In this document: piece by piece, positions 1 to 64,000 of the stretch
Layout: each line of letters starts with the position of its first letter
Position numbering within the stretch: the first letter of the stretch is position 1
Assembly: GCF_039649665.1 (NCBI RefSeq)
Contig: NZ_JBDJAW010000014.1
Location: 1 to 64,000, forward strand
Direction of reading: 5' to 3'
Origin: Microbispora sp. ZYX-F-249
Lineage (GTDB): Bacteria > Actinomycetota > Actinomycetes > Streptosporangiales > Streptosporangiaceae
DNA: 64,000 nucleotides
The notes under the pieces: generated by a model
The model's input: only the letters and a program-made list of their open reading frames with translations
What the model was told of the DNA's origin: nothing
The model's database searches: none
Translations under genes and position numbers: made by a program

Positions 1-1
1 T

Positions 2-412
<411 letters not shown>

Positions 413-420
413 CCCGCACC

Positions 421-460
421 CGTGGCCCGCGGAATCACCTTCGGCGCTCCGCGGGCCACG
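421..460 (+). terminator. Hairpin terminator after the lectin gene
   Basis: A perfect 13-bp inverted repeat (421-433 with 448-460, arm CGTGGCCCGCGGA) with a 14-nt loop begins right after the lectin stop codon. There is no T-tract, as is common for actinobacterial terminators. Confidence 0.7.
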
Positions 461-529
461 ATCCGGCCACCCCATTGGCGTATGGACCTGGCCGTCGGTC
501 TCCTGCCGCGTGGGCTGACCGCCAGGAAC

Positions 530-558
530 GGTGCGGCGCTCTCCGGGAGCGCCGCACC
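530..558. terminator. Perfect 12-bp hairpin, probable terminator
   Basis: GGTGCGGCGCTC (530-541) and its exact complement (547-558) enclose a 5-nt loop and are followed by TT. It could end transcription from either side, but no gene ends close to it. Confidence 0.5.
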
Positions 559-960
559 TTCCCGCTGTCCAGGTCTCCTTCATGGCCTCGGCGCGGATCG
601 ACCACGGCCGGCTCAAGCCGTCGGTGCCGTTCGAGGCGGACATCGACCTCACGGAGATCGACGCTCCTTGGGCTTCGCCCGCGAGCCGTCAGCCCCCGGC
701 GGCCAAGTCGTCGCACGGCCGGAGGGCACAGGCGTCAGCGTCAGCCGCAGATGCTTCTCGCGTAATCCACGACCTGACCCTTCCTGAGAGTCCCCCCGGA
801 TATCCGCCGGCGATCTGGCCCGGCTTCAGCTCGTTCAATTCCTCCAACGTGGAGGACGAATGCCCGAAGTTCATCTCCTTACCCGAGCCCGGCCAGGCCA
901 CGAGGCGGGGGGCATCAGACGGGCGCACGATGTTCACGAAGTGACCATTGCCCCTCCCGT

Positions 961-972
961 TACCCGCGGGTA
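961..972. promoter_or_regulatory. 12-bp palindrome TACCCGCGGGTA, candidate operator
   Basis: A perfect palindrome about 90 bp upstream of the acylase start codon. Its form resembles operators bound by actinobacterial TetR-family repressors. No such regulator lies in the window, so the role is a guess. Confidence 0.35.
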
Positions 973-1064
973 TCGTCCGGAGTTGAGCTTGGCTCACATT
1001 CACGCGCGTGACCAGCACTGCCACGGTCCCTTCACCCCCCGACATCGCGAAGGGAAGATCCCCC

Positions 1065-4000
1065 ATGCACGCGCGCCTTCGACGGGCGATCATCGCTGCC
1101 GCCGCGCTGGCCCTGGTCGCCGTCGGCCTGCCCGCGGCACCGGCCGCCGCCGCCGCCCCCTATTACCCGCCCGACGACTACTGCCTGGGCCAGTGCGCGG
1201 ACATCCTCCCGCCCGGCCAGAACGGCAACGCCACCCTCGTCGACATCCTGGGCAACCAGGCCCTCGGCACCTACCCCGCCCACAGCAAGGACCAGCTCGG
1301 CAGGTACGCCGACCTCATCTCCGGCTACACCGGGCTCACCGACGAGCAGATCTCCGCGTTCTTCAACGACAGCGGCTTCGGCGTGCCGGCGAACCAGGTC
1401 GACGGCACAGAGCGCCCGCGCTCGGACGTCACCATCGTCCGCGACAAGGCGACCGGCGTCCCGCACATCACCGGCACCACCCGGGAGGGCACCATGTTCG
1501 GCGCCGGATACGCCGGCGCGCAGGACCGCCTGTGGCTGATGGACCTCATGCGCCACGTCGGCAGGGGCGAGCTGACGCCGTTCGCCGGCGGCGCGGCCGG
1601 CAACAGGGAGCTGGAGCAGAGCGTCTGGCGCAACTCCCCCTACACGGAGGCCGATCTCCAGGCGCAGATCGACCGGTTGCGGACCGCCGGGCCCAGGGGC
1701 GCCCAGCTGTACGCGGACGTGCAGAACTACGTCGCCGGGATCAACGCGTACATCGACCGCTGCATGGCCGACCGCGACTGCCCGGGCGAGTACGTGCTGA
1801 CCGGCCATCTCGACGCGATCACGAACAAGGGTGGCCCGGAGGACTTCCGGATGACCGATCTGATCGCGATCTCCGGCGTGATCGGCGGCCTGTTCGGCGG
1901 TGGCGGCGGCGCGGAGATGCAGTCGGCCCTCGTCCGCGTGGCCGCGCGGGCGAAGTACGGCGCCGCCGAGGGGGACAGGGTGTGGGCGGCCTTCCGCGCC
2001 CAGAACGACCCGGAGACCGTGCTGACCCTGCACGACGGGCAGAGCTTCCCCTTCGGGGCGGCGCCGTCCGGCGCGACCGGAGTGGTGCTGCCCGACGCCG
2101 GCACGACCGCGCCGGTCGACATCACGGCCAACGAGACCGGCACCGCCACCTCCGCGACCACGCAGGCCGTCAGCGCGCTCACCGGGCTCACGGTCGACAA
2201 TTCCAAACCGGGCATGTCCAACGCCATCGTGGTCTCGGCCGCAAAGGCGACCGGCGGTCACCCGATCGCCGTGTTCGGCCCGCAGACCGGCTACTTCGCG
2301 CCGCAACTGCTCATGCTGGAGGAGCTGTCCGGCCCCGGCGTCCGGGCACGCGGCGCGGCGTTCGCCGGGCTCAACCTCTACGTGCTGCTCGGACGCGGGA
2401 CCGACTACGCCTGGAGCGCCACCTCAGCCGCCGAGGACATCACCGACACGTACGCGGTGACGTTGTGCGACCCGAACGGCGGCGCGCCCACGGTCTCGTC
2501 GGACCACTACCTCTACCACGGCGCCTGCACCGCGATGGAGACGCTGAAGAAGACCAACTCCTGGAAGCCCAACACGGCCGACTCCACCGCCGCCGGGTCG
2601 TACGACCTGGTCGTCAAGCGCACCAAGTATGGCCTGGTGACCTGGCGGGGCACGGTCGGCGGCGTGCCGACGGCGTTCACCACGCTGCGCTCGACCTACC
2701 AGCACGAGGCGGACTCCGCGATCGGGTTCCAGATGTTCAACGACCCGGCCGAGATGGGGTCGGCGGACGCGTTCCGCAACTCGGCCTCCACCATCGGCTT
2801 CGCGTTCAACTGGTTCTACGTGAACTCCGCCGACGCGGCGTACTTCATGTCCGGCAACGTCCCCGTACGGTCGGTGGTGTCCGACCCGAACCTGCCCATG
2901 GCCGGCGACTCCGCGCACGAGTGGGGCGGCTTCGACCCGGCGGCCAACACGGCGTCCTACCTCCCGCCCTCGGCGCATCCGCAGGCGGTCAACCAGGACT
3001 ACTTCGTGAGCTGGAACAACAAGCAGGCCAAGGACTTCGGCGCGTCGGACGGCAACTTCAGCTTCGGCGCGGTCCACCGGGGCGACCTGCTCGACGCGCC
3101 GGTGAGAGCGGCCCTGTCCTCGGGCACCCTCGACCGCGCCGGAGTCGTGAAGATCATGGCGTCGGCCGCGACGACCGATCTGCGCGGATGGAAGGTGCTG
3201 CCCAAGCTGCTGCGCGTCGTGAACAGCGCCGCCATCTCCGATCCCGCTCTGGCCTCGGCCGTCGCCAAGCTGTCCGCCTGGGCCGCCGCCGGCGCCAAGC
3301 GGCAGGAGACCTCGAAGGGCAGCAAGACGTACGCGCACGCCGACGCCATCCGGATCTTCGACGCGTGGTGGCCGAAGCTGGTCCGGGCGCAGTTCCGGCC
3401 CGGACTGGGCGACGGGCTCTACCAGGCGCTGGTCAACGCGCTGCAGATCAACGAGTCGCCCTCCGGGCACCAGCAGGGCGACGTCTCCTCGCTGCCCGGC
3501 TCGGCCAACGAGGCACAGGCCCACAAGGGCTCGTCGTTCCAGTACGGCTGGTGGGGCTACGTGGACAAGGACATCCGGGCCGTGCTCGGCGACCCGGTGG
3601 CCGCTCCCCTGCCGGCGACGTACTGCGGGGCCACCGTGGCGGCCTGCCGTACGGTCCTGTTGGACAGCCTGGCGGCCGCGCTGGCCGAACCGGCGGCGAC
3701 GACCTACCCGGGTGACGACTCCTGCTCGGCGGGCGACCAGTGGTGCGCCGACGCCGTCCGGCAGTCCCCGCTCGGCGGGGTCAAGCACTCGCTGATCTCG
3801 TGGCAGAACCGGCCGACCTACCAGCAGGTGGTCTCGTTCCCCGCGCACCGCGGCGACGACGTGACCGACCTCGCCCTGGGCCGTACGGCGAGCGCGTCGA
3901 GCACGCAGGGTTCCTACAGCCCGGCCAAGGCCGTCGACGGAGACCCCGGCAGCCGGTGGGCCAGCGCGTGGAGCGACAACCAGTACATCCAGGTCGATCT

Positions 4001-4247
4001 CGGCTCGGCGAAGACCGTGAGCCGGGTGATCCTGCGCTGGGAGGCGGCGTACGCCTCGTCGTACCGGATCCAGACCTCGGCGGACGGCACGACGTGGACC
4101 ACCGTCGCGCAGACGACCACGGGCGACGGCGGCGTGGACACCGTCACGTTCGCGCCGGGCGCCGCGCGCCACGTGCGGATGCAGGGGGTCAAGCGGGGCA
4201 CCGGCTACGGCTACTCGCTGTACTCCTTCGAGGTGTACGGCAGATAG
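1065..4247 (+). CDS. Secreted penicillin acylase-family Ntn hydrolase with C-terminal discoidin (F5/8 type C) domain
   Basis: A 1060-residue exported amide hydrolase. The ATG at 1065 follows GAAGGGAAG and opens a signal peptide (residues 1-31, ending in an Ala run); an upstream in-frame ATG at 1008 lacks a ribosome site. Family hydrolases cleave themselves before a Ser that becomes the N-terminal nucleophile. Here that is Ser385 in GMSNAIVV, and a Gln falls at beta-chain position 23 (FGPQTGYFAP), as in penicillin G acylase. The last ~125 residues form a discoidin domain (ALGRTASASS at its start, YSLYSFEVYG at its end) likely to bind cell-wall or plant glycans. Substrate (beta-lactam side chain, acyl-homoserine lactone, lipopeptide) cannot be told from sequence. 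Confidence 0.9.
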   Translation: MHARLRRAIIAAAALALVAVGLPAAPAAAAAPYYPPDDYCLGQCADILPPGQNGNATLVDILGNQALGTYPAHSKDQLGRYADLISGYTGLTDEQISAFFNDSGFGVPANQVDGTERPRSDVTIVRDKATGVPHITGTTREGTMFGAGYAGAQDRLWLMDLMRHVGRGELTPFAGGAAGNRELEQSVWRNSPYTEADLQAQIDRLRTAGPRGAQLYADVQNYVAGINAYIDRCMADRDCPGEYVLTGHLDAITNKGGPEDFRMTDLIAISGVIGGLFGGGGGAEMQSALVRVAARAKYGAAEGDRVWAAFRAQNDPETVLTLHDGQSFPFGAAPSGATGVVLPDAGTTAPVDITANETGTATSATTQAVSALTGLTVDNSKPGMSNAIVVSAAKATGGHPIAVFGPQTGYFAPQLLMLEELSGPGVRARGAAFAGLNLYVLLGRGTDYAWSATSAAEDITDTYAVTLCDPNGGAPTVSSDHYLYHGACTAMETLKKTNSWKPNTADSTAAGSYDLVVKRTKYGLVTWRGTVGGVPTAFTTLRSTYQHEADSAIGFQMFNDPAEMGSADAFRNSASTIGFAFNWFYVNSADAAYFMSGNVPVRSVVSDPNLPMAGDSAHEWGGFDPAANTASYLPPSAHPQAVNQDYFVSWNNKQAKDFGASDGNFSFGAVHRGDLLDAPVRAALSSGTLDRAGVVKIMASAATTDLRGWKVLPKLLRVVNSAAISDPALASAVAKLSAWAAAGAKRQETSKGSKTYAHADAIRIFDAWWPKLVRAQFRPGLGDGLYQALVNALQINESPSGHQQGDVSSLPGSANEAQAHKGSSFQYGWWGYVDKDIRAVLGDPVAAPLPATYCGATVAACRTVLLDSLAAALAEPAATTYPGDDSCSAGDQWCADAVRQSPLGGVKHSLISWQNRPTYQQVVSFPAHRGDDVTDLALGRTASASSTQGSYSPAKAVDGDPGSRWASAWSDNQYIQVDLGSAKTVSRVILRWEAAYASSYRIQTSADGTTWTTVAQTTTGDGGVDTVTFAPGAARHVRMQGVKRGTGYGYSLYSFEVYGR

Positions 4248-4252
4248 GACGG

Positions 4253-4498
4253 TCAGCCCGGCTCGCGCCAGCCCTCGCCCTCCTCGGCAAGGGCGTCGAG
4301 CCGGGCGAGGCCGGCCGGGCCGAGGGCGCCGTCCGGGTCGTCCACCACGACCACCCACTGGGCGTCCTCGGCGTCGTCCTCGCCGGCGAGCAGCTCACGG
4401 ACGACGGTGGGCACGCCCAGCGCCGGGAACAGCTCGGCCACGGCCTCGGCGGACTCCTCCGCGCTGTCCCGCTCGGGGAACACCAGCAGGTGACGCAC
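4253..4498 (-). CDS. Small conserved hypothetical protein, 81 aa
   Basis: A GTG start at 4498 has a good ribosome site (GGAGG, about 4-5 nt upstream). The product is acidic, soluble and alpha/beta in look (MRHLLVFPERDSAEESAEAV..., then WVVVVDDPDG). I do not recognise the family with confidence. The FPxxxSAEE opening recalls RraB-type ribonuclease E inhibitor proteins, which is only a hint. It is convergent with the acylase and separated from pheT by a long hairpin, so it is probably transcribed on its own. Confidence 0.7.
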   Translation of the reverse strand: MRHLLVFPERDSAEESAEAVAELFPALGVPTVVRELLAGEDDAEDAQWVVVVDDPDGALGPAGLARLDALAEEGEGWREPG

Positions 4499-4557
4499 CG
4501 CTCCTCCGGAAATCGCTCGCTCCCCCGACTGCCCATGGCGCCGGGGGGCGACATGGC

Positions 4558-4603
4558 GGCGGGTGCCGGCCGGTGCGCGTTCGCACCGCCGCCGGCACCC
4601 GCC
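4558..4603 (-). terminator. Long hairpin downstream of pheT
   Basis: GGCGGGTGCCGGC (4558-4570) pairs with 4591-4603, and the stem continues as CGGTGCG/CGCACCG around a CGTT loop with a 2-nt bulge. It sits 13 bp after the pheT stop and probably ends the translation operon. Confidence 0.75.
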
Positions 4604-4615
4604 GGTGGATCGTGC

Positions 4616-7185
4616 TCAGGCGCCGCGGAGCTGCGCTCCGGTGCGCTGGGCGGCGACGGCGACGGCGGCGTCCCTCGCCGCCGTCGTCTCCTCGGCCGTG
4701 AGCGTGCGGTCGGAGGCCCGGAACCGCAGCGTGTAGGCCAGGGACTTGTTCCCCTCGCCCACCTGCGGGCCCGTGTAGACGTCGAACAGCCTGATCGACT
4801 CGAGCAGCTCGCCCGCGCCTTCCCGGAGGGCCGCCTCGACCTCGGCGACCGGGACCGATGTGGAGACGGTCAGTGCGACGTCCTGCGTCGCCACCGGGTA
4901 GGCCGAGACCGCGGGCGTCTCCACCGGCCCGGCGGGGACCAGCAGCGACAGCTCCAGCTCCATCGCGCAGGTGCGCGGCGGCAGCCCGTAGGCCTCGACG
5001 ACCCGGGGGTGCAGCTCGCCGGCGTGACCGGCCAGAACCTGCTCACCGGTCTCCACGTCGGTCACGGTCAGCGCGGCGCAGCGCCCCGGGTGCCACGGCT
5101 CGTGCCGGTCGGCCCGGACGCCGAGCTCCACGCCCGCCGCCCGCGCGACCGTGCGGGCCGCCTCGACTGCGTCCGCCCAGGACGCCTGCCGCCCCTGGCC
5201 CCACCAGCCGGAGCGCTCGAACTCTCCCGCGAGCACCACGGCCACCCTGAGCGGTTGTCTCGGCAGCGCCGTCTCGATCGCCGCGAGCTCCTCCTCGGTG
5301 GGCCTGCGGTCGACCGCGAGGACCGGTGCCGTGGCGGGGGCGTCCGGCTCCGGCCGGTAGACCAGCCCGGACTCGAACAGCGCCGCGTCGGCGAAGCCGC
5401 GGCCCACGTTGCGCACCAGGGTCTTCAGCAGCCCGGGCAGCAGCGTCGTCCGCATGTACGGCTCGTCCTCGCTGAGCGGGTTGACCAGCCGGGTCGCCCG
5501 CCTGCGGGGGTCCTGCTCCGGCAGCAGCAGGTTGTCGAGGTCGCGCGGCCCCATGAACGGGTAGGCGAGCACCTCCACGTATCCCGCGTGGGCCAGGGCC
5601 CGGCCCACCCGGCGGCGCAGCCGCTGCTCCTCCGTCAGCCCGCCGCCGGCGGGAGCGGGCGGCAGGACCGACGGGATGCGGTCGTACCCCTCCAGCCGGA
5701 CGACCTCCTCCGCGAGGTCGTTCGGGTCGGTCAGGTCGGGGCGCCACGTCGGCGGCGTGACGGTGATCAGGTCGTCGCCGTGGACGGCCAGCCGGCCGGC
5801 GAGGTCGCCGGAGGCGAGCACGCCGGTGGCCGCGACGCCGGTCCCGGTGGCGGCCGCGGGCGCGGCCCCCTCGGTCACCGTGCAGCCGATCTGCTCCAGC
5901 CTGCGGATCACGGTCTCCCGCTCGTACGCCACGCCCGCCACGCGGCTGGGGTGGTCGACCGGAATGGTGATCCGAACCGGGGACACCTCCGCCTGGGCGT
6001 GGGTCACTCCCGGGTCGGCGACGGCCCCGCCCAGCTCGGCCAGGAGCCGGACGGCCCGCCACGACGCGGCCAGCGGCAGCTCCCGGTCGACGCCGCGCTC
6101 GAACCGCTTGGACGCCTCGCTGACCAGGTTGTGCCGCCGCGACTCGCGGGCGATGCCGGTGGCGGAGAAGTGCGCCGCCTCGATGACGATGTCGGTCGAG
6201 GTGTCGGAGATCTCCGTGTGCAGGCCGCCCATCGTGCCCGCCATGGAGATCGGGCCCGAGTCGTCGGTGATGAGGATGTCCTCCTCGTGGAGCGTGCGCA
6301 CCACGTGGTCGAGCGTCTCGAGCTTCTCGCCCGGCCGGGCCCGCCGTACGACGATCGGGCCGGACAGGCGCGACCGGTCGAAGGCGTGCAGGGGCTGGCC
6401 GAGCTCCAGCATCACGTAGTTGGTGACGTCGACGGCCAGCGAGACCGAGCGCATGCCGGCGCGGGCCAGCCGCACCCGCATCCACAGCGGGGACTCGGCG
6501 GCCGGGTCGAACCCGGTGACCGAGCGCAGCACGAACCGGTCGCAGGCGGTCGGGTCGGCGATCGCCGCCGGCCAGGACTCGCCGCCGTCCGCCGGTGCCT
6601 CGACCGCGGCGGGGTCGCGGAACGGCACGCCGAACGCGATGGCCGCCTCACGCGCGACGCCGCGGATCGACAGGGCGTATCCGCGGTCGGTGGCGACCTC
6701 GAGTTCGAGCACGTCGTCACGCAGGCCGAGCAGCTCGACCACGTCCGCGCCGATCGGGGTGTCCTGCGGCAGCAGCAGGATGCCCGGGGAGGACTCGGCG
6801 ATGCCGAGCTCGGCCTCCGAGCAGATCATGCCGTCGGACAGGCGCCCGTAGGTCTTGCGGGAGCCGATCTCGAAGCCGCCGGGGAGCACCGCGCCGGGCA
6901 GCGCGACCGGCACCACGGCGCCCTCGGAGAAGTTCGTCGCGCCGCACACGATCTCGCGCGGCGCCGCCTCCCCCACCTCGACCTTGCAGTGCCGGATCGG
7001 CTTCTTGAATCCGGTCAGCTCCTCGATCTCGAGGACCCGGCCGACCACGACGTTCTTGATCTCGTGGCCGTGCGAGTGGATGGCCTCCAGCTTGAGGCCG
7101 GCGGCGGTGAGCCGGTCGGCCACCTCCTGGGCGGTGACCGCGGGGAGATCGACGTACTCCCGCAGCCATGAAAGCGGGACCTTCA

Positions 7186-7186
<1 letters not shown>
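4616..7186 (-). CDS. pheT: Phenylalanine-tRNA ligase beta subunit
   Basis: 856 residues, usual length. PheT forms the (alpha-beta)2 enzyme with PheS that charges tRNA-Phe. Domains in order: N-terminal core, EMAP-like tRNA-binding domain (about 40-150), B3/4 editing region, B5 domain ([20 protein letters not shown] near its end), catalytic-like core, and C-terminal FDX-ACB anticodon-binding domain ([20 protein letters not shown] to the end). The ATG overlaps the pheS TGA by one base (TGATG), so the two subunits are translationally coupled. Confidence 0.98.
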
Positions 7187-9491
<2,305 letters not shown>

Positions 9492-9587
9492 GAGACCGCC
9501 TCCTCGAGCTCCGGAACTGCGCGCGCCGCCGGGTTCTGCGCGACTCCTTCGCCGACAATAGCGGGTTTCCCGGGCTCGGCAGCAGCC

Positions 9588-10421
9588 TCAGGAGGCGGGG
9601 GTAGTGGGATCTTCCACGGAATGTAAGGTCTGCCGCTGAACGCGTGCGGAGGCGTACAGGCAGACCGCCGCGGCGGTGGCGAGATTGAGGCTTTCCGCCC
9701 GTCCGTAAATGGGGACGCGGACGACCTCGTCGGCCAGCGCGAGGAGCTCGGGCGGCAGTCCCCACGCCTCGTTGCCGAACAGCCAGGCGGTGGGCGCGTC
9801 GAGGGCGACCTCGTCGAGCGTCCGGGTGCCCGCGCCGTCGGCCGCGAGCACGCGCAGCCCCGCCTCTTTGGCGTGCCGTACGGCGTCCGCGACGGAAGTG
9901 CCGGTCACGACCGGCAGATGGAACAGGCTTCCCGCGCTGGCCCGCACGCACTTGCCGTTGTACGGATCCACCGACGCGTCGGTGAACACCACCGAGTCGG
10001 CGCCCGCCGCGTCGGCCGTACGCAGGACCGTGCCGGCGTTGCCGGGATCGCGCACGTGGGCGAGGATCGCCACCAGCCGCGCCCCGCGCGGCACCGCCTC
10101 GGACAGCGGGACGTGCACGAAGCGGCACACGGCCAGCAGGCCCTGCGGGGTGACGGTCTGGGTCAGCTCCGACATGACCTCGCCGCTCGCGCGGTGGACG
10201 GGGACGCCCGCCGCCAGGGCGTCGGCCACGATGTCCGCGTGCCGCGTCTCCGCCTCGACCGTCGTGAACAGCTCGATCGTGACGTCCTTGATCGCGAGAG
10301 CCTCGCGGACGGCCTGCGGCCCCTCCGCCAGGAACGCCCGGTCACGATCCCGGAACGCGCGCTTGGTCAGCCTGCGGGCCGCCTTGACGCGCGGCGACTT
10401 GATGTTGGTGAGCTCCGCCAT
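9588..10421 (-). CDS. SpoU/TrmH-family RNA 2'-O-methyltransferase
   Basis: 277 residues with the SPOUT knot motifs: FLAEGPQAVREAL (N-terminal substrate-binding domain), ILAHVRDPGNAGTVLRTADA (motif 1) and NLATAAAVCLYAS (motif 3, S-adenosylmethionine binding). The family 2'-O-methylates ribose in 23S rRNA or tRNA; the resistance enzyme TsnR is a relative, but the target here is not deducible. It lies directly after rplT, separated by a strong hairpin, so it may be expressed by read-through. Confidence 0.93.
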   Translation of the reverse strand: MAELTNIKSPRVKAARRLTKRAFRDRDRAFLAEGPQAVREALAIKDVTIELFTTVEAETRHADIVADALAAGVPVHRASGEVMSELTQTVTPQGLLAVCRFVHVPLSEAVPRGARLVAILAHVRDPGNAGTVLRTADAAGADSVVFTDASVDPYNGKCVRASAGSLFHLPVVTGTSVADAVRHAKEAGLRVLAADGAGTRTLDEVALDAPTAWLFGNEAWGLPPELLALADEVVRVPIYGRAESLNLATAAAVCLYASARVQRQTLHSVEDPTTPAS

Positions 10422-10446
10422 GCCCGCTCATTCCCCCCTCGACGTG

Positions 10447-10480
10447 GACGAGGGCCCGCCGCAGGCGGCGGGCCCTCGTC
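10447..10480 (-). terminator. 16-bp hairpin after rplT
   Basis: GACGAGGGCCCGCCGC (10447-10462) is perfectly complementary to 10465-10480 with a 2-nt loop. It lies 10 bp after the rplT stop and should end or attenuate the infC-rpmI-rplT transcript before the methyltransferase gene. Confidence 0.85.
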
Positions 10481-10490
10481 GAAGCAGGTG

Positions 10491-10871
10491 TCAGGCGACC
10501 GGCGCGTTCACGTCGGACGGGAGCGCCTTCTTGGCGGACTCGACCAGCGTGGCGAAGGTCTGGGCGTCGTTCACCGCGAGGTCCGCGAGGATCTTGCGGT
10601 CCACCTCGATGCCGGCCAGGCGCAGGCCCTGGATGAACCGGTTGTAGGTGATGCCGTTGGCCCGGGCCGCGGCGTTGATCCGCTGGATCCACAGCCGGCG
10701 GAACGTGCCCTTCTTGTCCTTGCGGTCCCGGTACGCATAGGTCATCGAGTGGAGCATCTGCTCCTTGGCCTTGCGGTAGAGGCGCGACCGCTGCCCCCGG
10801 TAACCGCTCGCCCGCTCGAGGACGACCCGGCGCTTCTTCTTGGCGTTGAGCGCCCGCTTCACGCGTGCCAT
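10491..10871 (-). CDS. rplT: 50S ribosomal protein L20
   Basis: 126 residues, strongly basic, with typical L20 blocks ([52 protein letters not shown]). L20 binds 23S rRNA early in large-subunit assembly. Third gene of the infC-rpmI-rplT operon. Confidence 0.99.
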
Positions 10872-10893
10872 GTTGTTCTATCTCCCCGGGTCG

Positions 10894-11088
10894 TTACTTC
10901 GCGAGCAGCTTCTTGATCTTCTTGGTGTCGGCGTCGGACATGACGACGACGCCCTCGAGACGGCGCGTGCGAGTGGACGGCTTGTGCTCGAACAGGTGCT
11001 GCCGGTTGGCGCGGCGGCGGACAACCTTGCCGGATCCGGTGAGCCGGAACCGCTTCTTCGCACCGCTGTGCGTCTTCATCTTCGGCAT
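10894..11088 (-). CDS. rpmI: 50S ribosomal protein L35
   Basis: 64 residues, of usual length, starting [20 protein letters not shown] and rich in Lys/Arg. It lies between infC and rplT as in nearly all bacteria. A GC hairpin (11121-11145) occupies the gap between infC and this gene. Confidence 0.99.
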
Positions 11089-11120
11089 CTCAGCCGTCTC
11101 TCCTCTTTCGTCCGTGCCGA

Positions 11121-11145
11121 CGGCCCGGGCCGGTGACCCGGGCCG
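11121..11145. other. Hairpin between infC and rpmI
   Basis: CGGCCCGGG (11121-11129) pairs with CCCGGGCCG (11137-11145) around a 7-nt loop. It may stabilise or process the operon mRNA; no T-tract follows on the minus strand. Confidence 0.5.
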
Positions 11146-11229
11146 GCGGCCTGCCTTACTCCGCGAGACCGCCCCGGTCTCGGTTTCCGTGTACGTCTGC
11201 GGCGCCCCGCCCGGTGGTTCAGGCGGGTG

Positions 11230-11838
11230 TCACTGCGGCTGCGCGGCCTGCTCTTCGGCGGGCTCCGCCTCCGGCTGGTCGGTGCCGCGGGCCTTGGCGG
11301 CGGCCTTCTCGGCCTTCGCCTCGGCCTTCTTCTTGTGCGGCCCGATCACCATGATCATGTTGCGACCGTCCTGCTTCGGCTGCGACTCGACGAACCCCAG
11401 GTCGGTGACGTCCTCGGCGAGGCGCTGCAGGAGCCGGAAGCCCAGCTCGGGCCGGGACTGCTCGCGGCCCCGGAACATGATCGTGACCTTGACCTTGTCT
11501 CCCGCCTTCAGGAAGCGCACGACGTGACCCTTCTTGGTCTCGTAGTCGTGCGGGTCGATCTTCGGCCGGAGCTTGATCTCCTTGATGATCGTGTGCGCCT
11601 GGTTACGGCGGGCCTCACGCGCCTTCATGGCCGACTCGTACTTGAACTTGCCGTAGTCCATGAGCTTGCAGACGGGCGGGCGGGCCGTGGCCGCGACCTC
11701 CACCAGGTCGAGATCGCTCTCCTGGGCCAGCTTCAGCGCGTCGCCGATGGAGACGATGCCGACCTGTTCGCCGTTCGGGCCGACGAGGCGCACCTCGGGC
11801 ACACGAATACGGTCGTTGATGCGGGGCTCGGTGCTGAT
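11230..11838 (-). CDS. infC: Translation initiation factor IF-3, probable ATC start
   Basis: IF-3 keeps 30S subunits free and checks the start codon. The conserved protein begins [20 protein letters not shown] and contains [20 protein letters not shown] and [13 protein letters not shown]. The only in-frame initiator of the usual kind is a TTG 48 bp upstream, inside the terminator tail of the leader. A strong ribosome site (TTTTGGAGGT) instead lies just before an ATC codon at 11836-11838, exactly where the conserved sequence begins. E. coli infC likewise uses a non-standard AUU start as the basis of autoregulation. From ATC the product is 202 residues, with a low-complexity Ala/Glu/Gln tail. 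Confidence 0.9.
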
Positions 11839-12089
11839 GGGACCTCCAAAAGACTTCCGCTTGTCTCGACCGCGCGGGGCAAACAAAAACCCCGCACGTC
11901 ACGCATGCGGGGTCACTGAGCTCTCCTGCCGAAAACTCCGGTGTGATCCTGAACCCGTCCGCCTTTCGGCGGAGCAGGTGGGAGGAGGACCTCCGCTTGC
12001 GCGTCCAGCTCATGCCGGACCGATCGAGTTCCTACGCTACCACAAACCCGAATGTCTCTCGACGTATTCCTGCCCGGGCGCGACGCAGC
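11839..12089 (-). promoter_or_regulatory. infC leader region with likely attenuator
   Basis: About 250 bp separate the aroE stop from infC. Read on the minus strand it has a possible -10 (TAGCGT, near 12022), a small hairpin CCGCC-GAAA-GGCGG (about 11960), and then an intrinsic terminator (11885-11913) 46 bp before the infC start. A terminator inside the leader of an infC-rpmI-rplT operon suggests transcription attenuation, as known for the L20-controlled leader of Bacillus, but the upstream structure does not match that leader in any way I can see. Confidence 0.6.
11881..11913 (-). terminator. Intrinsic terminator in the infC leader
   Basis: On the minus strand an 8-bp stem (11906-11913 with 11889-11896, ACCCCGCA/TGCGGGGT) is followed at once by TTTTTGTTT. 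This is the most classical Rho-independent terminator in the window, and it is placed before, not after, the gene. Confidence 0.85.
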
Positions 12090-12944
12090 TCAGGAGGCCG
12101 CCCGGCGTGCGATCTCGGCCTCGCCGGCGGCGCGCATCGCCTCCACCGGCACGTCCGCGCGCCCGGTCATCAGCTCGACCTGCCGCACCGCCTGGTGCAG
12201 CAGCATGGGGAAGCCCCCGACCACGGCGCGCCCGCGCGCGCGTACGGCCGCGGCCAGCGCGGTCGGCCAGGGCGCGTAGACGACGTCGAAGACCGCCGCC
12301 TTCTCGGGCAGGCGCGCCGCGACCCGCTCGGCCAGCGCGTCGGCCGCGCCGGACGGCAGCGTGGAGACGATCAGATCGGCCGCGGCGTCGAAGTCGTCGA
12401 AGGACCGCACGGTCACCGTCGTGCCGAGGCGCTCGGCGACCCGGAGGGTCTCCCCCGCGCGGGCCGGGTCGCGCACGACGAGCGTGACCTCAGCGAGCCC
12501 CGTCTCCCGCAGGGCGGCGACGGCCGAGGCCGCCGTGGCGCCGCCGCCGAGGACCACCGCGGAGGCCGGTGCGGGCACACCCGCCTCCGCGAGCGCCCGC
12601 ACGATGCCGTGGACGTCGGTGTTCTCACCGTGCCGCGCGCCGTCCTCGCCGAAGACCACCGTGTTGGCTCCCCCGACGGCCAGCGCGAGGTCGGAGACGG
12701 TGTCCAGCAGCGGGAGCACGGCGCGCTTGAGCGGCATCGTGAGCGACAGCCCGGCCCACTCGGGGCCCAGGCCGGCCATCAGGCCGGCGAGCCCGTCCTC
12801 GGCGCACTCGATCGCGTCGTAGCGCCAGTCGTCCAGGCCCATCTCCGCGTACGCCGCCCGGTGCAGGACCGGGGACAGCGAGTGGGCGATCGGGGAACCG
12901 AGGACCGCGGCCCGGCGGCCGTTCCCCCGGCCGGGTTCGGTCAT
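12090..12944 (-). CDS. aroE: Shikimate dehydrogenase
   Basis: 284 residues. Reduces 3-dehydroshikimate to shikimate with NADPH in aromatic amino-acid synthesis. Substrate site GSPIAHSLSPVLH (residues 16-28), catalytic Lys73 (SLTMPLK), Asp110 (GENTD) and the nucleotide loop GGGATAAS (133-140) are all present. Its start overlaps the 3' end of the upstream mltG gene by 4 bp, so it is the distal gene of the alaS-ruvX-mltG-aroE unit. Confidence 0.97.
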   Translation of the reverse strand: MTEPGRGNGRRAAVLGSPIAHSLSPVLHRAAYAEMGLDDWRYDAIECAEDGLAGLMAGLGPEWAGLSLTMPLKRAVLPLLDTVSDLALAVGGANTVVFGEDGARHGENTDVHGIVRALAEAGVPAPASAVVLGGGATAASAVAALRETGLAEVTLVVRDPARAGETLRVAERLGTTVTVRSFDDFDAAADLIVSTLPSGAADALAERVAARLPEKAAVFDVVYAPWPTALAAAVRARGRAVVGGFPMLLHQAVRQVELMTGRADVPVEAMRAAGEAEIARRAAS

Positions 12945-14095
12945 TTGTTGTTCCGGTTGAACTCGTCGCGCAGCTTCCAGAACTCCGACTCCTTGTCGGT
13001 GAACTTGGTGATGCCCCGCTTGGGGTCGACCGTCACGAAGTACAGCCAGTTGCCGTCCGCCGGGTGCAGGGCGGCCTCGATCGCGTGGTCGCCGGGGTTG
13101 GCGATCGGGCCGGGCGGCAGGCCGAAGTACTTGTAGGTGTTGTACCGCGAGGTGCTCTCCAGGTCGGCGTGCGAGGCCGCGATGCCGTACTTGTTCAGGC
13201 CGTACATGACCGTGCTGTCCATGCCCAGCTTCATCTGGGGGTTGGAGCTCAGCCGGTTGTAGATGACCCGGGCGACCTTCGGCATGTCCTCGGCGCTGCC
13301 GGACTCCGCCTGCACGATGCTGGCGATGATGATGATCTGCCTGGCGGTGAAGCCCAGCTGCTTCGCCTGCCCCTCCAGGTCCACCCGGTCCGCGGTCTGG
13401 TTGAACCGGTCGACCATCTTGGTGAGGATCTGCTGCGGGGTGAGCTTGCTGCTGATCTCGTACGTGGCCGGGAACGCGTAGCCCTCCAGACGGCCCTTGG
13501 CGTACGCGGGGAGCCCGATGTCGGCGCGCGCGGCCTTCTTGAACTCCTCGACCGGCTTGCCCGTGGCGGTGGACAGCTCCTCGTAGATCTTGCTCAGCCG
13601 CAGCCCCTCGCGGATCGTCAGCCGGTTGAGCATCCGGTTCTTGGGGTCGAGCAGGGCGAGCGCGGACTCGGCGGACATGCCCTTGCGCATCTCGTACTGG
13701 CCCGGCTGGAGCGAGGAGCTCTTCCCGGCGGCGCCGATGGCGTTGACGAACGCCCGCGCGCTGGCCACGACGCCCTCGTCCTCCAGCATCTGGGCGACGT
13801 CGGTGGCGCTCGCGCCCTCCTCGATCTCGACGACGACCTCCCCGCGCCCCTCCCCGGTGTAGTCCTTGGGGATCATCACGCCGCGCGCCCAGGTGAATCC
13901 GAAGTAGCCGAGGCCGCCGAGAACGCCGACGATGATCACAACGGCGAACAGCGTCGCGACCCTGCCCTTGCGCCGCTGCTTCTTGCGGCGTCTGCGGCTG
14001 CGCCGCTGCTGGGTACGGCTGCCAGAGGGCCGGCGCCGGGGAGAACCGTCGTCGTCCTCGGCGCCGAGCAGGAAGTCCATGTCCAGATCATTCAT
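12941..14095 (-). CDS. mltG: MltG-type endolytic transglycosylase, copy 1
   Basis: 384 residues from the ATG at 14095; a TTG at 14137 could add 14 residues. A basic N-terminal cytoplasmic part (RRSRRRRKKQRRKGR) precedes one membrane segment (about 46-68) and an extracellular YceG domain with the catalytic-Glu motif ASIVQAESG. MltG cuts nascent glycan strands and sets their length. A perfect 6-bp hairpin (CTCTCG/CGAGAG, 14111-14125) sits just upstream. It is the second of two adjacent mltG genes. Confidence 0.94.
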   Translation of the reverse strand: MNDLDMDFLLGAEDDDGSPRRRPSGSRTQQRRSRRRRKKQRRKGRVATLFAVVIIVGVLGGLGYFGFTWARGVMIPKDYTGEGRGEVVVEIEEGASATDVAQMLEDEGVVASARAFVNAIGAAGKSSSLQPGQYEMRKGMSAESALALLDPKNRMLNRLTIREGLRLSKIYEELSTATGKPVEEFKKAARADIGLPAYAKGRLEGYAFPATYEISSKLTPQQILTKMVDRFNQTADRVDLEGQAKQLGFTARQIIIIASIVQAESGSAEDMPKVARVIYNRLSSNPQMKLGMDSTVMYGLNKYGIAASHADLESTSRYNTYKYFGLPPGPIANPGDHAIEAALHPADGNWLYFVTVDPKRGITKFTDKESEFWKLRDEFNRNNK

Positions 14096-14296
14096 AGTGC
14101 GCTGGCCAATCTCTCGGTACGAGAGGCCTCCCGTCAAGCGAGTGTGCCAAACCGAGGGGGTTCGGGACAGGGGGTTCCGCGGGGGGCGTTCCCGATATAT
14201 GGAGCCCCGCCCGGGGGCGGCGGGGCCGGTGCGGACGCACCGGGCGCGCTCCGGAACCCCCGCGGGCCGGCGCCGCGCGGATGCCCCGGGAGGCGA

Positions 14297-15331
14297 TCAG
14301 TTCGTCCCGAGATACCTGTTCAGCTCCTCCCGATATTTCCTGAACTCCGCCTCTTTGTCAGTGAATTTGGTGATTTTACGACGAGGATCAGTGGTCACGA
14401 ACCAGTACCACGTGCCCTCGGCGGGATGGAGCGCGGCGACGAGCGCGCTCTCTCCCGGGTTGCCGATGGGTCCCGGCGGCAGCCCCGGCCGCGCGTAGGT
14501 GTTGTACGGCGAGTCGACCCGCGTGTCCTCGTTGCTGACCTTGAGCGTGTGGCGGTCCAGCGCGTAGTTGACCGTGCTGTCCATCTCCAGCTTCGCTCCG
14601 CGCGCGAGACGGTTGTACACCACTCTGGCGATCTTGGGGTAGTCGGCGGGGACGCCGCCCTCGGCCTGGATGATGCTCGCCACCGTCACCGCCTGCTTGG
14701 GCGTGAGCCGCACGCGCGGCGCCAGCTCCTCCAGCCTCACCTTCCGCGCGGCGACGCGGAACCGGGCCACCATCTTCCTGAGCATGTCGACGGCGGTCAT
14801 GCCCGGCTCGATCTCGTACGTGGCGGGGAACAGGAAGCCCTCGGCCGTCCCCTCGGCGTACGCGGGCAGGCGCAGCCGCCCGGGGTCGGCGGCGGCCTCG
14901 GTGAAGTCCTTCAGCGGGATGCCGGTCCCGTCCGCGAGGGTGCGGAGCACCTCTCTCGTGCGCAGCCCCTCGGGCACGGTGACCTTGCGCACGACCTTGC
15001 TGGCGGGCGCGAGCAGCAGGTCGAGGGCGTCGGCGGCGGCCATGCGGCGCCGCAGGACGTAGCGGCCCGGCCGCAGGCTGCTCTCCTTGGAGCGCGTGAT
15101 CACCTGCTCGATGAACGACTGGGCGCTGGCCACCACGCCGGCGCTCTCCAGCGTCTTGCCTATCTCTCCGGCGCTCGTGCCCGGCGTGATCTCGACCGTG
15201 ACCGTCCCCGACCCGCCGCCGGAGTAGTCGGGGGCCTTGTCGGGCTGCCCGACGACCTCGTGCACGCCGTACGCCACCGCCGCCGCGACCAGGGCGAGCG
15301 CCCCGGCCACGACGGCCGGGGTCCGCCTCAC
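14297..15331 (-). CDS. MltG-type endolytic transglycosylase, copy 2
   Basis: 344 residues with an N-terminal membrane anchor (about 5-22) and a complete YceG domain, including ASIIQAEGG and the NTYARPGLPPGPIGNPGE signature. It is clearly homologous to the neighbouring copy but diverged, and it lacks that copy's long basic cytoplasmic head. Its start overlaps the ruvX stop by 4 bp, so this is the copy in the standard ruvX-mltG position. Most bacteria carry one mltG; division of labour between the two is unknown. Confidence 0.93.
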   Translation of the reverse strand: MRRTPAVVAGALALVAAAVAYGVHEVVGQPDKAPDYSGGGSGTVTVEITPGTSAGEIGKTLESAGVVASAQSFIEQVITRSKESSLRPGRYVLRRRMAAADALDLLLAPASKVVRKVTVPEGLRTREVLRTLADGTGIPLKDFTEAAADPGRLRLPAYAEGTAEGFLFPATYEIEPGMTAVDMLRKMVARFRVAARKVRLEELAPRVRLTPKQAVTVASIIQAEGGVPADYPKIARVVYNRLARGAKLEMDSTVNYALDRHTLKVSNEDTRVDSPYNTYARPGLPPGPIGNPGESALVAALHPAEGTWYWFVTTDPRRKITKFTDKEAEFRKYREELNRYLGTN

Positions 15332-15831
15332 CGTGCGGTCCCGCCGCTCGCTTCCTCACCAAGCCCGGTGCCGGGCCGCGGTGGTTCGAGGGGTCTGCCG
15401 GGGGGATTGCCGGTGGCCCGCTCACCGTCGAGCGCGGCCTGCAGCAGCACGACGGCCGCCGCCTGGTCGATCACGTCGCGCTGGTTGCGGGCCTTCACGC
15501 CGCTGGAACGCAGGCCCTGCTGGGCGCTGACCGTGGTGAGCCGTTCGTCCACCAGCCGGATCGGGACCGGAGCCATCCGGTCGGCCAGCCGCGTGGCGAA
15601 GGCCCGTGCCGCCTCGGCGGCGTGGCTCTCCCTGCCCGACAACGACGTGGGCAGGCCGACCACGATCTCGATCGCCTCGTGCTCGGCGGCGATCTCGGCG
15701 ATCCTCGCCAGGTCGCCCCGGCCGCGCCGTACGGTCTCCACCGGCGTGGCCAGCAGACCCGAAGGGTCGCTGCGGGCCACGCCGATGCGGACGGAGCCGA
15801 CGTCGACCCCGATCCTGACGCCGTGCCTCAT
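15328..15831 (-). CDS. ruvX: Putative pre-16S rRNA nuclease / Holliday junction resolvase-like RuvX (YqgF)
   Basis: 167 residues from the ATG at 15831, chosen because the conserved RNase H-fold start (MRHGVRIGVDVGSVRIGVA) begins there. LVDERLTTVSAQ and DQAAAVVLLQ are the other family blocks, with acidic metal ligands in GVDVG and DERLT. It starts 7 bp after the alaS stop and overlaps the next mltG. YqgF proteins mature 16S rRNA ends. Confidence 0.95.
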   Translation of the reverse strand: MRHGVRIGVDVGSVRIGVARSDPSGLLATPVETVRRGRGDLARIAEIAAEHEAIEIVVGLPTSLSGRESHAAEAARAFATRLADRMAPVPIRLVDERLTTVSAQQGLRSSGVKARNQRDVIDQAAAVVLLQAALDGERATGNPPGRPLEPPRPGTGLGEEASGGTAR

Positions 15832-15838
15832 CGGCCGC

Positions 15839-18511
<2,673 letters not shown>

Positions 18512-18512
18512 T

Positions 18513-18782
18513 TCAGCGGCCGTCCTTTACGTCGTAGATTCTGTTCTTGCCTGTGGTGGTTCCATCAACCGTGTCGAGTCCGAACTCGGCACGCAACTCG
18601 GTTTCCCTGCTCGCCGACAGGCGGCGCACCTCGCCGGCGAAGTCCCTGACCTGGTCGGCGAGGGTCACCGCGCGATCGGCGGTGCGCCTGGCCACGTGGT
18701 CGGGCCGCAATGACTGCAGCTTACGCATCGTCCAGACCGTGAGAAACGCGCCCAGGGACATGTAGAAGAGCCGCCGGATCAT
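18513..18782 (-). CDS. DUF6167-like small membrane protein
   Basis: 89 residues with one N-terminal hydrophobic segment ([17 protein letters not shown]) and a charged helical remainder. It matches the small protein found just before alaS in Streptomyces (DUF6167 in my recollection). Its ATG overlaps the preceding gene's TGA (ATGA), and it ends 2 bp before alaS. Function unknown. Confidence 0.85.
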
Positions 18783-19261
18783 CCGCGTCCCCTCCCGATC
18801 GCCCGCCGCTCGGCGGCACGCTCGGCGGCGTGCCGCTCGCTGATCCTGTCCCCGATGTGAGGGCCGGTCCGGGGGCCGCCGCGGGCGACCCTGCGGGCCG
18901 GGACCCTGCGGGCGCCGCGCCGGGCCAGCGCCAGGCGGAAGCCGTCGCGGAAGGCGGAGAACTTGAGCACCGGACCGGCGAACAGCGTGGACGCCACCCC
19001 GGTGATCCGCACCATGTTGCCGCTGACGTCCCGCATGTTGTCCGTGATCTCCTCGGCCGCCACCAGCCGCCGGTTGGCCTCGGAGACCGTCTGGCTCATG
19101 TCGTCGAGCAGCGGGGCGATGCGGTCGCTCAGCTCGGCCACCGACTTGCGGGTCTCGGTCAGCAGTCTGGCCAGCCTGACCAGCACGACGACCATGAAGC
19201 AGACCAGGATCACCCAGAAAATGGCGACCACGAGGCCCGCCAGCTCTCCCGCGGTAAGCAT
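18779..19261 (-). CDS. DUF948 membrane protein
   Basis: 160 residues: an N-terminal membrane helix (GLVVAIFWVILVCFMVVVLV), then an amphipathic helix with heptad-like pattern (LARLLTETRKSVAELSDRI) and a basic Arg-rich tail. DUF948 proteins resemble methyl-accepting or phage coiled-coil proteins, and their role is unknown. Coupled to the next gene by a 4-bp overlap. Upstream lies the tandem-repeat region. Confidence 0.88.
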   Translation of the reverse strand: MLTAGELAGLVVAIFWVILVCFMVVVLVRLARLLTETRKSVAELSDRIAPLLDDMSQTVSEANRRLVAAEEITDNMRDVSGNMVRITGVASTLFAGPVLKFSAFRDGFRLALARRGARRVPARRVARGGPRTGPHIGDRISERHAAERAAERRAIGRGRG

Positions 19262-19329
19262 GTGCCGATCTCCCTAGATCAACGGAGCTGGAATGGCAAG
19301 ACCTTATCGCGAACGACCTGCCCGCCGTT

Positions 19330-19493
19330 CCGCACCACACACACAGAGCGCTCCGCACCACGCACACAGAGCGCTCCGCACCACGCACACGGGGTACTCC
19401 GCACCACGCACACGGGGTACTCCGCACCACGCACACGGGGGTACTCCGCACCACGCACACGGGGGTACTCCGCACCACGCACACGGGGGCGTG
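19330..19493. repeat. Seven tandem copies of a 23/24-bp repeat
   Basis: The unit begins CCGCACCACGCACAC and recurs at 19330, 19353, 19376, 19399, 19422, 19446 and 19470 (periods 23, 23, 23, 23, 24, 24). Units 1-2 end AGAGCGCT, units 3-4 GGGGTACT, units 5-6 GGGGGTACT. The gradation suggests stepwise expansion. It ends at a perfect 12-bp palindrome (GTGCCGCGGCAC, 19491-19502) and lies in the rarA-DUF948 gap. Units are contiguous, so this is not a CRISPR array. Frames through it code only for repetitive shadow peptides. Confidence 0.95.
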
Positions 19494-19515
19494 CCGCGGC
19501 ACGCACCGGCGGGGA

Positions 19516-20844
19516 TCAGCCTCCGCGCAGGAAGCTGCGGATCTTCGCCCAGCGCTCGGCGAACCGCGCCTCCGCGCCGTGCGTGGTCGGCTCGTAGTAG
19601 CGGCGCTCCCTCAGCTCCTCCGGCGCGTAGTCCTGGCGGACGAGGCCGTGCTCGAAGTCGTGCGGGTACTGGTAGCCCTTGCCGTGGCCCAGCTTCTTCG
19701 CGCCCGCGTAGTGGGCGTCGCGCAGGTGGCCGGGGACGCGCCCCACCATCCCCCGGCGCACGTCGTCGGAGGCCGCGCCGATCGCCTTCACGACCGCGTT
19801 CGACTTGGGCGCGAGCGCGCAGTGGATGACGGCCTGGGCGAGGTTGATCCTGCCCTCGGGCAGGCCGATGAACTCCACGGCCTGCGCGGCGGCCACCGCG
19901 ACCTGCAGGCACGTGGGGTCGGCCATGCCCACGTCCTCACTGGCGAAGATCACGATCCGGCGGGCGATGAACCGCGGGTCCTCCCCCGCCTCCACCATGC
20001 GGGCCAGGTAGTGCAGCGCCGCGTCGGCGTCCGAGCCCCGCATGCTCTTGATGAACGCGCTGACCACGTCGTAGTGCTGGTCGCCCTGCCGGTCGTAGCG
20101 CACGGCCGCCTTGTCGACGGCCTTCTCCACGACCTCGACGGTGACCTCGGCCATGCCCTCGATGGCCCCGTCGGTCAGCATCGCGGCCGCCTCCAGGTAG
20201 GTCAGCGAGCGCCGCGCGTCGCCGCCGGCCAGCCGTACGAGCTGGTCGAGGGCGTCGGGGTGCAGCGTGACGCGCCCGCCGAGGCCGCGCTCGTCGGCCA
20301 CCGCGCGCTCCAGGACGGCGCGGACGTCGTCTTCGGCCAGCGGCTCGAGCGTGAGCAGCAGCGAGCGGGACAGCAGCGGGGAGATGACGGAGAAGAACGG
20401 GTTCTCGGTCGTCGCGCCGATGAAGGTGACCCAGCGGTTCTCCACGGCGGGCAGCAGCGCGTCCTGCTGCGCCTTGTTGAACCGGTGGACCTCGTCCACG
20501 AACAGCACGGTCTGCCTGCCGGACATGCCGAGTTCGCGGCGCGCCTGGTCGATGGCGGCGCGCACGTCCTTGACCCCGGCGGAGACGGCCGAGATCTCGA
20601 CGAACCTCCGCTTGGTGGCGCCCGCCACGACGTACGCCAGCGTGGTCTTCCCGGTGCCCGGGGGGCCCCACAGGAACAGCGACATCGGGGCGTCGCTCTC
20701 CACGAGACGGCGCAGCGGCGTGCCGGGTCCCAGCAGGTGCCGCTGGCCGATCACCTCCTCCAGCGAGCGCGGCCGCATGCGCACGGCCAGCGGCTCCTGG
20801 CCCCGGTGCGCCTCCTCCGCGGCCGAATCGAACAAGCTCTCCAC
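19516..20844 (-). CDS. rarA: Replication-associated recombination ATPase RarA (MgsA)
   Basis: 442 residues. AAA+ domain with Walker [11 protein letters not shown], Walker [21 protein letters not shown] and sensor GATTENPFF, followed by the tetramerisation domain ([21 protein letters not shown]). RarA acts at stalled replication forks. GTG start at 20844. It is 250 bp upstream of the alaS cluster. Confidence 0.96.
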
Positions 20845-20860
20845 GTCGCCGACACTACCG

Positions 20861-21328
20861 TCAGCCGCCCCACACGGCCGTCGCGCCCGTGTGCCCGGTC
20901 CGTACGGCGTAGAAGCCGACGACCACGGCGAGGATCACGGCGGCGGCCGACACGACCATGAGGCCCGCCCGCGATCCGGCGCCCTGCGGGGCGCGGCGGG
21001 CCCGGGTGAGCCACACCATCACCAGGGACACGACGGTCAGGAGCGCGGTCACCGGGACGAGGACCTCGGCGAGCCCGCTGTGGACCCCGATCGCCGGAGA
21101 GGGCCGGCCCTGGAACATCCGGTGCTCCAGCGCCTCCCCGCTCTCCTCGGCCGCGAACACCGCGCCGAGGGCCACCACGGCGGCCGCCACCAGGGCCCAG
21201 TCGAGCTTGTGCCGCAGGCGGGGCAGCACGGCGTACGCGATGGACAACGCCGCGAGCAGCGGTGCGAAGATCACCGCCGCGTGGACGATCAGAGCATGGG
21301 CAGGCAGTCCGAAGACCTGGTCGAACAT
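20861..21328 (-). CDS. DUF2231-type membrane protein
   Basis: 155 residues from an ATG with AGGAG about 10 nt upstream. Four hydrophobic segments and the motif [19 protein letters not shown] typical of DUF2231 proteins, which have no assigned function (possible heme or redox roles have been suggested for relatives). It precedes rarA by 16 bp, probably the same transcript, and is divergent from the cyclophilin gene. Confidence 0.8.
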
Positions 21329-21552
21329 CGTGCATCGCTCCTGTGACGGCAGCCGGGGGCGCGGATCGCGAGCCGCTCCCGATATACGGATTCGATCGTC
21401 AGGAGGTTCCCAGGGAGATCTGAGAGCAAGATGAGCGCAGCCGGCGCAAACCATGGTGATACCCAAGGGACGCGTGCTTTACACGAAGCCGACGGGATCA
21501 CAGATAGAGTGGCGGACCAGTCGTAATAAATGGGAAAAGGGAAGGCATAGCG

Positions 21553-22470
21553 GTGACCGACACTGATCGGCAGAAGCAACCGGCTTCGCGCGTGAGCACG
21601 GCCGGGCGCGCGACCACTGCACGTCGCCGCCTGGGGAGCACCCTCGGTGCCGGGCTCGGGCTCCTCGCGCTGGCGGGCGGCCTGGTGGCCTGCAGTGACG
21701 GCACGGCCAACGAGGCCAAGGCCACGGCCTCGGCCAGCTCTTCTGCGGCCCCCTCAGACGCCCCCACCGTGACCGAGACCACGCTGGCGCCGGACGCGCC
21801 GACGGCCAAGCCCACCGACCTGCGTCAGATCTCCTGCACCTACCGCAAGGACGACTCGGGCAGCCCGTCGAAGTCCGTGGGGATGCCGCCGAGCAAGCTG
21901 ACCAGGAGGGTCATCCTGGCCAAGCAGATGATCATCACGACCAACCAGGGCGAGATCGTCATCGACCTGGCCACCAAGGACGTGCCGTGCGCGGTGAACT
22001 CGCTCGCGTTCCTGGCGAGTAAGAACTTCTACGACAACACCGTCTGCCACCGCCTCGCGACGGTGGAGACCGTGGGCCTGGGCATGCTGCAGTGCGGCGA
22101 CCCCCTGGCCACGGGCGACGGCAAGCGCAAGGAGGACGGCTCGGGCGGCCCCGGCTACCTGTTCGACGACGAGAACCTCGGCGGCATGCCGCTCGTCCGG
22201 GGGACCGTCGGGCTGGCACAGGCCACGGAGGACGCCAACTCCAACGGCAGCCAGTTCTTCATCTCCTTCAGCGACGAGAACAGCCAGCTGACCGCCGCGG
22301 GCGGCGCGTTCACCATGATCGGTGTGGTGAGCAAGGGCATGAACGTGATCGACAAGATCGCCAGGGGCGGGATCATCCCGTTCAACGGCGACCCCACCGC
22401 CGACGTGCGGGGCGAGGGCTCCAACGCCCCGAAGAAGAAGGTCGTGATCAAGGACGTGGCCATCGTCTGA
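21553..22470 (+). CDS. Cyclophilin-type peptidyl-prolyl isomerase, predicted lipoprotein
   Basis: 305 residues, GTG start after AAAAGGGAAGG. A basic head is followed by a hydrophobic segment ending in a lipobox (GGLVACSD), so it is probably anchored outside the membrane after a Ser/Ala/Thr-rich linker. The cyclophilin domain keeps CHR, LQCGDP and GSQFFISF but has a short insertion between CHR and LQCGDP compared with the second copy at 26.5 kb. Four Cys positions (SCTYR, VPCAV, VCHR, QCGD) are shared with that copy and could form disulfides. Catalyses proline isomerisation in exported proteins. Confidence 0.9.
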   Translation: MTDTDRQKQPASRVSTAGRATTARRRLGSTLGAGLGLLALAGGLVACSDGTANEAKATASASSSAAPSDAPTVTETTLAPDAPTAKPTDLRQISCTYRKDDSGSPSKSVGMPPSKLTRRVILAKQMIITTNQGEIVIDLATKDVPCAVNSLAFLASKNFYDNTVCHRLATVETVGLGMLQCGDPLATGDGKRKEDGSGGPGYLFDDENLGGMPLVRGTVGLAQATEDANSNGSQFFISFSDENSQLTAAGGAFTMIGVVSKGMNVIDKIARGGIIPFNGDPTADVRGEGSNAPKKKVVIKDVAIV

Positions 22471-22483
22471 CCGGTCCCGGACA

Positions 22484-22520
22484 CAGGACGGCCCCCGCGA
22501 CCGGTGTCGCGGGGGCCGTC
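22484..22520. terminator. Bidirectional terminator between cyclophilin and aspS
   Basis: GGCCCCCGCGAC and its near-exact complement (GTCGCGGGGGCC) around CCGGT form a hairpin in the short gap between the convergent genes. Confidence 0.75.
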
Positions 22521-22538
22521 TCGCGTTCTACCGCCGTT

Positions 22539-24311
22539 CTACTGCGCGGGCGCGGATTCGGGCTTGTCGGACTCTCCCTTGTCGGCCTTGGGCGTGGCGT
22601 CCACGCCGGCCTCCTTGCGCTGGTCCGGGCTGATCGGGGTGGGCGCCCCGGAAAGCGGGTCGTAGCCGGACGCCGTCTTCGGGAACGCGATCACGTCCCG
22701 GATCGACTCGCCGCCCGCGAGCAGCATGCAGACGCGGTCCCAGCCGTAGGCGATGCCCCCGTGCGGCGGCGGGCCGTACTTGAACGCCTCCAGCAGCCAG
22801 CCGAACTTGCTCTCGGCCTCCTCCTTGGAGATGCCGAGCACGTCGAACACGCGCTGCTGCATCTCCGCGCGGTGGATACGGATCGAGCCGCCACCGATCT
22901 CCATGCCGTTGCAGACCATGTCGTAGGCGTACGCCAGGGCCTCGCCGGGGTTGTCCTGGAAGTTGTCGGCCCACTCCGGCTTGGGAGAGGTGAACGGGTG
23001 GTGGACCGGGGTCCAGCCGCCCTCGCCGTCCTCCTCGAACATGGGGGCGTCGACGATCCACAGGAACGACCACTGCGACTCGTCGATGAGGTCGCAGCGG
23101 CGGCCGATCTCGAGGCGGGCCGCGCCGAGCAGGTCGCGGGAGGCCGCGCGCGCGCCGGCCGCGAAGAAGATCGCGTCGCCGGGCTTGGCGCCTGTCTTTC
23201 CGGGGAGGCCGGCCAGCTCGGTCTCCGACAGGTTCTTGGCCACCGGGCCGCCCAGCGTGCCGTCCTCCTGGACCAGCACGTACGCCAGGCCGCGGGCGCC
23301 GCGCGACTTGGCCCACTCCTGCCAGGCGTCGAGCTCCTTGCGGGTCTGCGAAGCGCCGCCCGGCATGACGACCGCGCCCACGTACGGCGCCTGGAAGACG
23401 CGGAACGAGGTGCCGGAGAAGTAGTCCGTGAGGTCGGTCAGCTCGACGCCGAAGCGCAGGTCCGGCTTGTCCGAGCCGTAGCGCGCCATCGCCTCGGCGT
23501 ACGTCATCCGGGGCAGCGGCGTCGGCAGCTCGTAGCCGATCGTCTCCTTCCAGATCCGCCCGATGAGCGCCTCGCCGAGCTCGATGACGTCGTCCTGGTC
23601 CACGAACGACATCTCGATGTCGATCTGGGTGAACTCGGGCTGCCGGTCCGCCCGCAGGTCCTCGTCGCGGAAGCAGCGGGCGAGCTGGTAGTAACGCTCC
23701 AGGCCGGAGACCATGAGCAGCTGCTTGAACAGCTGCGGCGACTGCGGCAGCGCGTACCAGTTGCCCGGCTGGAGCCGTACGGGCACCAGGAAGTCGCGGG
23801 CGCCCTCAGGCGTCGAACGGGTCAGGTTCGGGGTCTCGACGTAGACGAACCCGCGCTCGCGCATGACCTCGTTGGCGAGGTAGGTCGCCTGCGAGCGGAT
23901 GCGCAGGGCGTCGGCGATCTTCTGGCGGCGGATGTCGAGGTAGCGGTACTTCAGCCGCGCCTCCTCCGACACACCCGAGCTGCCCTCGATCGGGAACGGC
24001 AGCGGGGCCGACTCGCTCAGCACCTCCACCTCGGAGGCGACGACCTCGATCTCGCCCGTGGGCAGATCGGGGTTCTCGTTGCCGGCCGGGCGCCGGCGTA
24101 CCTCGCCGGTGACCTTGACGCAGTACTCCGCGCGCAGGTCGTGGGCGTGGTCCTCCTCGCGGAAGACCACCTGGGCCGAGCCGGAGGCGTCGCGCAGGTC
24201 GATGAAGACCACGCCGCCGTGGTCGCGCCGGCGCGCCACCCATCCGGCGAGCGTCACCTTCTGGCCCGCGTGCTCCTTGCGGAGCGTGCCTGCCTCGTGG
24301 GTGCGGATCAC
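22539..24311 (-). CDS. aspS: Aspartate-tRNA ligase, probably non-discriminating
   Basis: 590 residues from a GTG at 24311, which overlaps the hisS TGA (GTGA). Order: OB-fold anticodon domain, class II core ([20 protein letters not shown]) with the bacterial GAD insertion, and motif 3 ([13 protein letters not shown]). Residue 31 is His within RRRDHGG. His at this position (Leu in E. coli) is associated with AspRS that also charges tRNA-Asn, which GatCAB then amidates; this property is inferred. The tail is acidic and disordered. Confidence 0.97.
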
Positions 24312-25564
24312 GAGAGTTTCCCCTTCAAGAACTCGACGACCTCCGCGAGCGGAACCGCGGTCTGGTCGGCTGTGGTCAGGTCCTTCACTTGCACGGCGCC
24401 CGCCTCGATATCTCGGTCGCCGAGGATGAGCGCGTACCGCGCGCCGCTGCGGTCGGCGGCCTTCATCGCGCCCTTGACGCCACGGCCGCCGAAGGCCATG
24501 TCGACGGCGAGACCGGCCCGGCGCAGCTCGCTCACGAGCGGGAACACCCGCCGCCTGGCCTCCTCGCCGAGCGGTACGGCGAACACCTCGACGCCGCGGG
24601 GCCGCTCGGCGAGCAGGCCCTCGGCCTCCATCGCGAGCACCGTGCGGTCCACCCCGAGGGCCCAGCCCACGCTGGGCAGCGCCGGGCCGCCGATCTGCTC
24701 GCTCAGCCCGTCGTAGCGCCCTCCCCCGCCGACCGCCGACTGGGCGCCCAGGCCGTCGTGCAGGAACTCGAAGGTCGTGCGCGTGTAGTAGTCGAGGCCG
24801 CGCACGAGCCGGGGGTCGTCCTCGTACGCCACGCCGGCGGCCGTCAGCAGGCCCCTGACCTCCTCGTGGTAGGCCTTGCAGGCCCCGCACAGGTGGTCGG
24901 TGACCAGCGGCGCGCCGTCCAGCTGCGCGCGCACCTCGGGACGCTTGTCGTCGAGCACGCGCAGCGGGTTGATCTCGATCCGGTTGCGGGTGGCCTCGTC
25001 GAGGTCAAGGCCGCGCAGGAAGTCCTGGAGCGCGGCGCGGTAGGCCGGCCGGCACTCCTTGCAGCCGAGCGAGTTCAGCAGCAGCCGGACCCCGCGCAGG
25101 CCCAGCGAGGCGTAGCCGTCCATGGCGAGGACGATGAGCTCGGCGTCGAGAGCGGGGTCCTCGGCCCCCAGGGCCTCGGCGCCCACCTGCGAGAAGTGGC
25201 GGTAGCGGCCCGCCTGGGCCCGCTCGTAGCGGAAGTAGCTGCCCGAGTACCAGAGCTTGATCGGCAGCGGGCCGCCGTACAGGCCGTGTTCGAGCACGGC
25301 CCGCATCACGCTCGCGGTGCCCTCCGGGCGCAGCGTCAGCGACTGCCCGCCCCGGCTCGTGAACGTGTACATCTCCTTGGTCACGATGTCGGTCGACTCG
25401 CCGACGCCGCGGGAGAACAGCGCCGTGTCCTCGAAGGCCGGCGTCTCGATGTAGCCGTAGCCGGCGCGGCGGGCCGGCGCGGCCAGGGCGTCCCGAACGG
25501 CGAGAGCCCACTCCGAACGCGGGGGCATCCAGTCGAAGGTGCCCTTGGGCGCCTGAAAGGTCAT
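24308..25564 (-). CDS. hisS: Histidine-tRNA ligase
   Basis: 418 residues from the ATG at 25564 (a one-base TGATG overlap with the MBL gene). Motif 1 ([20 protein letters not shown]), motif 2 ([19 protein letters not shown]) and the His-specific [15 protein letters not shown] block are intact. C-terminal anticodon domain present. Cotranscribed with the MBL hydrolase and aspS. Confidence 0.98.
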
Positions 25565-26247
25565 CACAATCCCCTGGTCGGGCCTGCGTGCGGCGCGACG
25601 TCCCTGAGGAAGGGGTTGGTCGCGCGCTCGCGGCCGATGGTCGTCTGAGGTCCGTGGCCGGGCAGGACCGTGGTCTCGTCCGGCAGCGTCAGCGTCTTGG
25701 CGAGGCTGCGCAGCATGGCGGCGTAGTCGCCGCCGGGCAGGTCGGTACGGCCGATGGAGCCGGCGAACAGCAGGTCGCCCGCGAACAGGACCTCGGAGTC
25801 CTCGACGGGCGTCCGGAACGTCACCGACCCCCTGGTATGGCCGGGCCTGTGCTCGACCGTGAGCTCCAGCCCCGCCAGCGACAGCACGGCCCCGTCGGCC
25901 AGCTCCCGCACGTCGTCGGGCTCGGAAAGTTTCAGCCCGCCGAACGCCTGGCCCGTCTGCGGCGGGAACCCCTTCGCCGGATCCGACAGCAGGTCGCGGT
26001 CCTCGGGATGGATCCACGCGGGCACGTCGCGGGCGCCGCACACCGGCGCCACCGACCACACGTGGTCGATGTGGCCGTGGGTGAGCAGCACCGCGACCGG
26101 CTTCAGCCGGTGCTCGCGCAGCAGCGCGTCGAGATCCTCCACGGCGTCCTGACCTGGGTCGACGATTACACACTCCTCGCCTGCTGCGGGAGCGACGACG
26201 TAACAGTTGGTCTGGAACGACCCTGCGGGAAACCCGGCGACGAGCAC
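25564..26247 (-). CDS. MBL-fold hydrolase, glyoxalase II-like
   Basis: 227 residues from a GTG at 26247 ([19 protein letters not shown]), where homologues usually start; an in-frame TTG at 26277 adds 10 residues but has no ribosome site. Zinc ligands: THGHIDH (HxHxDH), [14 protein letters not shown] (Asp) and LPGHG. The family hydrolyses thioesters such as S-lactoylglutathione analogues; actinomycetes lack glutathione, so the substrate is open. The position before hisS is conserved in actinobacteria. Confidence 0.92.
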
Positions 26248-26516
26248 GGAAGCGGCCTCTGCGTCTCTACGGATCAATCAAGGATTGCGCGAGCGAATGT
26301 AACCGAAGGGTACCGGTGCGGGTCGGCAGGCTGCGAACCAATACCCGTCAGCCGATACGATTCGCCCACCTCAATAGTCATTCTTGGAGCAGTCGAGCCG
26401 GATGCTATAGAACGGGCCGTCATTCCCGGAGCACCTCCCGGGCGTGGCGGGCACGCGCCGGCGAGATCGCGTCCGGGCGTACGACCATGGGAAACAGGAC
26501 GAGTCGGGAGGTCGAA

Positions 26517-27365
26517 GTGGTCACCGGCAAGGACCGGCAGAAGCAGCTGGCCCGGGAGCACTACCAGCGGCAACTGCAGGCACGCGCGGAACGCGAGCAG
26601 AAGGTGCGGCGCAACGCCGTCATCGGCACCACCGCGGCCGTGGTGGTGGTGATCGGCGGCGTCGTGACGGCCACGACCCTGCTCAGCCGCGGCGACGACG
26701 ACGCCACGGCGTCGGCGAAGCCGTCGGCGAGCATCAAGCCCGCAGTGGCCGACCCCAAGCCGTACGACCCGGCGAAGGGCACCTGCGGCTACGTGGCCGA
26801 CGAGGGCAGCGGTCAGGTCAAGAACGTCGGCATGCCGCCGGAGAAGGTGAGCACCGCCCCGGCGACCATGACCATCAAGACCAACCTCGGCGACATCGTC
26901 GCGCGGCTGGACAGCGAGAAGGCGCCCTGCACGGTCAACTCGTTCAAGTTCCTGGCCTCCAAGGACTACTTCGACGACACGAAGTGCCACCGGATGGGCA
27001 CGGACTTCCCGATCCTGCAGTGCGGCGACCCGCTGGCCAAGGCCGACGGCGAGAACCCCACCGACGGCCAGGGCGGGCCGGGCTACCGGTTCGTCAACGA
27101 GAACCTGGCGGGCGCGAAGTACACGCGGGGCGTGCTCGCGATGGCCAACAGCGGCCCGAACACGAACGGGAGCCAGTTCTTCATCGTGTTCGGGGAGACC
27201 GGGCTGACGCCCGACTACACGCCTTTCGGTACGGTGACCAAAGGACTCGAAATCCTGGACAAGGTCGCCAAGAAGGGCGTCATCGCCAGCGCCGGCGGGG
27301 ACGGCACTGGTGCCCCGAAGCAGCCCGTGGTCATCAAAGACGTGACAATCACCAGCAAGAGCTGA
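26517..27365 (+). CDS. Cyclophilin-type peptidyl-prolyl isomerase, membrane-anchored
   Basis: 282 residues from a GTG with GGGAGG 5 nt upstream; an ATG at 26487 lacks a ribosome site. A charged cytoplasmic head (KDRQKQLAREHYQRQLQARA), one membrane helix (about 37-58) and an external cyclophilin domain (KCHRMGTDFPILQCGDP, NGSQFFIVFGE, FGTVTKGLEILDKVA). Paralogue of the lipoprotein cyclophilin at 21.5 kb, with the same four Cys positions. Divergent from the MBL-hisS-aspS operon. Confidence 0.92.
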   Translation: MVTGKDRQKQLAREHYQRQLQARAEREQKVRRNAVIGTTAAVVVVIGGVVTATTLLSRGDDDATASAKPSASIKPAVADPKPYDPAKGTCGYVADEGSGQVKNVGMPPEKVSTAPATMTIKTNLGDIVARLDSEKAPCTVNSFKFLASKDYFDDTKCHRMGTDFPILQCGDPLAKADGENPTDGQGGPGYRFVNENLAGAKYTRGVLAMANSGPNTNGSQFFIVFGETGLTPDYTPFGTVTKGLEILDKVAKKGVIASAGGDGTGAPKQPVVIKDVTITSKS

Positions 27366-27424
27366 CGTAATACAACCAAGGGCACACTGAGCCCTGGAGG
27401 CTGATTCAAGTGCGGGAGGACACG

Positions 27425-28654
27425 GTGAGCACCGACCCGTGGGGCCGGGTAGACGAGGACGGCACCGTCTACGTGCGTACGGCTGAGGGAGAACGGGCCG
27501 TCGGGTCCTGGCAGGCCGGCGAGCCGGAGGAGGCGCTGGCCTACTACCGCCGGAAGTTCGACGAGCTGGCGGGCCAGGTGCAGCTCCTGGAGCAGCGGGT
27601 GCGCGGGACCGACCTCGCGCCGGCCCAGGCGGAGGCGAACATCGCCAAGCTGCGGGAGTCGGTGACCGATGCCCACGCGGTCGGCGACCTCGGCTCGCTG
27701 CAGGACCGGCTGACGGCGCTGAGCGAGCTGGTCGGCAAGCGGCGCGAGGAGCAGCGTGCCGCCCGCGACCAGGCCCGGGCGCACGCGCGCGAGGTGAAGG
27801 AGCGCATCGTCGCCGAGGCCGAGCGGATCGCCGAGGAGACGACGCACTGGAAGTCCGGCGGCGAGCGGCTGCGGCAGCTCGTCGAGGAGTGGAAGGCCGC
27901 CGAGCGGGTCGACCGGGCCACCGAGGCGACGCTGTGGAAGAGGCTGTCCACGGCGCGTACGGCCTTCGCCAAGCGCCGCAAGGCGTACTTCTCCTCGCTC
28001 GACCAGCAGCGTGACGCGGTGCGCGGCACCAAGGAGCGCATCGTGGGCGAGGCGGAGGCGCTGGCGGACTCGACGGACTGGAACGCCACCGCTGCGGCCT
28101 ACCGCGAGCTGATGCGCGAGTGGAAGGCCGCCGGCCGCGCCTCCCGCGAGGTCGAGGACGAGCTGTGGGCGCGCTTCAAGGCCGCCCAGGACCAGTTCTT
28201 CCAGGCCCGCTCGGCGGTCTTCGCCGAGCGGGACGCCTCCTTCGCCGCCAACGCGGAGGTGAAGGAGACCCTGCTGGCCGAGGCCGAGAAGCTGCTGCCG
28301 GTCACCGACGCCCGTGCCGCGCGCACGGCGCTGCGGAGCCTGCTGGAGCGCTGGGAGGCCGCCGGCCCGGTGCCGCGTGACCAGCGCGACCGCCTGGAGG
28401 GCGGGCTGCGCAAGGTCGACGACGCGGTCCGCAGGGCCGAGGAGGCCGAGTGGAAGCGCTCGAACCCCGAGGCCAGGGCCCGCGCCCAGGACACGGTCAA
28501 CCAGCTCCTGCGGTCCATCGGCCAGCTGGAGACCCGGCTGGCCAAGGCCCAGGCGGCGGGACGGGACAAGGACGTCAAGGAGGCGGAGGAGGCCCTGGCC
28601 GCCCGCCGCTCCTGGCTCCAGGAGGCCGAGCGCACGCTCGCCGAGTTCTCCTGA
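27425..28654 (+). CDS. DUF349 coiled-coil protein
   Basis: 409 residues from the GTG at 27425 (GGGAGG 5 nt upstream); GTG at 27410 is an alternative. Almost wholly helical and highly charged. Three DUF349 repeats follow one another at roughly residues 120-190, 200-270 and 275-345, each with a Trp-containing core (LVEEWKAAERVDRATEATLW, LMREWKAAGRASREVEDELW, LLERWEAAG). Function unknown; conserved beside relA in actinobacteria. Convergent with relA across the inverted-repeat element. Confidence 0.88.
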   Translation: MSTDPWGRVDEDGTVYVRTAEGERAVGSWQAGEPEEALAYYRRKFDELAGQVQLLEQRVRGTDLAPAQAEANIAKLRESVTDAHAVGDLGSLQDRLTALSELVGKRREEQRAARDQARAHAREVKERIVAEAERIAEETTHWKSGGERLRQLVEEWKAAERVDRATEATLWKRLSTARTAFAKRRKAYFSSLDQQRDAVRGTKERIVGEAEALADSTDWNATAAAYRELMREWKAAGRASREVEDELWARFKAAQDQFFQARSAVFAERDASFAANAEVKETLLAEAEKLLPVTDARAARTALRSLLERWEAAGPVPRDQRDRLEGGLRKVDDAVRRAEEAEWKRSNPEARARAQDTVNQLLRSIGQLETRLAKAQAAGRDKDVKEAEEALAARRSWLQEAERTLAEFS

Positions 28655-28680
28655 CCATCCTCCCTCCCCGCTCCCCCCTC

Positions 28681-28956
28681 GGCGTGATCTTGTAGTTTGT
28701 CGCACGCCGGGGGGCCGAGCTGGGCAGATACCGTCCGTGATCATGCAGGAGTTCGGCCCGTCTCGCCTTAACCTGGGTGAACAGCATCCGTGATCATGCA
28801 ATGAGGTCAGGACGCCCGGATACGCGCGAGACGATTGCATGATCACGGACAGCGTGTCCGCAGCTCGTTCATGCCGTGAACACGTTCCGTGCAAGATCAC
28901 GGAGTGCGTCCGCGCACGTCGCGCGCCATCCCTGCGACAAACTACAAGATCACGCC
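28681..28956. repeat. Nested inverted-repeat element with six GTGATC(A/T)TG(C/T)A motif arms
   Basis: Left half: A (28681-28704, GGCGTGATCTTGTAGTTTGT...), B (28734-28747, TCCGTGATCATGCA), C (28787-28802, TCCGTGATCATGCAAT). Right half, inverted: C' (28834-28849, exact), B' (28890-28903, one mismatch), A' (28933-28956, exact over 24 bp). Gaps run 29, 39, 31, 40, 29 nt, so spacing mirrors about the centre, yet the gap sequences are not complementary. No coding frame fits. It fills the gap between the convergent DUF349 and relA genes. Confidence 0.93.
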
Positions 28957-28969
28957 CTCTGGAGGAGGG

Positions 28970-31336
28970 TCAGCTGGTCACGCGGTAGACGTCGTAGACG
29001 CCCGCGACGTTGCGCACCGCCTTGAGCACGTGGCCGAGGTGCTTCGGGTCGCCCATCTCGAACGTGAACTTGCTGATCGCCACCCGGTCGCGGCTGGTCG
29101 TCACCGACGCCGACAGGATGTTCACGTGCTGGTCGGACAGGGTCCGCGTGACGTCCGACAGCAGCCGGGGCCGGTCGAGCGCCTCCACCTGGATGGCGAC
29201 GAGGAAGACCGAGTCGTCCCCCGGCGACCAGGCGACCTCCACCAGCCGGTCGGGGTGGGCGCTGAGCTGCTCCACGTTGGGGCAGTTGGTGCGGTGCACG
29301 GAGACGCCGTGCCCCCGCGTGACGAACCCGACGATCTCGTCCCCCGGCACCGGGGTGCAGCAACGCGACAGACGGACCCACACGTCGGGGTCGCCCGCGA
29401 CCATGACACCGGCGTTCGAGTTGGCCCTCAGACGGCCTTTGAGCCGCGTCGGGACCTGGGCCTCGGCGATGTCCTCCTCGGCCCCCTCGACCCCGCCCAG
29501 GGCCTGTACGAGCTTGTCCACCACCGCCTGGGCCGTGATGTGCCCCTCGCCGACGGCCGCGTACAGCGCGGACACGTCCGCGTAGCGCAGGTCCCTGGCC
29601 AGGGCCAGCAGCGCCTCGCCGGACATCAGCCGCTGCAGCGGCAGGCCCTGCTTGCGCATGGCCCGCCCGATCGCCTCCTTGCCCGCCTCGATGGCGGTCT
29701 CGCGGCGCTCCTTGGTGAACCACTGGCGGATCTTGTTGCGGGCCCGGCCGCTCTTCACGAACTTGAGCCAGTCCCTCGACGGGCCCGCGTCCGGGGACTT
29801 CGACGTGAAGATCTCGACGGTGTCGCCGTTGCCCAGGCGGGACTCCAGCGGCACCAGCCTGCCGTTCACCCGCGCGCCGATACATCGGTGACCGACCTCG
29901 GTGTGCACGGCGTACGCGAAGTCGACCGGGGTGGCGCCCTCGGGCAGGGCGATCACCTGGCCGCGCGGGGTGAAGACGAACACCTCCGACACCGACAGGT
30001 CGAAGCGCAGCGACTCCAGGAACTCCCCGGGGTCGGAGGTCTCCTTCTGCCAGTCGAGCAGCTGGCGGAGCCAGGCCATGTCGTTGACCTGCTTGACCTT
30101 GCCGGGGCCCGCCCCGGTCATCTCCTCTTTGTACTTCCAGTGCGCGGCCACGCCGTACTCGGCGCGGTTGTGCATCGCCCGCGTGCGGATCTGCAGCTCG
30201 ATGGCCTTGCCCTCGGGTCCCATGACCGTCGTGTGGAGCGACTGGTACATGTTGAACTTGGGCATGGCGATGTAGTCCTTGAACCGCCCCGGCACCGGCT
30301 TCCACTGGGCGTGGATCGTTCCGAGCGCGGCGTAGCAGTCGCGGACCGTGTCGACCAGGACGCGGATGCCCACCAGGTCGTAGATGTCGTCGAAGGCGAC
30401 GCCCTTGGCGATCATCTTCTGGTAGATCGAGTAGTAGTGCTTGGGCCGGCCGCGGACGGTCGCCTTGATCTTCGCCTCGCGCAGGTCGGCGGAGACCTTC
30501 TCGATAACCTCGTGCAGGAACAGGTCGCGGCGGGGCGCGCGCTCCGACACCATCCGGGCGATCTCGTCGTACCGCTTGGGGTAGAGCATGGCGAACGCGA
30601 GGTCCTCCAGCTCCCACTTGATGGTGTTCATGCCGAGCCGGTGGGCCAGCGGCGCGAAGATCTCCAGCGTCTCCCGGGACTTCTGCTGGCGCTTGTGCTC
30701 GGGCATGTAGCGCATGGTCCGCATGTTGTGCAGCCGATCGGCCAGCTTGATCACCAGCACGCGGATGTCGCGCGACATCGCGACGACCATCTTGCGCACG
30801 GTCTCGGCCTGCGCCGCGTCGCCGAACTTCACCTTGTCGAGCTTGGTCACGCCGTCGACGAGCAACGCGATGTTGTCGCCGAAGTCGGCTCGTAACTCGT
30901 CGAGGCTGTAGGCGGTGTCCTCGACGGTGTCGTGCAGCAGGGCGGCGCACAGCGTCTCGTCGTCGGTGCCCAGCTCCGCCAGGATCGTCGCCACCGCGAG
31001 CGGGTGGGTGATGTAGGGGTCGCCGCTCTTGCGCTTCTGGTCGCGGTGATGATAGGCCGCGACGTCGTACGCCCGCTCGATCAGCCGCAGGTCGGCCTTG
31101 GGATGGGTGGCACGGACCGTCTTGAAGAGCGGTTCCAACACCGGATTCATAGCACCCCACTGCCCCCCGAACCGGGCGAGCCTTCGTCGCGTGGCCGTAG
31201 CCGGCCTGTCCTCCGGGCTCTCCGCCGGGTCGCGCGCCGCGTCAGGGGGCACATCGGCGACGGGCTCGGGGGCGTCGCGGGAGATCACTCCGCGATCGAC
31301 CCGCGCGCTGCCGGGCACGACCACATCACGGGGCAC
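28970..31336 (-). CDS. relA: Bifunctional (p)ppGpp synthetase/hydrolase (RelA/SpoT family)
   Basis: 788 residues from a GTG preceded by GAGGAG. Hydrolase HD domain complete ([17 protein letters not shown], then LLHDTVEDT with His135-Asp136); synthetase domain with [24 protein letters not shown] and IELQIRT; TGS domain ([20 protein letters not shown]); helical/zinc-finger region ([20 protein letters not shown]); C-terminal ACT domain. Both activities are therefore likely. About 60 extra residues precede the conserved start. Confidence 0.97.
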
Positions 31337-31424
31337 ACAGACTCCTCACGTCGAGTCCAGATTCCACAGTGTATCCGTGCTGCCACAGCACTCTCGGCCG
31401 GATGCCCCCCGGCGGCGGCTCGGC

Positions 31425-31931
31425 TCAGACGGTGAGCAGGGTACGGACGTCCAGGCCCGGCAGCCGGTCACGGCCGGAGAGGAAGGACAGCTCCATCAGG
31501 AAGGAGACGGCCACGACCTCCGCGCCCGTCCTCCTGACCAGCTCCACGGCCGCCCGGGCCGTGCCGCCCGTGGCGAGGACGTCGTCCACGATCAGGACAC
31601 GGTCGCCGGGGTCGAAGGCGTCGGCGTGCACCTCGATCGTCGCGGAGCCGTACTCGAGATCATAGGACGCCTCGTACGTGTCGGCGGGCAATTTGCCCTT
31701 TTTGCGCACTGGGACGAACCCCGCGCCGCTGCGGTAGGCCACCGGCGCGGCCAGGATGAAGCCCCGGGCCTCGATGCCGACCACCTTGTCGAACTCCAGG
31801 CCGTCCCCGAGTTCGCCCACGACCTGGGTGAAGGCGCCGTGGTCCGCCAGGAGCGGGGTGATGTCCTTGAAGAGGATGCCCGGCTTGGGGTAGTCGGGGA
31901 CATCCCTGATGAGAGCCGTCCAGTCAGTCAC
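31425..31931 (-). CDS. apt: Adenine phosphoribosyltransferase
   Basis: Converts adenine and PRPP to AMP. PRPP loop VLIVDDVLATGGTARA and adenine-side GIEARGFILAAPVAY are intact. An upstream GTG (31940) gives 171 residues, but a TAGGGT -10 element (31939-31944) ends exactly 7 nt before the GTG at 31931. This suggests a leaderless 168-residue product starting MTDWTALIRDVPDYPKPGIL. It lies between secF and relA, separated from secF by a terminator. Confidence 0.95.
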   Translation of the reverse strand: MTDWTALIRDVPDYPKPGILFKDITPLLADHGAFTQVVGELGDGLEFDKVVGIEARGFILAAPVAYRSGAGFVPVRKKGKLPADTYEASYDLEYGSATIEVHADAFDPGDRVLIVDDVLATGGTARAAVELVRRTGAEVVAVSFLMELSFLSGRDRLPGLDVRTLLTV

Positions 31932-31975
31932 GACGCTCACCCTAGCGGGCCTCGGGCGGGCCCGGAGAACACGAG

Positions 31976-32010
31976 GACGCCCCCGGGACCTGGCGGGTTC
32001 CGGGGGCGTC
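31976..32010 (-). terminator. Terminator after secF
   Basis: An 11-bp perfect stem (GACGCCCCCGG, 31976-31986, with 32000-32010) 14 bp past the secF stop separates the yajC-secD-secF unit from apt-relA. Confidence 0.8.
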
Positions 32011-32024
32011 TGCGGCGAGCGTGG

Positions 32025-33071
32025 TCAGCGCTTCTTGCGCTTGTCCGTGGCCTGCGCGGTGACGTTCTGCGAGCCGGCGGAGACGGGCTCCTTGGCCGTA
32101 CGGGCGGCCTTGGCGGCGGCGGCCTCCTTGGCGTGCACCCGCTGGGCCAGCGCCTGCCACTTAGGCTCCCGCTCCTTGAGCGTGACCAGGATCGGCGTCG
32201 CCACGCACAGGGACGAGTAGGTGCCGACGACCATGCCGACGAACAGGGCCAGCGACAGGTCCTTCAGCGTGCCGGCGCCGAGCAGCGTGGTGCCGATGAA
32301 CAGGATCGCCGCCACCGGAAGGATCGCCACCAGCGAAGTGTTCAGCGACCGGATCAGCGTGTGGCTGAGCGCGTTGTTGGCGGCCTGCGTGTAGGTCATC
32401 TTCGCGCTCGTGCCGAGCTTGCCGGTGACCTCCTTGATCATGTCGAAGACCACGACCGCGTCGTACAGCGAGTAGCCGAGGATCGTGAGGAAGCCGAGCA
32501 TGGTCGCCGGGGTGACCTCGAAGCCCGACCAGGCGTAGACGCCCGCGGTGATCACGAGGTCGTGGACGAGGGCGACGATCGCCGCGAGGGCCATCCGCCA
32601 CTCGAAGGCCACCGACAGGTACAGCATGATCGCGATCATGAAGACCGCGAGGCCGATCCAGGCCTTCTGGGAGACCTCGCCACCCCAGGTCGCGCCGATG
32701 ACCTGCGAGCTGACCTCGTCCTCCGTGATGCCGTACTTCTTGGCCACCGTCTGCTGGACCTTGGTCACCTCCTCGCCCTGGAGGCTCTCGGTGGTGACCC
32801 GCCAGTTCGGGCCGGCCTGCTGCACGATGACCTGGTGGACTCCGGCGTCCGCGACGGTCTCGCGGACCTGCTCGATGCTGGAGCCGGGCGTGCGCGTGAA
32901 GTCGAAGACAGAGCCGCCGCGGAACTCCACGCCCAGGTTCAGCCCGTTCAGCACCAGGCCCAGGATGGAGACGGCCAGCAGGAACACCGACAGGCCGTAC
33001 CAGACCTTGCGCTTGCCGACGAAGTCGATGTTGATGTCGCCGCGGTAGAGGCGGCTGATCACTCCCGGCAT
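32025..33071 (-). CDS. secF: Protein translocase subunit SecF
   Basis: 348 residues starting at the ATG that overlaps the secD TGA (TGATG). Six membrane segments and the SecF signatures GVEFRGGSVFDF, GFLTILGYSLYDAVVVFD and RSLNTSL. With SecD it uses the proton gradient to pull exported proteins from the Sec channel. Basic, disordered C-terminal tail ending KRKKR. Confidence 0.97.
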   Translation of the reverse strand: MPGVISRLYRGDINIDFVGKRKVWYGLSVFLLAVSILGLVLNGLNLGVEFRGGSVFDFTRTPGSSIEQVRETVADAGVHQVIVQQAGPNWRVTTESLQGEEVTKVQQTVAKKYGITEDEVSSQVIGATWGGEVSQKAWIGLAVFMIAIMLYLSVAFEWRMALAAIVALVHDLVITAGVYAWSGFEVTPATMLGFLTILGYSLYDAVVVFDMIKEVTGKLGTSAKMTYTQAANNALSHTLIRSLNTSLVAILPVAAILFIGTTLLGAGTLKDLSLALFVGMVVGTYSSLCVATPILVTLKEREPKWQALAQRVHAKEAAAAKAARTAKEPVSAGSQNVTAQATDKRKKR

Positions 33072-34858
33072 CACGCCTCCTGCAGGGTCTGCTCGGCGGG
33101 GCTGGTGCGGCCCATGCGCTCCGCGTCGAGTCCGGACAGCTTGTGGCCCTTCGAGAAGAACCGCAACCGCGCCACGAGGGACATCAGCGGCTTGGTGAAC
33201 AGGAACACCACCACGATGTCGATGAGCGTGGTCAGGCCCATCGCGAACGCGAAGCCGGCCACGTCGCCGACCGCGAGGAAGTAGAGCACCACCGCGGCGA
33301 TGAACATGACGGCGTCGGCGACCAGGATGGTCCGCCGGGCGCGCCGCCAGGCCACCTCCACCGCCGAGCGCAGCGTGCGGCGGCCCTCCTTGATCTCGTC
33401 GCGAATCCGTTCGAAGTAGACGATGAACGAGTCCGCGGTGATGCCGATCGAGACCACCAGACCGATGATGTGCGGCAGCGAGAGCCGGAAGCCGGCGTTG
33501 TGGCTGAGCACGTCCACCGTCAGGTAGGTGAACACGGTGGCCACGGCCAGGCTGGCCATGCCGATGAGCCCCAGACCGCGGTAGTAGAGCAGCAGGTAGA
33601 ACACGACGACGATCAGACCGAGCGCGCCGGCGATGAGGCCGCCCCTGAGCTGGTCCTGGCCGAGGGTCGAGGAGACCGAGACGACCGAGCTCTGCTGGAA
33701 CTTCAGCGGCAGCGCGCCGTACTTGAGCTGGTCGGCCAGTTCGGTCGCGGTCTTCTGGGTGAAGCTGCCGGAGATGCGGGCGCTGCCGCCGGGGATGGCC
33801 TCCTCGATCGTCGGAGCGACGATGACGACGCCGTCCAGCACGTTGGCGAGCTGGTTGCGCGGGGCGGGCAGGCTGGTGATGCGCCGGGTGATGTCGGCGA
33901 ACAGCGTCGCGCCCCTCGACTTGAAGTCGACCTGGACGATCCACTCACCGGTGGTGGGGTCGGTGCCCGCCTGCGCGCCGCTGATCTCGGTGCCCTGCAC
34001 CGCGGCCTTGTCCAGGATGTACCGGGCCGTACCGTCGTCGCTGCAGGCGACGATCTGCTTGTTCGGGTCGTCGAGGGCGCCCTGGCCGCGGTTCTTCGCG
34101 GTGCAGTCGATCTTGCGGAACTCGTCGAGCAGCGCCGGGTCGATGCCGCTGGTGTCCTGACCGGCAAGTGGGTCGCCGGCGTCGTCCGGAGCGGCCGTCG
34201 GCGACGGGCTCGCAGCGGCCGAGGGCGAGGGCGAGGCCTTGGCCCGGGCGGCCCCCGCGCCGGCCCTGCGATGGGTCGTGGCCCTCGTCGAGGTGCTCGG
34301 GTCCGGGGACGGCGCGGTCAGCGCCTTCGACAGGGCGCGGCCCGCCGGAGAGGCGTTCCCGCTGGGAGCCGCGCTCTGCCTGGCGGGCGTCGACTCACTC
34401 GCAGTGGCCGCGGGCGTCGCCGCCGCCGACGAGCTCGGCGTGGGCGCCGCCGTGGGCACCTCGGCCGGCTGGTTCGTGGCGGCGGCCACCGCGAGCACCT
34501 GCCGCATGCGCAGCTCCGCGGTGGTCGACACCAGCCGCAACGCCTCGTCCCGGCCCGCGCCCGGGATCTGGATCACGATGTTGTCGTTCGCCTTCGCGAC
34601 CTGGGCGTCGGAGATGCCGGTGCCGTTGACGCGCTGCCGGATGATCGTCACGGCTCGGTCGAGGCTCTCCTGCGACGGCGCCTTCCCGTTCGCCAGGACC
34701 GGCGAGAGCGTCACCGTGGTGCCGCCCGCGAGGTCGAGGCCGAACTTGGGGACGAACGCCTTCTGGAGGGCGACCGTCGCGCCCATGACGAGGATGAGCA
34801 CGAAGAGCAGCAGGAGTGTGCGTCCAGGCTTGCTCTGGCTACTTGTCGGTGGGGCCAC
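33071..34858 (-). CDS. secD: Protein translocase subunit SecD with a long low-complexity insertion
   Basis: 595 residues, GTG start. One N-terminal membrane helix, FGLDLAGGTTVTLSP (D1 motif), the periplasmic P1 domain and five C-terminal membrane helices (HIIGLVVSIGITADSFIVYFERIRDE). Between the two halves of the external domain, residues about 127-228 form an Ala/Pro/Ser/Thr-rich insertion (TAAPTPSSSAAATPAATASE and similar) that looks unstructured and could span or contact the cell wall. Coupled to secF. Confidence 0.96.
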   Translation of the reverse strand: MAPPTSSQSKPGRTLLLLFVLILVMGATVALQKAFVPKFGLDLAGGTTVTLSPVLANGKAPSQESLDRAVTIIRQRVNGTGISDAQVAKANDNIVIQIPGAGRDEALRLVSTTAELRMRQVLAVAAATNQPAEVPTAAPTPSSSAAATPAATASESTPARQSAAPSGNASPAGRALSKALTAPSPDPSTSTRATTHRRAGAGAARAKASPSPSAAASPSPTAAPDDAGDPLAGQDTSGIDPALLDEFRKIDCTAKNRGQGALDDPNKQIVACSDDGTARYILDKAAVQGTEISGAQAGTDPTTGEWIVQVDFKSRGATLFADITRRITSLPAPRNQLANVLDGVVIVAPTIEEAIPGGSARISGSFTQKTATELADQLKYGALPLKFQQSSVVSVSSTLGQDQLRGGLIAGALGLIVVVFYLLLYYRGLGLIGMASLAVATVFTYLTVDVLSHNAGFRLSLPHIIGLVVSIGITADSFIVYFERIRDEIKEGRRTLRSAVEVAWRRARRTILVADAVMFIAAVVLYFLAVGDVAGFAFAMGLTTLIDIVVVFLFTKPLMSLVARLRFFSKGHKLSGLDAERMGRTSPAEQTLQEA

Positions 34859-34899
34859 TGGAGGTCAGTTCTTTCGTCGAAAAGTTGTGATCAGCCTAC

Positions 34900-35265
34900 T
34901 CAGGACTGCTTGGTGCTCGTGTCGTCACCGTTCCCCGTGTCGGAACTTTCCGCCACGGTCCCCTCGGCCTCCCCGCTCGTCACCTCGTCGACAGGAGTGA
35001 GCACCCGGCCGATCGCCGCCTTGACCCAGCGGGTCTCGACGCCGGGGGCCAGCTCCAGCACGACGTCGTCGTCCTCGAGGGCGACGACCGTCGCGAACAG
35101 GCCGGTCGTGGTCATGACCCGGACGCCCGGGGTGAGGGAGTTCTGCATCTGGATCTGCTCCTGCTGCCGCTTGCGCTGCGGGCGGATCAGGAGGAAGTAG
35201 AAAACCACTACCAGCAAGATCAGTGGCAGGAACGTCCCAAGCGGGTTGTTACCCACGGGGGCCAC
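34900..35265 (-). CDS. yajC: Sec translocon accessory protein YajC
   Basis: 121 residues, GTG start. N-terminal membrane helix (FLPLILLVVVFYFLLIRPQRKR) with the family RPQRKR motif, then a small beta domain (LTPGVRVMTTTGLFATVVAL) and an acidic Ser/Thr-rich tail. First gene of the yajC-secD-secF operon, downstream of ruvB. Confidence 0.95.
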   Translation of the reverse strand: MAPVGNNPLGTFLPLILLVVVFYFLLIRPQRKRQQEQIQMQNSLTPGVRVMTTTGLFATVVALEDDDVVLELAPGVETRWVKAAIGRVLTPVDEVTSGEAEGTVAESSDTGNGDDTSTKQS

Positions 35266-35505
35266 CCTTCCGTAACGTGATGAACCGGCCTGGCGCCGGA
35301 GGTCTTGTGCGCTTCACACGCGGGCCACCGCGACGCTGCTCGTGTCGCAAGAACGGCCAGTCAAGCCACGCAGTGTATGCGAGCCCGCGGAAGCCCGGCA
35401 ACGAACCCACGGCCCGGCGGGCAGGAAAGTTCCCGTTTCATGGGCTTCGCAATCGGTCTGTTACCTCTTTGCCCCGCTTTCCGCTTCCAGCCGCCGCGTC
35501 CGCGT

Positions 35506-35545
<40 letters not shown>

Positions 35546-35553
35546 AGTCGCGC

Positions 35554-36603
35554 TCACTTGTCGTCGAAGAGCGTGGGCGCGGCGACCGCGCCCACGGCGT
35601 CGGGGGGCGGAGTCAGGCCGAGGTGTGCCCAGGCCGCGGCGGTGGCGACGCGACCCCGCGGAGTGCGGGCCAGCAGTCCCTGCCGCACCAGGAAGGGCTC
35701 CGCCACGACCTCGACGGTCTCCGGCTCCTCCCCCACGGCCACCGCGAGCGTCGACAGGCCCACCGGGCCGCCGCCGAACTTGCGCAGCAACGCGTCGAGC
35801 ACGGCCCGGTCGAGCCGGTCCAGCCCCTCGGCGTCGACCTCGTACAGGTTGAGCGCCGCCGCCGCGACGTCCCTGGTGATCACGCCTTCGGCGCGCACCT
35901 CGGCGAAGTCGCGCACCCGCCGCAGCAGGCGGTTGGCGATCCGGGGCGTGCCGCGTGACCGGCGGGCGATCTCGTGGGCGCCCTCGTCCGGCAGATCCAC
36001 CGACAGCAGGCGCGCCGAGCGCCGCAGCACCTGCTCGAGCTCGGCCACCTCGTAGAAGTCCATGTGCGCGGTGAAGCCGAACCTGTCGCGCAGCGGCGCG
36101 GGCAGCAGCCCCGCCCGCGTGGTGGCCCCGACCAGCGTGAACGGGGCGATGTCGAGAGGGATCGAGGTGGCGCCGGGGCCCTTGCCGACCACGATGTCGA
36201 CCCGGAAGTCCTCCATGGCCAGGTAGAGCATCTCCCCCGCCGGGCGGGCCATGCGGTGGATCTCGTCGATGAACAGGACCTCGCCCTCGGTCAGCGTGGA
36301 CAGGATCGCGGCGAGGTCGCCCGCGCGCTCCAGCGCCGGACCCGAGGTCATCCGCAGCGGCGCGCCCAGCTCGGAGGCGATGATCATGGCGAGCGTCGTC
36401 TTGCCGAGCCCGGGCCCCCCGCTCATCAGGACGTGGTCGGGCGGGCGGTTGCGGCGCAGGGCGCTCTCCAGCACCAGCGAGAGCTGCTCGCGCACCCGGC
36501 CCTGCCCGATGAACTCCTCCAGACGCCGGGGACGCAGCGCGGCCTCGATCGCCCGCTCGTCGCCCTCCGGTTCGGGCGACACGAGATCCCGCTCGAAGCT
36601 CAC
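35554..36603 (-). CDS. ruvB: Holliday junction branch-migration ATPase RuvB
   Basis: 349 residues, GTG start. Walker [13 protein letters not shown], Walker [10 protein letters not shown], sensor GATTRAGLL, then the winged-helix DNA-binding domain ([13 protein letters not shown]). Last gene of ruvC-ruvA-ruvB. Confidence 0.98.
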
Positions 36604-36679
36604 TCGACACCATCCGCTCGGCCTGCCGGGAGTCCGCTTCCCGGTGAAAATTTCATCGAACCATCAGCCCGTCACACGG

Positions 36680-37300
36680 TCATCGCACGCTCAGCGCGCG
36701 CAGCGCGGACTTCAGCAGCACGGCCACCTGCGGGGCGCGGCCGGCCGCGACCTCCGCCTCGGCCTCCGCGGTCACCGCCGCCACCGCATCGTCGGCGTCG
36801 CGGGAGGAGTAGCCGAGCCCCACCAGCCCGGAGTGGACCTGGTCGCGCCAGGCCGGCGCGGCGGCCGAGCCGTTCAGCGCGGCGTCGACGGCTCCGGCCG
36901 GCGCGCCGAGCTTGTCCTTGAGTTCGAGCACGATGCGCTGCGCGCCCTTCTGGCCGATGCCCGGCACCATCGTCAGGGCCTTGATGTCGGCGCTCGCCAC
37001 CGCGACGCGCAGGGCGTTGGGCGCGTGGACCGCGAGCATGGCCAGGGCCAGGCGCGGCCCGACCCCACTGGCCGTCTGGAGCAGTTCGAAGACCGTGCGC
37101 TCGTCGTCGGAGGCGAAGCCGTACAACGTGAGCGAGTCCTCGCGGACGACGAGCGAGGTGGACAACCGGGCGGGCTCGCCGACGCGCAGCCCGGCCAGGG
37201 TCCCCGGAGTGCAGTGCACGAGCATCCCGACGCCGCCCACCTCGACCACGGCGCTGTCGGCCCCGATCGCCGCCACCTGGCCCGCAACGGATGCGATCAC
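36680..37300 (-). CDS. ruvA: Holliday junction DNA-binding protein RuvA
   Basis: 206 residues. N-terminal OB fold ([20 protein letters not shown]), two helix-hairpin-helix motifs ([36 protein letters not shown]) and a C-terminal RuvB-contact domain ([16 protein letters not shown]). GTG start overlaps the ruvC TGA (GTGA). Confidence 0.98.
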
Positions 37301-37932
37301 CGCGTGCTCCCTCCCCGGTCCGTACGCCCGGCCGCGACTCCGCCGGGCGTCCCAGTCCTACCAGAGCCCCCAGGGCCAGTAGTGCCGGCGGCGCCCGCAC
37401 CGCCGTGACGGGCTTTGGCCAGGGCGTCGGCCAGGCGGTGCTGCACGCCGCCGCGCCAGACGTGGCAGATGGCCAGGGCGAGCGCGTCGGCGGCGTCCGC
37501 CGGCTTGGGCATGGCGTCGAGCCGCAGCAGCCGGGTGACCATCGTGCCGACCTGCTTCTTGTCGGCGTTGCCGTTACCCGTGATGGCGGCCTTGACCTCG
37601 CTCGGCGTGTGCAGCGCGACCGGCAGCCCTCGCCGGGCCGCGCAGACGATCGCGACGGCCGACGCCTGGGCCGTCCCCATGACCGTGCGGACGTTGTGCT
37701 GGGCGAAGACCCGCTCGACGGCGACCGCGTCCGGTCTGATCTCGTCGAGCCAGCGCTCGATCTCCGCCTCGATGACGACCAGCCGGGACCCGATGTCGTC
37801 GTCGGGCGGGGTGCGGACCACCCCCACCGACAGCAGGCTCAGCGGCGCGCCCGGACGGCCCTCCACGGCGCCGAGACCGCACCGCGTCAGCCCCGGGTCC
37901 ACGCCCATCACCCGCATCTGGGGCAACCGCAC
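37297..37932 (-). CDS. ruvC: Holliday junction resolvase RuvC
   Basis: RNase H-fold endonuclease. Catalytic acids in [11 protein letters not shown] (Asp), [10 protein letters not shown] (Glu) and [12 protein letters not shown] (two Asp). The GTG at 37932 has GGGAGG 7 nt upstream and gives 211 residues ([14 protein letters not shown]...); the ATG at 37917 is the other candidate. A disordered Gly/Thr-rich tail of about 40 residues follows the domain. Preceded by an SOS box. Confidence 0.97.
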
Positions 37933-37987
37933 CGGCACGCCTCCCTGATCCCGGCCGGCGCAGCCACCGCACCTCACCGCCACTGCG

Positions 37988-38015
37988 CCGAACACCTGTT
38001 CGGCCGGTCACTCTA
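37988..38015 (-). promoter_or_regulatory. LexA (SOS) box and -10 element of ruvCAB
   Basis: CCGAAC-ACCT-GTTCGG (37988-38003) matches the actinobacterial SOS box CGAAC-N4-GTTCG. On the minus strand a TAGAGT -10 element (38010-38015) ends 6 nt before the box, so bound LexA would cover the transcription start. It lies 55 bp upstream of the ruvC start. Confidence 0.85.
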
Positions 38016-38041
38016 TCGCGATCAGCGGCGGCGCGGGTGCG

Positions 38042-39205
38042 TCAGAAGTAGTCGATCATGTACGCGGCGCAGCCGAAGGCGGCGTCCAGCGCGTCGTCGG
38101 CCTCGGGAGAGCCGCCGGTCAGCAGGCCGGCGCGGCGGAGCGTGGCCGTGGAGACGCCGGCGAACAGCGCGGACATGCCGCCGATCGTGAGCCGGGTGCT
38201 CTCCCCGGGCACGGCGTCCCGGCGCGTCGCGGAGCCGGAGCCGCCGTCCACCCGCAGCAGCCAGGCGCCCGTGTTGCCGGGGCGCCGGGAGTCGGTCACC
38301 TCGACGGGGATCTCGGCGGACACCCCGGCGGGGAAACCGCGCCCCCCGACCGCCGCGGGCAGGTCGATCAGCCGGAACATCCACCGGGTCTGGGCGACCT
38401 CGTCCTTCGACCGCTCCCGCAGCATCCAGAGCACCGGGTCGGCCGGGTCGACGCAGGCGGTCACCGACTTCGCGACCGACGACGCGCTGCCGACCATCGA
38501 CCACAGGGCCCGGGCCGTCGCCTCCGACCCGGCGAGCAGGTTGTCGACCTCGATGTCCCCGTCGCTCCACCGGTAGACGACGAACCCGTCCTCGGCCAGG
38601 TAGCAGAAGTCGTCGTCGTCCTCGAGCCACAGCCGCCAGGTCCGCTCGTCGAAGGACAGCGGCCCGCTCGCGCGCGTGGCGGCGTGCACCCTGCCGATCA
38701 GGGCCACGAGATCGGCCGCGTCGGCCGGGCCCATCCGGCGCAGCTTGACCGCGCCTCCGGGGTCGCCCACCGTCCGCAGCGCCTCCGCGGGCAGGGTGAT
38801 CCGCTGGAGCACGCCGGCGTGCTCGTAGCCCGCGCTCCGGTACAGCGGCGTGGTGGCCGGGTACAGCGCGGAGACCGCGTGGCCGAGCTGCGCGCAGCGC
38901 TCGATCACCGCGTCCATGAGCGTCCGGCCCACGCCCCTGCCGCGGTCCTCCGGCGCCACCGTCACGCCCGCCACGCCGCCCATCGACTGCGGGCGGCCGT
39001 GCCACCACTGGACATACGGGTTGATCCTGGCCGTGCCCACCAGGCGGGCGCCGTCGAAGGCGCCCAGGTAGCGGCCCTCGGGCAGCATCGGGGAGACGAG
39101 CTTGCGCCACGTCTGCGCGCCGTCGCCGGACAACGGGCCGAAGGCGCGTCTGCGGGAGTCGAGGACGGCGTCCAGGTCGTCGCTCGTAAGATGACGGATT
39201 TCCAC
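38042..39205 (-). CDS. Eis-type GNAT N-acetyltransferase
   Basis: 387 residues from the GTG at 39205 (VEIRHLTSDDLDAVL). First GNAT domain with acetyl-CoA loop VTVAPEDRGRGVGRTLMDAV, a second degenerate GNAT domain, and an SCP2-like C-terminal domain ending in an aromatic residue with free carboxylate (YMIDYF), the layout of mycobacterial Eis and its relatives that acetylate aminoglycosides and other amines. Substrate not predictable. TAGCTT 8 nt before the GTG, and no ribosome site, suggest a leaderless mRNA. Confidence 0.9.
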   Translation of the reverse strand: MEIRHLTSDDLDAVLDSRRRAFGPLSGDGAQTWRKLVSPMLPEGRYLGAFDGARLVGTARINPYVQWWHGRPQSMGGVAGVTVAPEDRGRGVGRTLMDAVIERCAQLGHAVSALYPATTPLYRSAGYEHAGVLQRITLPAEALRTVGDPGGAVKLRRMGPADAADLVALIGRVHAATRASGPLSFDERTWRLWLEDDDDFCYLAEDGFVVYRWSDGDIEVDNLLAGSEATARALWSMVGSASSVAKSVTACVDPADPVLWMLRERSKDEVAQTRWMFRLIDLPAAVGGRGFPAGVSAEIPVEVTDSRRPGNTGAWLLRVDGGSGSATRRDAVPGESTRLTIGGMSALFAGVSTATLRRAGLLTGGSPEADDALDAAFGCAAYMIDYF

Positions 39206-39275
39206 AGCAGGCCAAGCTATGCGGGCGCCGGTGGCCGTTGCCACCGGTTTTCCGCCCCTCTGCCCGACTTCGGCG

Positions 39276-40028
39276 TCAGGCCTCGACCTTCTCCATGACC
39301 TCGTCGCTCACGTCGAAGTTCGCCCAGACGTTCTGCACGTCGTCGCTGTCCTCGAGCGCGTCGATGAGCTTGAAGACCTTGCGGGCGCCGTCCTCGTCGA
39401 GGGGGACGTTGAGCGTGGGGACGAAGCTCATCTCGGCCGACTCGTAGTCGATCCCCGCGTCCTGCAGCGCCTTGCGCACCGGGATGAGGTCGGAGGCCTC
39501 GCAGACCACCTCGAAGTTGTCGCCGAGGTCGTTGACCTCCTCGGCACCCGCGTCGAGGACGGCCATGAGCACGTCGTCCTCGGTCAGCGACCCCTTGGGG
39601 ACGATCACGACGCCCTTGCGGTTGAACATGTACGACACCGAGCCGGGGTCGGCGAGCGAGCCGCCGTTGCGGGTCAGCGCCACGCGCACCTCGGACGCCG
39701 CGCGGTTGCGGTTGTCGGTGAGGCACTCGATGAGGACCGCGACGCCGCCCGGGGCGTAGCCCTCGTACATGATCGTCTGCCAGTCGGCGCCGCCGGCCTC
39801 GAGGCCGCCGCCGCGCTTGCGGGCCCGCTCGATGTTGTCGATCGGGACCGAGTTCTTCCTGGCCTTGGTGATGGCGTCGAACAGCGTGGGGTTGCCGTCC
39901 GGGTCGGGCCCGCCGGTCCTGGCCGCGACCTCGATGTTCTTGATGAGCTTGGCGAAAAGCTTGCCGCGCTTGGAGTCCAGCGCCGCCTTCTTGTGCTTCG
40001 TCGTCGCCCATTTGGAGTGGCCGGACAT
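39276..40028 (-). CDS. YebC/PmpR-family protein
   Basis: 250 residues, complete family match from [20 protein letters not shown] to the end. Known members act as transcription regulators or help ribosomes through proline-rich stretches. Conserved neighbour of ruvCAB and pdxT. The ribosome site (GGGAG) lies in the end of pdxT, so the two are coupled. Confidence 0.97.
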
Positions 40029-40031
40029 CGC

Positions 40032-40622
40032 CTAGAGCTCCCTCACCATTTCGACAAAATACGAGTGCACCCGCGCGTCGCCGGTCAGCTCCGGATGGAA
40101 GGACGTCGCGAGCAACGGTCCCTGTCGGACCGCGACGATCCTATCCCCAGCTTCGGTGCGGCCCAGCACCTCCACGTCGGGCCCCACGGACTCGACCCAG
40201 GGCGCGCGGATGAAGACGGCCCTGATCTCCCCGCGCCCGGCGAAGTCGAGATCGGCCTCGAACGAGTCGACCTGGCGGCCGAAGGCGTTGCGGCGGACCA
40301 CCATGTCGATGCCGCCCAGCGTCTCCTGGCCCTCGATGCCGCCCCGGATGCGGTCGGCCAGCATGATCATGCCGGCGCACGAGCCGTAGGCGGGCATGCC
40401 CTCCTTGATCCGCGACCGCAGGGGTTCGAGCAGCTCGAAGGCGGTGGCGAGCTTCCAGATCGTGGTCGACTCCCCGCCCGGGACGACCAGCGCGTCCACC
40501 GCGGCGAGCTCCTCCTGCCTGCGCACCGGCACGGCGGTCGCGCCCGACTCCTCCAGCGCGCGGATGTGCTCGCGCACGTCGCCCTGCAGGGCGAGCACGC
40601 CGATCTTGGGTGCGGACCTCAC
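40032..40622 (-). CDS. pdxT: Pyridoxal 5'-phosphate synthase glutaminase subunit
   Basis: 196 residues from a GTG with AGGAAGG upstream. Class I glutaminase triad: nucleophile Cys82 (YGSCAGMI) and His/Glu in SFHPEL; oxyanion loop VPGGEST. Supplies ammonia to PdxS for vitamin B6 synthesis. pdxS lies 2.5 kb upstream, separated by phoD and marR genes, which is unusual. Confidence 0.97.
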
Positions 40623-40688
40623 GGTTTCCCTTCCTGTGGTGACCCTGTTCAGGGTATGGCCACGGTCTTGCGCGCCCAAAACGATAAA

Positions 40689-41120
40689 TCAGACGGTCCC
40701 CCGGCCCAGCTTGGCCAGGGCGGGAAGGGCGCGGGCGATGGCCGAGCGCTCCTCGGGGGTCAGTGTGTCCAGCCGTCCGGACAGGTAGGCGACCCGCGAC
40801 TGCCGTACGGCCCGGAGGCGGTCGCGGCCCTCGCCGGTCAGCTCGACGGTGCGCACCCGCGCGTCGGAGGCGTCGGTGCCCCGCGCGACCAGGCCGGCCT
40901 CCTCGAGGCGGTTGACCTGCACGCTCATCGTCGGGAGCTGCACGCCGTGCTCCTCGGCCAGCTCGGTCATCCGGCGCGCGCCGGCCTCCAGGGAACCGAG
41001 CACGGAGTACTGCTGGCTGGTGACCGGCTGCCCCGCCGTCGTACGGCGGAGCAGCATCACGATGTGGCGCAGCTCGCGTGACAGGGCCTCGGCGAGCCGC
41101 CCGGTGTCGTCGGTCGTCAT
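40689..41120 (-). CDS. MarR-family transcriptional regulator
   Basis: 143 residues with the winged helix-turn-helix (TSQQYSVLGSLEAGARRMTE, LPTMSVQVNRLEEAGLV) and wing (TDASDARVRTVELT). No SD before the ATG; a TATCGT -10 element ends 8 nt upstream, so it is probably leaderless. Target unknown; the neighbouring phoD and pdxT are candidates by position only. Confidence 0.92.
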   Translation of the reverse strand: MTTDDTGRLAEALSRELRHIVMLLRRTTAGQPVTSQQYSVLGSLEAGARRMTELAEEHGVQLPTMSVQVNRLEEAGLVARGTDASDARVRTVELTGEGRDRLRAVRQSRVAYLSGRLDTLTPEERSAIARALPALAKLGRGTV

Positions 41121-41160
41121 AGCTGGTCACGATAACGGTGGCCGGGGCGGAACAGACGAA

Positions 41161-41195
41161 GCGGGCGGCGCCCCCCGGAAGGGGTCGCCGCCCGC
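41161..41195 (-). terminator. Terminator after phoD
   Basis: GCGGGCGGCG plus CCCC pairs with GGGG and CGCCGCCCGC (one bulged T) 13 bp beyond the phoD stop. Confidence 0.8.
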
Positions 41196-41207
41196 CGGGG
41201 CGTGTCG

Positions 41208-42896
41208 TCAGGGGCGCTCGGTCTCCTGCCGCACCGTCGCCTCCACCATGTCCTCGGCCGTCATCTCCCGCCGCGCCGCGATCGAGGGGTCGAGCGGGCG
41301 CAGGTACGTCTGCTGCACGCCGGGCACCCTGTCCTCGATCACGAACGTCGCCCGGGTGCGCACCTCCGAGCCGGGGGCCGAGACGACGGGCACCACCCGG
41401 AAGTCGGCGGTCATCGCGTCCCTGTCGATCTTCGTCAGGACGTAGCCGCGCTGGTTGTTGTAGAACTTCAGGTGGGGGTTGATCTTCAGAAAGGGGTGCG
41501 CCGCCGGGTCGGAGTCGGCCCCGTCGCCGGTGGTGCTGATGGAGGTCGTCACCAGCTCGGAGCCGACCGTGGGGCCGGTCGGGTCGTCGTAGTCCAGCTT
41601 CAGGTCACTGGCCCAGTGCGCGTGCACGTCTCCGGTGAGCACGACGGGGTTGCGCACGCCGGCGTCGATCCAGCCGCGGGTGACGCGCTGCCGCGAGGCG
41701 ACGTAACCGTCCCAGGCGTCCTGGCTGGTGATCTTCGCAGGCCCGGCGTTGTTGTCGCGCTGGGCGAAGAAGACCTGCTGGCCGATGACGTCCCAGCGCG
41801 CCCGCGATCGCCGGAAGCCGTCGAGCAGCCACGCCTCCTGTTCGAAGCCCATGATCGAGCGGGCCGGGTCGGCCGCCTCCGGGCAGTCCTTGTAGCCGTC
41901 GCCGCAGCCCTGGTCGTCGCGGAACTGCCGCGTGTCGAGCATGTGGAAGTTCGCCATCGCCCCCCACCGGACACGCCGGTAGAGCTGCATGTCGATGCCG
42001 CGCGGCACGGAGGTGCGGCGCAGCGGCATGTTCTCGTAGTAGGCGCGGAAGGCGGCGGCCCTGCGCTCGAGGAAGGTGGGCTGCTCCTCCGGGCGCTCCG
42101 GCATCTCGTCGGCCCAGTTGTTGTCCACCTCGTGGTCGTCGAAGACGACCAGCCACGGCGCGCCGGCGTGCGCGGCCTGCAGGTCGGGGTCGGTCTTGTA
42201 CTGCGCGTGCCGCTGGCGGTAGTTCGCCAGCGTCATCGTCTCCGGCCCTTCGTGGTCGCGCACGTTGCCGCCGGGGGCGACGTAGGTGTTCCTGGTGTAC
42301 TCGTACTGGTAGTCGCCCAGGTGGAGGACCAGGTCCGGGTGGTCCTCGGCGAGCCGGCGGTAGGAGGTGAAGTAGCCGTGCTCGTACTGCGCGCAGGACA
42401 CGAAGGCCATCGTCAGCGGGCCGCCGAACGACAGCGGCTCCGGCGCGGTCAGGGCCCTGCCCGCCGGTGAGAGGTACGGCCCGACGCGGAAGCGGTACCA
42501 GTACTCCCTGCCGGGCCGCAGGTGGTCCACCTCGACGTGGACGCTGTGCCCCCATTCCGGGCTCGCCTCGGCCACGCCCGCCCGCACCACGCGGCGGCAG
42601 CTCTCGTCGGCGTAGACCTGCCACTGCACGGTGAACGCGCGATTCGGCATGCCGCCGAGCCCGTCCTCGGCGAGCGGCTGCGGGGCGAGGCGGGTCCAGA
42701 TCACGAAGCCGGTGTGGTCGGGGTCGCCCGAGGCCACCCCGAGCGTGAACGGATCGCAGCGCAGGCCGCGGGAGGCGAGTTCGCCCGCGGTCTCGGGCGC
42801 GGGCGTGGGGGCCGCCGAGGCGGCCGCGGGGATCGCGGCGACGGCGCCGGCGGCGATTCCGGTGACGAGGAAGGAACGACGATCGAGGCCGGGCAA
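41208..42896 (-). CDS. phoD: Alkaline phosphatase/phosphodiesterase PhoD, Tat-exported
   Basis: 562 residues. Twin-arginine signal (DRRSFLVTGIAAGAVAAIP), N-terminal Ig-like domain, then the PhoD calcium/iron phosphatase domain with VSCAQYEHGYF, LHLGDYQYEY, VVFDDHEVDNNW and LTGDVHAHW. TTG start with AGGGAG upstream. Releases phosphate from organic esters outside the cell. A possible PHO-box-like repeat lies upstream. Confidence 0.93.
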   Translation of the reverse strand: MPGLDRRSFLVTGIAAGAVAAIPAAASAAPTPAPETAGELASRGLRCDPFTLGVASGDPDHTGFVIWTRLAPQPLAEDGLGGMPNRAFTVQWQVYADESCRRVVRAGVAEASPEWGHSVHVEVDHLRPGREYWYRFRVGPYLSPAGRALTAPEPLSFGGPLTMAFVSCAQYEHGYFTSYRRLAEDHPDLVLHLGDYQYEYTRNTYVAPGGNVRDHEGPETMTLANYRQRHAQYKTDPDLQAAHAGAPWLVVFDDHEVDNNWADEMPERPEEQPTFLERRAAAFRAYYENMPLRRTSVPRGIDMQLYRRVRWGAMANFHMLDTRQFRDDQGCGDGYKDCPEAADPARSIMGFEQEAWLLDGFRRSRARWDVIGQQVFFAQRDNNAGPAKITSQDAWDGYVASRQRVTRGWIDAGVRNPVVLTGDVHAHWASDLKLDYDDPTGPTVGSELVTTSISTTGDGADSDPAAHPFLKINPHLKFYNNQRGYVLTKIDRDAMTADFRVVPVVSAPGSEVRTRATFVIEDRVPGVQQTYLRPLDPSIAARREMTAEDMVEATVRQETERP

Positions 42897-42981
42897 CTGG
42901 GCTCCCTGTGACGATCAGTGGGGACGCCCGCAGCCTGACGATCGATCGTGACCGGAGAGTAAAGAGCGGCGGAACGATATC

Positions 42982-43020
42982 GGTCACCCGAAAGGCGACA
43001 TCACCGCACGGTCATCTCGA
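42982..43020. promoter_or_regulatory. PHO-box-like direct repeats upstream of phoD
   Basis: GGTCACCCGAA (42982-42992), CATCACCGCAC (42999-43009) and GGTCATCTCGA (43010-43020) share the xxTCAyyy core of the 11-bp units bound by PhoP in Streptomyces; the last two are adjacent. They lie 86-124 bp upstream of phoD but read on the opposite strand, which weakens the case. Confidence 0.35.
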
Positions 43021-43043
43021 CATCCGATGCGCAGACGCAAGAA

Positions 43044-43071
43044 CGCCCGGCCGGGATGTACCGGCCGGGCG
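43044..43071 (-). terminator. Terminator after pdxS
   Basis: An 11-bp perfect stem, CGCCCGGCCGG (43044-43054) with 43061-43071, loop GATGTA, 29 bp past the pdxS stop. Confidence 0.8.
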
Positions 43072-43099
43072 TGTCTCCTCTGTGTGCCGCGCGGGCTGT

Positions 43100-44014
43100 C
43101 TACCAGCCGCGCTCGGCGAGGCGGTGCGGCACCGGGATGTCGTCGACGTTGATGCCGACCATGGGCTCGCCGAGGCCGCGCGAGACCTTGGCGATCACGT
43201 CGGGGTCGTCGTAGAACGTGGTGGCCTTGACGATGGCGGCGGCGCGCTTGGCGGGGTCGCCGGACTTGAAGATGCCCGAGCCGACGAACACGCCCTCGGC
43301 GCCGAGCTGCATCATCATCGCGGCGTCGGCCGGAGTGGCGATGCCGCCCGCGGTGAACAGCACCACCGGCAGCTTGCCGGTCTTGGCGACCTCGGCCACC
43401 AGCTCGTACGGCGCCTGCAGCTCCTTGGCCGCGACGTACAGCTCGTCCTCGGGCAGCGAGGTGAGGCGCTTGAGCTCGCCCCGGATCTTGCGCATGTGGG
43501 TGGTGGCGTTGGAGACGTCGCCGGTGCCGGCCTCGCCCTTCGAGCGGATCATCGCGGCGCCCTCGGTGATGCGGCGCAGCGCCTCGCCGAGGTTGGTGGC
43601 CCCGCACACGAAGGGGACGGTGAACTGCCACTTGTCGATGTGGTTGGCGTAGTCGGCCGGGGTCAGGACCTCGGACTCGTCGATGTAGTCGACGCCGAGC
43701 GCCTGGAGCACCTGGGCCTCGACGAAGTGGCCGATCCTGGCCTTGGCCATCACGGGGATGGACACGGCGCCGATGATGCCCTCGATCATGTCGGGGTCGC
43801 TCATCCGGGACACGCCGCCCTGGGCGCGGATGTCGGCGGGAACGCGCTCGAGCGCCATGACGGCGACGGCTCCGGCGTCCTCGGCGATCTTGGCCTGCTC
43901 CGGGGTGACGACGTCCATGATGACACCGCCCTTGAGCATCTCGGCCATGCCGCGCTTCACGCGGGCGGTGCCGACGGCGGTGGTCTCGTTGACTTCGGGG
44001 GTGCTGCTGGACAC
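43100..44014 (-). CDS. pdxS: Pyridoxal 5'-phosphate synthase lyase subunit
   Basis: 304 residues, highly conserved: [20 protein letters not shown], the Schiff-base Lys in [14 protein letters not shown], and the second Lys in [11 protein letters not shown]. Builds PLP from ribose 5-phosphate, glyceraldehyde 3-phosphate and PdxT ammonia. GTG start with GAGGT upstream. Its own terminator makes it a separate transcript from pdxT. Confidence 0.98.
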
Positions 44015-44121
44015 GGTGCTACCTCACGACGGCGGGCCTACGGATTCCTCTCCATGGTAGGTGCTGGCCGATCCCGCACCCGACGCTCCCACATGGCGGA
44101 GTCGATCACGTCTTTTGTCCA

Positions 44122-45123
44122 TCACGGCGCGACGGGCTTGCGCGAGGCGAGCACGACCCAGACCTGGCCGCGGGCGAACGGCATGGGCGTGCCGTCGGCC
44201 ATGGTGAAGGTGGTGCCCTCCTTCTCCGAGGGGCGCGACCACTTCACCCGGTAGGCCTGGCCGTCCCTGAGCACGACGCCGGTGCCCTTGCCCACCGTGT
44301 GCACGAGCGGGGTGTAGCTGCCGGTGAAGTCGTGGAACTCCGAGCGGTCGGTCTTCACCCACTGGATGACGATCGTGGGGGCGCCCTGCTGGCCGCCCTC
44401 GGCGGCCATGTCCTTCTCGCCGTCCTGGGTGACCAGCCAGCGCTTCTGCGCCGCCGACCAGGTGAACGTGAAGCGGGCCGCCGGATAGCGCACGCTGACG
44501 CTCTTCTGCGGCGTGCCCCCGGCGGGCGGCTCGTCGGAGAAGACGAACCCGATGTCCTTCGCCCTGCTCGCCCGCGGCGCCTTGGCGAGCAGCTTCCTGG
44601 GGCTGCCGACCAGGTTGTACGGCGCGACGCGGCCCTGGGCGCGGGTGTACGCGCCGGGGACGCTGCTGTCGGACACGTCGAACAGCGAGGCCTTCTGGAC
44701 GAAGGGGATCATCTTCGTCTGCACCCCGGAGTAGGCCAGGGCGGGCTTGCCGAACATCGGGAGGATGTGCAGGTCGGAGATGCGGGCGCTGCGGACCGGC
44801 CCCACCTGCGCGGGCAGCTTCGAGGAGAAGATCGCCATGAGCCGGGTGAGCCCGCCCTCGACCTGCTCGACGTAGACGATGTCGGCGCTGCGCACGCCCA
44901 TCTGCGGCTTGCCCGCGTGAGTGTTCTCGATCTTCACCGCGAGGACGGGCCTGCGGGAGGCGACCGGGCGGCCGGTGAACGGGTGCTCGGGAGGCGGCGT
45001 CGGCGACGGGGACGCCAGCGGGCTCGCCCCCTCGGACTGCGCGGCCGGCTTGTCGTCGCCGGAACACGCGGTTCCGGTCAGGATGACCGCCATGGCCAGC
45101 GTGAAGCCGATCCCTGCCCGCAC
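44122..45123 (-). CDS. DUF3048 lipoprotein
   Basis: 333 residues from the GTG at 45123 (GGGAGGAG upstream); an earlier start at 45198 would place 25 residues before the signal peptide. Signal peptide ends ILTGTACSGDD, a lipobox-like Cys, followed by a Pro/Ser linker. DUF3048 domain from HPFTGRPV to the end (PQMGVRSADIVYVEQVEGG, RSARISDLHIL). Family role unknown; related to cell-wall proteins. Confidence 0.88.
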   Translation of the reverse strand: MRAGIGFTLAMAVILTGTACSGDDKPAAQSEGASPLASPSPTPPPEHPFTGRPVASRRPVLAVKIENTHAGKPQMGVRSADIVYVEQVEGGLTRLMAIFSSKLPAQVGPVRSARISDLHILPMFGKPALAYSGVQTKMIPFVQKASLFDVSDSSVPGAYTRAQGRVAPYNLVGSPRKLLAKAPRASRAKDIGFVFSDEPPAGGTPQKSVSVRYPAARFTFTWSAAQKRWLVTQDGEKDMAAEGGQQGAPTIVIQWVKTDRSEFHDFTGSYTPLVHTVGKGTGVVLRDGQAYRVKWSRPSEKEGTTFTMADGTPMPFARGQVWVVLASRKPVAP

Positions 45124-45255
45124 CGTACCGCTCCTCCCGGTGGAAGCCCCGTCACCAGGCACGACGGACCTGGCCCACGCGGACCCGTTGACCAGCATGG
45201 CAATGAAACGGCATGAGCTTACCGGGATCGGCCCGAAATGCCCGACAAAAAGTGA

Positions 45256-45795
45256 CTATCCAGTAGCGAGGGCTTCGGGCGGTTCGTCGTCGATGTCGAA
45301 GTACCGGGGCGGGTCGGTGTGCCCGGCCAGGCGCAGCGTGCGGGCCAGCCAGCGCCGCTGCGCCGTACGCGTGACGCCGGCGGCGTTGTTGTAGAACCGG
45401 CGCGAGTAGACGACCTTGGCGACCGCCGTGTCCAACTCCTCCAGCAGCGCCGTCCCCGCGGGATGCTCGGCCAGCTTCTCCCTGAACCGCTCCTGGTCGA
45501 CCACCGCCCGCAGCGTCCTCGACAGGTCGCTCTCGGCGTGCTCGCGCTCGTCCGGCCCCGCCGTACGCGCCTCGTGGGCGGCCGCGGCGAGCACCAGCGA
45601 GGTGGCGGGGTCGAGGATGCGCGAGCCGGCGAGCTCCAGGCAGACCGCGGCGCGGCGCAGCAGCGCGGCGTCGAGCGCGGCCTGCGCGGTCTCCAGTCGG
45701 ATGTGGAGGCGGTCGAGCCGCCCGGCCCGCCAGGAGACGTAGACGGCGAACAGCACGACGACCACGGCCGCCACGAGGATGACGGTGGTCGTCAC
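45256..45795 (-). CDS. Small membrane-anchored protein of the pimA operon, LemA-like
   Basis: 179 residues. N-terminal membrane helix (VILVAAVVVVLFAVYVSW), then mostly helical. The segment VVYSRRFYNNA resembles the helical core of LemA proteins. The GTG start overlaps the pimA TGA (GTGA), so it is translated with the phosphatidylinositol-mannoside genes. Function unknown. Confidence 0.8.
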   Translation of the reverse strand: MTTTVILVAAVVVVLFAVYVSWRAGRLDRLHIRLETAQAALDAALLRRAAVCLELAGSRILDPATSLVLAAAAHEARTAGPDEREHAESDLSRTLRAVVDQERFREKLAEHPAGTALLEELDTAVAKVVYSRRFYNNAAGVTRTAQRRWLARTLRLAGHTDPPRYFDIDDEPPEALATG

Positions 45796-46925
45796 GGCAG
45801 CGCGTCCTCCACGACTCCGGCGCTGGCGTGCGTGACGGTCTCGTAGACGCGCACGACCTCGCGCGCGACCGTCGACCAGTCGTACTTCCACACGGCCTGG
45901 CGGGCCTCGTCGGAGAGCTTCGCGCGGCGCCCGGGGTCGTCGAGCAGCCGGGCGGCCTCCTGTGCCAGGGCGGCCGGGTCCCCGGTCGTGAACAGCGCCC
46001 CGGCCTGGCCGTCGCCCAGCACGCGCCGGAAGGCCGGGATGTCGCTGGCGAGGATCGGCGCCCCCGCCGACATGGCCTCGGTGAGCACGATGCCGAAGCT
46101 CTCGCCGCCGAGGTTGGGCGCGCAGAAGACGTCCACGGAGTGGTAGGCGCGCACCTTGTCGGCCTCGCTGACCATGCCGAGCAGCCCGACCCTGTCCCGG
46201 TACGGCGCCGGCACCCGGTCGAGCACGTCGTCGGGGTCGCCGGGCCCGGCGATCAGCAGCCGCAGCCCCGGCCGTTCGGGCGCGAGCAGCGCGAACGCCT
46301 CCAGCAGCACGGCCAGGCCCTTGCGCGGCTCGTCCATCCGCCCGAGGAAGCCGATCACGCCGCCGTCCGGGCCCCAGCCCGGCAGCGGCTCGCCCTCGGC
46401 GTACCTGCGCACCGTGACCCCGTTCGGGATCAGCACCGCGTCGCCGCCGAGGTGTTCCACCAGCGTCTTGCGGGCGGCGTCGGAGACCGCGATCCTGCCC
46501 GTGATCTTCTCCAGCGCGCTCTGCAGCATCGGCGCGGCCACGGACATCGCCCGCGACCTCTCGTAGGAGGCGTGAAACGTCGCCACGATCGGTCCGCGGG
46601 CCACCCAGCAGGCCAGCACGCCGAGTGACGGCACGGCGGGCTCGTGCACGTGCAGCACGTCGAACCCGCCCTCCCTGATCCACTTGCGCACCCGGTTCGC
46701 CGACAGGAAGCCGAACGCCAGGCGGGCGACCGACCCGTTGTACGGCACGGGCACCGCGCGGCCCGCCGGGGTCACGTACGGCGGCAGCTCGGCGTCGTCG
46801 GCGGCGGGGGCGATGACCGACACCTTGTGCCCGTCCTCGATGAGCGCCTCGGCGAGGTCCCTGATGTGCGCCTGCACGCCCCCGGGGACCTCCCAGGTGT
46901 ACGGGCAGACGATGCCGACGTTCAC
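45792..46925 (-). CDS. pimA: Phosphatidylinositol alpha-mannosyltransferase
   Basis: 377 residues, GT4 glycosyltransferase with two Rossmann domains. N-terminal GIVCPYTWEVPGGVQAHI (acceptor loop), FHASYERS, donor-side GRMDEPRKGLAVLLEAF and the EX7E motif ESFGIVLTEAM. Adds the first mannose from GDP-mannose to phosphatidylinositol on the inner membrane face. The position after patA and pgsA supports the name. Four-base GTGA overlap with patA. Confidence 0.95.
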   Translation of the reverse strand: MNVGIVCPYTWEVPGGVQAHIRDLAEALIEDGHKVSVIAPAADDAELPPYVTPAGRAVPVPYNGSVARLAFGFLSANRVRKWIREGGFDVLHVHEPAVPSLGVLACWVARGPIVATFHASYERSRAMSVAAPMLQSALEKITGRIAVSDAARKTLVEHLGGDAVLIPNGVTVRRYAEGEPLPGWGPDGGVIGFLGRMDEPRKGLAVLLEAFALLAPERPGLRLLIAGPGDPDDVLDRVPAPYRDRVGLLGMVSEADKVRAYHSVDVFCAPNLGGESFGIVLTEAMSAGAPILASDIPAFRRVLGDGQAGALFTTGDPAALAQEAARLLDDPGRRAKLSDEARQAVWKYDWSTVAREVVRVYETVTHASAGVVEDALP

Positions 46926-47941
46926 GACCCGGCCCCGGCGCGCGGCTCCAGGTCGTCGAGCCACAGGCGCTGGAGCATGTGCCAGTCCTCCGGGTGCTCG
47001 GCGATGCCCTTCTCGAACACCGCCGCAACGGCCTGGGTCATCACCCCGACCTTCTCCTGCCGCGTCCCCTCGGACGGCACGGGGATCTCCTCGTGGATCC
47101 GGATGCCCCAGCCGTTCCCCTCGAACCACAGCACGGCGGGCAGCAGCGCGGCGCCCGTCTGGATCGCCAGCAGCGCGGGCCCGGCGACCATGCGCGTCCT
47201 GGCGCCGAAGAACTCGACCTCGACGCCGGAGGCGGTCAGGTCGCGCTCGGCGGGCAGGCACACCGGCCTGCCCGCGCGCAGCCGCTTGGCCAGCGTGCCG
47301 AACGCCATCGCGCTGCCGCCGCCCTTGGCCGTCAGCGGCAGCACCTCCATGCCGAGCCGCTCGCGGTAGGCCACGAAGCGCTCGAACAGCGACTCCGGCT
47401 TCAGCCGCTCGGCGACGGTGGTGAAGGGGTGGCCCATGTGCACCAGCCAGGCCCCGGCCAGGTCGTAGTTGCCCATGTGGGGCAGCGCGACCACCACTCC
47501 CCTGCCCCGGGCGAGGTTGTCGAAGATGTGCTCGCCCCCGGTGGTCCGGGTGCCGTCGAGGATGCGCTCGCGGGTGTAGGCGGTGAAGCGGAACGACTCC
47601 ATCCAGTACCGGAAGTAGGAGCGCATCCCGGCCCGGCTCAGGTCGCGCACGGCCGGATCGCCGGGGTCGCCGCCGACGACGCGGGCCAGATTGGCCTCCA
47701 GGCGGCGTACGGACTTGCCCCGCCTGTGCCACAACCAGTCGGCGAGGACCCGGAAGAACCAGGCGGCCAGCCGTCCCGGCACGTAGCGGACCACGGCCCA
47801 GCCGGCGGTGTAGGCGGCCGCGACCAGCCGGTCGGCGAGCGGCGCCGCGCCGGGGCGCGCGGGCCGTGCGGGGGACGGGCCGTCCGGCGCCGCACCGGGT
47901 CTTCCGGACCGCCCCCGGGGTGGGCCGGCCGTGCCCTTCAT
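46922..47941 (-). CDS. patA: Phosphatidylinositol mannoside acyltransferase
   Basis: 339 residues. Lauroyl-transferase-like fold with the HX4D catalytic motif (HMGNYDLAGAW) and the Glu of CLPAERDLTASGVEVEFFG. Acylates the mannose of PIM1/PIM2. An unstructured Pro/Gly/Arg-rich stretch of about 35 residues precedes the domain. The ATG overlaps the pgsA stop by four bases. Confidence 0.94.
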   Translation of the reverse strand: MKGTAGPPRGRSGRPGAAPDGPSPARPARPGAAPLADRLVAAAYTAGWAVVRYVPGRLAAWFFRVLADWLWHRRGKSVRRLEANLARVVGGDPGDPAVRDLSRAGMRSYFRYWMESFRFTAYTRERILDGTRTTGGEHIFDNLARGRGVVVALPHMGNYDLAGAWLVHMGHPFTTVAERLKPESLFERFVAYRERLGMEVLPLTAKGGGSAMAFGTLAKRLRAGRPVCLPAERDLTASGVEVEFFGARTRMVAGPALLAIQTGAALLPAVLWFEGNGWGIRIHEEIPVPSEGTRQEKVGVMTQAVAAVFEKGIAEHPEDWHMLQRLWLDDLEPRAGAGS

Positions 47942-48543
47942 TCGACCACCGCCTGTCTGTAGACGTGCACCATCCGCTGGACCACCGTGACGGCGCTGGC
48001 GGCGGCGAGCAGCCAGAGCCCGGCCGCCAGGACGTACGGCACGCCGAGGCCGGAAAGCCCGGCCGCGACGAGCACGACCACGAGACGCTCCCCCCGTTCG
48101 GCGATGCCGACGTTCGCGGTCATGCCGAGACCCTCGGCCCTGGCCTTGGCGTAGGAGACCAATGCTCCCGCGACGAGGCAGAAGAGCGCGACTGCCGCGA
48201 GGACGATCTCGGGCTCGTCCTTGAGGACGAAGTAGAGGATCAGCCCCGAGAAGATCGAGGCGTCGCCGAGACGGTCGAGCGTGGAGTCGAGGAAGGCGCC
48301 CCACGTGCTCCCCTTGCCCGTCATGCGGGCCAGCACGCCGTCCAGGAGGTCGGCGAGCACGAAGAACGTGATGACGAGCGTTCCCGCGAACAGATGCCCG
48401 GGCGGGTAGAAGACGAGGGCCGAGGCCACCACTCCGAGCGTACCGATCGTCGTGATCACGTCGGGCGAGATCCCCCATCGGGCGAGGGCTCGCCCCAGGG
48501 GGGTCATGACTCGGGTGACGGCGGGGCGCAGGATGTTCAACAT
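47938..48543 (-). CDS. pgsA: CDP-alcohol phosphatidyltransferase (phosphatidylinositol phosphate synthase)
   Basis: 201 residues from the ATG at 48543 (MLNILRPAVTRVMTPL); an upstream ATG at 48564 is possible. The CDP-alcohol signature is complete: D-G-x2-A-R-x8-G-x3-D-x3-D in LLDGVLARMTGKGSTWGAFL followed by DSTLD. Five to six membrane helices. In actinobacteria this gene makes phosphatidylinositol phosphate, and its place before patA and pimA fits that role. First gene of the four-gene operon. Confidence 0.94.
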   Translation of the reverse strand: MLNILRPAVTRVMTPLGRALARWGISPDVITTIGTLGVVASALVFYPPGHLFAGTLVITFFVLADLLDGVLARMTGKGSTWGAFLDSTLDRLGDASIFSGLILYFVLKDEPEIVLAAVALFCLVAGALVSYAKARAEGLGMTANVGIAERGERLVVVLVAAGLSGLGVPYVLAAGLWLLAAASAVTVVQRMVHVYRQAVVE

Positions 48544-48795
48544 CGCCGTCCGATCGTAGGCCATCCAGGGCTGTCGCACCTCGCAAGCACATTGGCCGAA
48601 AAGTCTTGTGATATGCGCCACATGGGTAAAGGGTGAAGAGCACGCGCCCGCAGGGCCGCGCGGAGGTGTCACGGAGATCTTCGTGCGGTTTCGGAGAAGG
48701 GCGGGCCCCCGGGCGCGGAAAGCGACGGCACGAGCGGCCGGCGCGGGGTGCGTGCCACGCGCCCATCCCGACCGCTCCGAGATTCGGGAGGCGAT

Positions 48796-50928
48796 GTGGC
48801 CGAAAGATCAACCGGCGCGACAACAGGGGCCGCGGGCAGGGCACCCGCGGCCGATCGGCCGGACATGGTGCGCAATGTCGTGCTGGTCGGCCATTCCGGG
48901 GCCGGGAAGACCACACTGGTCGAGGCGCTGCTCGCGGAGACGGGCACCATCCAGCGTTCCGGCCGGGTCGAGGACGGCACCACGGTCAGCGACTTCGACG
49001 AGGTGGAGGTGCGCCAGCAGCGCTCGGTGAACCTGTCGGTCGCTCCCGTCGTCTACAACGGCATCAAAATCAACTTCCTGGACACCCCCGGGTACGCCGA
49101 CTTCGTCGGCGACCTGCGGGCCGGGCTGCGCGCGGCCGACGCGGCGCTGTTCGTCGTCTCGGCCGCCGACGGCGTGGACGGGCTGACGCGCATGCTCTGG
49201 GAGGAGTGCGCGCTCGTCGGGATGCCCCGCGCCGTGGTCATCACCAAGATCGACCATCAGCGCGCCAACTTCGACGAGGTCCTCGCCACCTGCCAGGACG
49301 CGTTCGGCGACGGCGTCGCGCCGCTCTATCTGCCGGTGGACGGCACCGGGCTGCTCGGGCTGCTCTCGCAGCGGCTGTTCGACTACGGCGGCGGCCGCCG
49401 GACCGAGCGGGAGCCGGACGCCGACCAGCTCGCGCTCATCGAGCAGTACCGCGGCGACCTCATCGAGGGGATCATCCAGGAGAGCGAGGACGAGACCCTC
49501 ATGGACCGCTATCTCTCCGGCGAGACGATCGACACCAAGGTGCTGATCGACGACCTGGAGAAGGCGGTCGCCCGGGCCGGCTTCTACCCGGTCCTCGCGA
49601 CGGCTCCCGGGGTCGGCATGCTGGAGCTCCTGGAGATCGTCACCCAGGGCTTCCCGTCGCCCCTGGAGCACCCGCTGCCGAAGATCACCGGGATCGACGG
49701 CAAGCCGTGCAGGGAGATCACCGCCGACCCGGACGGCCCGCTCGTGGCCGAGGTCGTGAAGACCACGAGCGACCCCTACGTCGGGCGGATCAGCCTGGTC
49801 CGGGTCTTCTCCGGCACCCTGCGGCCGGACATGACGGTGCACGTCTCCGGCCACGGCCTGGCGGAACGGGGACACGAGGACCACGACGTCGACGAACGGG
49901 TGGGCACGCTGTCGTCGCCGTTGGGCAAGGTCCAGCGGACCATGGGCAAGTGCGTCGCCGGGGACATCTGCGCGGTCGCCAAGCTGTCGCGGACCGAGAC
50001 GGGCGACACGCTCTCCGACAAGGACGACCCGCTGCTGGTCGAGGCGTGGACCATGCCGGAACCGCTCCTGCCGGTGGCGATCAGCGCCAGGTCGAAGGCC
50101 GACGAGGACAAGCTCAGCCAGGCCCTGAGCCGCCTGGTCGCGGAGGACCCGACCCTGCGGCTGGAGAACAACGCCGAGACCCGCCAGCTCGTGCTGTGGT
50201 GCATGGGCGAGGCGCACGCCGACGTCCTGCTCGACCGCCTGGCCAAGCGGCACGGGGTCGAGGTCGAGAAGATCGACCTGCGGGTGCCGCTGCGGGAGAC
50301 CTTCGCCGGCAAGGCGCAGGGCCTGGGGCGCAACGTCAAGCAGACCGGCGGCCACGGCCAGTACGCGATCTGCCACATCGAGGTCGAGCCGCTGCCGTCG
50401 GGCGGCGGGTTCGAGTTCGTCGACAAGATCGTGGGCGGGGTCGTCCCGAGGCAGTTCATCCCGTCCGTGGAGAAGGGCGTGCGGGCGCAGATGGAACGCG
50501 GGGTCGTCGCCGGCTATCCGATGGTCGACGTCCGCGTCACGCTCTACGACGGCAAGGCCCACTCGGTCGACTCGTCCGACATGGCCTTCCAGATCGCCGG
50601 TCAGCTCGCGCTCAAGGACGCCGCGTCCAAGGTGGCGACGCACCTGCTCGAACCGGTGGACGAGGTGGCCGTCCTCGTCGCGGACGACTACGTCGGAGCC
50701 GTGATGTCCGACCTGTCCTCCCGCCGTGGCAGGGTGCTCGGCACCGAACCGGTCGGCACCGGCCGCACGCTGGTGCGCGCCGAGGTGCCGCAACTGGAGA
50801 TCACGCGGTACGCGATCGACCTGCGCTCGCTGTCCCACGGGGCGGGCACGTTCACCCGTACCTTCCTGCGGTACGAGCCCCTGCCCGCGCACCTGGCCGG
50901 CAAGGTGGCCGCGGCGGGCGAGCAGTAG
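48796..50928 (+). CDS. EF-G-like translational GTPase (EF-G2 type)
   Basis: 710 residues from a GTG with GGGAGG 5 nt upstream. EF-G domain order is kept, but the P-loop is GHSGAGKTT (residues 32-40) instead of AHIDAGKTT, and G3 is DTPGYADFVGD instead of DTPGHVDF. The catalytic His after DTPG is therefore Tyr, as in the actinobacterial EF-G2 group. G4 is TKID. Probably binds the ribosome and GTP; GTP hydrolysis and translocation may differ from normal EF-G. Divergent from pgsA. Confidence 0.92.
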   Translation: MAERSTGATTGAAGRAPAADRPDMVRNVVLVGHSGAGKTTLVEALLAETGTIQRSGRVEDGTTVSDFDEVEVRQQRSVNLSVAPVVYNGIKINFLDTPGYADFVGDLRAGLRAADAALFVVSAADGVDGLTRMLWEECALVGMPRAVVITKIDHQRANFDEVLATCQDAFGDGVAPLYLPVDGTGLLGLLSQRLFDYGGGRRTEREPDADQLALIEQYRGDLIEGIIQESEDETLMDRYLSGETIDTKVLIDDLEKAVARAGFYPVLATAPGVGMLELLEIVTQGFPSPLEHPLPKITGIDGKPCREITADPDGPLVAEVVKTTSDPYVGRISLVRVFSGTLRPDMTVHVSGHGLAERGHEDHDVDERVGTLSSPLGKVQRTMGKCVAGDICAVAKLSRTETGDTLSDKDDPLLVEAWTMPEPLLPVAISARSKADEDKLSQALSRLVAEDPTLRLENNAETRQLVLWCMGEAHADVLLDRLAKRHGVEVEKIDLRVPLRETFAGKAQGLGRNVKQTGGHGQYAICHIEVEPLPSGGGFEFVDKIVGGVVPRQFIPSVEKGVRAQMERGVVAGYPMVDVRVTLYDGKAHSVDSSDMAFQIAGQLALKDAASKVATHLLEPVDEVAVLVADDYVGAVMSDLSSRRGRVLGTEPVGTGRTLVRAEVPQLEITRYAIDLRSLSHGAGTFTRTFLRYEPLPAHLAGKVAAAGEQ

Positions 50929-50955
50929 GGAGTGCCCGACAGACGCTGCCCGGCC

Positions 50956-51045
50956 GGGACCCCGGCGGCCCGCCTCCCCGCCGCCGGGGTCCCGCCGCGT
51001 CCGCGCAGCTCACCCGGCCCTTTTCGAAGGGCCGGGTTTCGTTTT
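50956..51045 (+). terminator. Two successive hairpins after the EF-G2 gene
   Basis: First a 13-bp stem (GGGACCCCGGCGG, 50956-50968, with 50981-50993), then a 10-bp stem CCCGGCCCTT/AAGGGCCGGG (51013-51036) with a UUCG tetraloop followed by TTTCGTTTT. Confidence 0.92.
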
Positions 51046-51183
51046 CGCGCCGTCCGGGGAGCCCCGATAGGTGCCCCGCGTCACACACGCATCACAAGTT
51101 CATTTCGTTTTTCTGGCTAAACCATTCTTTTGCCGGTGTAAGACTTATGGCCGGACTTACTGGCAAATCGGAGGGGTAGCCAC

Positions 51184-52788
51184 GTGACCGAGCGGGGACA
51201 GGTCATCCGTCCGTTGATCGCGACCACCGTCATCGCGGCAGTCGCGGTCGGAGCCGCCTACACCTTCGGCCCCGGCGCCCAGGCCGAGAAGGTCGCCGCC
51301 GGGAAGGCCGGCCGCACGGCGGCCCCGAAGGCGCAGCGGCAGCAGGTCAGGGCGGAGACGCTCACGGCGGCCGACACCTGCGCCGTCAACGTGAAATATC
51401 CCAAGCGCCAGCTGCGCGGCGTCTGGATCGCGACCGTGCACAATCTCGATTGGCCGTCGAAGCCGGGACTGCCGCCCGACCGGCAGAAGGCCGAATACGT
51501 AAAAATCCTCGACAACGCCGTAAAACGGCGTCTGAACTCGGTGTTCTTCCAGGTCCGGCCCGCCTCGGACGCGATCTACCGCTCGTCCCTGGAGCCGTGG
51601 TCCCAGTGGCTCACCGGCACGGCGGGCCGGGACCCCGGCTGGGACCCGCTGCCGTTCCTGGTCGACGAGGCCCACAAGCGCGGCCTGCAGTTCCACGCGT
51701 GGTTCAACCCCTACCGGGCGGCCGACTCCGCCTCCTCGAAGCTGCCCGCCGGGCACCCGGCGCGGCTCCACCCCGACTGGACCGTCAGGCACGAGGGCAA
51801 GCTGTACTACAACCCCGGCCTGCCGCAGGTGCGCGGCTGGGTGACCAAGGTCGTGACCGACGTCGTCAAGCGCTACGACGTCGACGGCGTCCACTTCGAC
51901 GACTACTTCTACCCCTACCCCGGGCAGGGCACGCGGTTCGCCGACCAGGCCGCGTACAAGAAGTACGGCAAGGGCCTGACGCTGGCCGACTGGCGGCGGC
52001 GCAACGTGAACCAGCTCGTCGCCGAGGTCTCGCAGGCCGTCCATTCGGCCAAACCGCACACCGTCTTCGGGATCAGCCCGTTCGGCATCTGGCGCAACAA
52101 GACCGAGGACCCGGCGGGCTCGGCCACCAAGGGCATGTCGGCCTACGACTCGATCTACGCGGACGCCAGGGCGTGGATCAAGGCGGGCTCGGTCGACTAC
52201 GTGATGCCCCAGCTCTACTGGCCCCGCGGGTTCGCCGCGGCCGACTACACCGTGCTCGCCAAGTGGTGGGCCGACGCGGTGAAGGGCACCGCCGTCGACC
52301 TCTACATCGGGCAGGCCCTCTACCGGGTCGGGGCCGCAGACACCCCCGCCTGGACCAAGGCGGGCGAGCTGCCCGCCCACCTCACGCTGAACCGCAAGTA
52401 TCCCGAGATCTCGGGCGACGTCTACTTCAGCGCCGCGCAGCTGGCGAAGAACCCGCTCGGCGTGCTCGACCGTATCGTGAAGAGCCACTACGCCCGCCCG
52501 GCGCTGCCGCCGGTGCTCCGGGCGAGCGCCACGCCGCCCGTCGCCCCGCGCGCGGTGAAGGCCTCCGGCGGGACCTTGACCTGGCAGCCCCAGCCGGGCG
52601 CGCAGGCGTACGGCGTCTACCGGGTGGCGGACAAGGACGCCTCCTGCGCGACGGCGGACGCGCGCAACCTGGTGGCGGTCGTGCCGGCCTCCGGCGCCCC
52701 GTCGTACGCCGCCGCCGGCTCCGGCGCCTACTACGTCACGACCGTCGACCGCCTCGGCAACGAGAGCCCGGCGACCCGGGCGGGCTGA
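51184..52788 (+). CDS. Exported GHL10-family (glycoside hydrolase-like 10) protein
   Basis: 534 residues. GTG start after ATCGGAGGGG. A membrane/signal segment (PLIATTVIAAVAVGAAYTF) is followed by a GHL10 barrel (LRGVWIATVHNLDWPSKPGL, LNSVFFQVRPASDAIY, GLQFHAWFNPYR, GVHFDDYFYPYP) and a C-terminal fibronectin-III-like domain. GHL10 proteins are thought to cut denuded peptidoglycan or related glycans. The 250-bp gap upstream holds the EF-G2 terminators and an AT-rich probable promoter (51075-51170). Confidence 0.88.
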   Translation: MTERGQVIRPLIATTVIAAVAVGAAYTFGPGAQAEKVAAGKAGRTAAPKAQRQQVRAETLTAADTCAVNVKYPKRQLRGVWIATVHNLDWPSKPGLPPDRQKAEYVKILDNAVKRRLNSVFFQVRPASDAIYRSSLEPWSQWLTGTAGRDPGWDPLPFLVDEAHKRGLQFHAWFNPYRAADSASSKLPAGHPARLHPDWTVRHEGKLYYNPGLPQVRGWVTKVVTDVVKRYDVDGVHFDDYFYPYPGQGTRFADQAAYKKYGKGLTLADWRRRNVNQLVAEVSQAVHSAKPHTVFGISPFGIWRNKTEDPAGSATKGMSAYDSIYADARAWIKAGSVDYVMPQLYWPRGFAAADYTVLAKWWADAVKGTAVDLYIGQALYRVGAADTPAWTKAGELPAHLTLNRKYPEISGDVYFSAAQLAKNPLGVLDRIVKSHYARPALPPVLRASATPPVAPRAVKASGGTLTWQPQPGAQAYGVYRVADKDASCATADARNLVAVVPASGAPSYAAAGSGAYYVTTVDRLGNESPATRAG

Positions 52789-52806
52789 CCCCGGGCCGGA
52801 GGTCGT

Positions 52807-53058
52807 TCATCCCTCGTCGAGCTCGGCCAGGAGCTCCCGCTTGCGCTCGGCGGGGATGAGCCGCCAGTCGAGGTCCTCGAGCGCGCCCTCCATGGCCCAC
52901 AGCGCGTTCAGCGACAGTCCGGGGATGCCGGCGTCCCTGAGCCGCCGGTGGGCCTCCACCGCGCCGAGCTCGGCGAGCCGCTCCGGGTTCTCGATGCCCA
53001 CCCGCCCGAGCCACTCCCCGCTCTTCGGTCCCAGATTGCGCATGTCCTCCAGCCTCAT
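52807..53058 (-). CDS. TfoX C-terminal domain protein
   Basis: 83 residues, only the helix-hairpin-helix TfoX_C domain (MRNLGPKSGEWLGRVGIENP, GLSLNALWAMEGALEDLDWR). The TfoX N-terminal domain is absent, as in many stand-alone members. Possibly DNA-binding; role unknown. Confidence 0.85.
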   Translation of the reverse strand: MRLEDMRNLGPKSGEWLGRVGIENPERLAELGAVEAHRRLRDAGIPGLSLNALWAMEGALEDLDWRLIPAERKRELLAELDEG

Positions 53059-53149
53059 TCGTTCATTGTGCGGGCTGCGCGGGCGTCAACGGGTCCGGTA
53101 GCGTGGTCGCGAGTTTTCCCAAGATCATGTGCGGGGCTGGGGGTCACCG

Positions 53150-55252
53150 GTGAGAGGCACGTGGGTGCAGCGCGCGCTCGTCGCCGTCGTGTTCGGCGTG
53201 TCGGTCACGGCCCTCGCCCCGGCGGCGTCCGCGGGAGTCACGGCCGGGCCGGGCGAGAGCGGGACGGCGGCCGGGGAGCGGGTGGTGCTCGTCGGGATCC
53301 CCGGGCTGATGTGGAGCGACGTCACCCCCGACGACACGCCGAACCTCTGGCGGCTCGCCGGCGACTCGGCCCTCGGCTCGCTGTCGGTGCGGGCCGTGCG
53401 CAAGGACACCTGCCCGTACGACGCCTGGCTCACGGTCTCGGCCGGGGTGCGGTCGGCGGTGGGCGGCGGGTGCGGCATGGCGCCCACGCCCGAGGCGGAC
53501 GGCGCGGGGGCGGCGATCCCCGAGTTCTCCTGGCTGTGGGAGGCGCGGGGGCAGCGCGACGCGGGCACGCTCGGGCAGGCCCTGCACGCGGCCGGGCGCA
53601 CGACGATGGCCGTCGGCCCGGGAGCCGCGCTCGCGCTGGCCGACCGCGAGGGCCGGGTGGACGTCTACGCCGCCTCGCCCGCCGAGGTCACGCAGTGGCC
53701 GGGCGGCGACGTGGTCGCCGTGGAGATCCCCGACCTCGTCGCGCCCTACGTCTCCGGCGACCGGCTGACCGACGTGCCCGAACTCCTGCCCGCCGCCGCG
53801 CGGCGGGCCGCGGCGCGGGCGGCCGACGCGAGGCTCGGGTCGTTCCTGCCACGGCTCGGACCGGCGACGGTGCTGGTCGCCGGGCTCTCCGACCACGGCT
53901 CGGTCCCCCATCTCAGGGTCGCGATGCTCCACGACGGTGGGACGGCGGGCACACTCGGCGCCCGCTCCACGCACCGGGACGACATGATCATCCTTCCCGA
54001 TCTCACCGCCACGATCCTGGCGAGGGCCGGGGTGGCCGCTCCCGCGAACGTCGTCGGCGTGCCGGTCGAGACCCACGCGGCCGGCGCGACCCCGGACGAG
54101 CGCGTCGCGGCCCTGCGCACCGCCGACGTGGCCGGTCAGACGATCCGCGACATGACCGGCGTCTTCTTCACCACGCTCGCCGTGCTCCAGGTGCTCTTCT
54201 ACGTCATCGCGTTCGTGCTGCTGCGCCGCCGCGACGGACTGCCCGCCGTACGGGCCGCCGCCGTGGCGCTCGCCGCGATCCCCGTCTCGACCTACCTCGT
54301 CAACCTCACGCCGTGGGCCCGTGCGGCACAGCCGGCGCTGACGCTCTTCGCCTCGATCGCGGTGATCGCGGCGGCGCTCACCGTGACGGCACTCGCGGGG
54401 CCGTGGCGGCGCGGCGTGCTCGGGCCGCTGACCGTGATCGCCGCGGTGACCTCGGCCGTGCTGCTGTGCGACCTGCTGACCGGCACCCCGCTGCAGCTCA
54501 ACAGCCTGATGGGCTACACGGGCGTGGTCGGCGCCCGCTACTACGGCCTGGGGAACATCCCCTTCGCGCTGCTCGCCACGGCCGTGCTGCTCGTCACCAC
54601 GGCCGCCGCCGACCGGCTGGTCAGGGCCGGCCGCAAGGGCGTCGCGGTGGCCCTGGTCGCCGCGCTCGGGGCCTTCGCGATGCTGCTCGACGGCTGGCCG
54701 GGCGTGGGCAGCGACTTCGGCGGCGTCATCGCCTTCGTGCCGGGCATCGCGGTCACCGCGCTGATCGTGGCGGGCAGGCGGGTGTCGATCGTGAAGCTGG
54801 GCGCCTTCTGCGCCGCGGGCGGCGTGCTGGTGATGGCCATCGCCTATCTCGACCACCTGCGTCCCCCGGCCAGCCAGACCCACCTCGGCCGTTTCGTGGG
54901 GCAGGTGGCCGACGGCACGTTCCTGCCGGTGATCTCCCGCAAGCTCGGCGCGATGCTGTCCACGTTGCTCAGCCCGAACCTGATGCCCGTGGTGATCGCG
55001 GCGTTCGCGTTCCTCGTCTTCGCGCTGCTGCGGCCGGGGGCGGCGAGCGCCGGGGTCCTGCCGATCGCGTTCGAACGGGCGCCCATGCTGAGGGCGGGCC
55101 TGCTCGGCGCGCTCGTCAGCGGGCTGGTCGGCATGCTCGTCAACGACTCGGGGGCCGCGGTGCTGTCCATGGCCCTCGCCCTGGCCGTGCCGCTCGTCCT
55201 CAGCGCGGGCGTTCGCGCCCTGCAGCACGGCGAGCCGGCCCCGGCGGCCTGA
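53150..55252 (+). CDS. Large membrane protein with N-terminal alkaline-phosphatase-like domain
   Basis: 700 residues from a GTG at 53150 (TGGGGG upstream); a GTG at 53129 is possible. Signal peptide, then an extracytoplasmic domain with the alkaline-phosphatase/sulfatase superfamily pattern (VVLVGIPGLMWSDVTPDDTP, GLSDHGS, HRDDMIILPDLTATIL). The residue where the nucleophile is expected is not an obvious Ser/Thr/Cys, so activity is uncertain. About 10 membrane helices follow from residue 345. Conserved near the pgsA-thrS region of actinomycetes. Confidence 0.82.
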   Translation: MRGTWVQRALVAVVFGVSVTALAPAASAGVTAGPGESGTAAGERVVLVGIPGLMWSDVTPDDTPNLWRLAGDSALGSLSVRAVRKDTCPYDAWLTVSAGVRSAVGGGCGMAPTPEADGAGAAIPEFSWLWEARGQRDAGTLGQALHAAGRTTMAVGPGAALALADREGRVDVYAASPAEVTQWPGGDVVAVEIPDLVAPYVSGDRLTDVPELLPAAARRAAARAADARLGSFLPRLGPATVLVAGLSDHGSVPHLRVAMLHDGGTAGTLGARSTHRDDMIILPDLTATILARAGVAAPANVVGVPVETHAAGATPDERVAALRTADVAGQTIRDMTGVFFTTLAVLQVLFYVIAFVLLRRRDGLPAVRAAAVALAAIPVSTYLVNLTPWARAAQPALTLFASIAVIAAALTVTALAGPWRRGVLGPLTVIAAVTSAVLLCDLLTGTPLQLNSLMGYTGVVGARYYGLGNIPFALLATAVLLVTTAAADRLVRAGRKGVAVALVAALGAFAMLLDGWPGVGSDFGGVIAFVPGIAVTALIVAGRRVSIVKLGAFCAAGGVLVMAIAYLDHLRPPASQTHLGRFVGQVADGTFLPVISRKLGAMLSTLLSPNLMPVVIAAFAFLVFALLRPGAASAGVLPIAFERAPMLRAGLLGALVSGLVGMLVNDSGAAVLSMALALAVPLVLSAGVRALQHGEPAPAA

Positions 55253-55288
55253 CCGGCCGCCGCCCGGGGTTGGCGGCGCCGGCCGGTC
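55251..55288. terminator. Bidirectional terminator
   Basis: GACCGGCC-GCCGCC pairs with GGCGGC and GGCCGGTC (3-nt bulge) between the convergent membrane-protein and HIT genes. Confidence 0.7.
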
Positions 55289-55309
55289 TTCGCGCGGCGC
55301 ACAGACCGG

Positions 55310-55861
55310 TCAGGAGGAGGCGGGCCAGGCGTCGGCGAGCAGGTCCCGGGTGTCGCGCAGCAGCTGCGGCAGCACCTTGGTGCGCCCGACCACCGGCATG
55401 AAGTTGGTGTCGCCGCCCCACCGGGGCACGACGTGCTGGTGGAGGTGGGCGGCGATGCCCGCGCCCGCCACGCCGCCCAGGTTCATGCCGACGTTGAAGC
55501 CCTGCGCCCCGCTCGCCTTGCGCAGCGCCTGCGTCGCGCGCTTGGTGAACTCGGCCAGCTCGGCCGTCTCCGGTCCGTCGAGGTCGGCGTAGTCCGACAC
55601 GTGGCGGTAGGGGCAGACCATGAGGTGCCCCGAGTTGTACGGGTAGAGGTTGAGCACGGCGAACACGGCCGATCCCCGCGCCACGATCAGCCCGTCCTCG
55701 TCGGACAGCTTGGGGATCTCGCAGAACGGGCAGCCGTCGTCCACCCCTGACCCGCTGGGCTTGTTCTCGCCCTTGATGTAGGCCATCCGGTGCGGGGTCC
55801 ACAGGCGCTGGAAACTGTCGGGAACCCCGGCGCCGGCCTGCTCGATCGGCTCTGAATCCAC
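55310..55861 (-). CDS. HIT-family nucleotide phosphorylase/hydrolase
   Basis: 183 residues from a GTG with GGAGGGAAG upstream. HIT triad HLHQHVVPRW, a Cys-x2-Cys pair (CPFCEI) that may bind zinc, and LYPYNSGHLMVCPYRH. It is the counterpart of M. tuberculosis Rv2613c, an Ap4A phosphorylase, encoded between thrS and pgsA as here, though other genes now intervene. Confidence 0.9.
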   Translation of the reverse strand: MDSEPIEQAGAGVPDSFQRLWTPHRMAYIKGENKPSGSGVDDGCPFCEIPKLSDEDGLIVARGSAVFAVLNLYPYNSGHLMVCPYRHVSDYADLDGPETAELAEFTKRATQALRKASGAQGFNVGMNLGGVAGAGIAAHLHQHVVPRWGGDTNFMPVVGRTKVLPQLLRDTRDLLADAWPASS

Positions 55862-56131
55862 GGTCGCGCTTCCCTCCGGTCCGTCCCCTGTGCCTGGTCG
55901 CCGCCGCTCCCGCCCGCACGACGGCACGGCGACGGCACAGCGACGGCACGGCAGCAGCATATGACCCCGGGGATCTCTGCCCGCCCGCCGGGTTGACCGG
56001 GAGCGGCGCAGACACGCTCCCGCCGGCGGGAGCCCGTTGCCCATGCCGATATGCGCGGACGCCGGACGGCCCGTCCGGTCGTCGGGCAGAATGCACCTGC
56101 CGGACGCCCCCCACCCTTATGGAGCCGTCAC

Positions 56132-56647
56132 ATGAGCGAGGCCGCCGCCGTCGAGGAGCGGATGGAAGAGCAGGTCGACGCGTACGCGGAGACAGGCCCC
56201 GGTGACCCGGCGGAGCCCGAGCCGCTCGCGGTGACACTCCGGCCCGACGCTCCGGCGGTGGACGTCCTCAAGGGCCGCATCAAGGTCGCCGACGAGGTCG
56301 TGGAGAAGGTCGCCGCGCTGGCCGCCCTGGAGATCCCCGGCGTCGCCGACCTGGGGGGCGACCTCGAGCGCGCCTTTGAATCCGTGCGCGACCGCATCGG
56401 CGTGGGGACCAAACGGGCGACGCAGGGCGTGCAGGCGAAAATCCAGGATCAGCAGGTCTCCGTCGACGTGACCATCGTCATCGTGTACGGCCATGTGGTG
56501 ATGGACGTCGCCACCGAGGTCAAGGTCAACGTCGCCCGGGCGGTGAGCCGCATGCTCGGCATGCGCGTGGTCGAGGTCAACGTGACCGTCGACGACGTCC
56601 GCCTCCCCGGTCAGGGCTCCCCCGCCGAGGACGCCCCGGCCGCCTGA
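56132..56647 (+). CDS. Asp23/Gls24-family envelope stress protein
   Basis: 171 residues from an ATG with GGAG upstream. An acidic disordered head (about 45 residues), then the Asp23 domain (VLKGRIKVADEVVEKVAALA, VDVTIVIVYGHVVMDVATEV, VARAVSRMLGMRVVEVNVTV). Members are linked to alkaline and envelope stress; in actinomycetes several copies are usual. Function here unknown. Confidence 0.9.
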   Translation: MSEAAAVEERMEEQVDAYAETGPGDPAEPEPLAVTLRPDAPAVDVLKGRIKVADEVVEKVAALAALEIPGVADLGGDLERAFESVRDRIGVGTKRATQGVQAKIQDQQVSVDVTIVIVYGHVVMDVATEVKVNVARAVSRMLGMRVVEVNVTVDDVRLPGQGSPAEDAPAA

Positions 56648-56723
56648 TCCGGCCCGTTCGCTCGCTCGGGAGAGCTCGCGGCGTCGGGACATCCCGCGTA
56701 CCGACCCTGCCAGTCGTCGCGAC

Positions 56724-56735
56724 CGCCGATCGGCG
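56724..56735. promoter_or_regulatory. 12-bp palindrome CGCCGATCGGCG upstream of the VOC gene
   Basis: A perfect palindrome 29 bp before the VOC start codon, at the expected -35 region of its promoter. Possible repressor site; no regulator identified. Confidence 0.3.
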
Positions 56736-56763
56736 CGATCATTGTCCTGGCAGGATGGCGGGC

Positions 56764-57117
56764 ATGGAACGTGTGCTTGGAATCGGCGGATATTTCATGC
56801 GGGCTGCCGACCCGGTGGCCCTGGGCGCCTGGTACCGCGACTGTCTCGGCCTGGACGCCGATGAGAACGGCTTATGGCGGCAGGATGCCGGGTTCACGGT
56901 GTTCGCGACGTTCGAGTCCGAAACCGGCTACTTCGGGTCCCGCACCCAGCAGGTCATGATCAACTTCCGGGTCCGCGACCTGGAGGCGATGCTCGCGCAA
57001 CTTCGCGCCAAGGGCGCGGACGTGGCCGCGGAGACGCAGGACATGGAGGGCGTCGGTCGATTCGGCTGGGTCACCGATCCCGAGGGCAATCGGATCGAGC
57101 TGTGGCAGCCCGCCTGA
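56764..57117 (+). CDS. VOC (glyoxalase/bleomycin-resistance) family protein
   Basis: 117 residues, a single VOC domain (GGYFMRAADPVALGAWYRDC, VTDPEGNRIELWQPA). The final Glu is a usual metal ligand; the first ligand is not His. ATG at 56764 is preferred because CAGGAT ends 7 nt upstream (leaderless); ATG at 56755 adds three residues. Substrate unknown. Confidence 0.88.
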   Translation: MERVLGIGGYFMRAADPVALGAWYRDCLGLDADENGLWRQDAGFTVFATFESETGYFGSRTQQVMINFRVRDLEAMLAQLRAKGADVAAETQDMEGVGRFGWVTDPEGNRIELWQPA

Positions 57118-57167
57118 CGGTGTCGTCACGCGGACGGTGACGAGGTGGCTCACTTGGTCCTGGACAA

Positions 57168-57195
57168 ATCGGGCGCCCCGGAGGGGACGCCCGAT
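57168..57195. terminator. Bidirectional terminator between VOC gene and thrS
   Basis: ATCGGGCG plus CCCC pairs with GGGG and CGCCCGAT (one bulged A) in the convergent gap. Confidence 0.75.
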
Positions 57196-57212
57196 CTGCT
57201 GTCTTCCGGCCG

Positions 57213-59189
57213 TCAGACCTGGATGCGGCGGCGGACGGCGTCGACGATCTCGTTGATCGCCTGGTCGATCGGCACGCCGTTCTTCTGCTCGCCGTTGCGG
57301 TAGCGGAAGGACACCGCCCCCGCCGCGATGTCGTCGTCGCCGGCCAGCAGCATGTACGGCACCTTGGCCTTCTGCGCGTTGCGGATCTTCTTCTGCATAC
57401 GGTCGTCGCTCTCGTCGACCTCGACCCGGATGCCGTGCTCACGCAGCCGCTTGGCGACGTCCTGCAGGTAGGGCACGTGGGCGTCGGCGATCGGGATGCC
57501 GACCACCTGCACGGGGGCCAGCCACGGAGGGAAGGCGCCCGCGTAGTGCTCGACCAGCACGCCGAAGAACCGCTCGATCGACCCGAACAGCGCCCGGTGG
57601 ATCTTGACGGGCCGCTTCCTGGTGCCGTCCGCAGCCTGGTATTCCAGCTCGAACAGCTCGGGCAGGTTGAAGTCGAGCTGGATGGTCGACATCTGCCAGG
57701 TGCGGCCGATGGCGTCCCGCGCCTGCACCGAGATCTTCGGGCCGTAGAAGGCCGCGCCGCCGGGGTCGAGAACCAGCTTCAGGTTCTCGGACTCGGCGAC
57801 CTCCCGCAGGGTCTCGGTGGCTTGCTCCCACACCTCGTCGGAGCCGACGTACTTCTCCGGGTCCTTCGTGGAAAGCTCCAGGTAGAAGTCGTCGAGGCCG
57901 TAGTCGCGCAGCAGGTCGAGCACGAACCGCAGCAGCGACTTGAGTTCGTCGCGCATCTGCTCCTGAGTGCAGTAGATGTGCGCGTCGTCCTGGGTCAGCC
58001 CGCGTACGCGGGTGAGGCCGTGCACCACGCCCGACTTCTCATACCGATACACGGTGCCGAACTCGAACAGCCGCAGCGGCAGCTCACGGTAGGACCGCCC
58101 GCGCGACCTGAAGATCAGGTTGTGCATCGGGCAGTTCATCGGCTTGAGGTAGTAGCGCGCGCCCTCCAGCTCCATCGGAGGGAACATGCCGTCGGCGTAC
58201 CAGTCGAGGTGACCGGAGATTTTGTACAGATTCTCCTTGGTGATGTGCGGGGTGTTGACGAAGGAGTAGCCCGCCTCCTCGTGCCTGCGGCGCGAGTAGT
58301 CCTCCATCACCCGGCGGATCACGCCGCCCTTGGGGTGGAACACCGGCAGGCCGGAGCCCAGCTCGTCCGGGAAGGAGAACAGGTCGAGCTCGGCGCCGAG
58401 CTTGCGGTGGTCGCGCTTCTCGGCCTCCTCCAGGAACTTGAGATACTCGTCCTGCTTCTCGCGGGACTCCCAGGCGGTGCCGTAGATGCGCTGGAGCTGC
58501 GGGTTCTTCTCGCTGCCCCGCCAGTAGGCGCCGCCGGACCGCATGAGCTTGAAGGCGGGGATGACGCGGGTGGTCGGCAGGTGGGGCCCCCGGCACAGGT
58601 CCTTCCAGCACAGCTCGCCCGACTTGGGGTCGAGGTTGTCGTAGATGGTGAGCTGGCCACCGCCCACCTCGACGTTCGCGCCGTCGGCCGCCTCGGCCGC
58701 GCCGCCCTTGAGCCCGATGAGCTCCAGCTTGTACGGCTCGGCCGCGAGCTCCTCGCGGGCCTCGTCGTCGCCGACCGGGCGGCGGCGGAAGGTCTGTCCC
58801 TGCTTGACGATCTCGCGCATGCGCTTCTCGATGCGCTTGAGGTCGTCGGGGGTGAACGGCTCGCGGACGTCGAAGTCGTAGTAAAAGCCGTTCTCGACCG
58901 GCGGGCCGATGCCGAGCTTGGCCTCGGGGAAGATCTCCTGCACGGCCTGGGCCATGACGTGCGCGGTGGAGTGGCGCAGGATGGCCCGGCCGTCGGCGCT
59001 GTCGATCGCGACGGGCTCGACCACGTCGCCCTCGGCGACCTCGGCGGCCAGGTCGCGCAGGTCGCCGTTGATCCGGGCGGCGATCACCGACCTGCCGTCG
59101 GCGCCGAGCGCCTCCCCGGCCGTCGTACCCGCCGCCACCACGCGCTCGGCTCCGGCGAGGGTGATGCGTATCTCAAGGGCGGCGGACAC
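57213..59189 (-). CDS. thrS: Threonine-tRNA ligase
   Basis: 658 residues, GTG start with AAGGAG. TGS domain, editing domain with HSTAHVMAQ, class II core ([46 protein letters not shown]) and anticodon domain. All zinc/Cys-His ligands present. Confidence 0.98.
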
Positions 59190-59242
59190 GGTGGCTCCTT
59201 AGGACAGGTTCGATGCGCGGATCTCGGGGGCCGCGCGCACGC

Positions 59243-59289
59243 GGGGCGGCGGCTCCGGTCGTCTCCGATGCTACCGGTGCCGCCGCCCC
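59243..59289 (-). terminator. Hairpin between phosphoketolase and thrS
   Basis: GGGGCGGCGGC (59243-59253) is perfectly complementary to 59279-59289; the loop contains a second short CCGG pairing. Probably ends the phosphoketolase transcript. Confidence 0.65.
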
Positions 59290-59372
59290 CGAATGGCGGG
59301 GATGCGCCGCGCCCGCCCGCCCGCGTCCCGGCCTCCCGACGAGAGGGACCGGGATTCGCCGGGTCCGGGGAG

Positions 59373-61679
59373 TCAGTACGGCCACGTCCAGTCGCGGATC
59401 TCGGCGGGGTCCTCGCCGTACTCGCGGGTGTGGGCGCGGGCGCGCAGCCGGGCGTCGGCCATGCGCTGGCGCAGGTGGGCGGCGCTGCTGCCCAGGCCGG
59501 GCACCCGGTCGATCACGTCCATCACCAGGTGGAAGCGGTCGATGTCGTTGAGCATCGCCATGTCGAACGGCGTGGTCGTGGTGCCCTCCTCCTTGTAACC
59601 GCGCACGTGGATGTTCTCGTGCCCCGTGCGCCGGTAGGTCAGGCGGTGGATCAGCCACGGGTAGCCGTGGAAGTTGAAGATGATCGGCCGGTCCGTGGTG
59701 AACAGCGCGTCGAACTCGGCGTCGGGCAGGCCGTGCGGGTGCTCGGAGGCCGGCTGCAGCCGCATGAGGTCGACCACGTTGATCACCCGGATCCGCAGCT
59801 CGGGCAGGTGCTCGCGGAGCAGTGCGGCGGCGGCCAGGGTCTCCAGCGTGGGCACGTCGCCGGCGCAGGCGAGCACGACGTCGGGGTCGGCGCCCTCGTC
59901 GGTGGAGGCCCAGTCGAGGATGCCGAGTCCGCGGGTGCAGTGGACGACCGCCTCGTCCATGCTCATCAGGTCGAGCACGGGCTGCTTGCCCGCCACGACG
60001 ACGTTGACGTAGTCGCGCGAGCGCAGGCAGTGGTCGGCGACCGACAGCAGGGTGTTGGCGTCCGGCGGCAGGTAGACGCGCACGACCTCGGCCTTCTTGT
60101 TGACGACGACGTCGAGGAAGCCGGGGTCCTGGTGGCTGAAGCCGTTGTGGTCCTGACGCCACACATGGGACGACAGCAGGTAGTTCAGCGAGGCGACCGG
60201 CCGCCGCCAGGGGATCTTGCGGGAGGACTCCAGCCACTTGGCGTGCTGGTTGAACATCGCGTCGACGATGTGGATGAAGGCCTCGTAGCAGTTGAACAGC
60301 CCGTGACGGCCGGTCAGCAGGTAGCCCTCCAGCCAGCCCTGGCACTGGTGCTCGCTGAGCACCTCCATGACCCTGCCCCGGGGGCCGAGGTTCTCGTCGG
60401 TCGGCAGCAGGGCGGCCTCCCACTCCTTGCCGGTCGTCTCGAAGACGGCCGACAGGCGGTTGGAGGCGGTCTCGTCCGGGCCGAGCAACCGGAAGTTCGA
60501 GGGGTTGGCGGCGATGACGTCGCGCAGGAACGCCCCGAGGACGCGGGTCGGCTCGCTGGAGTCCGACGCCGGTGCCTTGACCTCGACCGCGTAGTCACGG
60601 AAGTCGGGCAGCACCAGCGGGCGCAGCAGTTCCCCGCCGTTGGCGTGCGGGCTGGCGCTCATCCGCAGCGGCCCGTCCGGGACGGTCCGCGTGATCGTCT
60701 CGACCGGCCGTCCGTCGGCGTCGAACAGCTCCTCCGGCCGGTAGGAGCGCATCCACTCCTCCAGGGCCGCCAGCCGGTCCGACCGGTCCCGTACGTCGGT
60801 CAGCGGCACCTGGTGGGCCCGCCAGGTGCCCTCGACCGGGAGCCCGTCGACCTCGCGCGGCCCGGTCCAGCCCTTCGGCGTACGCAGGATGATCATCGGC
60901 AGCGGGCCGCCGTCGGTCATCTGGTCGAAGACCGTGTCGAGGGTGCCGGCCATCAGCTCGTGCATCTCGGCCGGTTCGTGGCCGGAGACGATGTGCGGGC
61001 GGTAGCCGTACCCCTCGAAGAGCTTGATCAGCTCCTCCTCGGGAATCCTGGCCAGCACGGTCGGGTTGGCGATCTTGTATCCGTTGAGATGCAGGATCGG
61101 CAGGACCACCCCGTCGGTGTCCCGGTTGAGGAACTTGTTGGAGTGCCATGCGGTGGCGAGCGGGCCGGTCTCGGCCTCGCCGTCTCCGACGACGCAGGCC
61201 ACGACCAGGCCGGGGTTGTCGAACGCCGCGCCGTACGCGTGGGAGAGGGCGTAGCCGAGCTCGCCGCCCTCGTGGATGGAGCCCGGAGTCTCGGGGGCGA
61301 CATGGCTGGGGATGCCGCCGGGGAAGGAGAACTGCCGGAAGAGCCGGCGCATGCCCTCGGCGTCGCGGGTGATGTGAGGGTAGCGCTCGGTGTAGGCGCC
61401 TTCGAGCCACGCGTGGGCGACGGCCGCCGGGCCGCCGTGGCCGGGGCCGGCGATGTAGATCATGTCCTGGCTCCGCGCCCGGATGATCCGGTTGAGGTGG
61501 GCGAAGCAGAAGTTGAGCCCGGGGGTCGTCCCCCAGTGGCCGAGCAGCCGCGGCTTGACGTGCTCGGGCTTGAGCGGCTCGGTCAGCAGCGGGTTGTCCA
61601 TCAGATAGATCTGGCCGACGGACAGATAGTTCGCGGCCCGCCAGTAGGCGTCGATGTTCCCGTATGCGTTCATGCCCAT
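59373..61679 (-). CDS. xfp: Phosphoketolase
   Basis: 768 residues. Thiamine-diphosphate enzyme that splits xylulose 5-phosphate and/or fructose 6-phosphate into acetyl phosphate plus a sugar phosphate. Start region [44 protein letters not shown] motif [20 protein letters not shown], and [20 protein letters not shown] are all typical. No phosphate acetyltransferase or acetate kinase gene is adjacent. Divergent from a MarR-type gene 79 bp away, the likely regulator. Confidence 0.95.
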
Positions 61680-61721
61680 GACACTTTCCCAACGGCGGCG
61701 ACCGAACCAGGGTCTTTCGCC

Positions 61722-61754
61722 CCAAGATCAAGCTGCTCACGGCGGTAGTCTTGG
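61722..61754. promoter_or_regulatory. Possible operator between phosphoketolase and marR
   Basis: Inverted repeat CCAAGA (61722-61727) / TCTTGG (61749-61754) spans the TAGTCT -10 element (61746-61751) of the regulator. The wide spacer makes this only a candidate. Confidence 0.3.
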
Positions 61755-61758
61755 CGCC

Positions 61759-62262
61759 ATGCCCGGCACCCGATGGCTCGACGAGGAGGAGCAGCGCACC
61801 TGGCGCGCCTACCTGCGGACGAGCCAGCTCCTCCAGGAGGCTCTCGAACGGCAGTTGCAGCGCGACTCGAGCATGCCGCACGCCTACTACATGATCCTGG
61901 TGGTCCTCTCCGAGTCGCCCGGGCGGACCATGACGATGACGGAGCTGTCCGCCATGCTCCAGTATTCGGTCAGCCGCCTGTCCCACGCCGTCTCCCGGCT
62001 GGAGGAGAAGGGCTGGGTGCGGAGGCTCAAACGGCCGGAGGACCGGCGCACGACCGTCGCCGAGCTCACCGACGAGGGCTTCGCCGCGATCGTGAAGGCG
62101 GCGCCGGGCCACGTGGAAGAGGTCCGGCGGGTGCTGTTCGACCCCCTCACCCCCGGTCAGGTGCGGCAGTTCCGGGAGATCCTCGACACGATCCTCGCGG
62201 CCTTCGAGAACCGGGCCGACGAGGCCGAGCATCCCCGGGAATTCGACGCCGCCGCCCAGTGA
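61759..62262 (+). CDS. MarR-family transcriptional regulator
   Basis: 167 residues from the ATG at 61759. Winged helix-turn-helix (MTELSAMLQYSVSRLSHAVS) and wing (KRPEDRRTTVAELT). TAGTCT ends 7 nt before the ATG and there is no ribosome site, so it is probably leaderless. By divergent placement it likely controls the phosphoketolase gene and itself. Confidence 0.9.
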   Translation: MPGTRWLDEEEQRTWRAYLRTSQLLQEALERQLQRDSSMPHAYYMILVVLSESPGRTMTMTELSAMLQYSVSRLSHAVSRLEEKGWVRRLKRPEDRRTTVAELTDEGFAAIVKAAPGHVEEVRRVLFDPLTPGQVRQFREILDTILAAFENRADEAEHPREFDAAAQ

Positions 62263-62460
62263 ACGCCCCCTGACGGGGGTCTCGGTCCCGCCCGGGCGGC
62301 CCGCCCGCCCCGGACACGTCGGTGACGGCACTCGGACCGCCCGGACCGCCGGTCTCGCGGGCCCTCACGGTCCGGACGTGTCAGGCTATGGTCACGCGGC
62401 CGGCGGGTACGTCCCGGCACGTCCGTCCCTATACGTCCCAGCGATCCTCGGAGGTTGTCC

Positions 62461-62766
62461 GTGCCCAGAACGCGACGTCTCGCTCTGGCTTCGGCCGTCG
62501 GTGCGACTGCTGTCGCAACGGCCCTGGCTTCGGCGTCCATCGTCAGCGCTGCCGGCCCGTCGCCGGCTCCGTCCGTGGACACCTCGGCGCTCGGCAGTCA
62601 GGAGAGGGAACTCCTGCGGTCCGGCGCGCCGAAGACCGTGGCGCTGGATCCCGCCACCGGGCGGGTGCTGTCGGTGTCGAAGGGGAACAGCGCCACGGTG
62701 GGCCGGAAGACGGTGAATCTGGATCCGCGCACCGGCGAGATGCGGTCGGTGTCCGGAAACGAGTGA
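62461..62766 (+). CDS. Small secreted protein with duplicated KTVxLDPxTG motif
   Basis: 101 residues from a GTG with GGAGG 6 nt upstream. Signal peptide to about residue 31 (cleavage near VSAA-GPSP). The mature part has a 16-residue motif twice: KTVALDPATGRVLSVS (58-73) and KTVNLDPRTGEMRSVS (83-98). The stretch DTSALGSQERELLRSGAPKT is shared with the protein at 62929-63438, which faces it. No Cys, no known domain. Unknown family; could be a propeptide-like module or wall-associated peptide. Confidence 0.85.
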   Translation: MPRTRRLALASAVGATAVATALASASIVSAAGPSPAPSVDTSALGSQERELLRSGAPKTVALDPATGRVLSVSKGNSATVGRKTVNLDPRTGEMRSVSGNE

Positions 62767-62837
62767 TTCTCCTGCCGAGAATTCCGGTCGTATTCTCACG
62801 ATGACTCCGACGGCCGATAAGCCGACGCGAACGCAGC

Positions 62838-62870
62838 GAAGGGCGGGGAAGGCAGCCTTCCCCGCCCTTC
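62838..62870. terminator. Strong bidirectional terminator
   Basis: A perfect 15-bp stem (GAAGGGCGGGGAAGG, 62838-62852, with 62856-62870) and 3-nt loop between the two convergent secreted-protein genes. Confidence 0.92.
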
Positions 62871-62928
62871 TTGTTCCGCAGAGGACCGGCGATTTCACCC
62901 GGTCGCGATTATGGGCCGCCCGGTCGGC

Positions 62929-63438
62929 TCAGTAAAGGGTGACGCTGGTGCCCGTGACGCGGGCGCCGCTGAAGGTGATGTAGGTGTTGGGGCTCCATGG
63001 ACCGCTGCAGGGCGACGCTCCCTGGTAGGTCCAACAGCCCCTGCCCGTGTAGTTGCCGGTGTTGAAGGCGGAGCGATAGGGCCAGCTACCGGTCTTCGTG
63101 CCCGCGCTGCCGTAGAACCCCTGGTTCGCGTATGGAACCTGACCGGAGTAGTAGCAGAAGTCCCCGGAGTTGCAGATGTTGTTCTGGCTGATCATCGGCG
63201 TGACCATGCCGCCTTCGGTCACCGACAGCACCTTGGCGGTCCGCGGGTCCACCGCGATCGTCTTCGGCGAGCCCGACTGGAGGAGCTCGAGCTGCTGGGG
63301 ACTGAGCGCCGAGGTGTCGGCCGACGGCGGGATCGGCGCGGGGCCGGCGGCCAAGGCCGCAGAGGGCGAGATCAGTGCTGTCGCGGCAGCCGCGGCGCCG
63401 AGGAACGAAGCCAGGGCGATTCTGCGCGATTCACGCAC
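62929..63438 (-). CDS. Secreted four-cysteine protein sharing its N-terminal module with the neighbour
   Basis: 169 residues, GTG start after AGGAGGT. Signal peptide to about residue 31 (ALAA-GPAP). Residues 41-74 (DTSALSPQQLELLQSGSPKT, then IAVDPRTAKVLSV) match the same part of the 62461-62766 protein. The remaining ~90 residues hold four Cys (89, 95, 135, 144), many Gly/Ser/Tyr, and CNSGDFCYYSG, which recalls the start of peptidase-inhibitor I36-type secreted proteins; that likeness is weak. Regulated perhaps by the CRP-type site 94 bp upstream. Confidence 0.85.
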   Translation of the reverse strand: MRESRRIALASFLGAAAAATALISPSAALAAGPAPIPPSADTSALSPQQLELLQSGSPKTIAVDPRTAKVLSVTEGGMVTPMISQNNICNSGDFCYYSGQVPYANQGFYGSAGTKTGSWPYRSAFNTGNYTGRGCWTYQGASPCSGPWSPNTYITFSGARVTGTSVTLY

Positions 63439-63531
63439 GTGCCACCTCCTGTTATAGGCGATTCAATAGGGCCTCACGACTCAAGCCCACCTTCGCACCG
63501 TTCGAACATAACTCAGCCTAAAGACAATTTA

Positions 63532-63549
63532 TTGTGATATAGATCACAA
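63532..63549. promoter_or_regulatory. CRP/FNR-type binding site
   Basis: TTGTGATATAGATCACAA is a perfect TGTGA-N6-TCACA palindrome in an AT-rich island. CRP-like factors of actinobacteria bind this consensus. It is 94 bp upstream of the minus-strand secreted-protein gene, the only intact gene it could serve inside the window. Confidence 0.75.
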
Positions 63550-63571
63550 AGCGGAGAGCTAACACAACAAT

Positions 63572-63781
63572 TCACAGTTGAATTTCCTGATGGAATAGGA
63601 AATGTGGATTTCCGGCAAGCGGTCGGTAACGGATGCGAGCGAACGCCTCAGCCGCGCGCGCGTCGGCGGGGCCGGCCGTAATCCGGCCGCCCGTGAGAAC
63701 CAGGCATTCCTCGGCTCCGGGCAGGTGGGCCCGCGGCGCCTGTCCGTTCGCGGCCACCTCGATCGCGTAGACCTCATCGAC
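63572..63781 (-). pseudogene. Remnant of a cupin-type (XRE-cupin-like) regulator
   Basis: The minus-strand frame reads VDEVYAIEVAANGQAPRAHL, then PGAEECLVLTGGRITAGPAD and a degenerate FARIRYRPLAGNPHFLF, which resembles the C-terminal cupin domain of HTH-cupin regulators (YEIELAPG...PGTEE...GRLRVGP...F.ADVPH). The helix-turn-helix part is missing: homology stops at about 63781, exactly where aminotransferase homology starts on the other strand. No start or ribosome site. Confidence 0.55.
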
Positions 63782-64000
63782 CCGGTGGAACTGGCCGCGG
63801 CGGCCACCGCGGTGTGGGCGGGCCGCCGCGACGCCGCTTTCCGCGAACTGGCCGGTTATCCGGTCGTCCCGCCGCACGGCGGCTGGTCCGCCCTGGTGGA
63901 CACCCGCCCGCTCAAGCTCACACCCGCCGAGCTGTCCCGGCTGCTGTTCGAGCGGGGCGGGGTCGCCGCCACGCCCATGGACGGCTGGGGCCCGTCGGGG
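63779..64000 (+). pseudogene. C-terminal fragment of a class I/II aminotransferase, N-terminus missing
   Basis: From about 63779 the plus strand reads DPVELAAAATAVWAGRRDAA, GYPVVPPHGGWSALVDTRPL and LLFERGGVAATPMDGWGPSG, the C-terminal small domain of PLP-dependent aminotransferases. The frame is open upstream to 63602, but that part (RARVGGAGRNPAARENQ) has no aminotransferase likeness, and the PLP-Lys domain is absent. The fragment continues beyond the window. Most likely a truncated gene. Confidence 0.7.

Follow-up and report, generated by a model that had tools for sequence, protein, structure and literature searches.

Three arms built on a GTGATC(A/T)TG(C/T)A word face three others between two convergent genes of Microbispora sp. 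ZYX-F-249, raising the question of whether such an element acts as one large hairpin, as a row of protein-binding sites or as a mobile element. We followed it from the window, which is the whole stretch of 64,000 nucleotides that was analysed, into its own genome (G000, 8.78 Mb) and the genomes of relatives, calling genes with our own codon-usage script. The parts of the element and its neighbours are as follows; arms B, C, C' and B' come from a motif search, and box 2, a second conserved word, was read from the sequence.

27410..28654, plus strand: left neighbour, DUF349 protein of 414 aa; the gene ends 30 bp ahead of arm A
28684..28704, plus strand: outer arm A, core GTGATCTTGTA with tail GTTTGTCGCA; the perfect repeat with A' starts at 28681
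28716..28725, plus strand: box 2 between A and B, CGAGCTGGGC; begins 21 bp ahead of arm B
28737..28747, plus strand: arm B, GTGATCATGCA
28769..28778, plus strand: box 2 between B and C, TAACCTGGGT; begins 21 bp ahead of arm C
28790..28800, plus strand: inner arm C, GTGATCATGCA
28836..28846, minus strand: inner arm C', GTGATCATGCA
28858..28867, minus strand: box 2 between B' and C', CGAGCTGCGG; 21 bp from arm C'
28890..28900, minus strand: arm B', GTGATCTTGCA
28912..28921, minus strand: box 2 between A' and B', CGACGTGCGC; 21 bp from arm B'
28933..28953, minus strand: outer arm A', GTGATCTTGTAGTTTGTCGCA; the perfect repeat with A runs to 28956
28970..31150, minus strand: right neighbour, RelA/SpoT-type protein, from the codon-usage gene caller; the gene ends 17 bp past arm A'

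The original prediction described this geometry, and we found it to be accurate. The six arms lie in the order A-B-C-C'-B'-A', A and A' being error-free inverted copies over 24 bp (28681-28704 and 28933-28956), C and C' error-free over 16 bp (28787-28802 and 28834-28849), and B and B' differing at one base (28734-28747 and 28890-28903). The gaps of 29, 39, 31, 40 and 29 nt mirror one another, and the flanking DUF349 gene (plus strand) and RelA/SpoT gene (minus strand), the latter with HD, RelA_SpoT, TGS and ACT domains, are indeed convergent. The window holds eight matches to GTGATCWTGYA with at most one mismatch; the six exact ones all fall inside the element. In 100 dinucleotide-preserving shuffles of the window the motif occurs 0.95 times on average and at most four times, and none of the 100 reaches eight. 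The starts of arms C and C' are 56 bp apart, so that the window copy is without a tight central hairpin. Rfam gave nothing at gathering score for the window element.

Inward-facing arrays of an 11-bp word form a dispersed family, to which the window element belongs. G000 contains 64 blastn matches to the array, and the loci fetched from it yielded 27 arrays; all array counts given here refer to fetched loci, sampled through blast and pattern matches. We also use a named set of 80 loci, kept from at least 120 stretches in a scan of named bacterial genomes, with Planotetraspora, Sphaerimonospora and Microbispora among the matches listed. The mirrored array thus recurs in its own and in related genomes as had been suggested, but the number of arms is not fixed at six. 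The pair pattern GTGATCWTGYA-N40..44-GTGATCWTGYA is present in 15 of 250 genomes of the family, from 6 of 68 genera, and the reversed control gave zero throughout the same 250 genomes; a hairpin-pair pattern is likewise found in 15 of the 250. A looser pattern matched 39 of 394 genomes in a sample of the class, mostly as single matches. The core GTGATC(A/T)TGCA reaches 809 and 828 copies in two Planotetraspora-group genomes, and genomes of three other families, G278, G337 and G396, carry 414, 328 and 90 copies. Across nine genomes with the motif the range is 42-828, the core recurring about every 7-11 kb in G278, G036 and G073. G293, from the same genus as G337, has a single copy against 328, and the Microbispora genomes G003 and G009 have nine each. 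The open-licence literature, judged by titles and the beginnings of abstracts, offered no published description of the family.

The arrays are built on a regular step. Exact arm pairs are 53 bp apart, or about five helix turns, in 41 of 52 cases in G000, 29 of 38 in G010 (13 loci) and 279 of 309 in the named set. Each unit also carries box 2, with the consensus YGACCTGCGC. Exactly one box 2 was recognised in 247 of 368 Microbispora units and in 274 of 383 named units, and it starts 21 bp ahead of the following arm in 243 of the former and 261 of the latter. The distance from arm to box 2 varies between 32 and 34 in Microbispora, where the variation of the step between 52 and 54 bp therefore sits upstream of box 2. 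The tail that follows the core forms a genus dialect: in Microbispora, GTTTGTCGCA on many outermost arms including arm A of the window; in Planotetraspora, a CAGGTTCG-like tail; in G278, ATCCCGCCACCC; and in G337, SATCCTGGG. The step itself is 41 bp in G065. The distant families also contain short tandem rows of arms, in which the step is near-constant within an array and different between arrays (37, 38, 45, 54 or 55 bp in G278, for example at L347 and L348, and 31-33 in G396 at L345), as if the rows grew by local duplication.

The two halves of an array face each other. Among two-sided arrays of Microbispora and the named set, none of 117 has reversed arm polarity, three further arrays flagged as odd proving on inspection to contain stray or palindromic echo arms, and 9 of 9 two-sided arrays in G278 are inward. 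G396 is unlike the two-sided arrays of the other genomes in that 5 of its 29 neighbouring opposite arm pairs point outward and 24 inward. Three arms on each side is the arrangement in 46 of 68 two-sided Microbispora arrays, and named loci have up to six arms per side. The two halves agree in their number of arms in 28 of 48 arrays of the named set, compared with 20.6 expected from within-species shuffling (p 0.009); Microbispora shows no such excess (49 of 68 against 46.8 expected). A further 77 half arrays have no partner in their cluster. We set aside helical phasing of the distance between the halves as evidence, the signal being modest or absent: a period of about 10.8-11 is weakly favoured in Microbispora, there is none at 10.5 in the named set, and a half-turn period of about 5.45 in the pooled sets rests mainly on the common centre values 23 and 34.

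The gene on the outer side of a half is directed into it in 131 of 168 Microbispora halves (36/43 in G000, 25/33 in G002, 18/23 in G007 and 52/69 in G010) and in 90 of 130 halves of the named set. The stop codon, TGA, falls within the GTGATC of the first arm in 47 of the 131 Microbispora halves that abut a 3' end (13 in G000, 9 in G002, 5 in G007 and 20 in G010), and in 16 of the named set. At L044 (compared with the array-free G003, G001 and G013) and at L037 (compared with the array-free G003, G008 and G011) the first arm begins at the native stop, which has the same position in the relatives. Convergent gaps hold 33 of 66 two-sided Microbispora arrays, against 30 of 260 arm-free gaps longer than 60 bp, so the expectation that arrays would always occupy convergent gaps was too strict; divergent gaps hold none of the 66, against 73 of the 260. 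Some two-sided arrays of the named set (four) are divergent. All 16 G278 arrays sampled, which were those from the first 30 plus-strand matches, are intergenic and none is intragenic. A complete gene can lie between two half arrays, and this was seen in more than one species. The genes bracketed at L027 and L237 encode related proteins (208 and 324 aa as called), homologues of which adjoin L084 and L137, and L124 and L154 of Planotetraspora bracket a 618-aa GTPase-like gene, TypA by eye.

The 276 nt of the window element fold much more stably than shuffled sequences do (z -8.61 for RNA, -8.55 for DNA), as a mirrored array must, and co-variation between mirrored arms is more informative about pairing. 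Centres of 22-23 bp are found in 33 of the 68 two-sided Microbispora arrays. In these, the innermost arms are identical at position -2 in 31 of 33 pairs (16.0 expected, p 0.0005, in a pooled test that, like the others here, includes orthologous arrays and is hence non-independent), with weaker co-variation at positions -4, -3 and 7. No tested position reaches p 0.05 in the 64 outermost or the 68 second pairs of Microbispora, and shuffling within genomes leaves the picture unchanged. The signal at position -2 is present in G010 (18/18 against 9.5 expected) and G000 (6/6 against 2.3); it is not significant in the six pairs of G002 and uninformative in the three of G007. In the pooled named set, outer arms and second arms match more often than expected at tail positions; this is mostly a species effect, and of 12 positions examined within species only 23 (outermost, nominal p 0.017) and 15 (second, nominal p 0.018) stand out. 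The tight centre, where present, is a maintained stem. Since consistent co-variation is confined to the centre, the outer arms are best read as separate sites, and RNA pairing between them is rejected. The original prediction had preferred a multi-site array over one simple hairpin; this is supported for the outer arms, whereas innermost arms 22-23 bp apart act as a real hairpin. As a separate observation, second arms of G010 match at position -2 in 6 of 31 mirrored pairs, below the 12.7 expected; the deficit is absent from G000 and G002 and may be chance among many tests.

An intrinsic terminator would be expected to have both a stem with kept pairing and a U-rich tail. Kept pairing is found in the 22-23 bp centres only, and the sequence after the stems is not U-rich, with a median of 3-4 T per 12 nt on the better strand. 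High-GC organisms often lack a U-rich terminator tail. That the whole array is a large intrinsic-terminator hairpin or a hairpin cluster working as RNA, with no protein involved, would fit the very stable 276-nt fold, the co-varying tight centre and the placement at 3' ends, and hairpin clusters have been proposed as terminators in the accessible part of PMC8355165. We nevertheless consider a purely RNA-based role very unlikely: the outer mirrored arms have no consistent co-variation, 77 half arrays have no partner in their cluster to pair with, and a hairpin alone would not be expected to show strict 53- and 21-bp spacing or genus-specific tails.

The constant spacing, the lack of co-variation between outer arms and the dialects instead point to a putative DNA-binding factor, and we think it highly probable that such a factor reads the arms. 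Our preferred reading, held tentatively and somewhat short of an even bet, is that the elements may be site arrays for a putative sequence-specific factor placed around a bidirectional transcription-end hairpin; given the position at gene ends and the hairpin, a role in transcription end or insulation is the most economical one. The factor would occupy arms about five helix turns apart, the bound array and the central hairpin would together form a bidirectional end-of-transcription barrier, serving as terminator or insulator, and a species would keep its arrays or not depending on whether it has the factor. The TTF-I terminator array of rDNA likewise has tandem polar sites downstream of genes. 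Roadblock or architectural arrays of the TTF-I type resemble the present ones in this respect and differ from them in that ours are mirrored and dispersed over the whole genome.

Several observations run against the transcription-end reading. No consensus U-run terminator was called in window positions 28400-29200, and the copy there has no tight centre. Inward halves also occur between tandem genes, where one of the two halves adjoins the start of a gene. In G278 the preference for 3' ends is mixed: the left gene points in at 8 of 16 arrays and the right gene at 8 of 9 two-sided arrays, and both G278 and G337 use several steps beside 53 bp. At L036, a hairpin adjoining the right-hand gene remains beside the array.

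Many arrays recur at the orthologous gap of another species. The 107 arrays of five Microbispora genomes include 28 groups of at least two that share flanks, nearly all between genomes. In orthologous arrays the core is.94-.97 identical, against.57-.89 at spacer positions 22-32; these values leave out pairs with G011, and conservation of the core is inflated by the arms having been found by their core. Together with the 53- and 21-bp spacing, the orthologous arrays support the earlier view that arms and spacing are conserved while the DNA between them drifts. G011 is a case apart. It is tallied as array-bearing, but most of its loci that were checked are without arrays: at seven G000 loci compared, five have none, one a two-arm remnant and one a mutated array. 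Its arrays look less constrained, since their core identity is only.909 (99 sites) despite coding sequence 97.6% identical to that of G000.

Presence is nearly all-or-none among Microbispora genomes that are 94-98% identical, and it does not track a tree of 16.9 kb from 16 genes, in which the array-bearing G002 and G007 are nested among the array-free G008, G003, G009 and G005. The window locus offers a natural experiment: depending on the relative, the gap between the DUF349 and RelA genes contains the complete array, some other hairpin, one reduced pair of arms or nothing. Arrays occupy this gap in G000, G002, G007, G010, G097, G048, G073 and G036 (five and four recognised arms in G073 and G036), each in the dialect of its own group, and a decaying one is found in G011. 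By eye, G003, G005, G008, G009 and G012 carry a different hairpin. G004 and G006 each have just one arm pair, itself reduced; in G065 an arm precedes two overlapping arms that form a pair; and G001, G013 and G014 have none of these. Both genes flanking the gap are 94-100% identical between G002 and G003 in 200-bp bins, and the two gaps have nothing recognisable in common. L037 is the second locus at which array-free relatives carry a different hairpin in the same gap, one that G011, G003 and G008 have in common; at L041 an array-free gene end is common to G011, G003, G008 and G009 (all by eye). Because the array-free state is common to G011 and other relatives at L037 and L041, the array seems to have arrived there in the G000 line. 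That dozens to hundreds of precise, phased arrays are present in an almost all-or-none manner in closely related soil actinobacteria suggests a dedicated reader.

Two further readings explain the patchiness better than the transcription-end reading does. One, which we regard as unlikely, is that of a non-autonomous mobile element with two inward multi-site ends and a usually near-empty middle, which a trans-acting recombinase would insert near stop codons and which would be missing where a species has no recombinase. Inward polarity (0/117 reversed, 9/9 in G278), halves that can bracket genes, the stop codon within the first arm of 47 of 131 halves and the apparent recent gains at L037 and L041 relative to sister species all fit it, whereas the 5 outward pairs among 29 in G396 do not. 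Copy-and-paste within a genome left no sign: spacers are unrelated in 703 comparable within-genome pairs from four genomes (mean identity.612, the closest pair reaching.83 over 47 positions), and this also excludes the shared interior of a MITE or insertion sequence. No target-site duplication, a check suggested with the original prediction, was noticed at the array-free loci inspected by eye, the gap being replaced and not interrupted, and genes between halves do not look transposase-like by eye. PF01797 (Y1_Tnp), the sole transposase family searched, is missing from 8 of 12 array-bearing genomes (G000, G010, G036, G073, G065, G278, G337 and G396) and present in the other four (G002, G007, G011 and G097) and in 5 of 9 array-free genomes, on which ground a REP/RAYT system is rejected. 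The accessible part of PMC3733652 describes REP/BIME elements as dispersed, extragenic, inverted and mostly downstream of genes in convergent or unidirectional gaps. The arrays share with them dispersal, extragenic and inverted placement mostly downstream of genes and in gaps of these two kinds, and absence from some relatives, and differ in consisting of arms at a 53-bp step, REPs being single palindromes. The REP/BIME unit, a 20-40 bp palindrome with a GTAG or CGTC tag, does not describe them: the arm is non-palindromic, and the only GTAG is the one within the TTGTAG that many outer arms of Microbispora carry, the other dialects seen having none. MITEs are similar in their inverted ends (24 bp perfect in the window element), shortness and intergenic placement; they differ in that array interiors are not common to copies in a genome, no recent copies are found among those compared, and no duplicated target was noticed. 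A CRISPR array, with direct repeats on one strand and unrelated spacers, does not fit the inverted halves and the spacers that hold the conserved box 2. A phage or plasmid origin was rejected, the plasmid and phage searches giving no match; two IMG/VR contigs match the pair pattern (GC near 0.43, only that pair at full score), and no hairpin match was found.

The other reading, to which we likewise give little weight, takes the arms as self-DNA words of a DNA exchange system similar to the DNA uptake sequences (DUS) of Neisseriaceae and the USS of Pasteurellaceae. A surface or translocation protein would prefer arm-bearing DNA, recombination would spread array alleles within a dialect, and inverted pairs would be reused as terminators. 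Neisserial DUS, in the accessible part of PMC2397512, are mostly intergenic, often form inverted pairs in terminators and occur once every 1.2-1.5 kb. The arrays resemble DUS and USS in having a short core of many copies (42-828), inverted pairs at gene ends able to act as terminators, dialects between relatives (here by genus) and patchy presence, which is near all-or-none between sister species and does not track the 16.9-kb tree. Array-free alleles also look homologous across species by eye, orthologous arrays partly share spacers, and apparent gains have no close source within the genome. All 21 genomes tested have a ComEC-family gene, array-free ones no less than the others, so that it does not discriminate. 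Where genome pairs of array-bearing species were compared, the identity of their flanks showed no increase close to arrays, as exchange would lead one to expect, so that recent exchange among the sampled species is not seen; donors may lie outside the sample. In G278, G036 and G073 cores are about 7-11 kb apart and hence sparser than DUS, none of the 16 sampled G278 arrays is intragenic, and the arrays are multi-arm with mostly inward polarity and fixed 53-bp steps, of which the accessible part of PMC2397512 makes no mention for DUS.

A broader interpretation, doubtful though not far-fetched, is that the arms may be address words of a horizontally unstable, genome-wide nucleoprotein system in Actinomycetota, whose factor would mark self DNA or gene ends and which would be switched on or off almost wholesale between sister species. 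We know of no self-DNA signal in this phylum, of which the arms would possibly be the first of an uptake or exchange type. The reader, if real, could be named by comparing sister genomes, and would be a new kind of end-of-transcription or chromosome-boundary factor, or else part of a self-DNA signal.

Related words occur in other arrangements. G064 has 241 copies of GTGATCWTGCA, yet the patterns applied detect a single 53-bp pair and no tight hairpin in it, so its arms are differently arranged. In Streptomyces coelicolor, CTCTCCGTGATCATGCACCC near SCO5864 is given as an ArgR site in the accessible part of PMC5839063. The 17-bp tandem repeats GTGATCGTGCAGAGTTC (G528:C714:18602) and GTGATCCTGCGCGGGGC (G029:C7:2261194) resemble the arm repeated head to tail.
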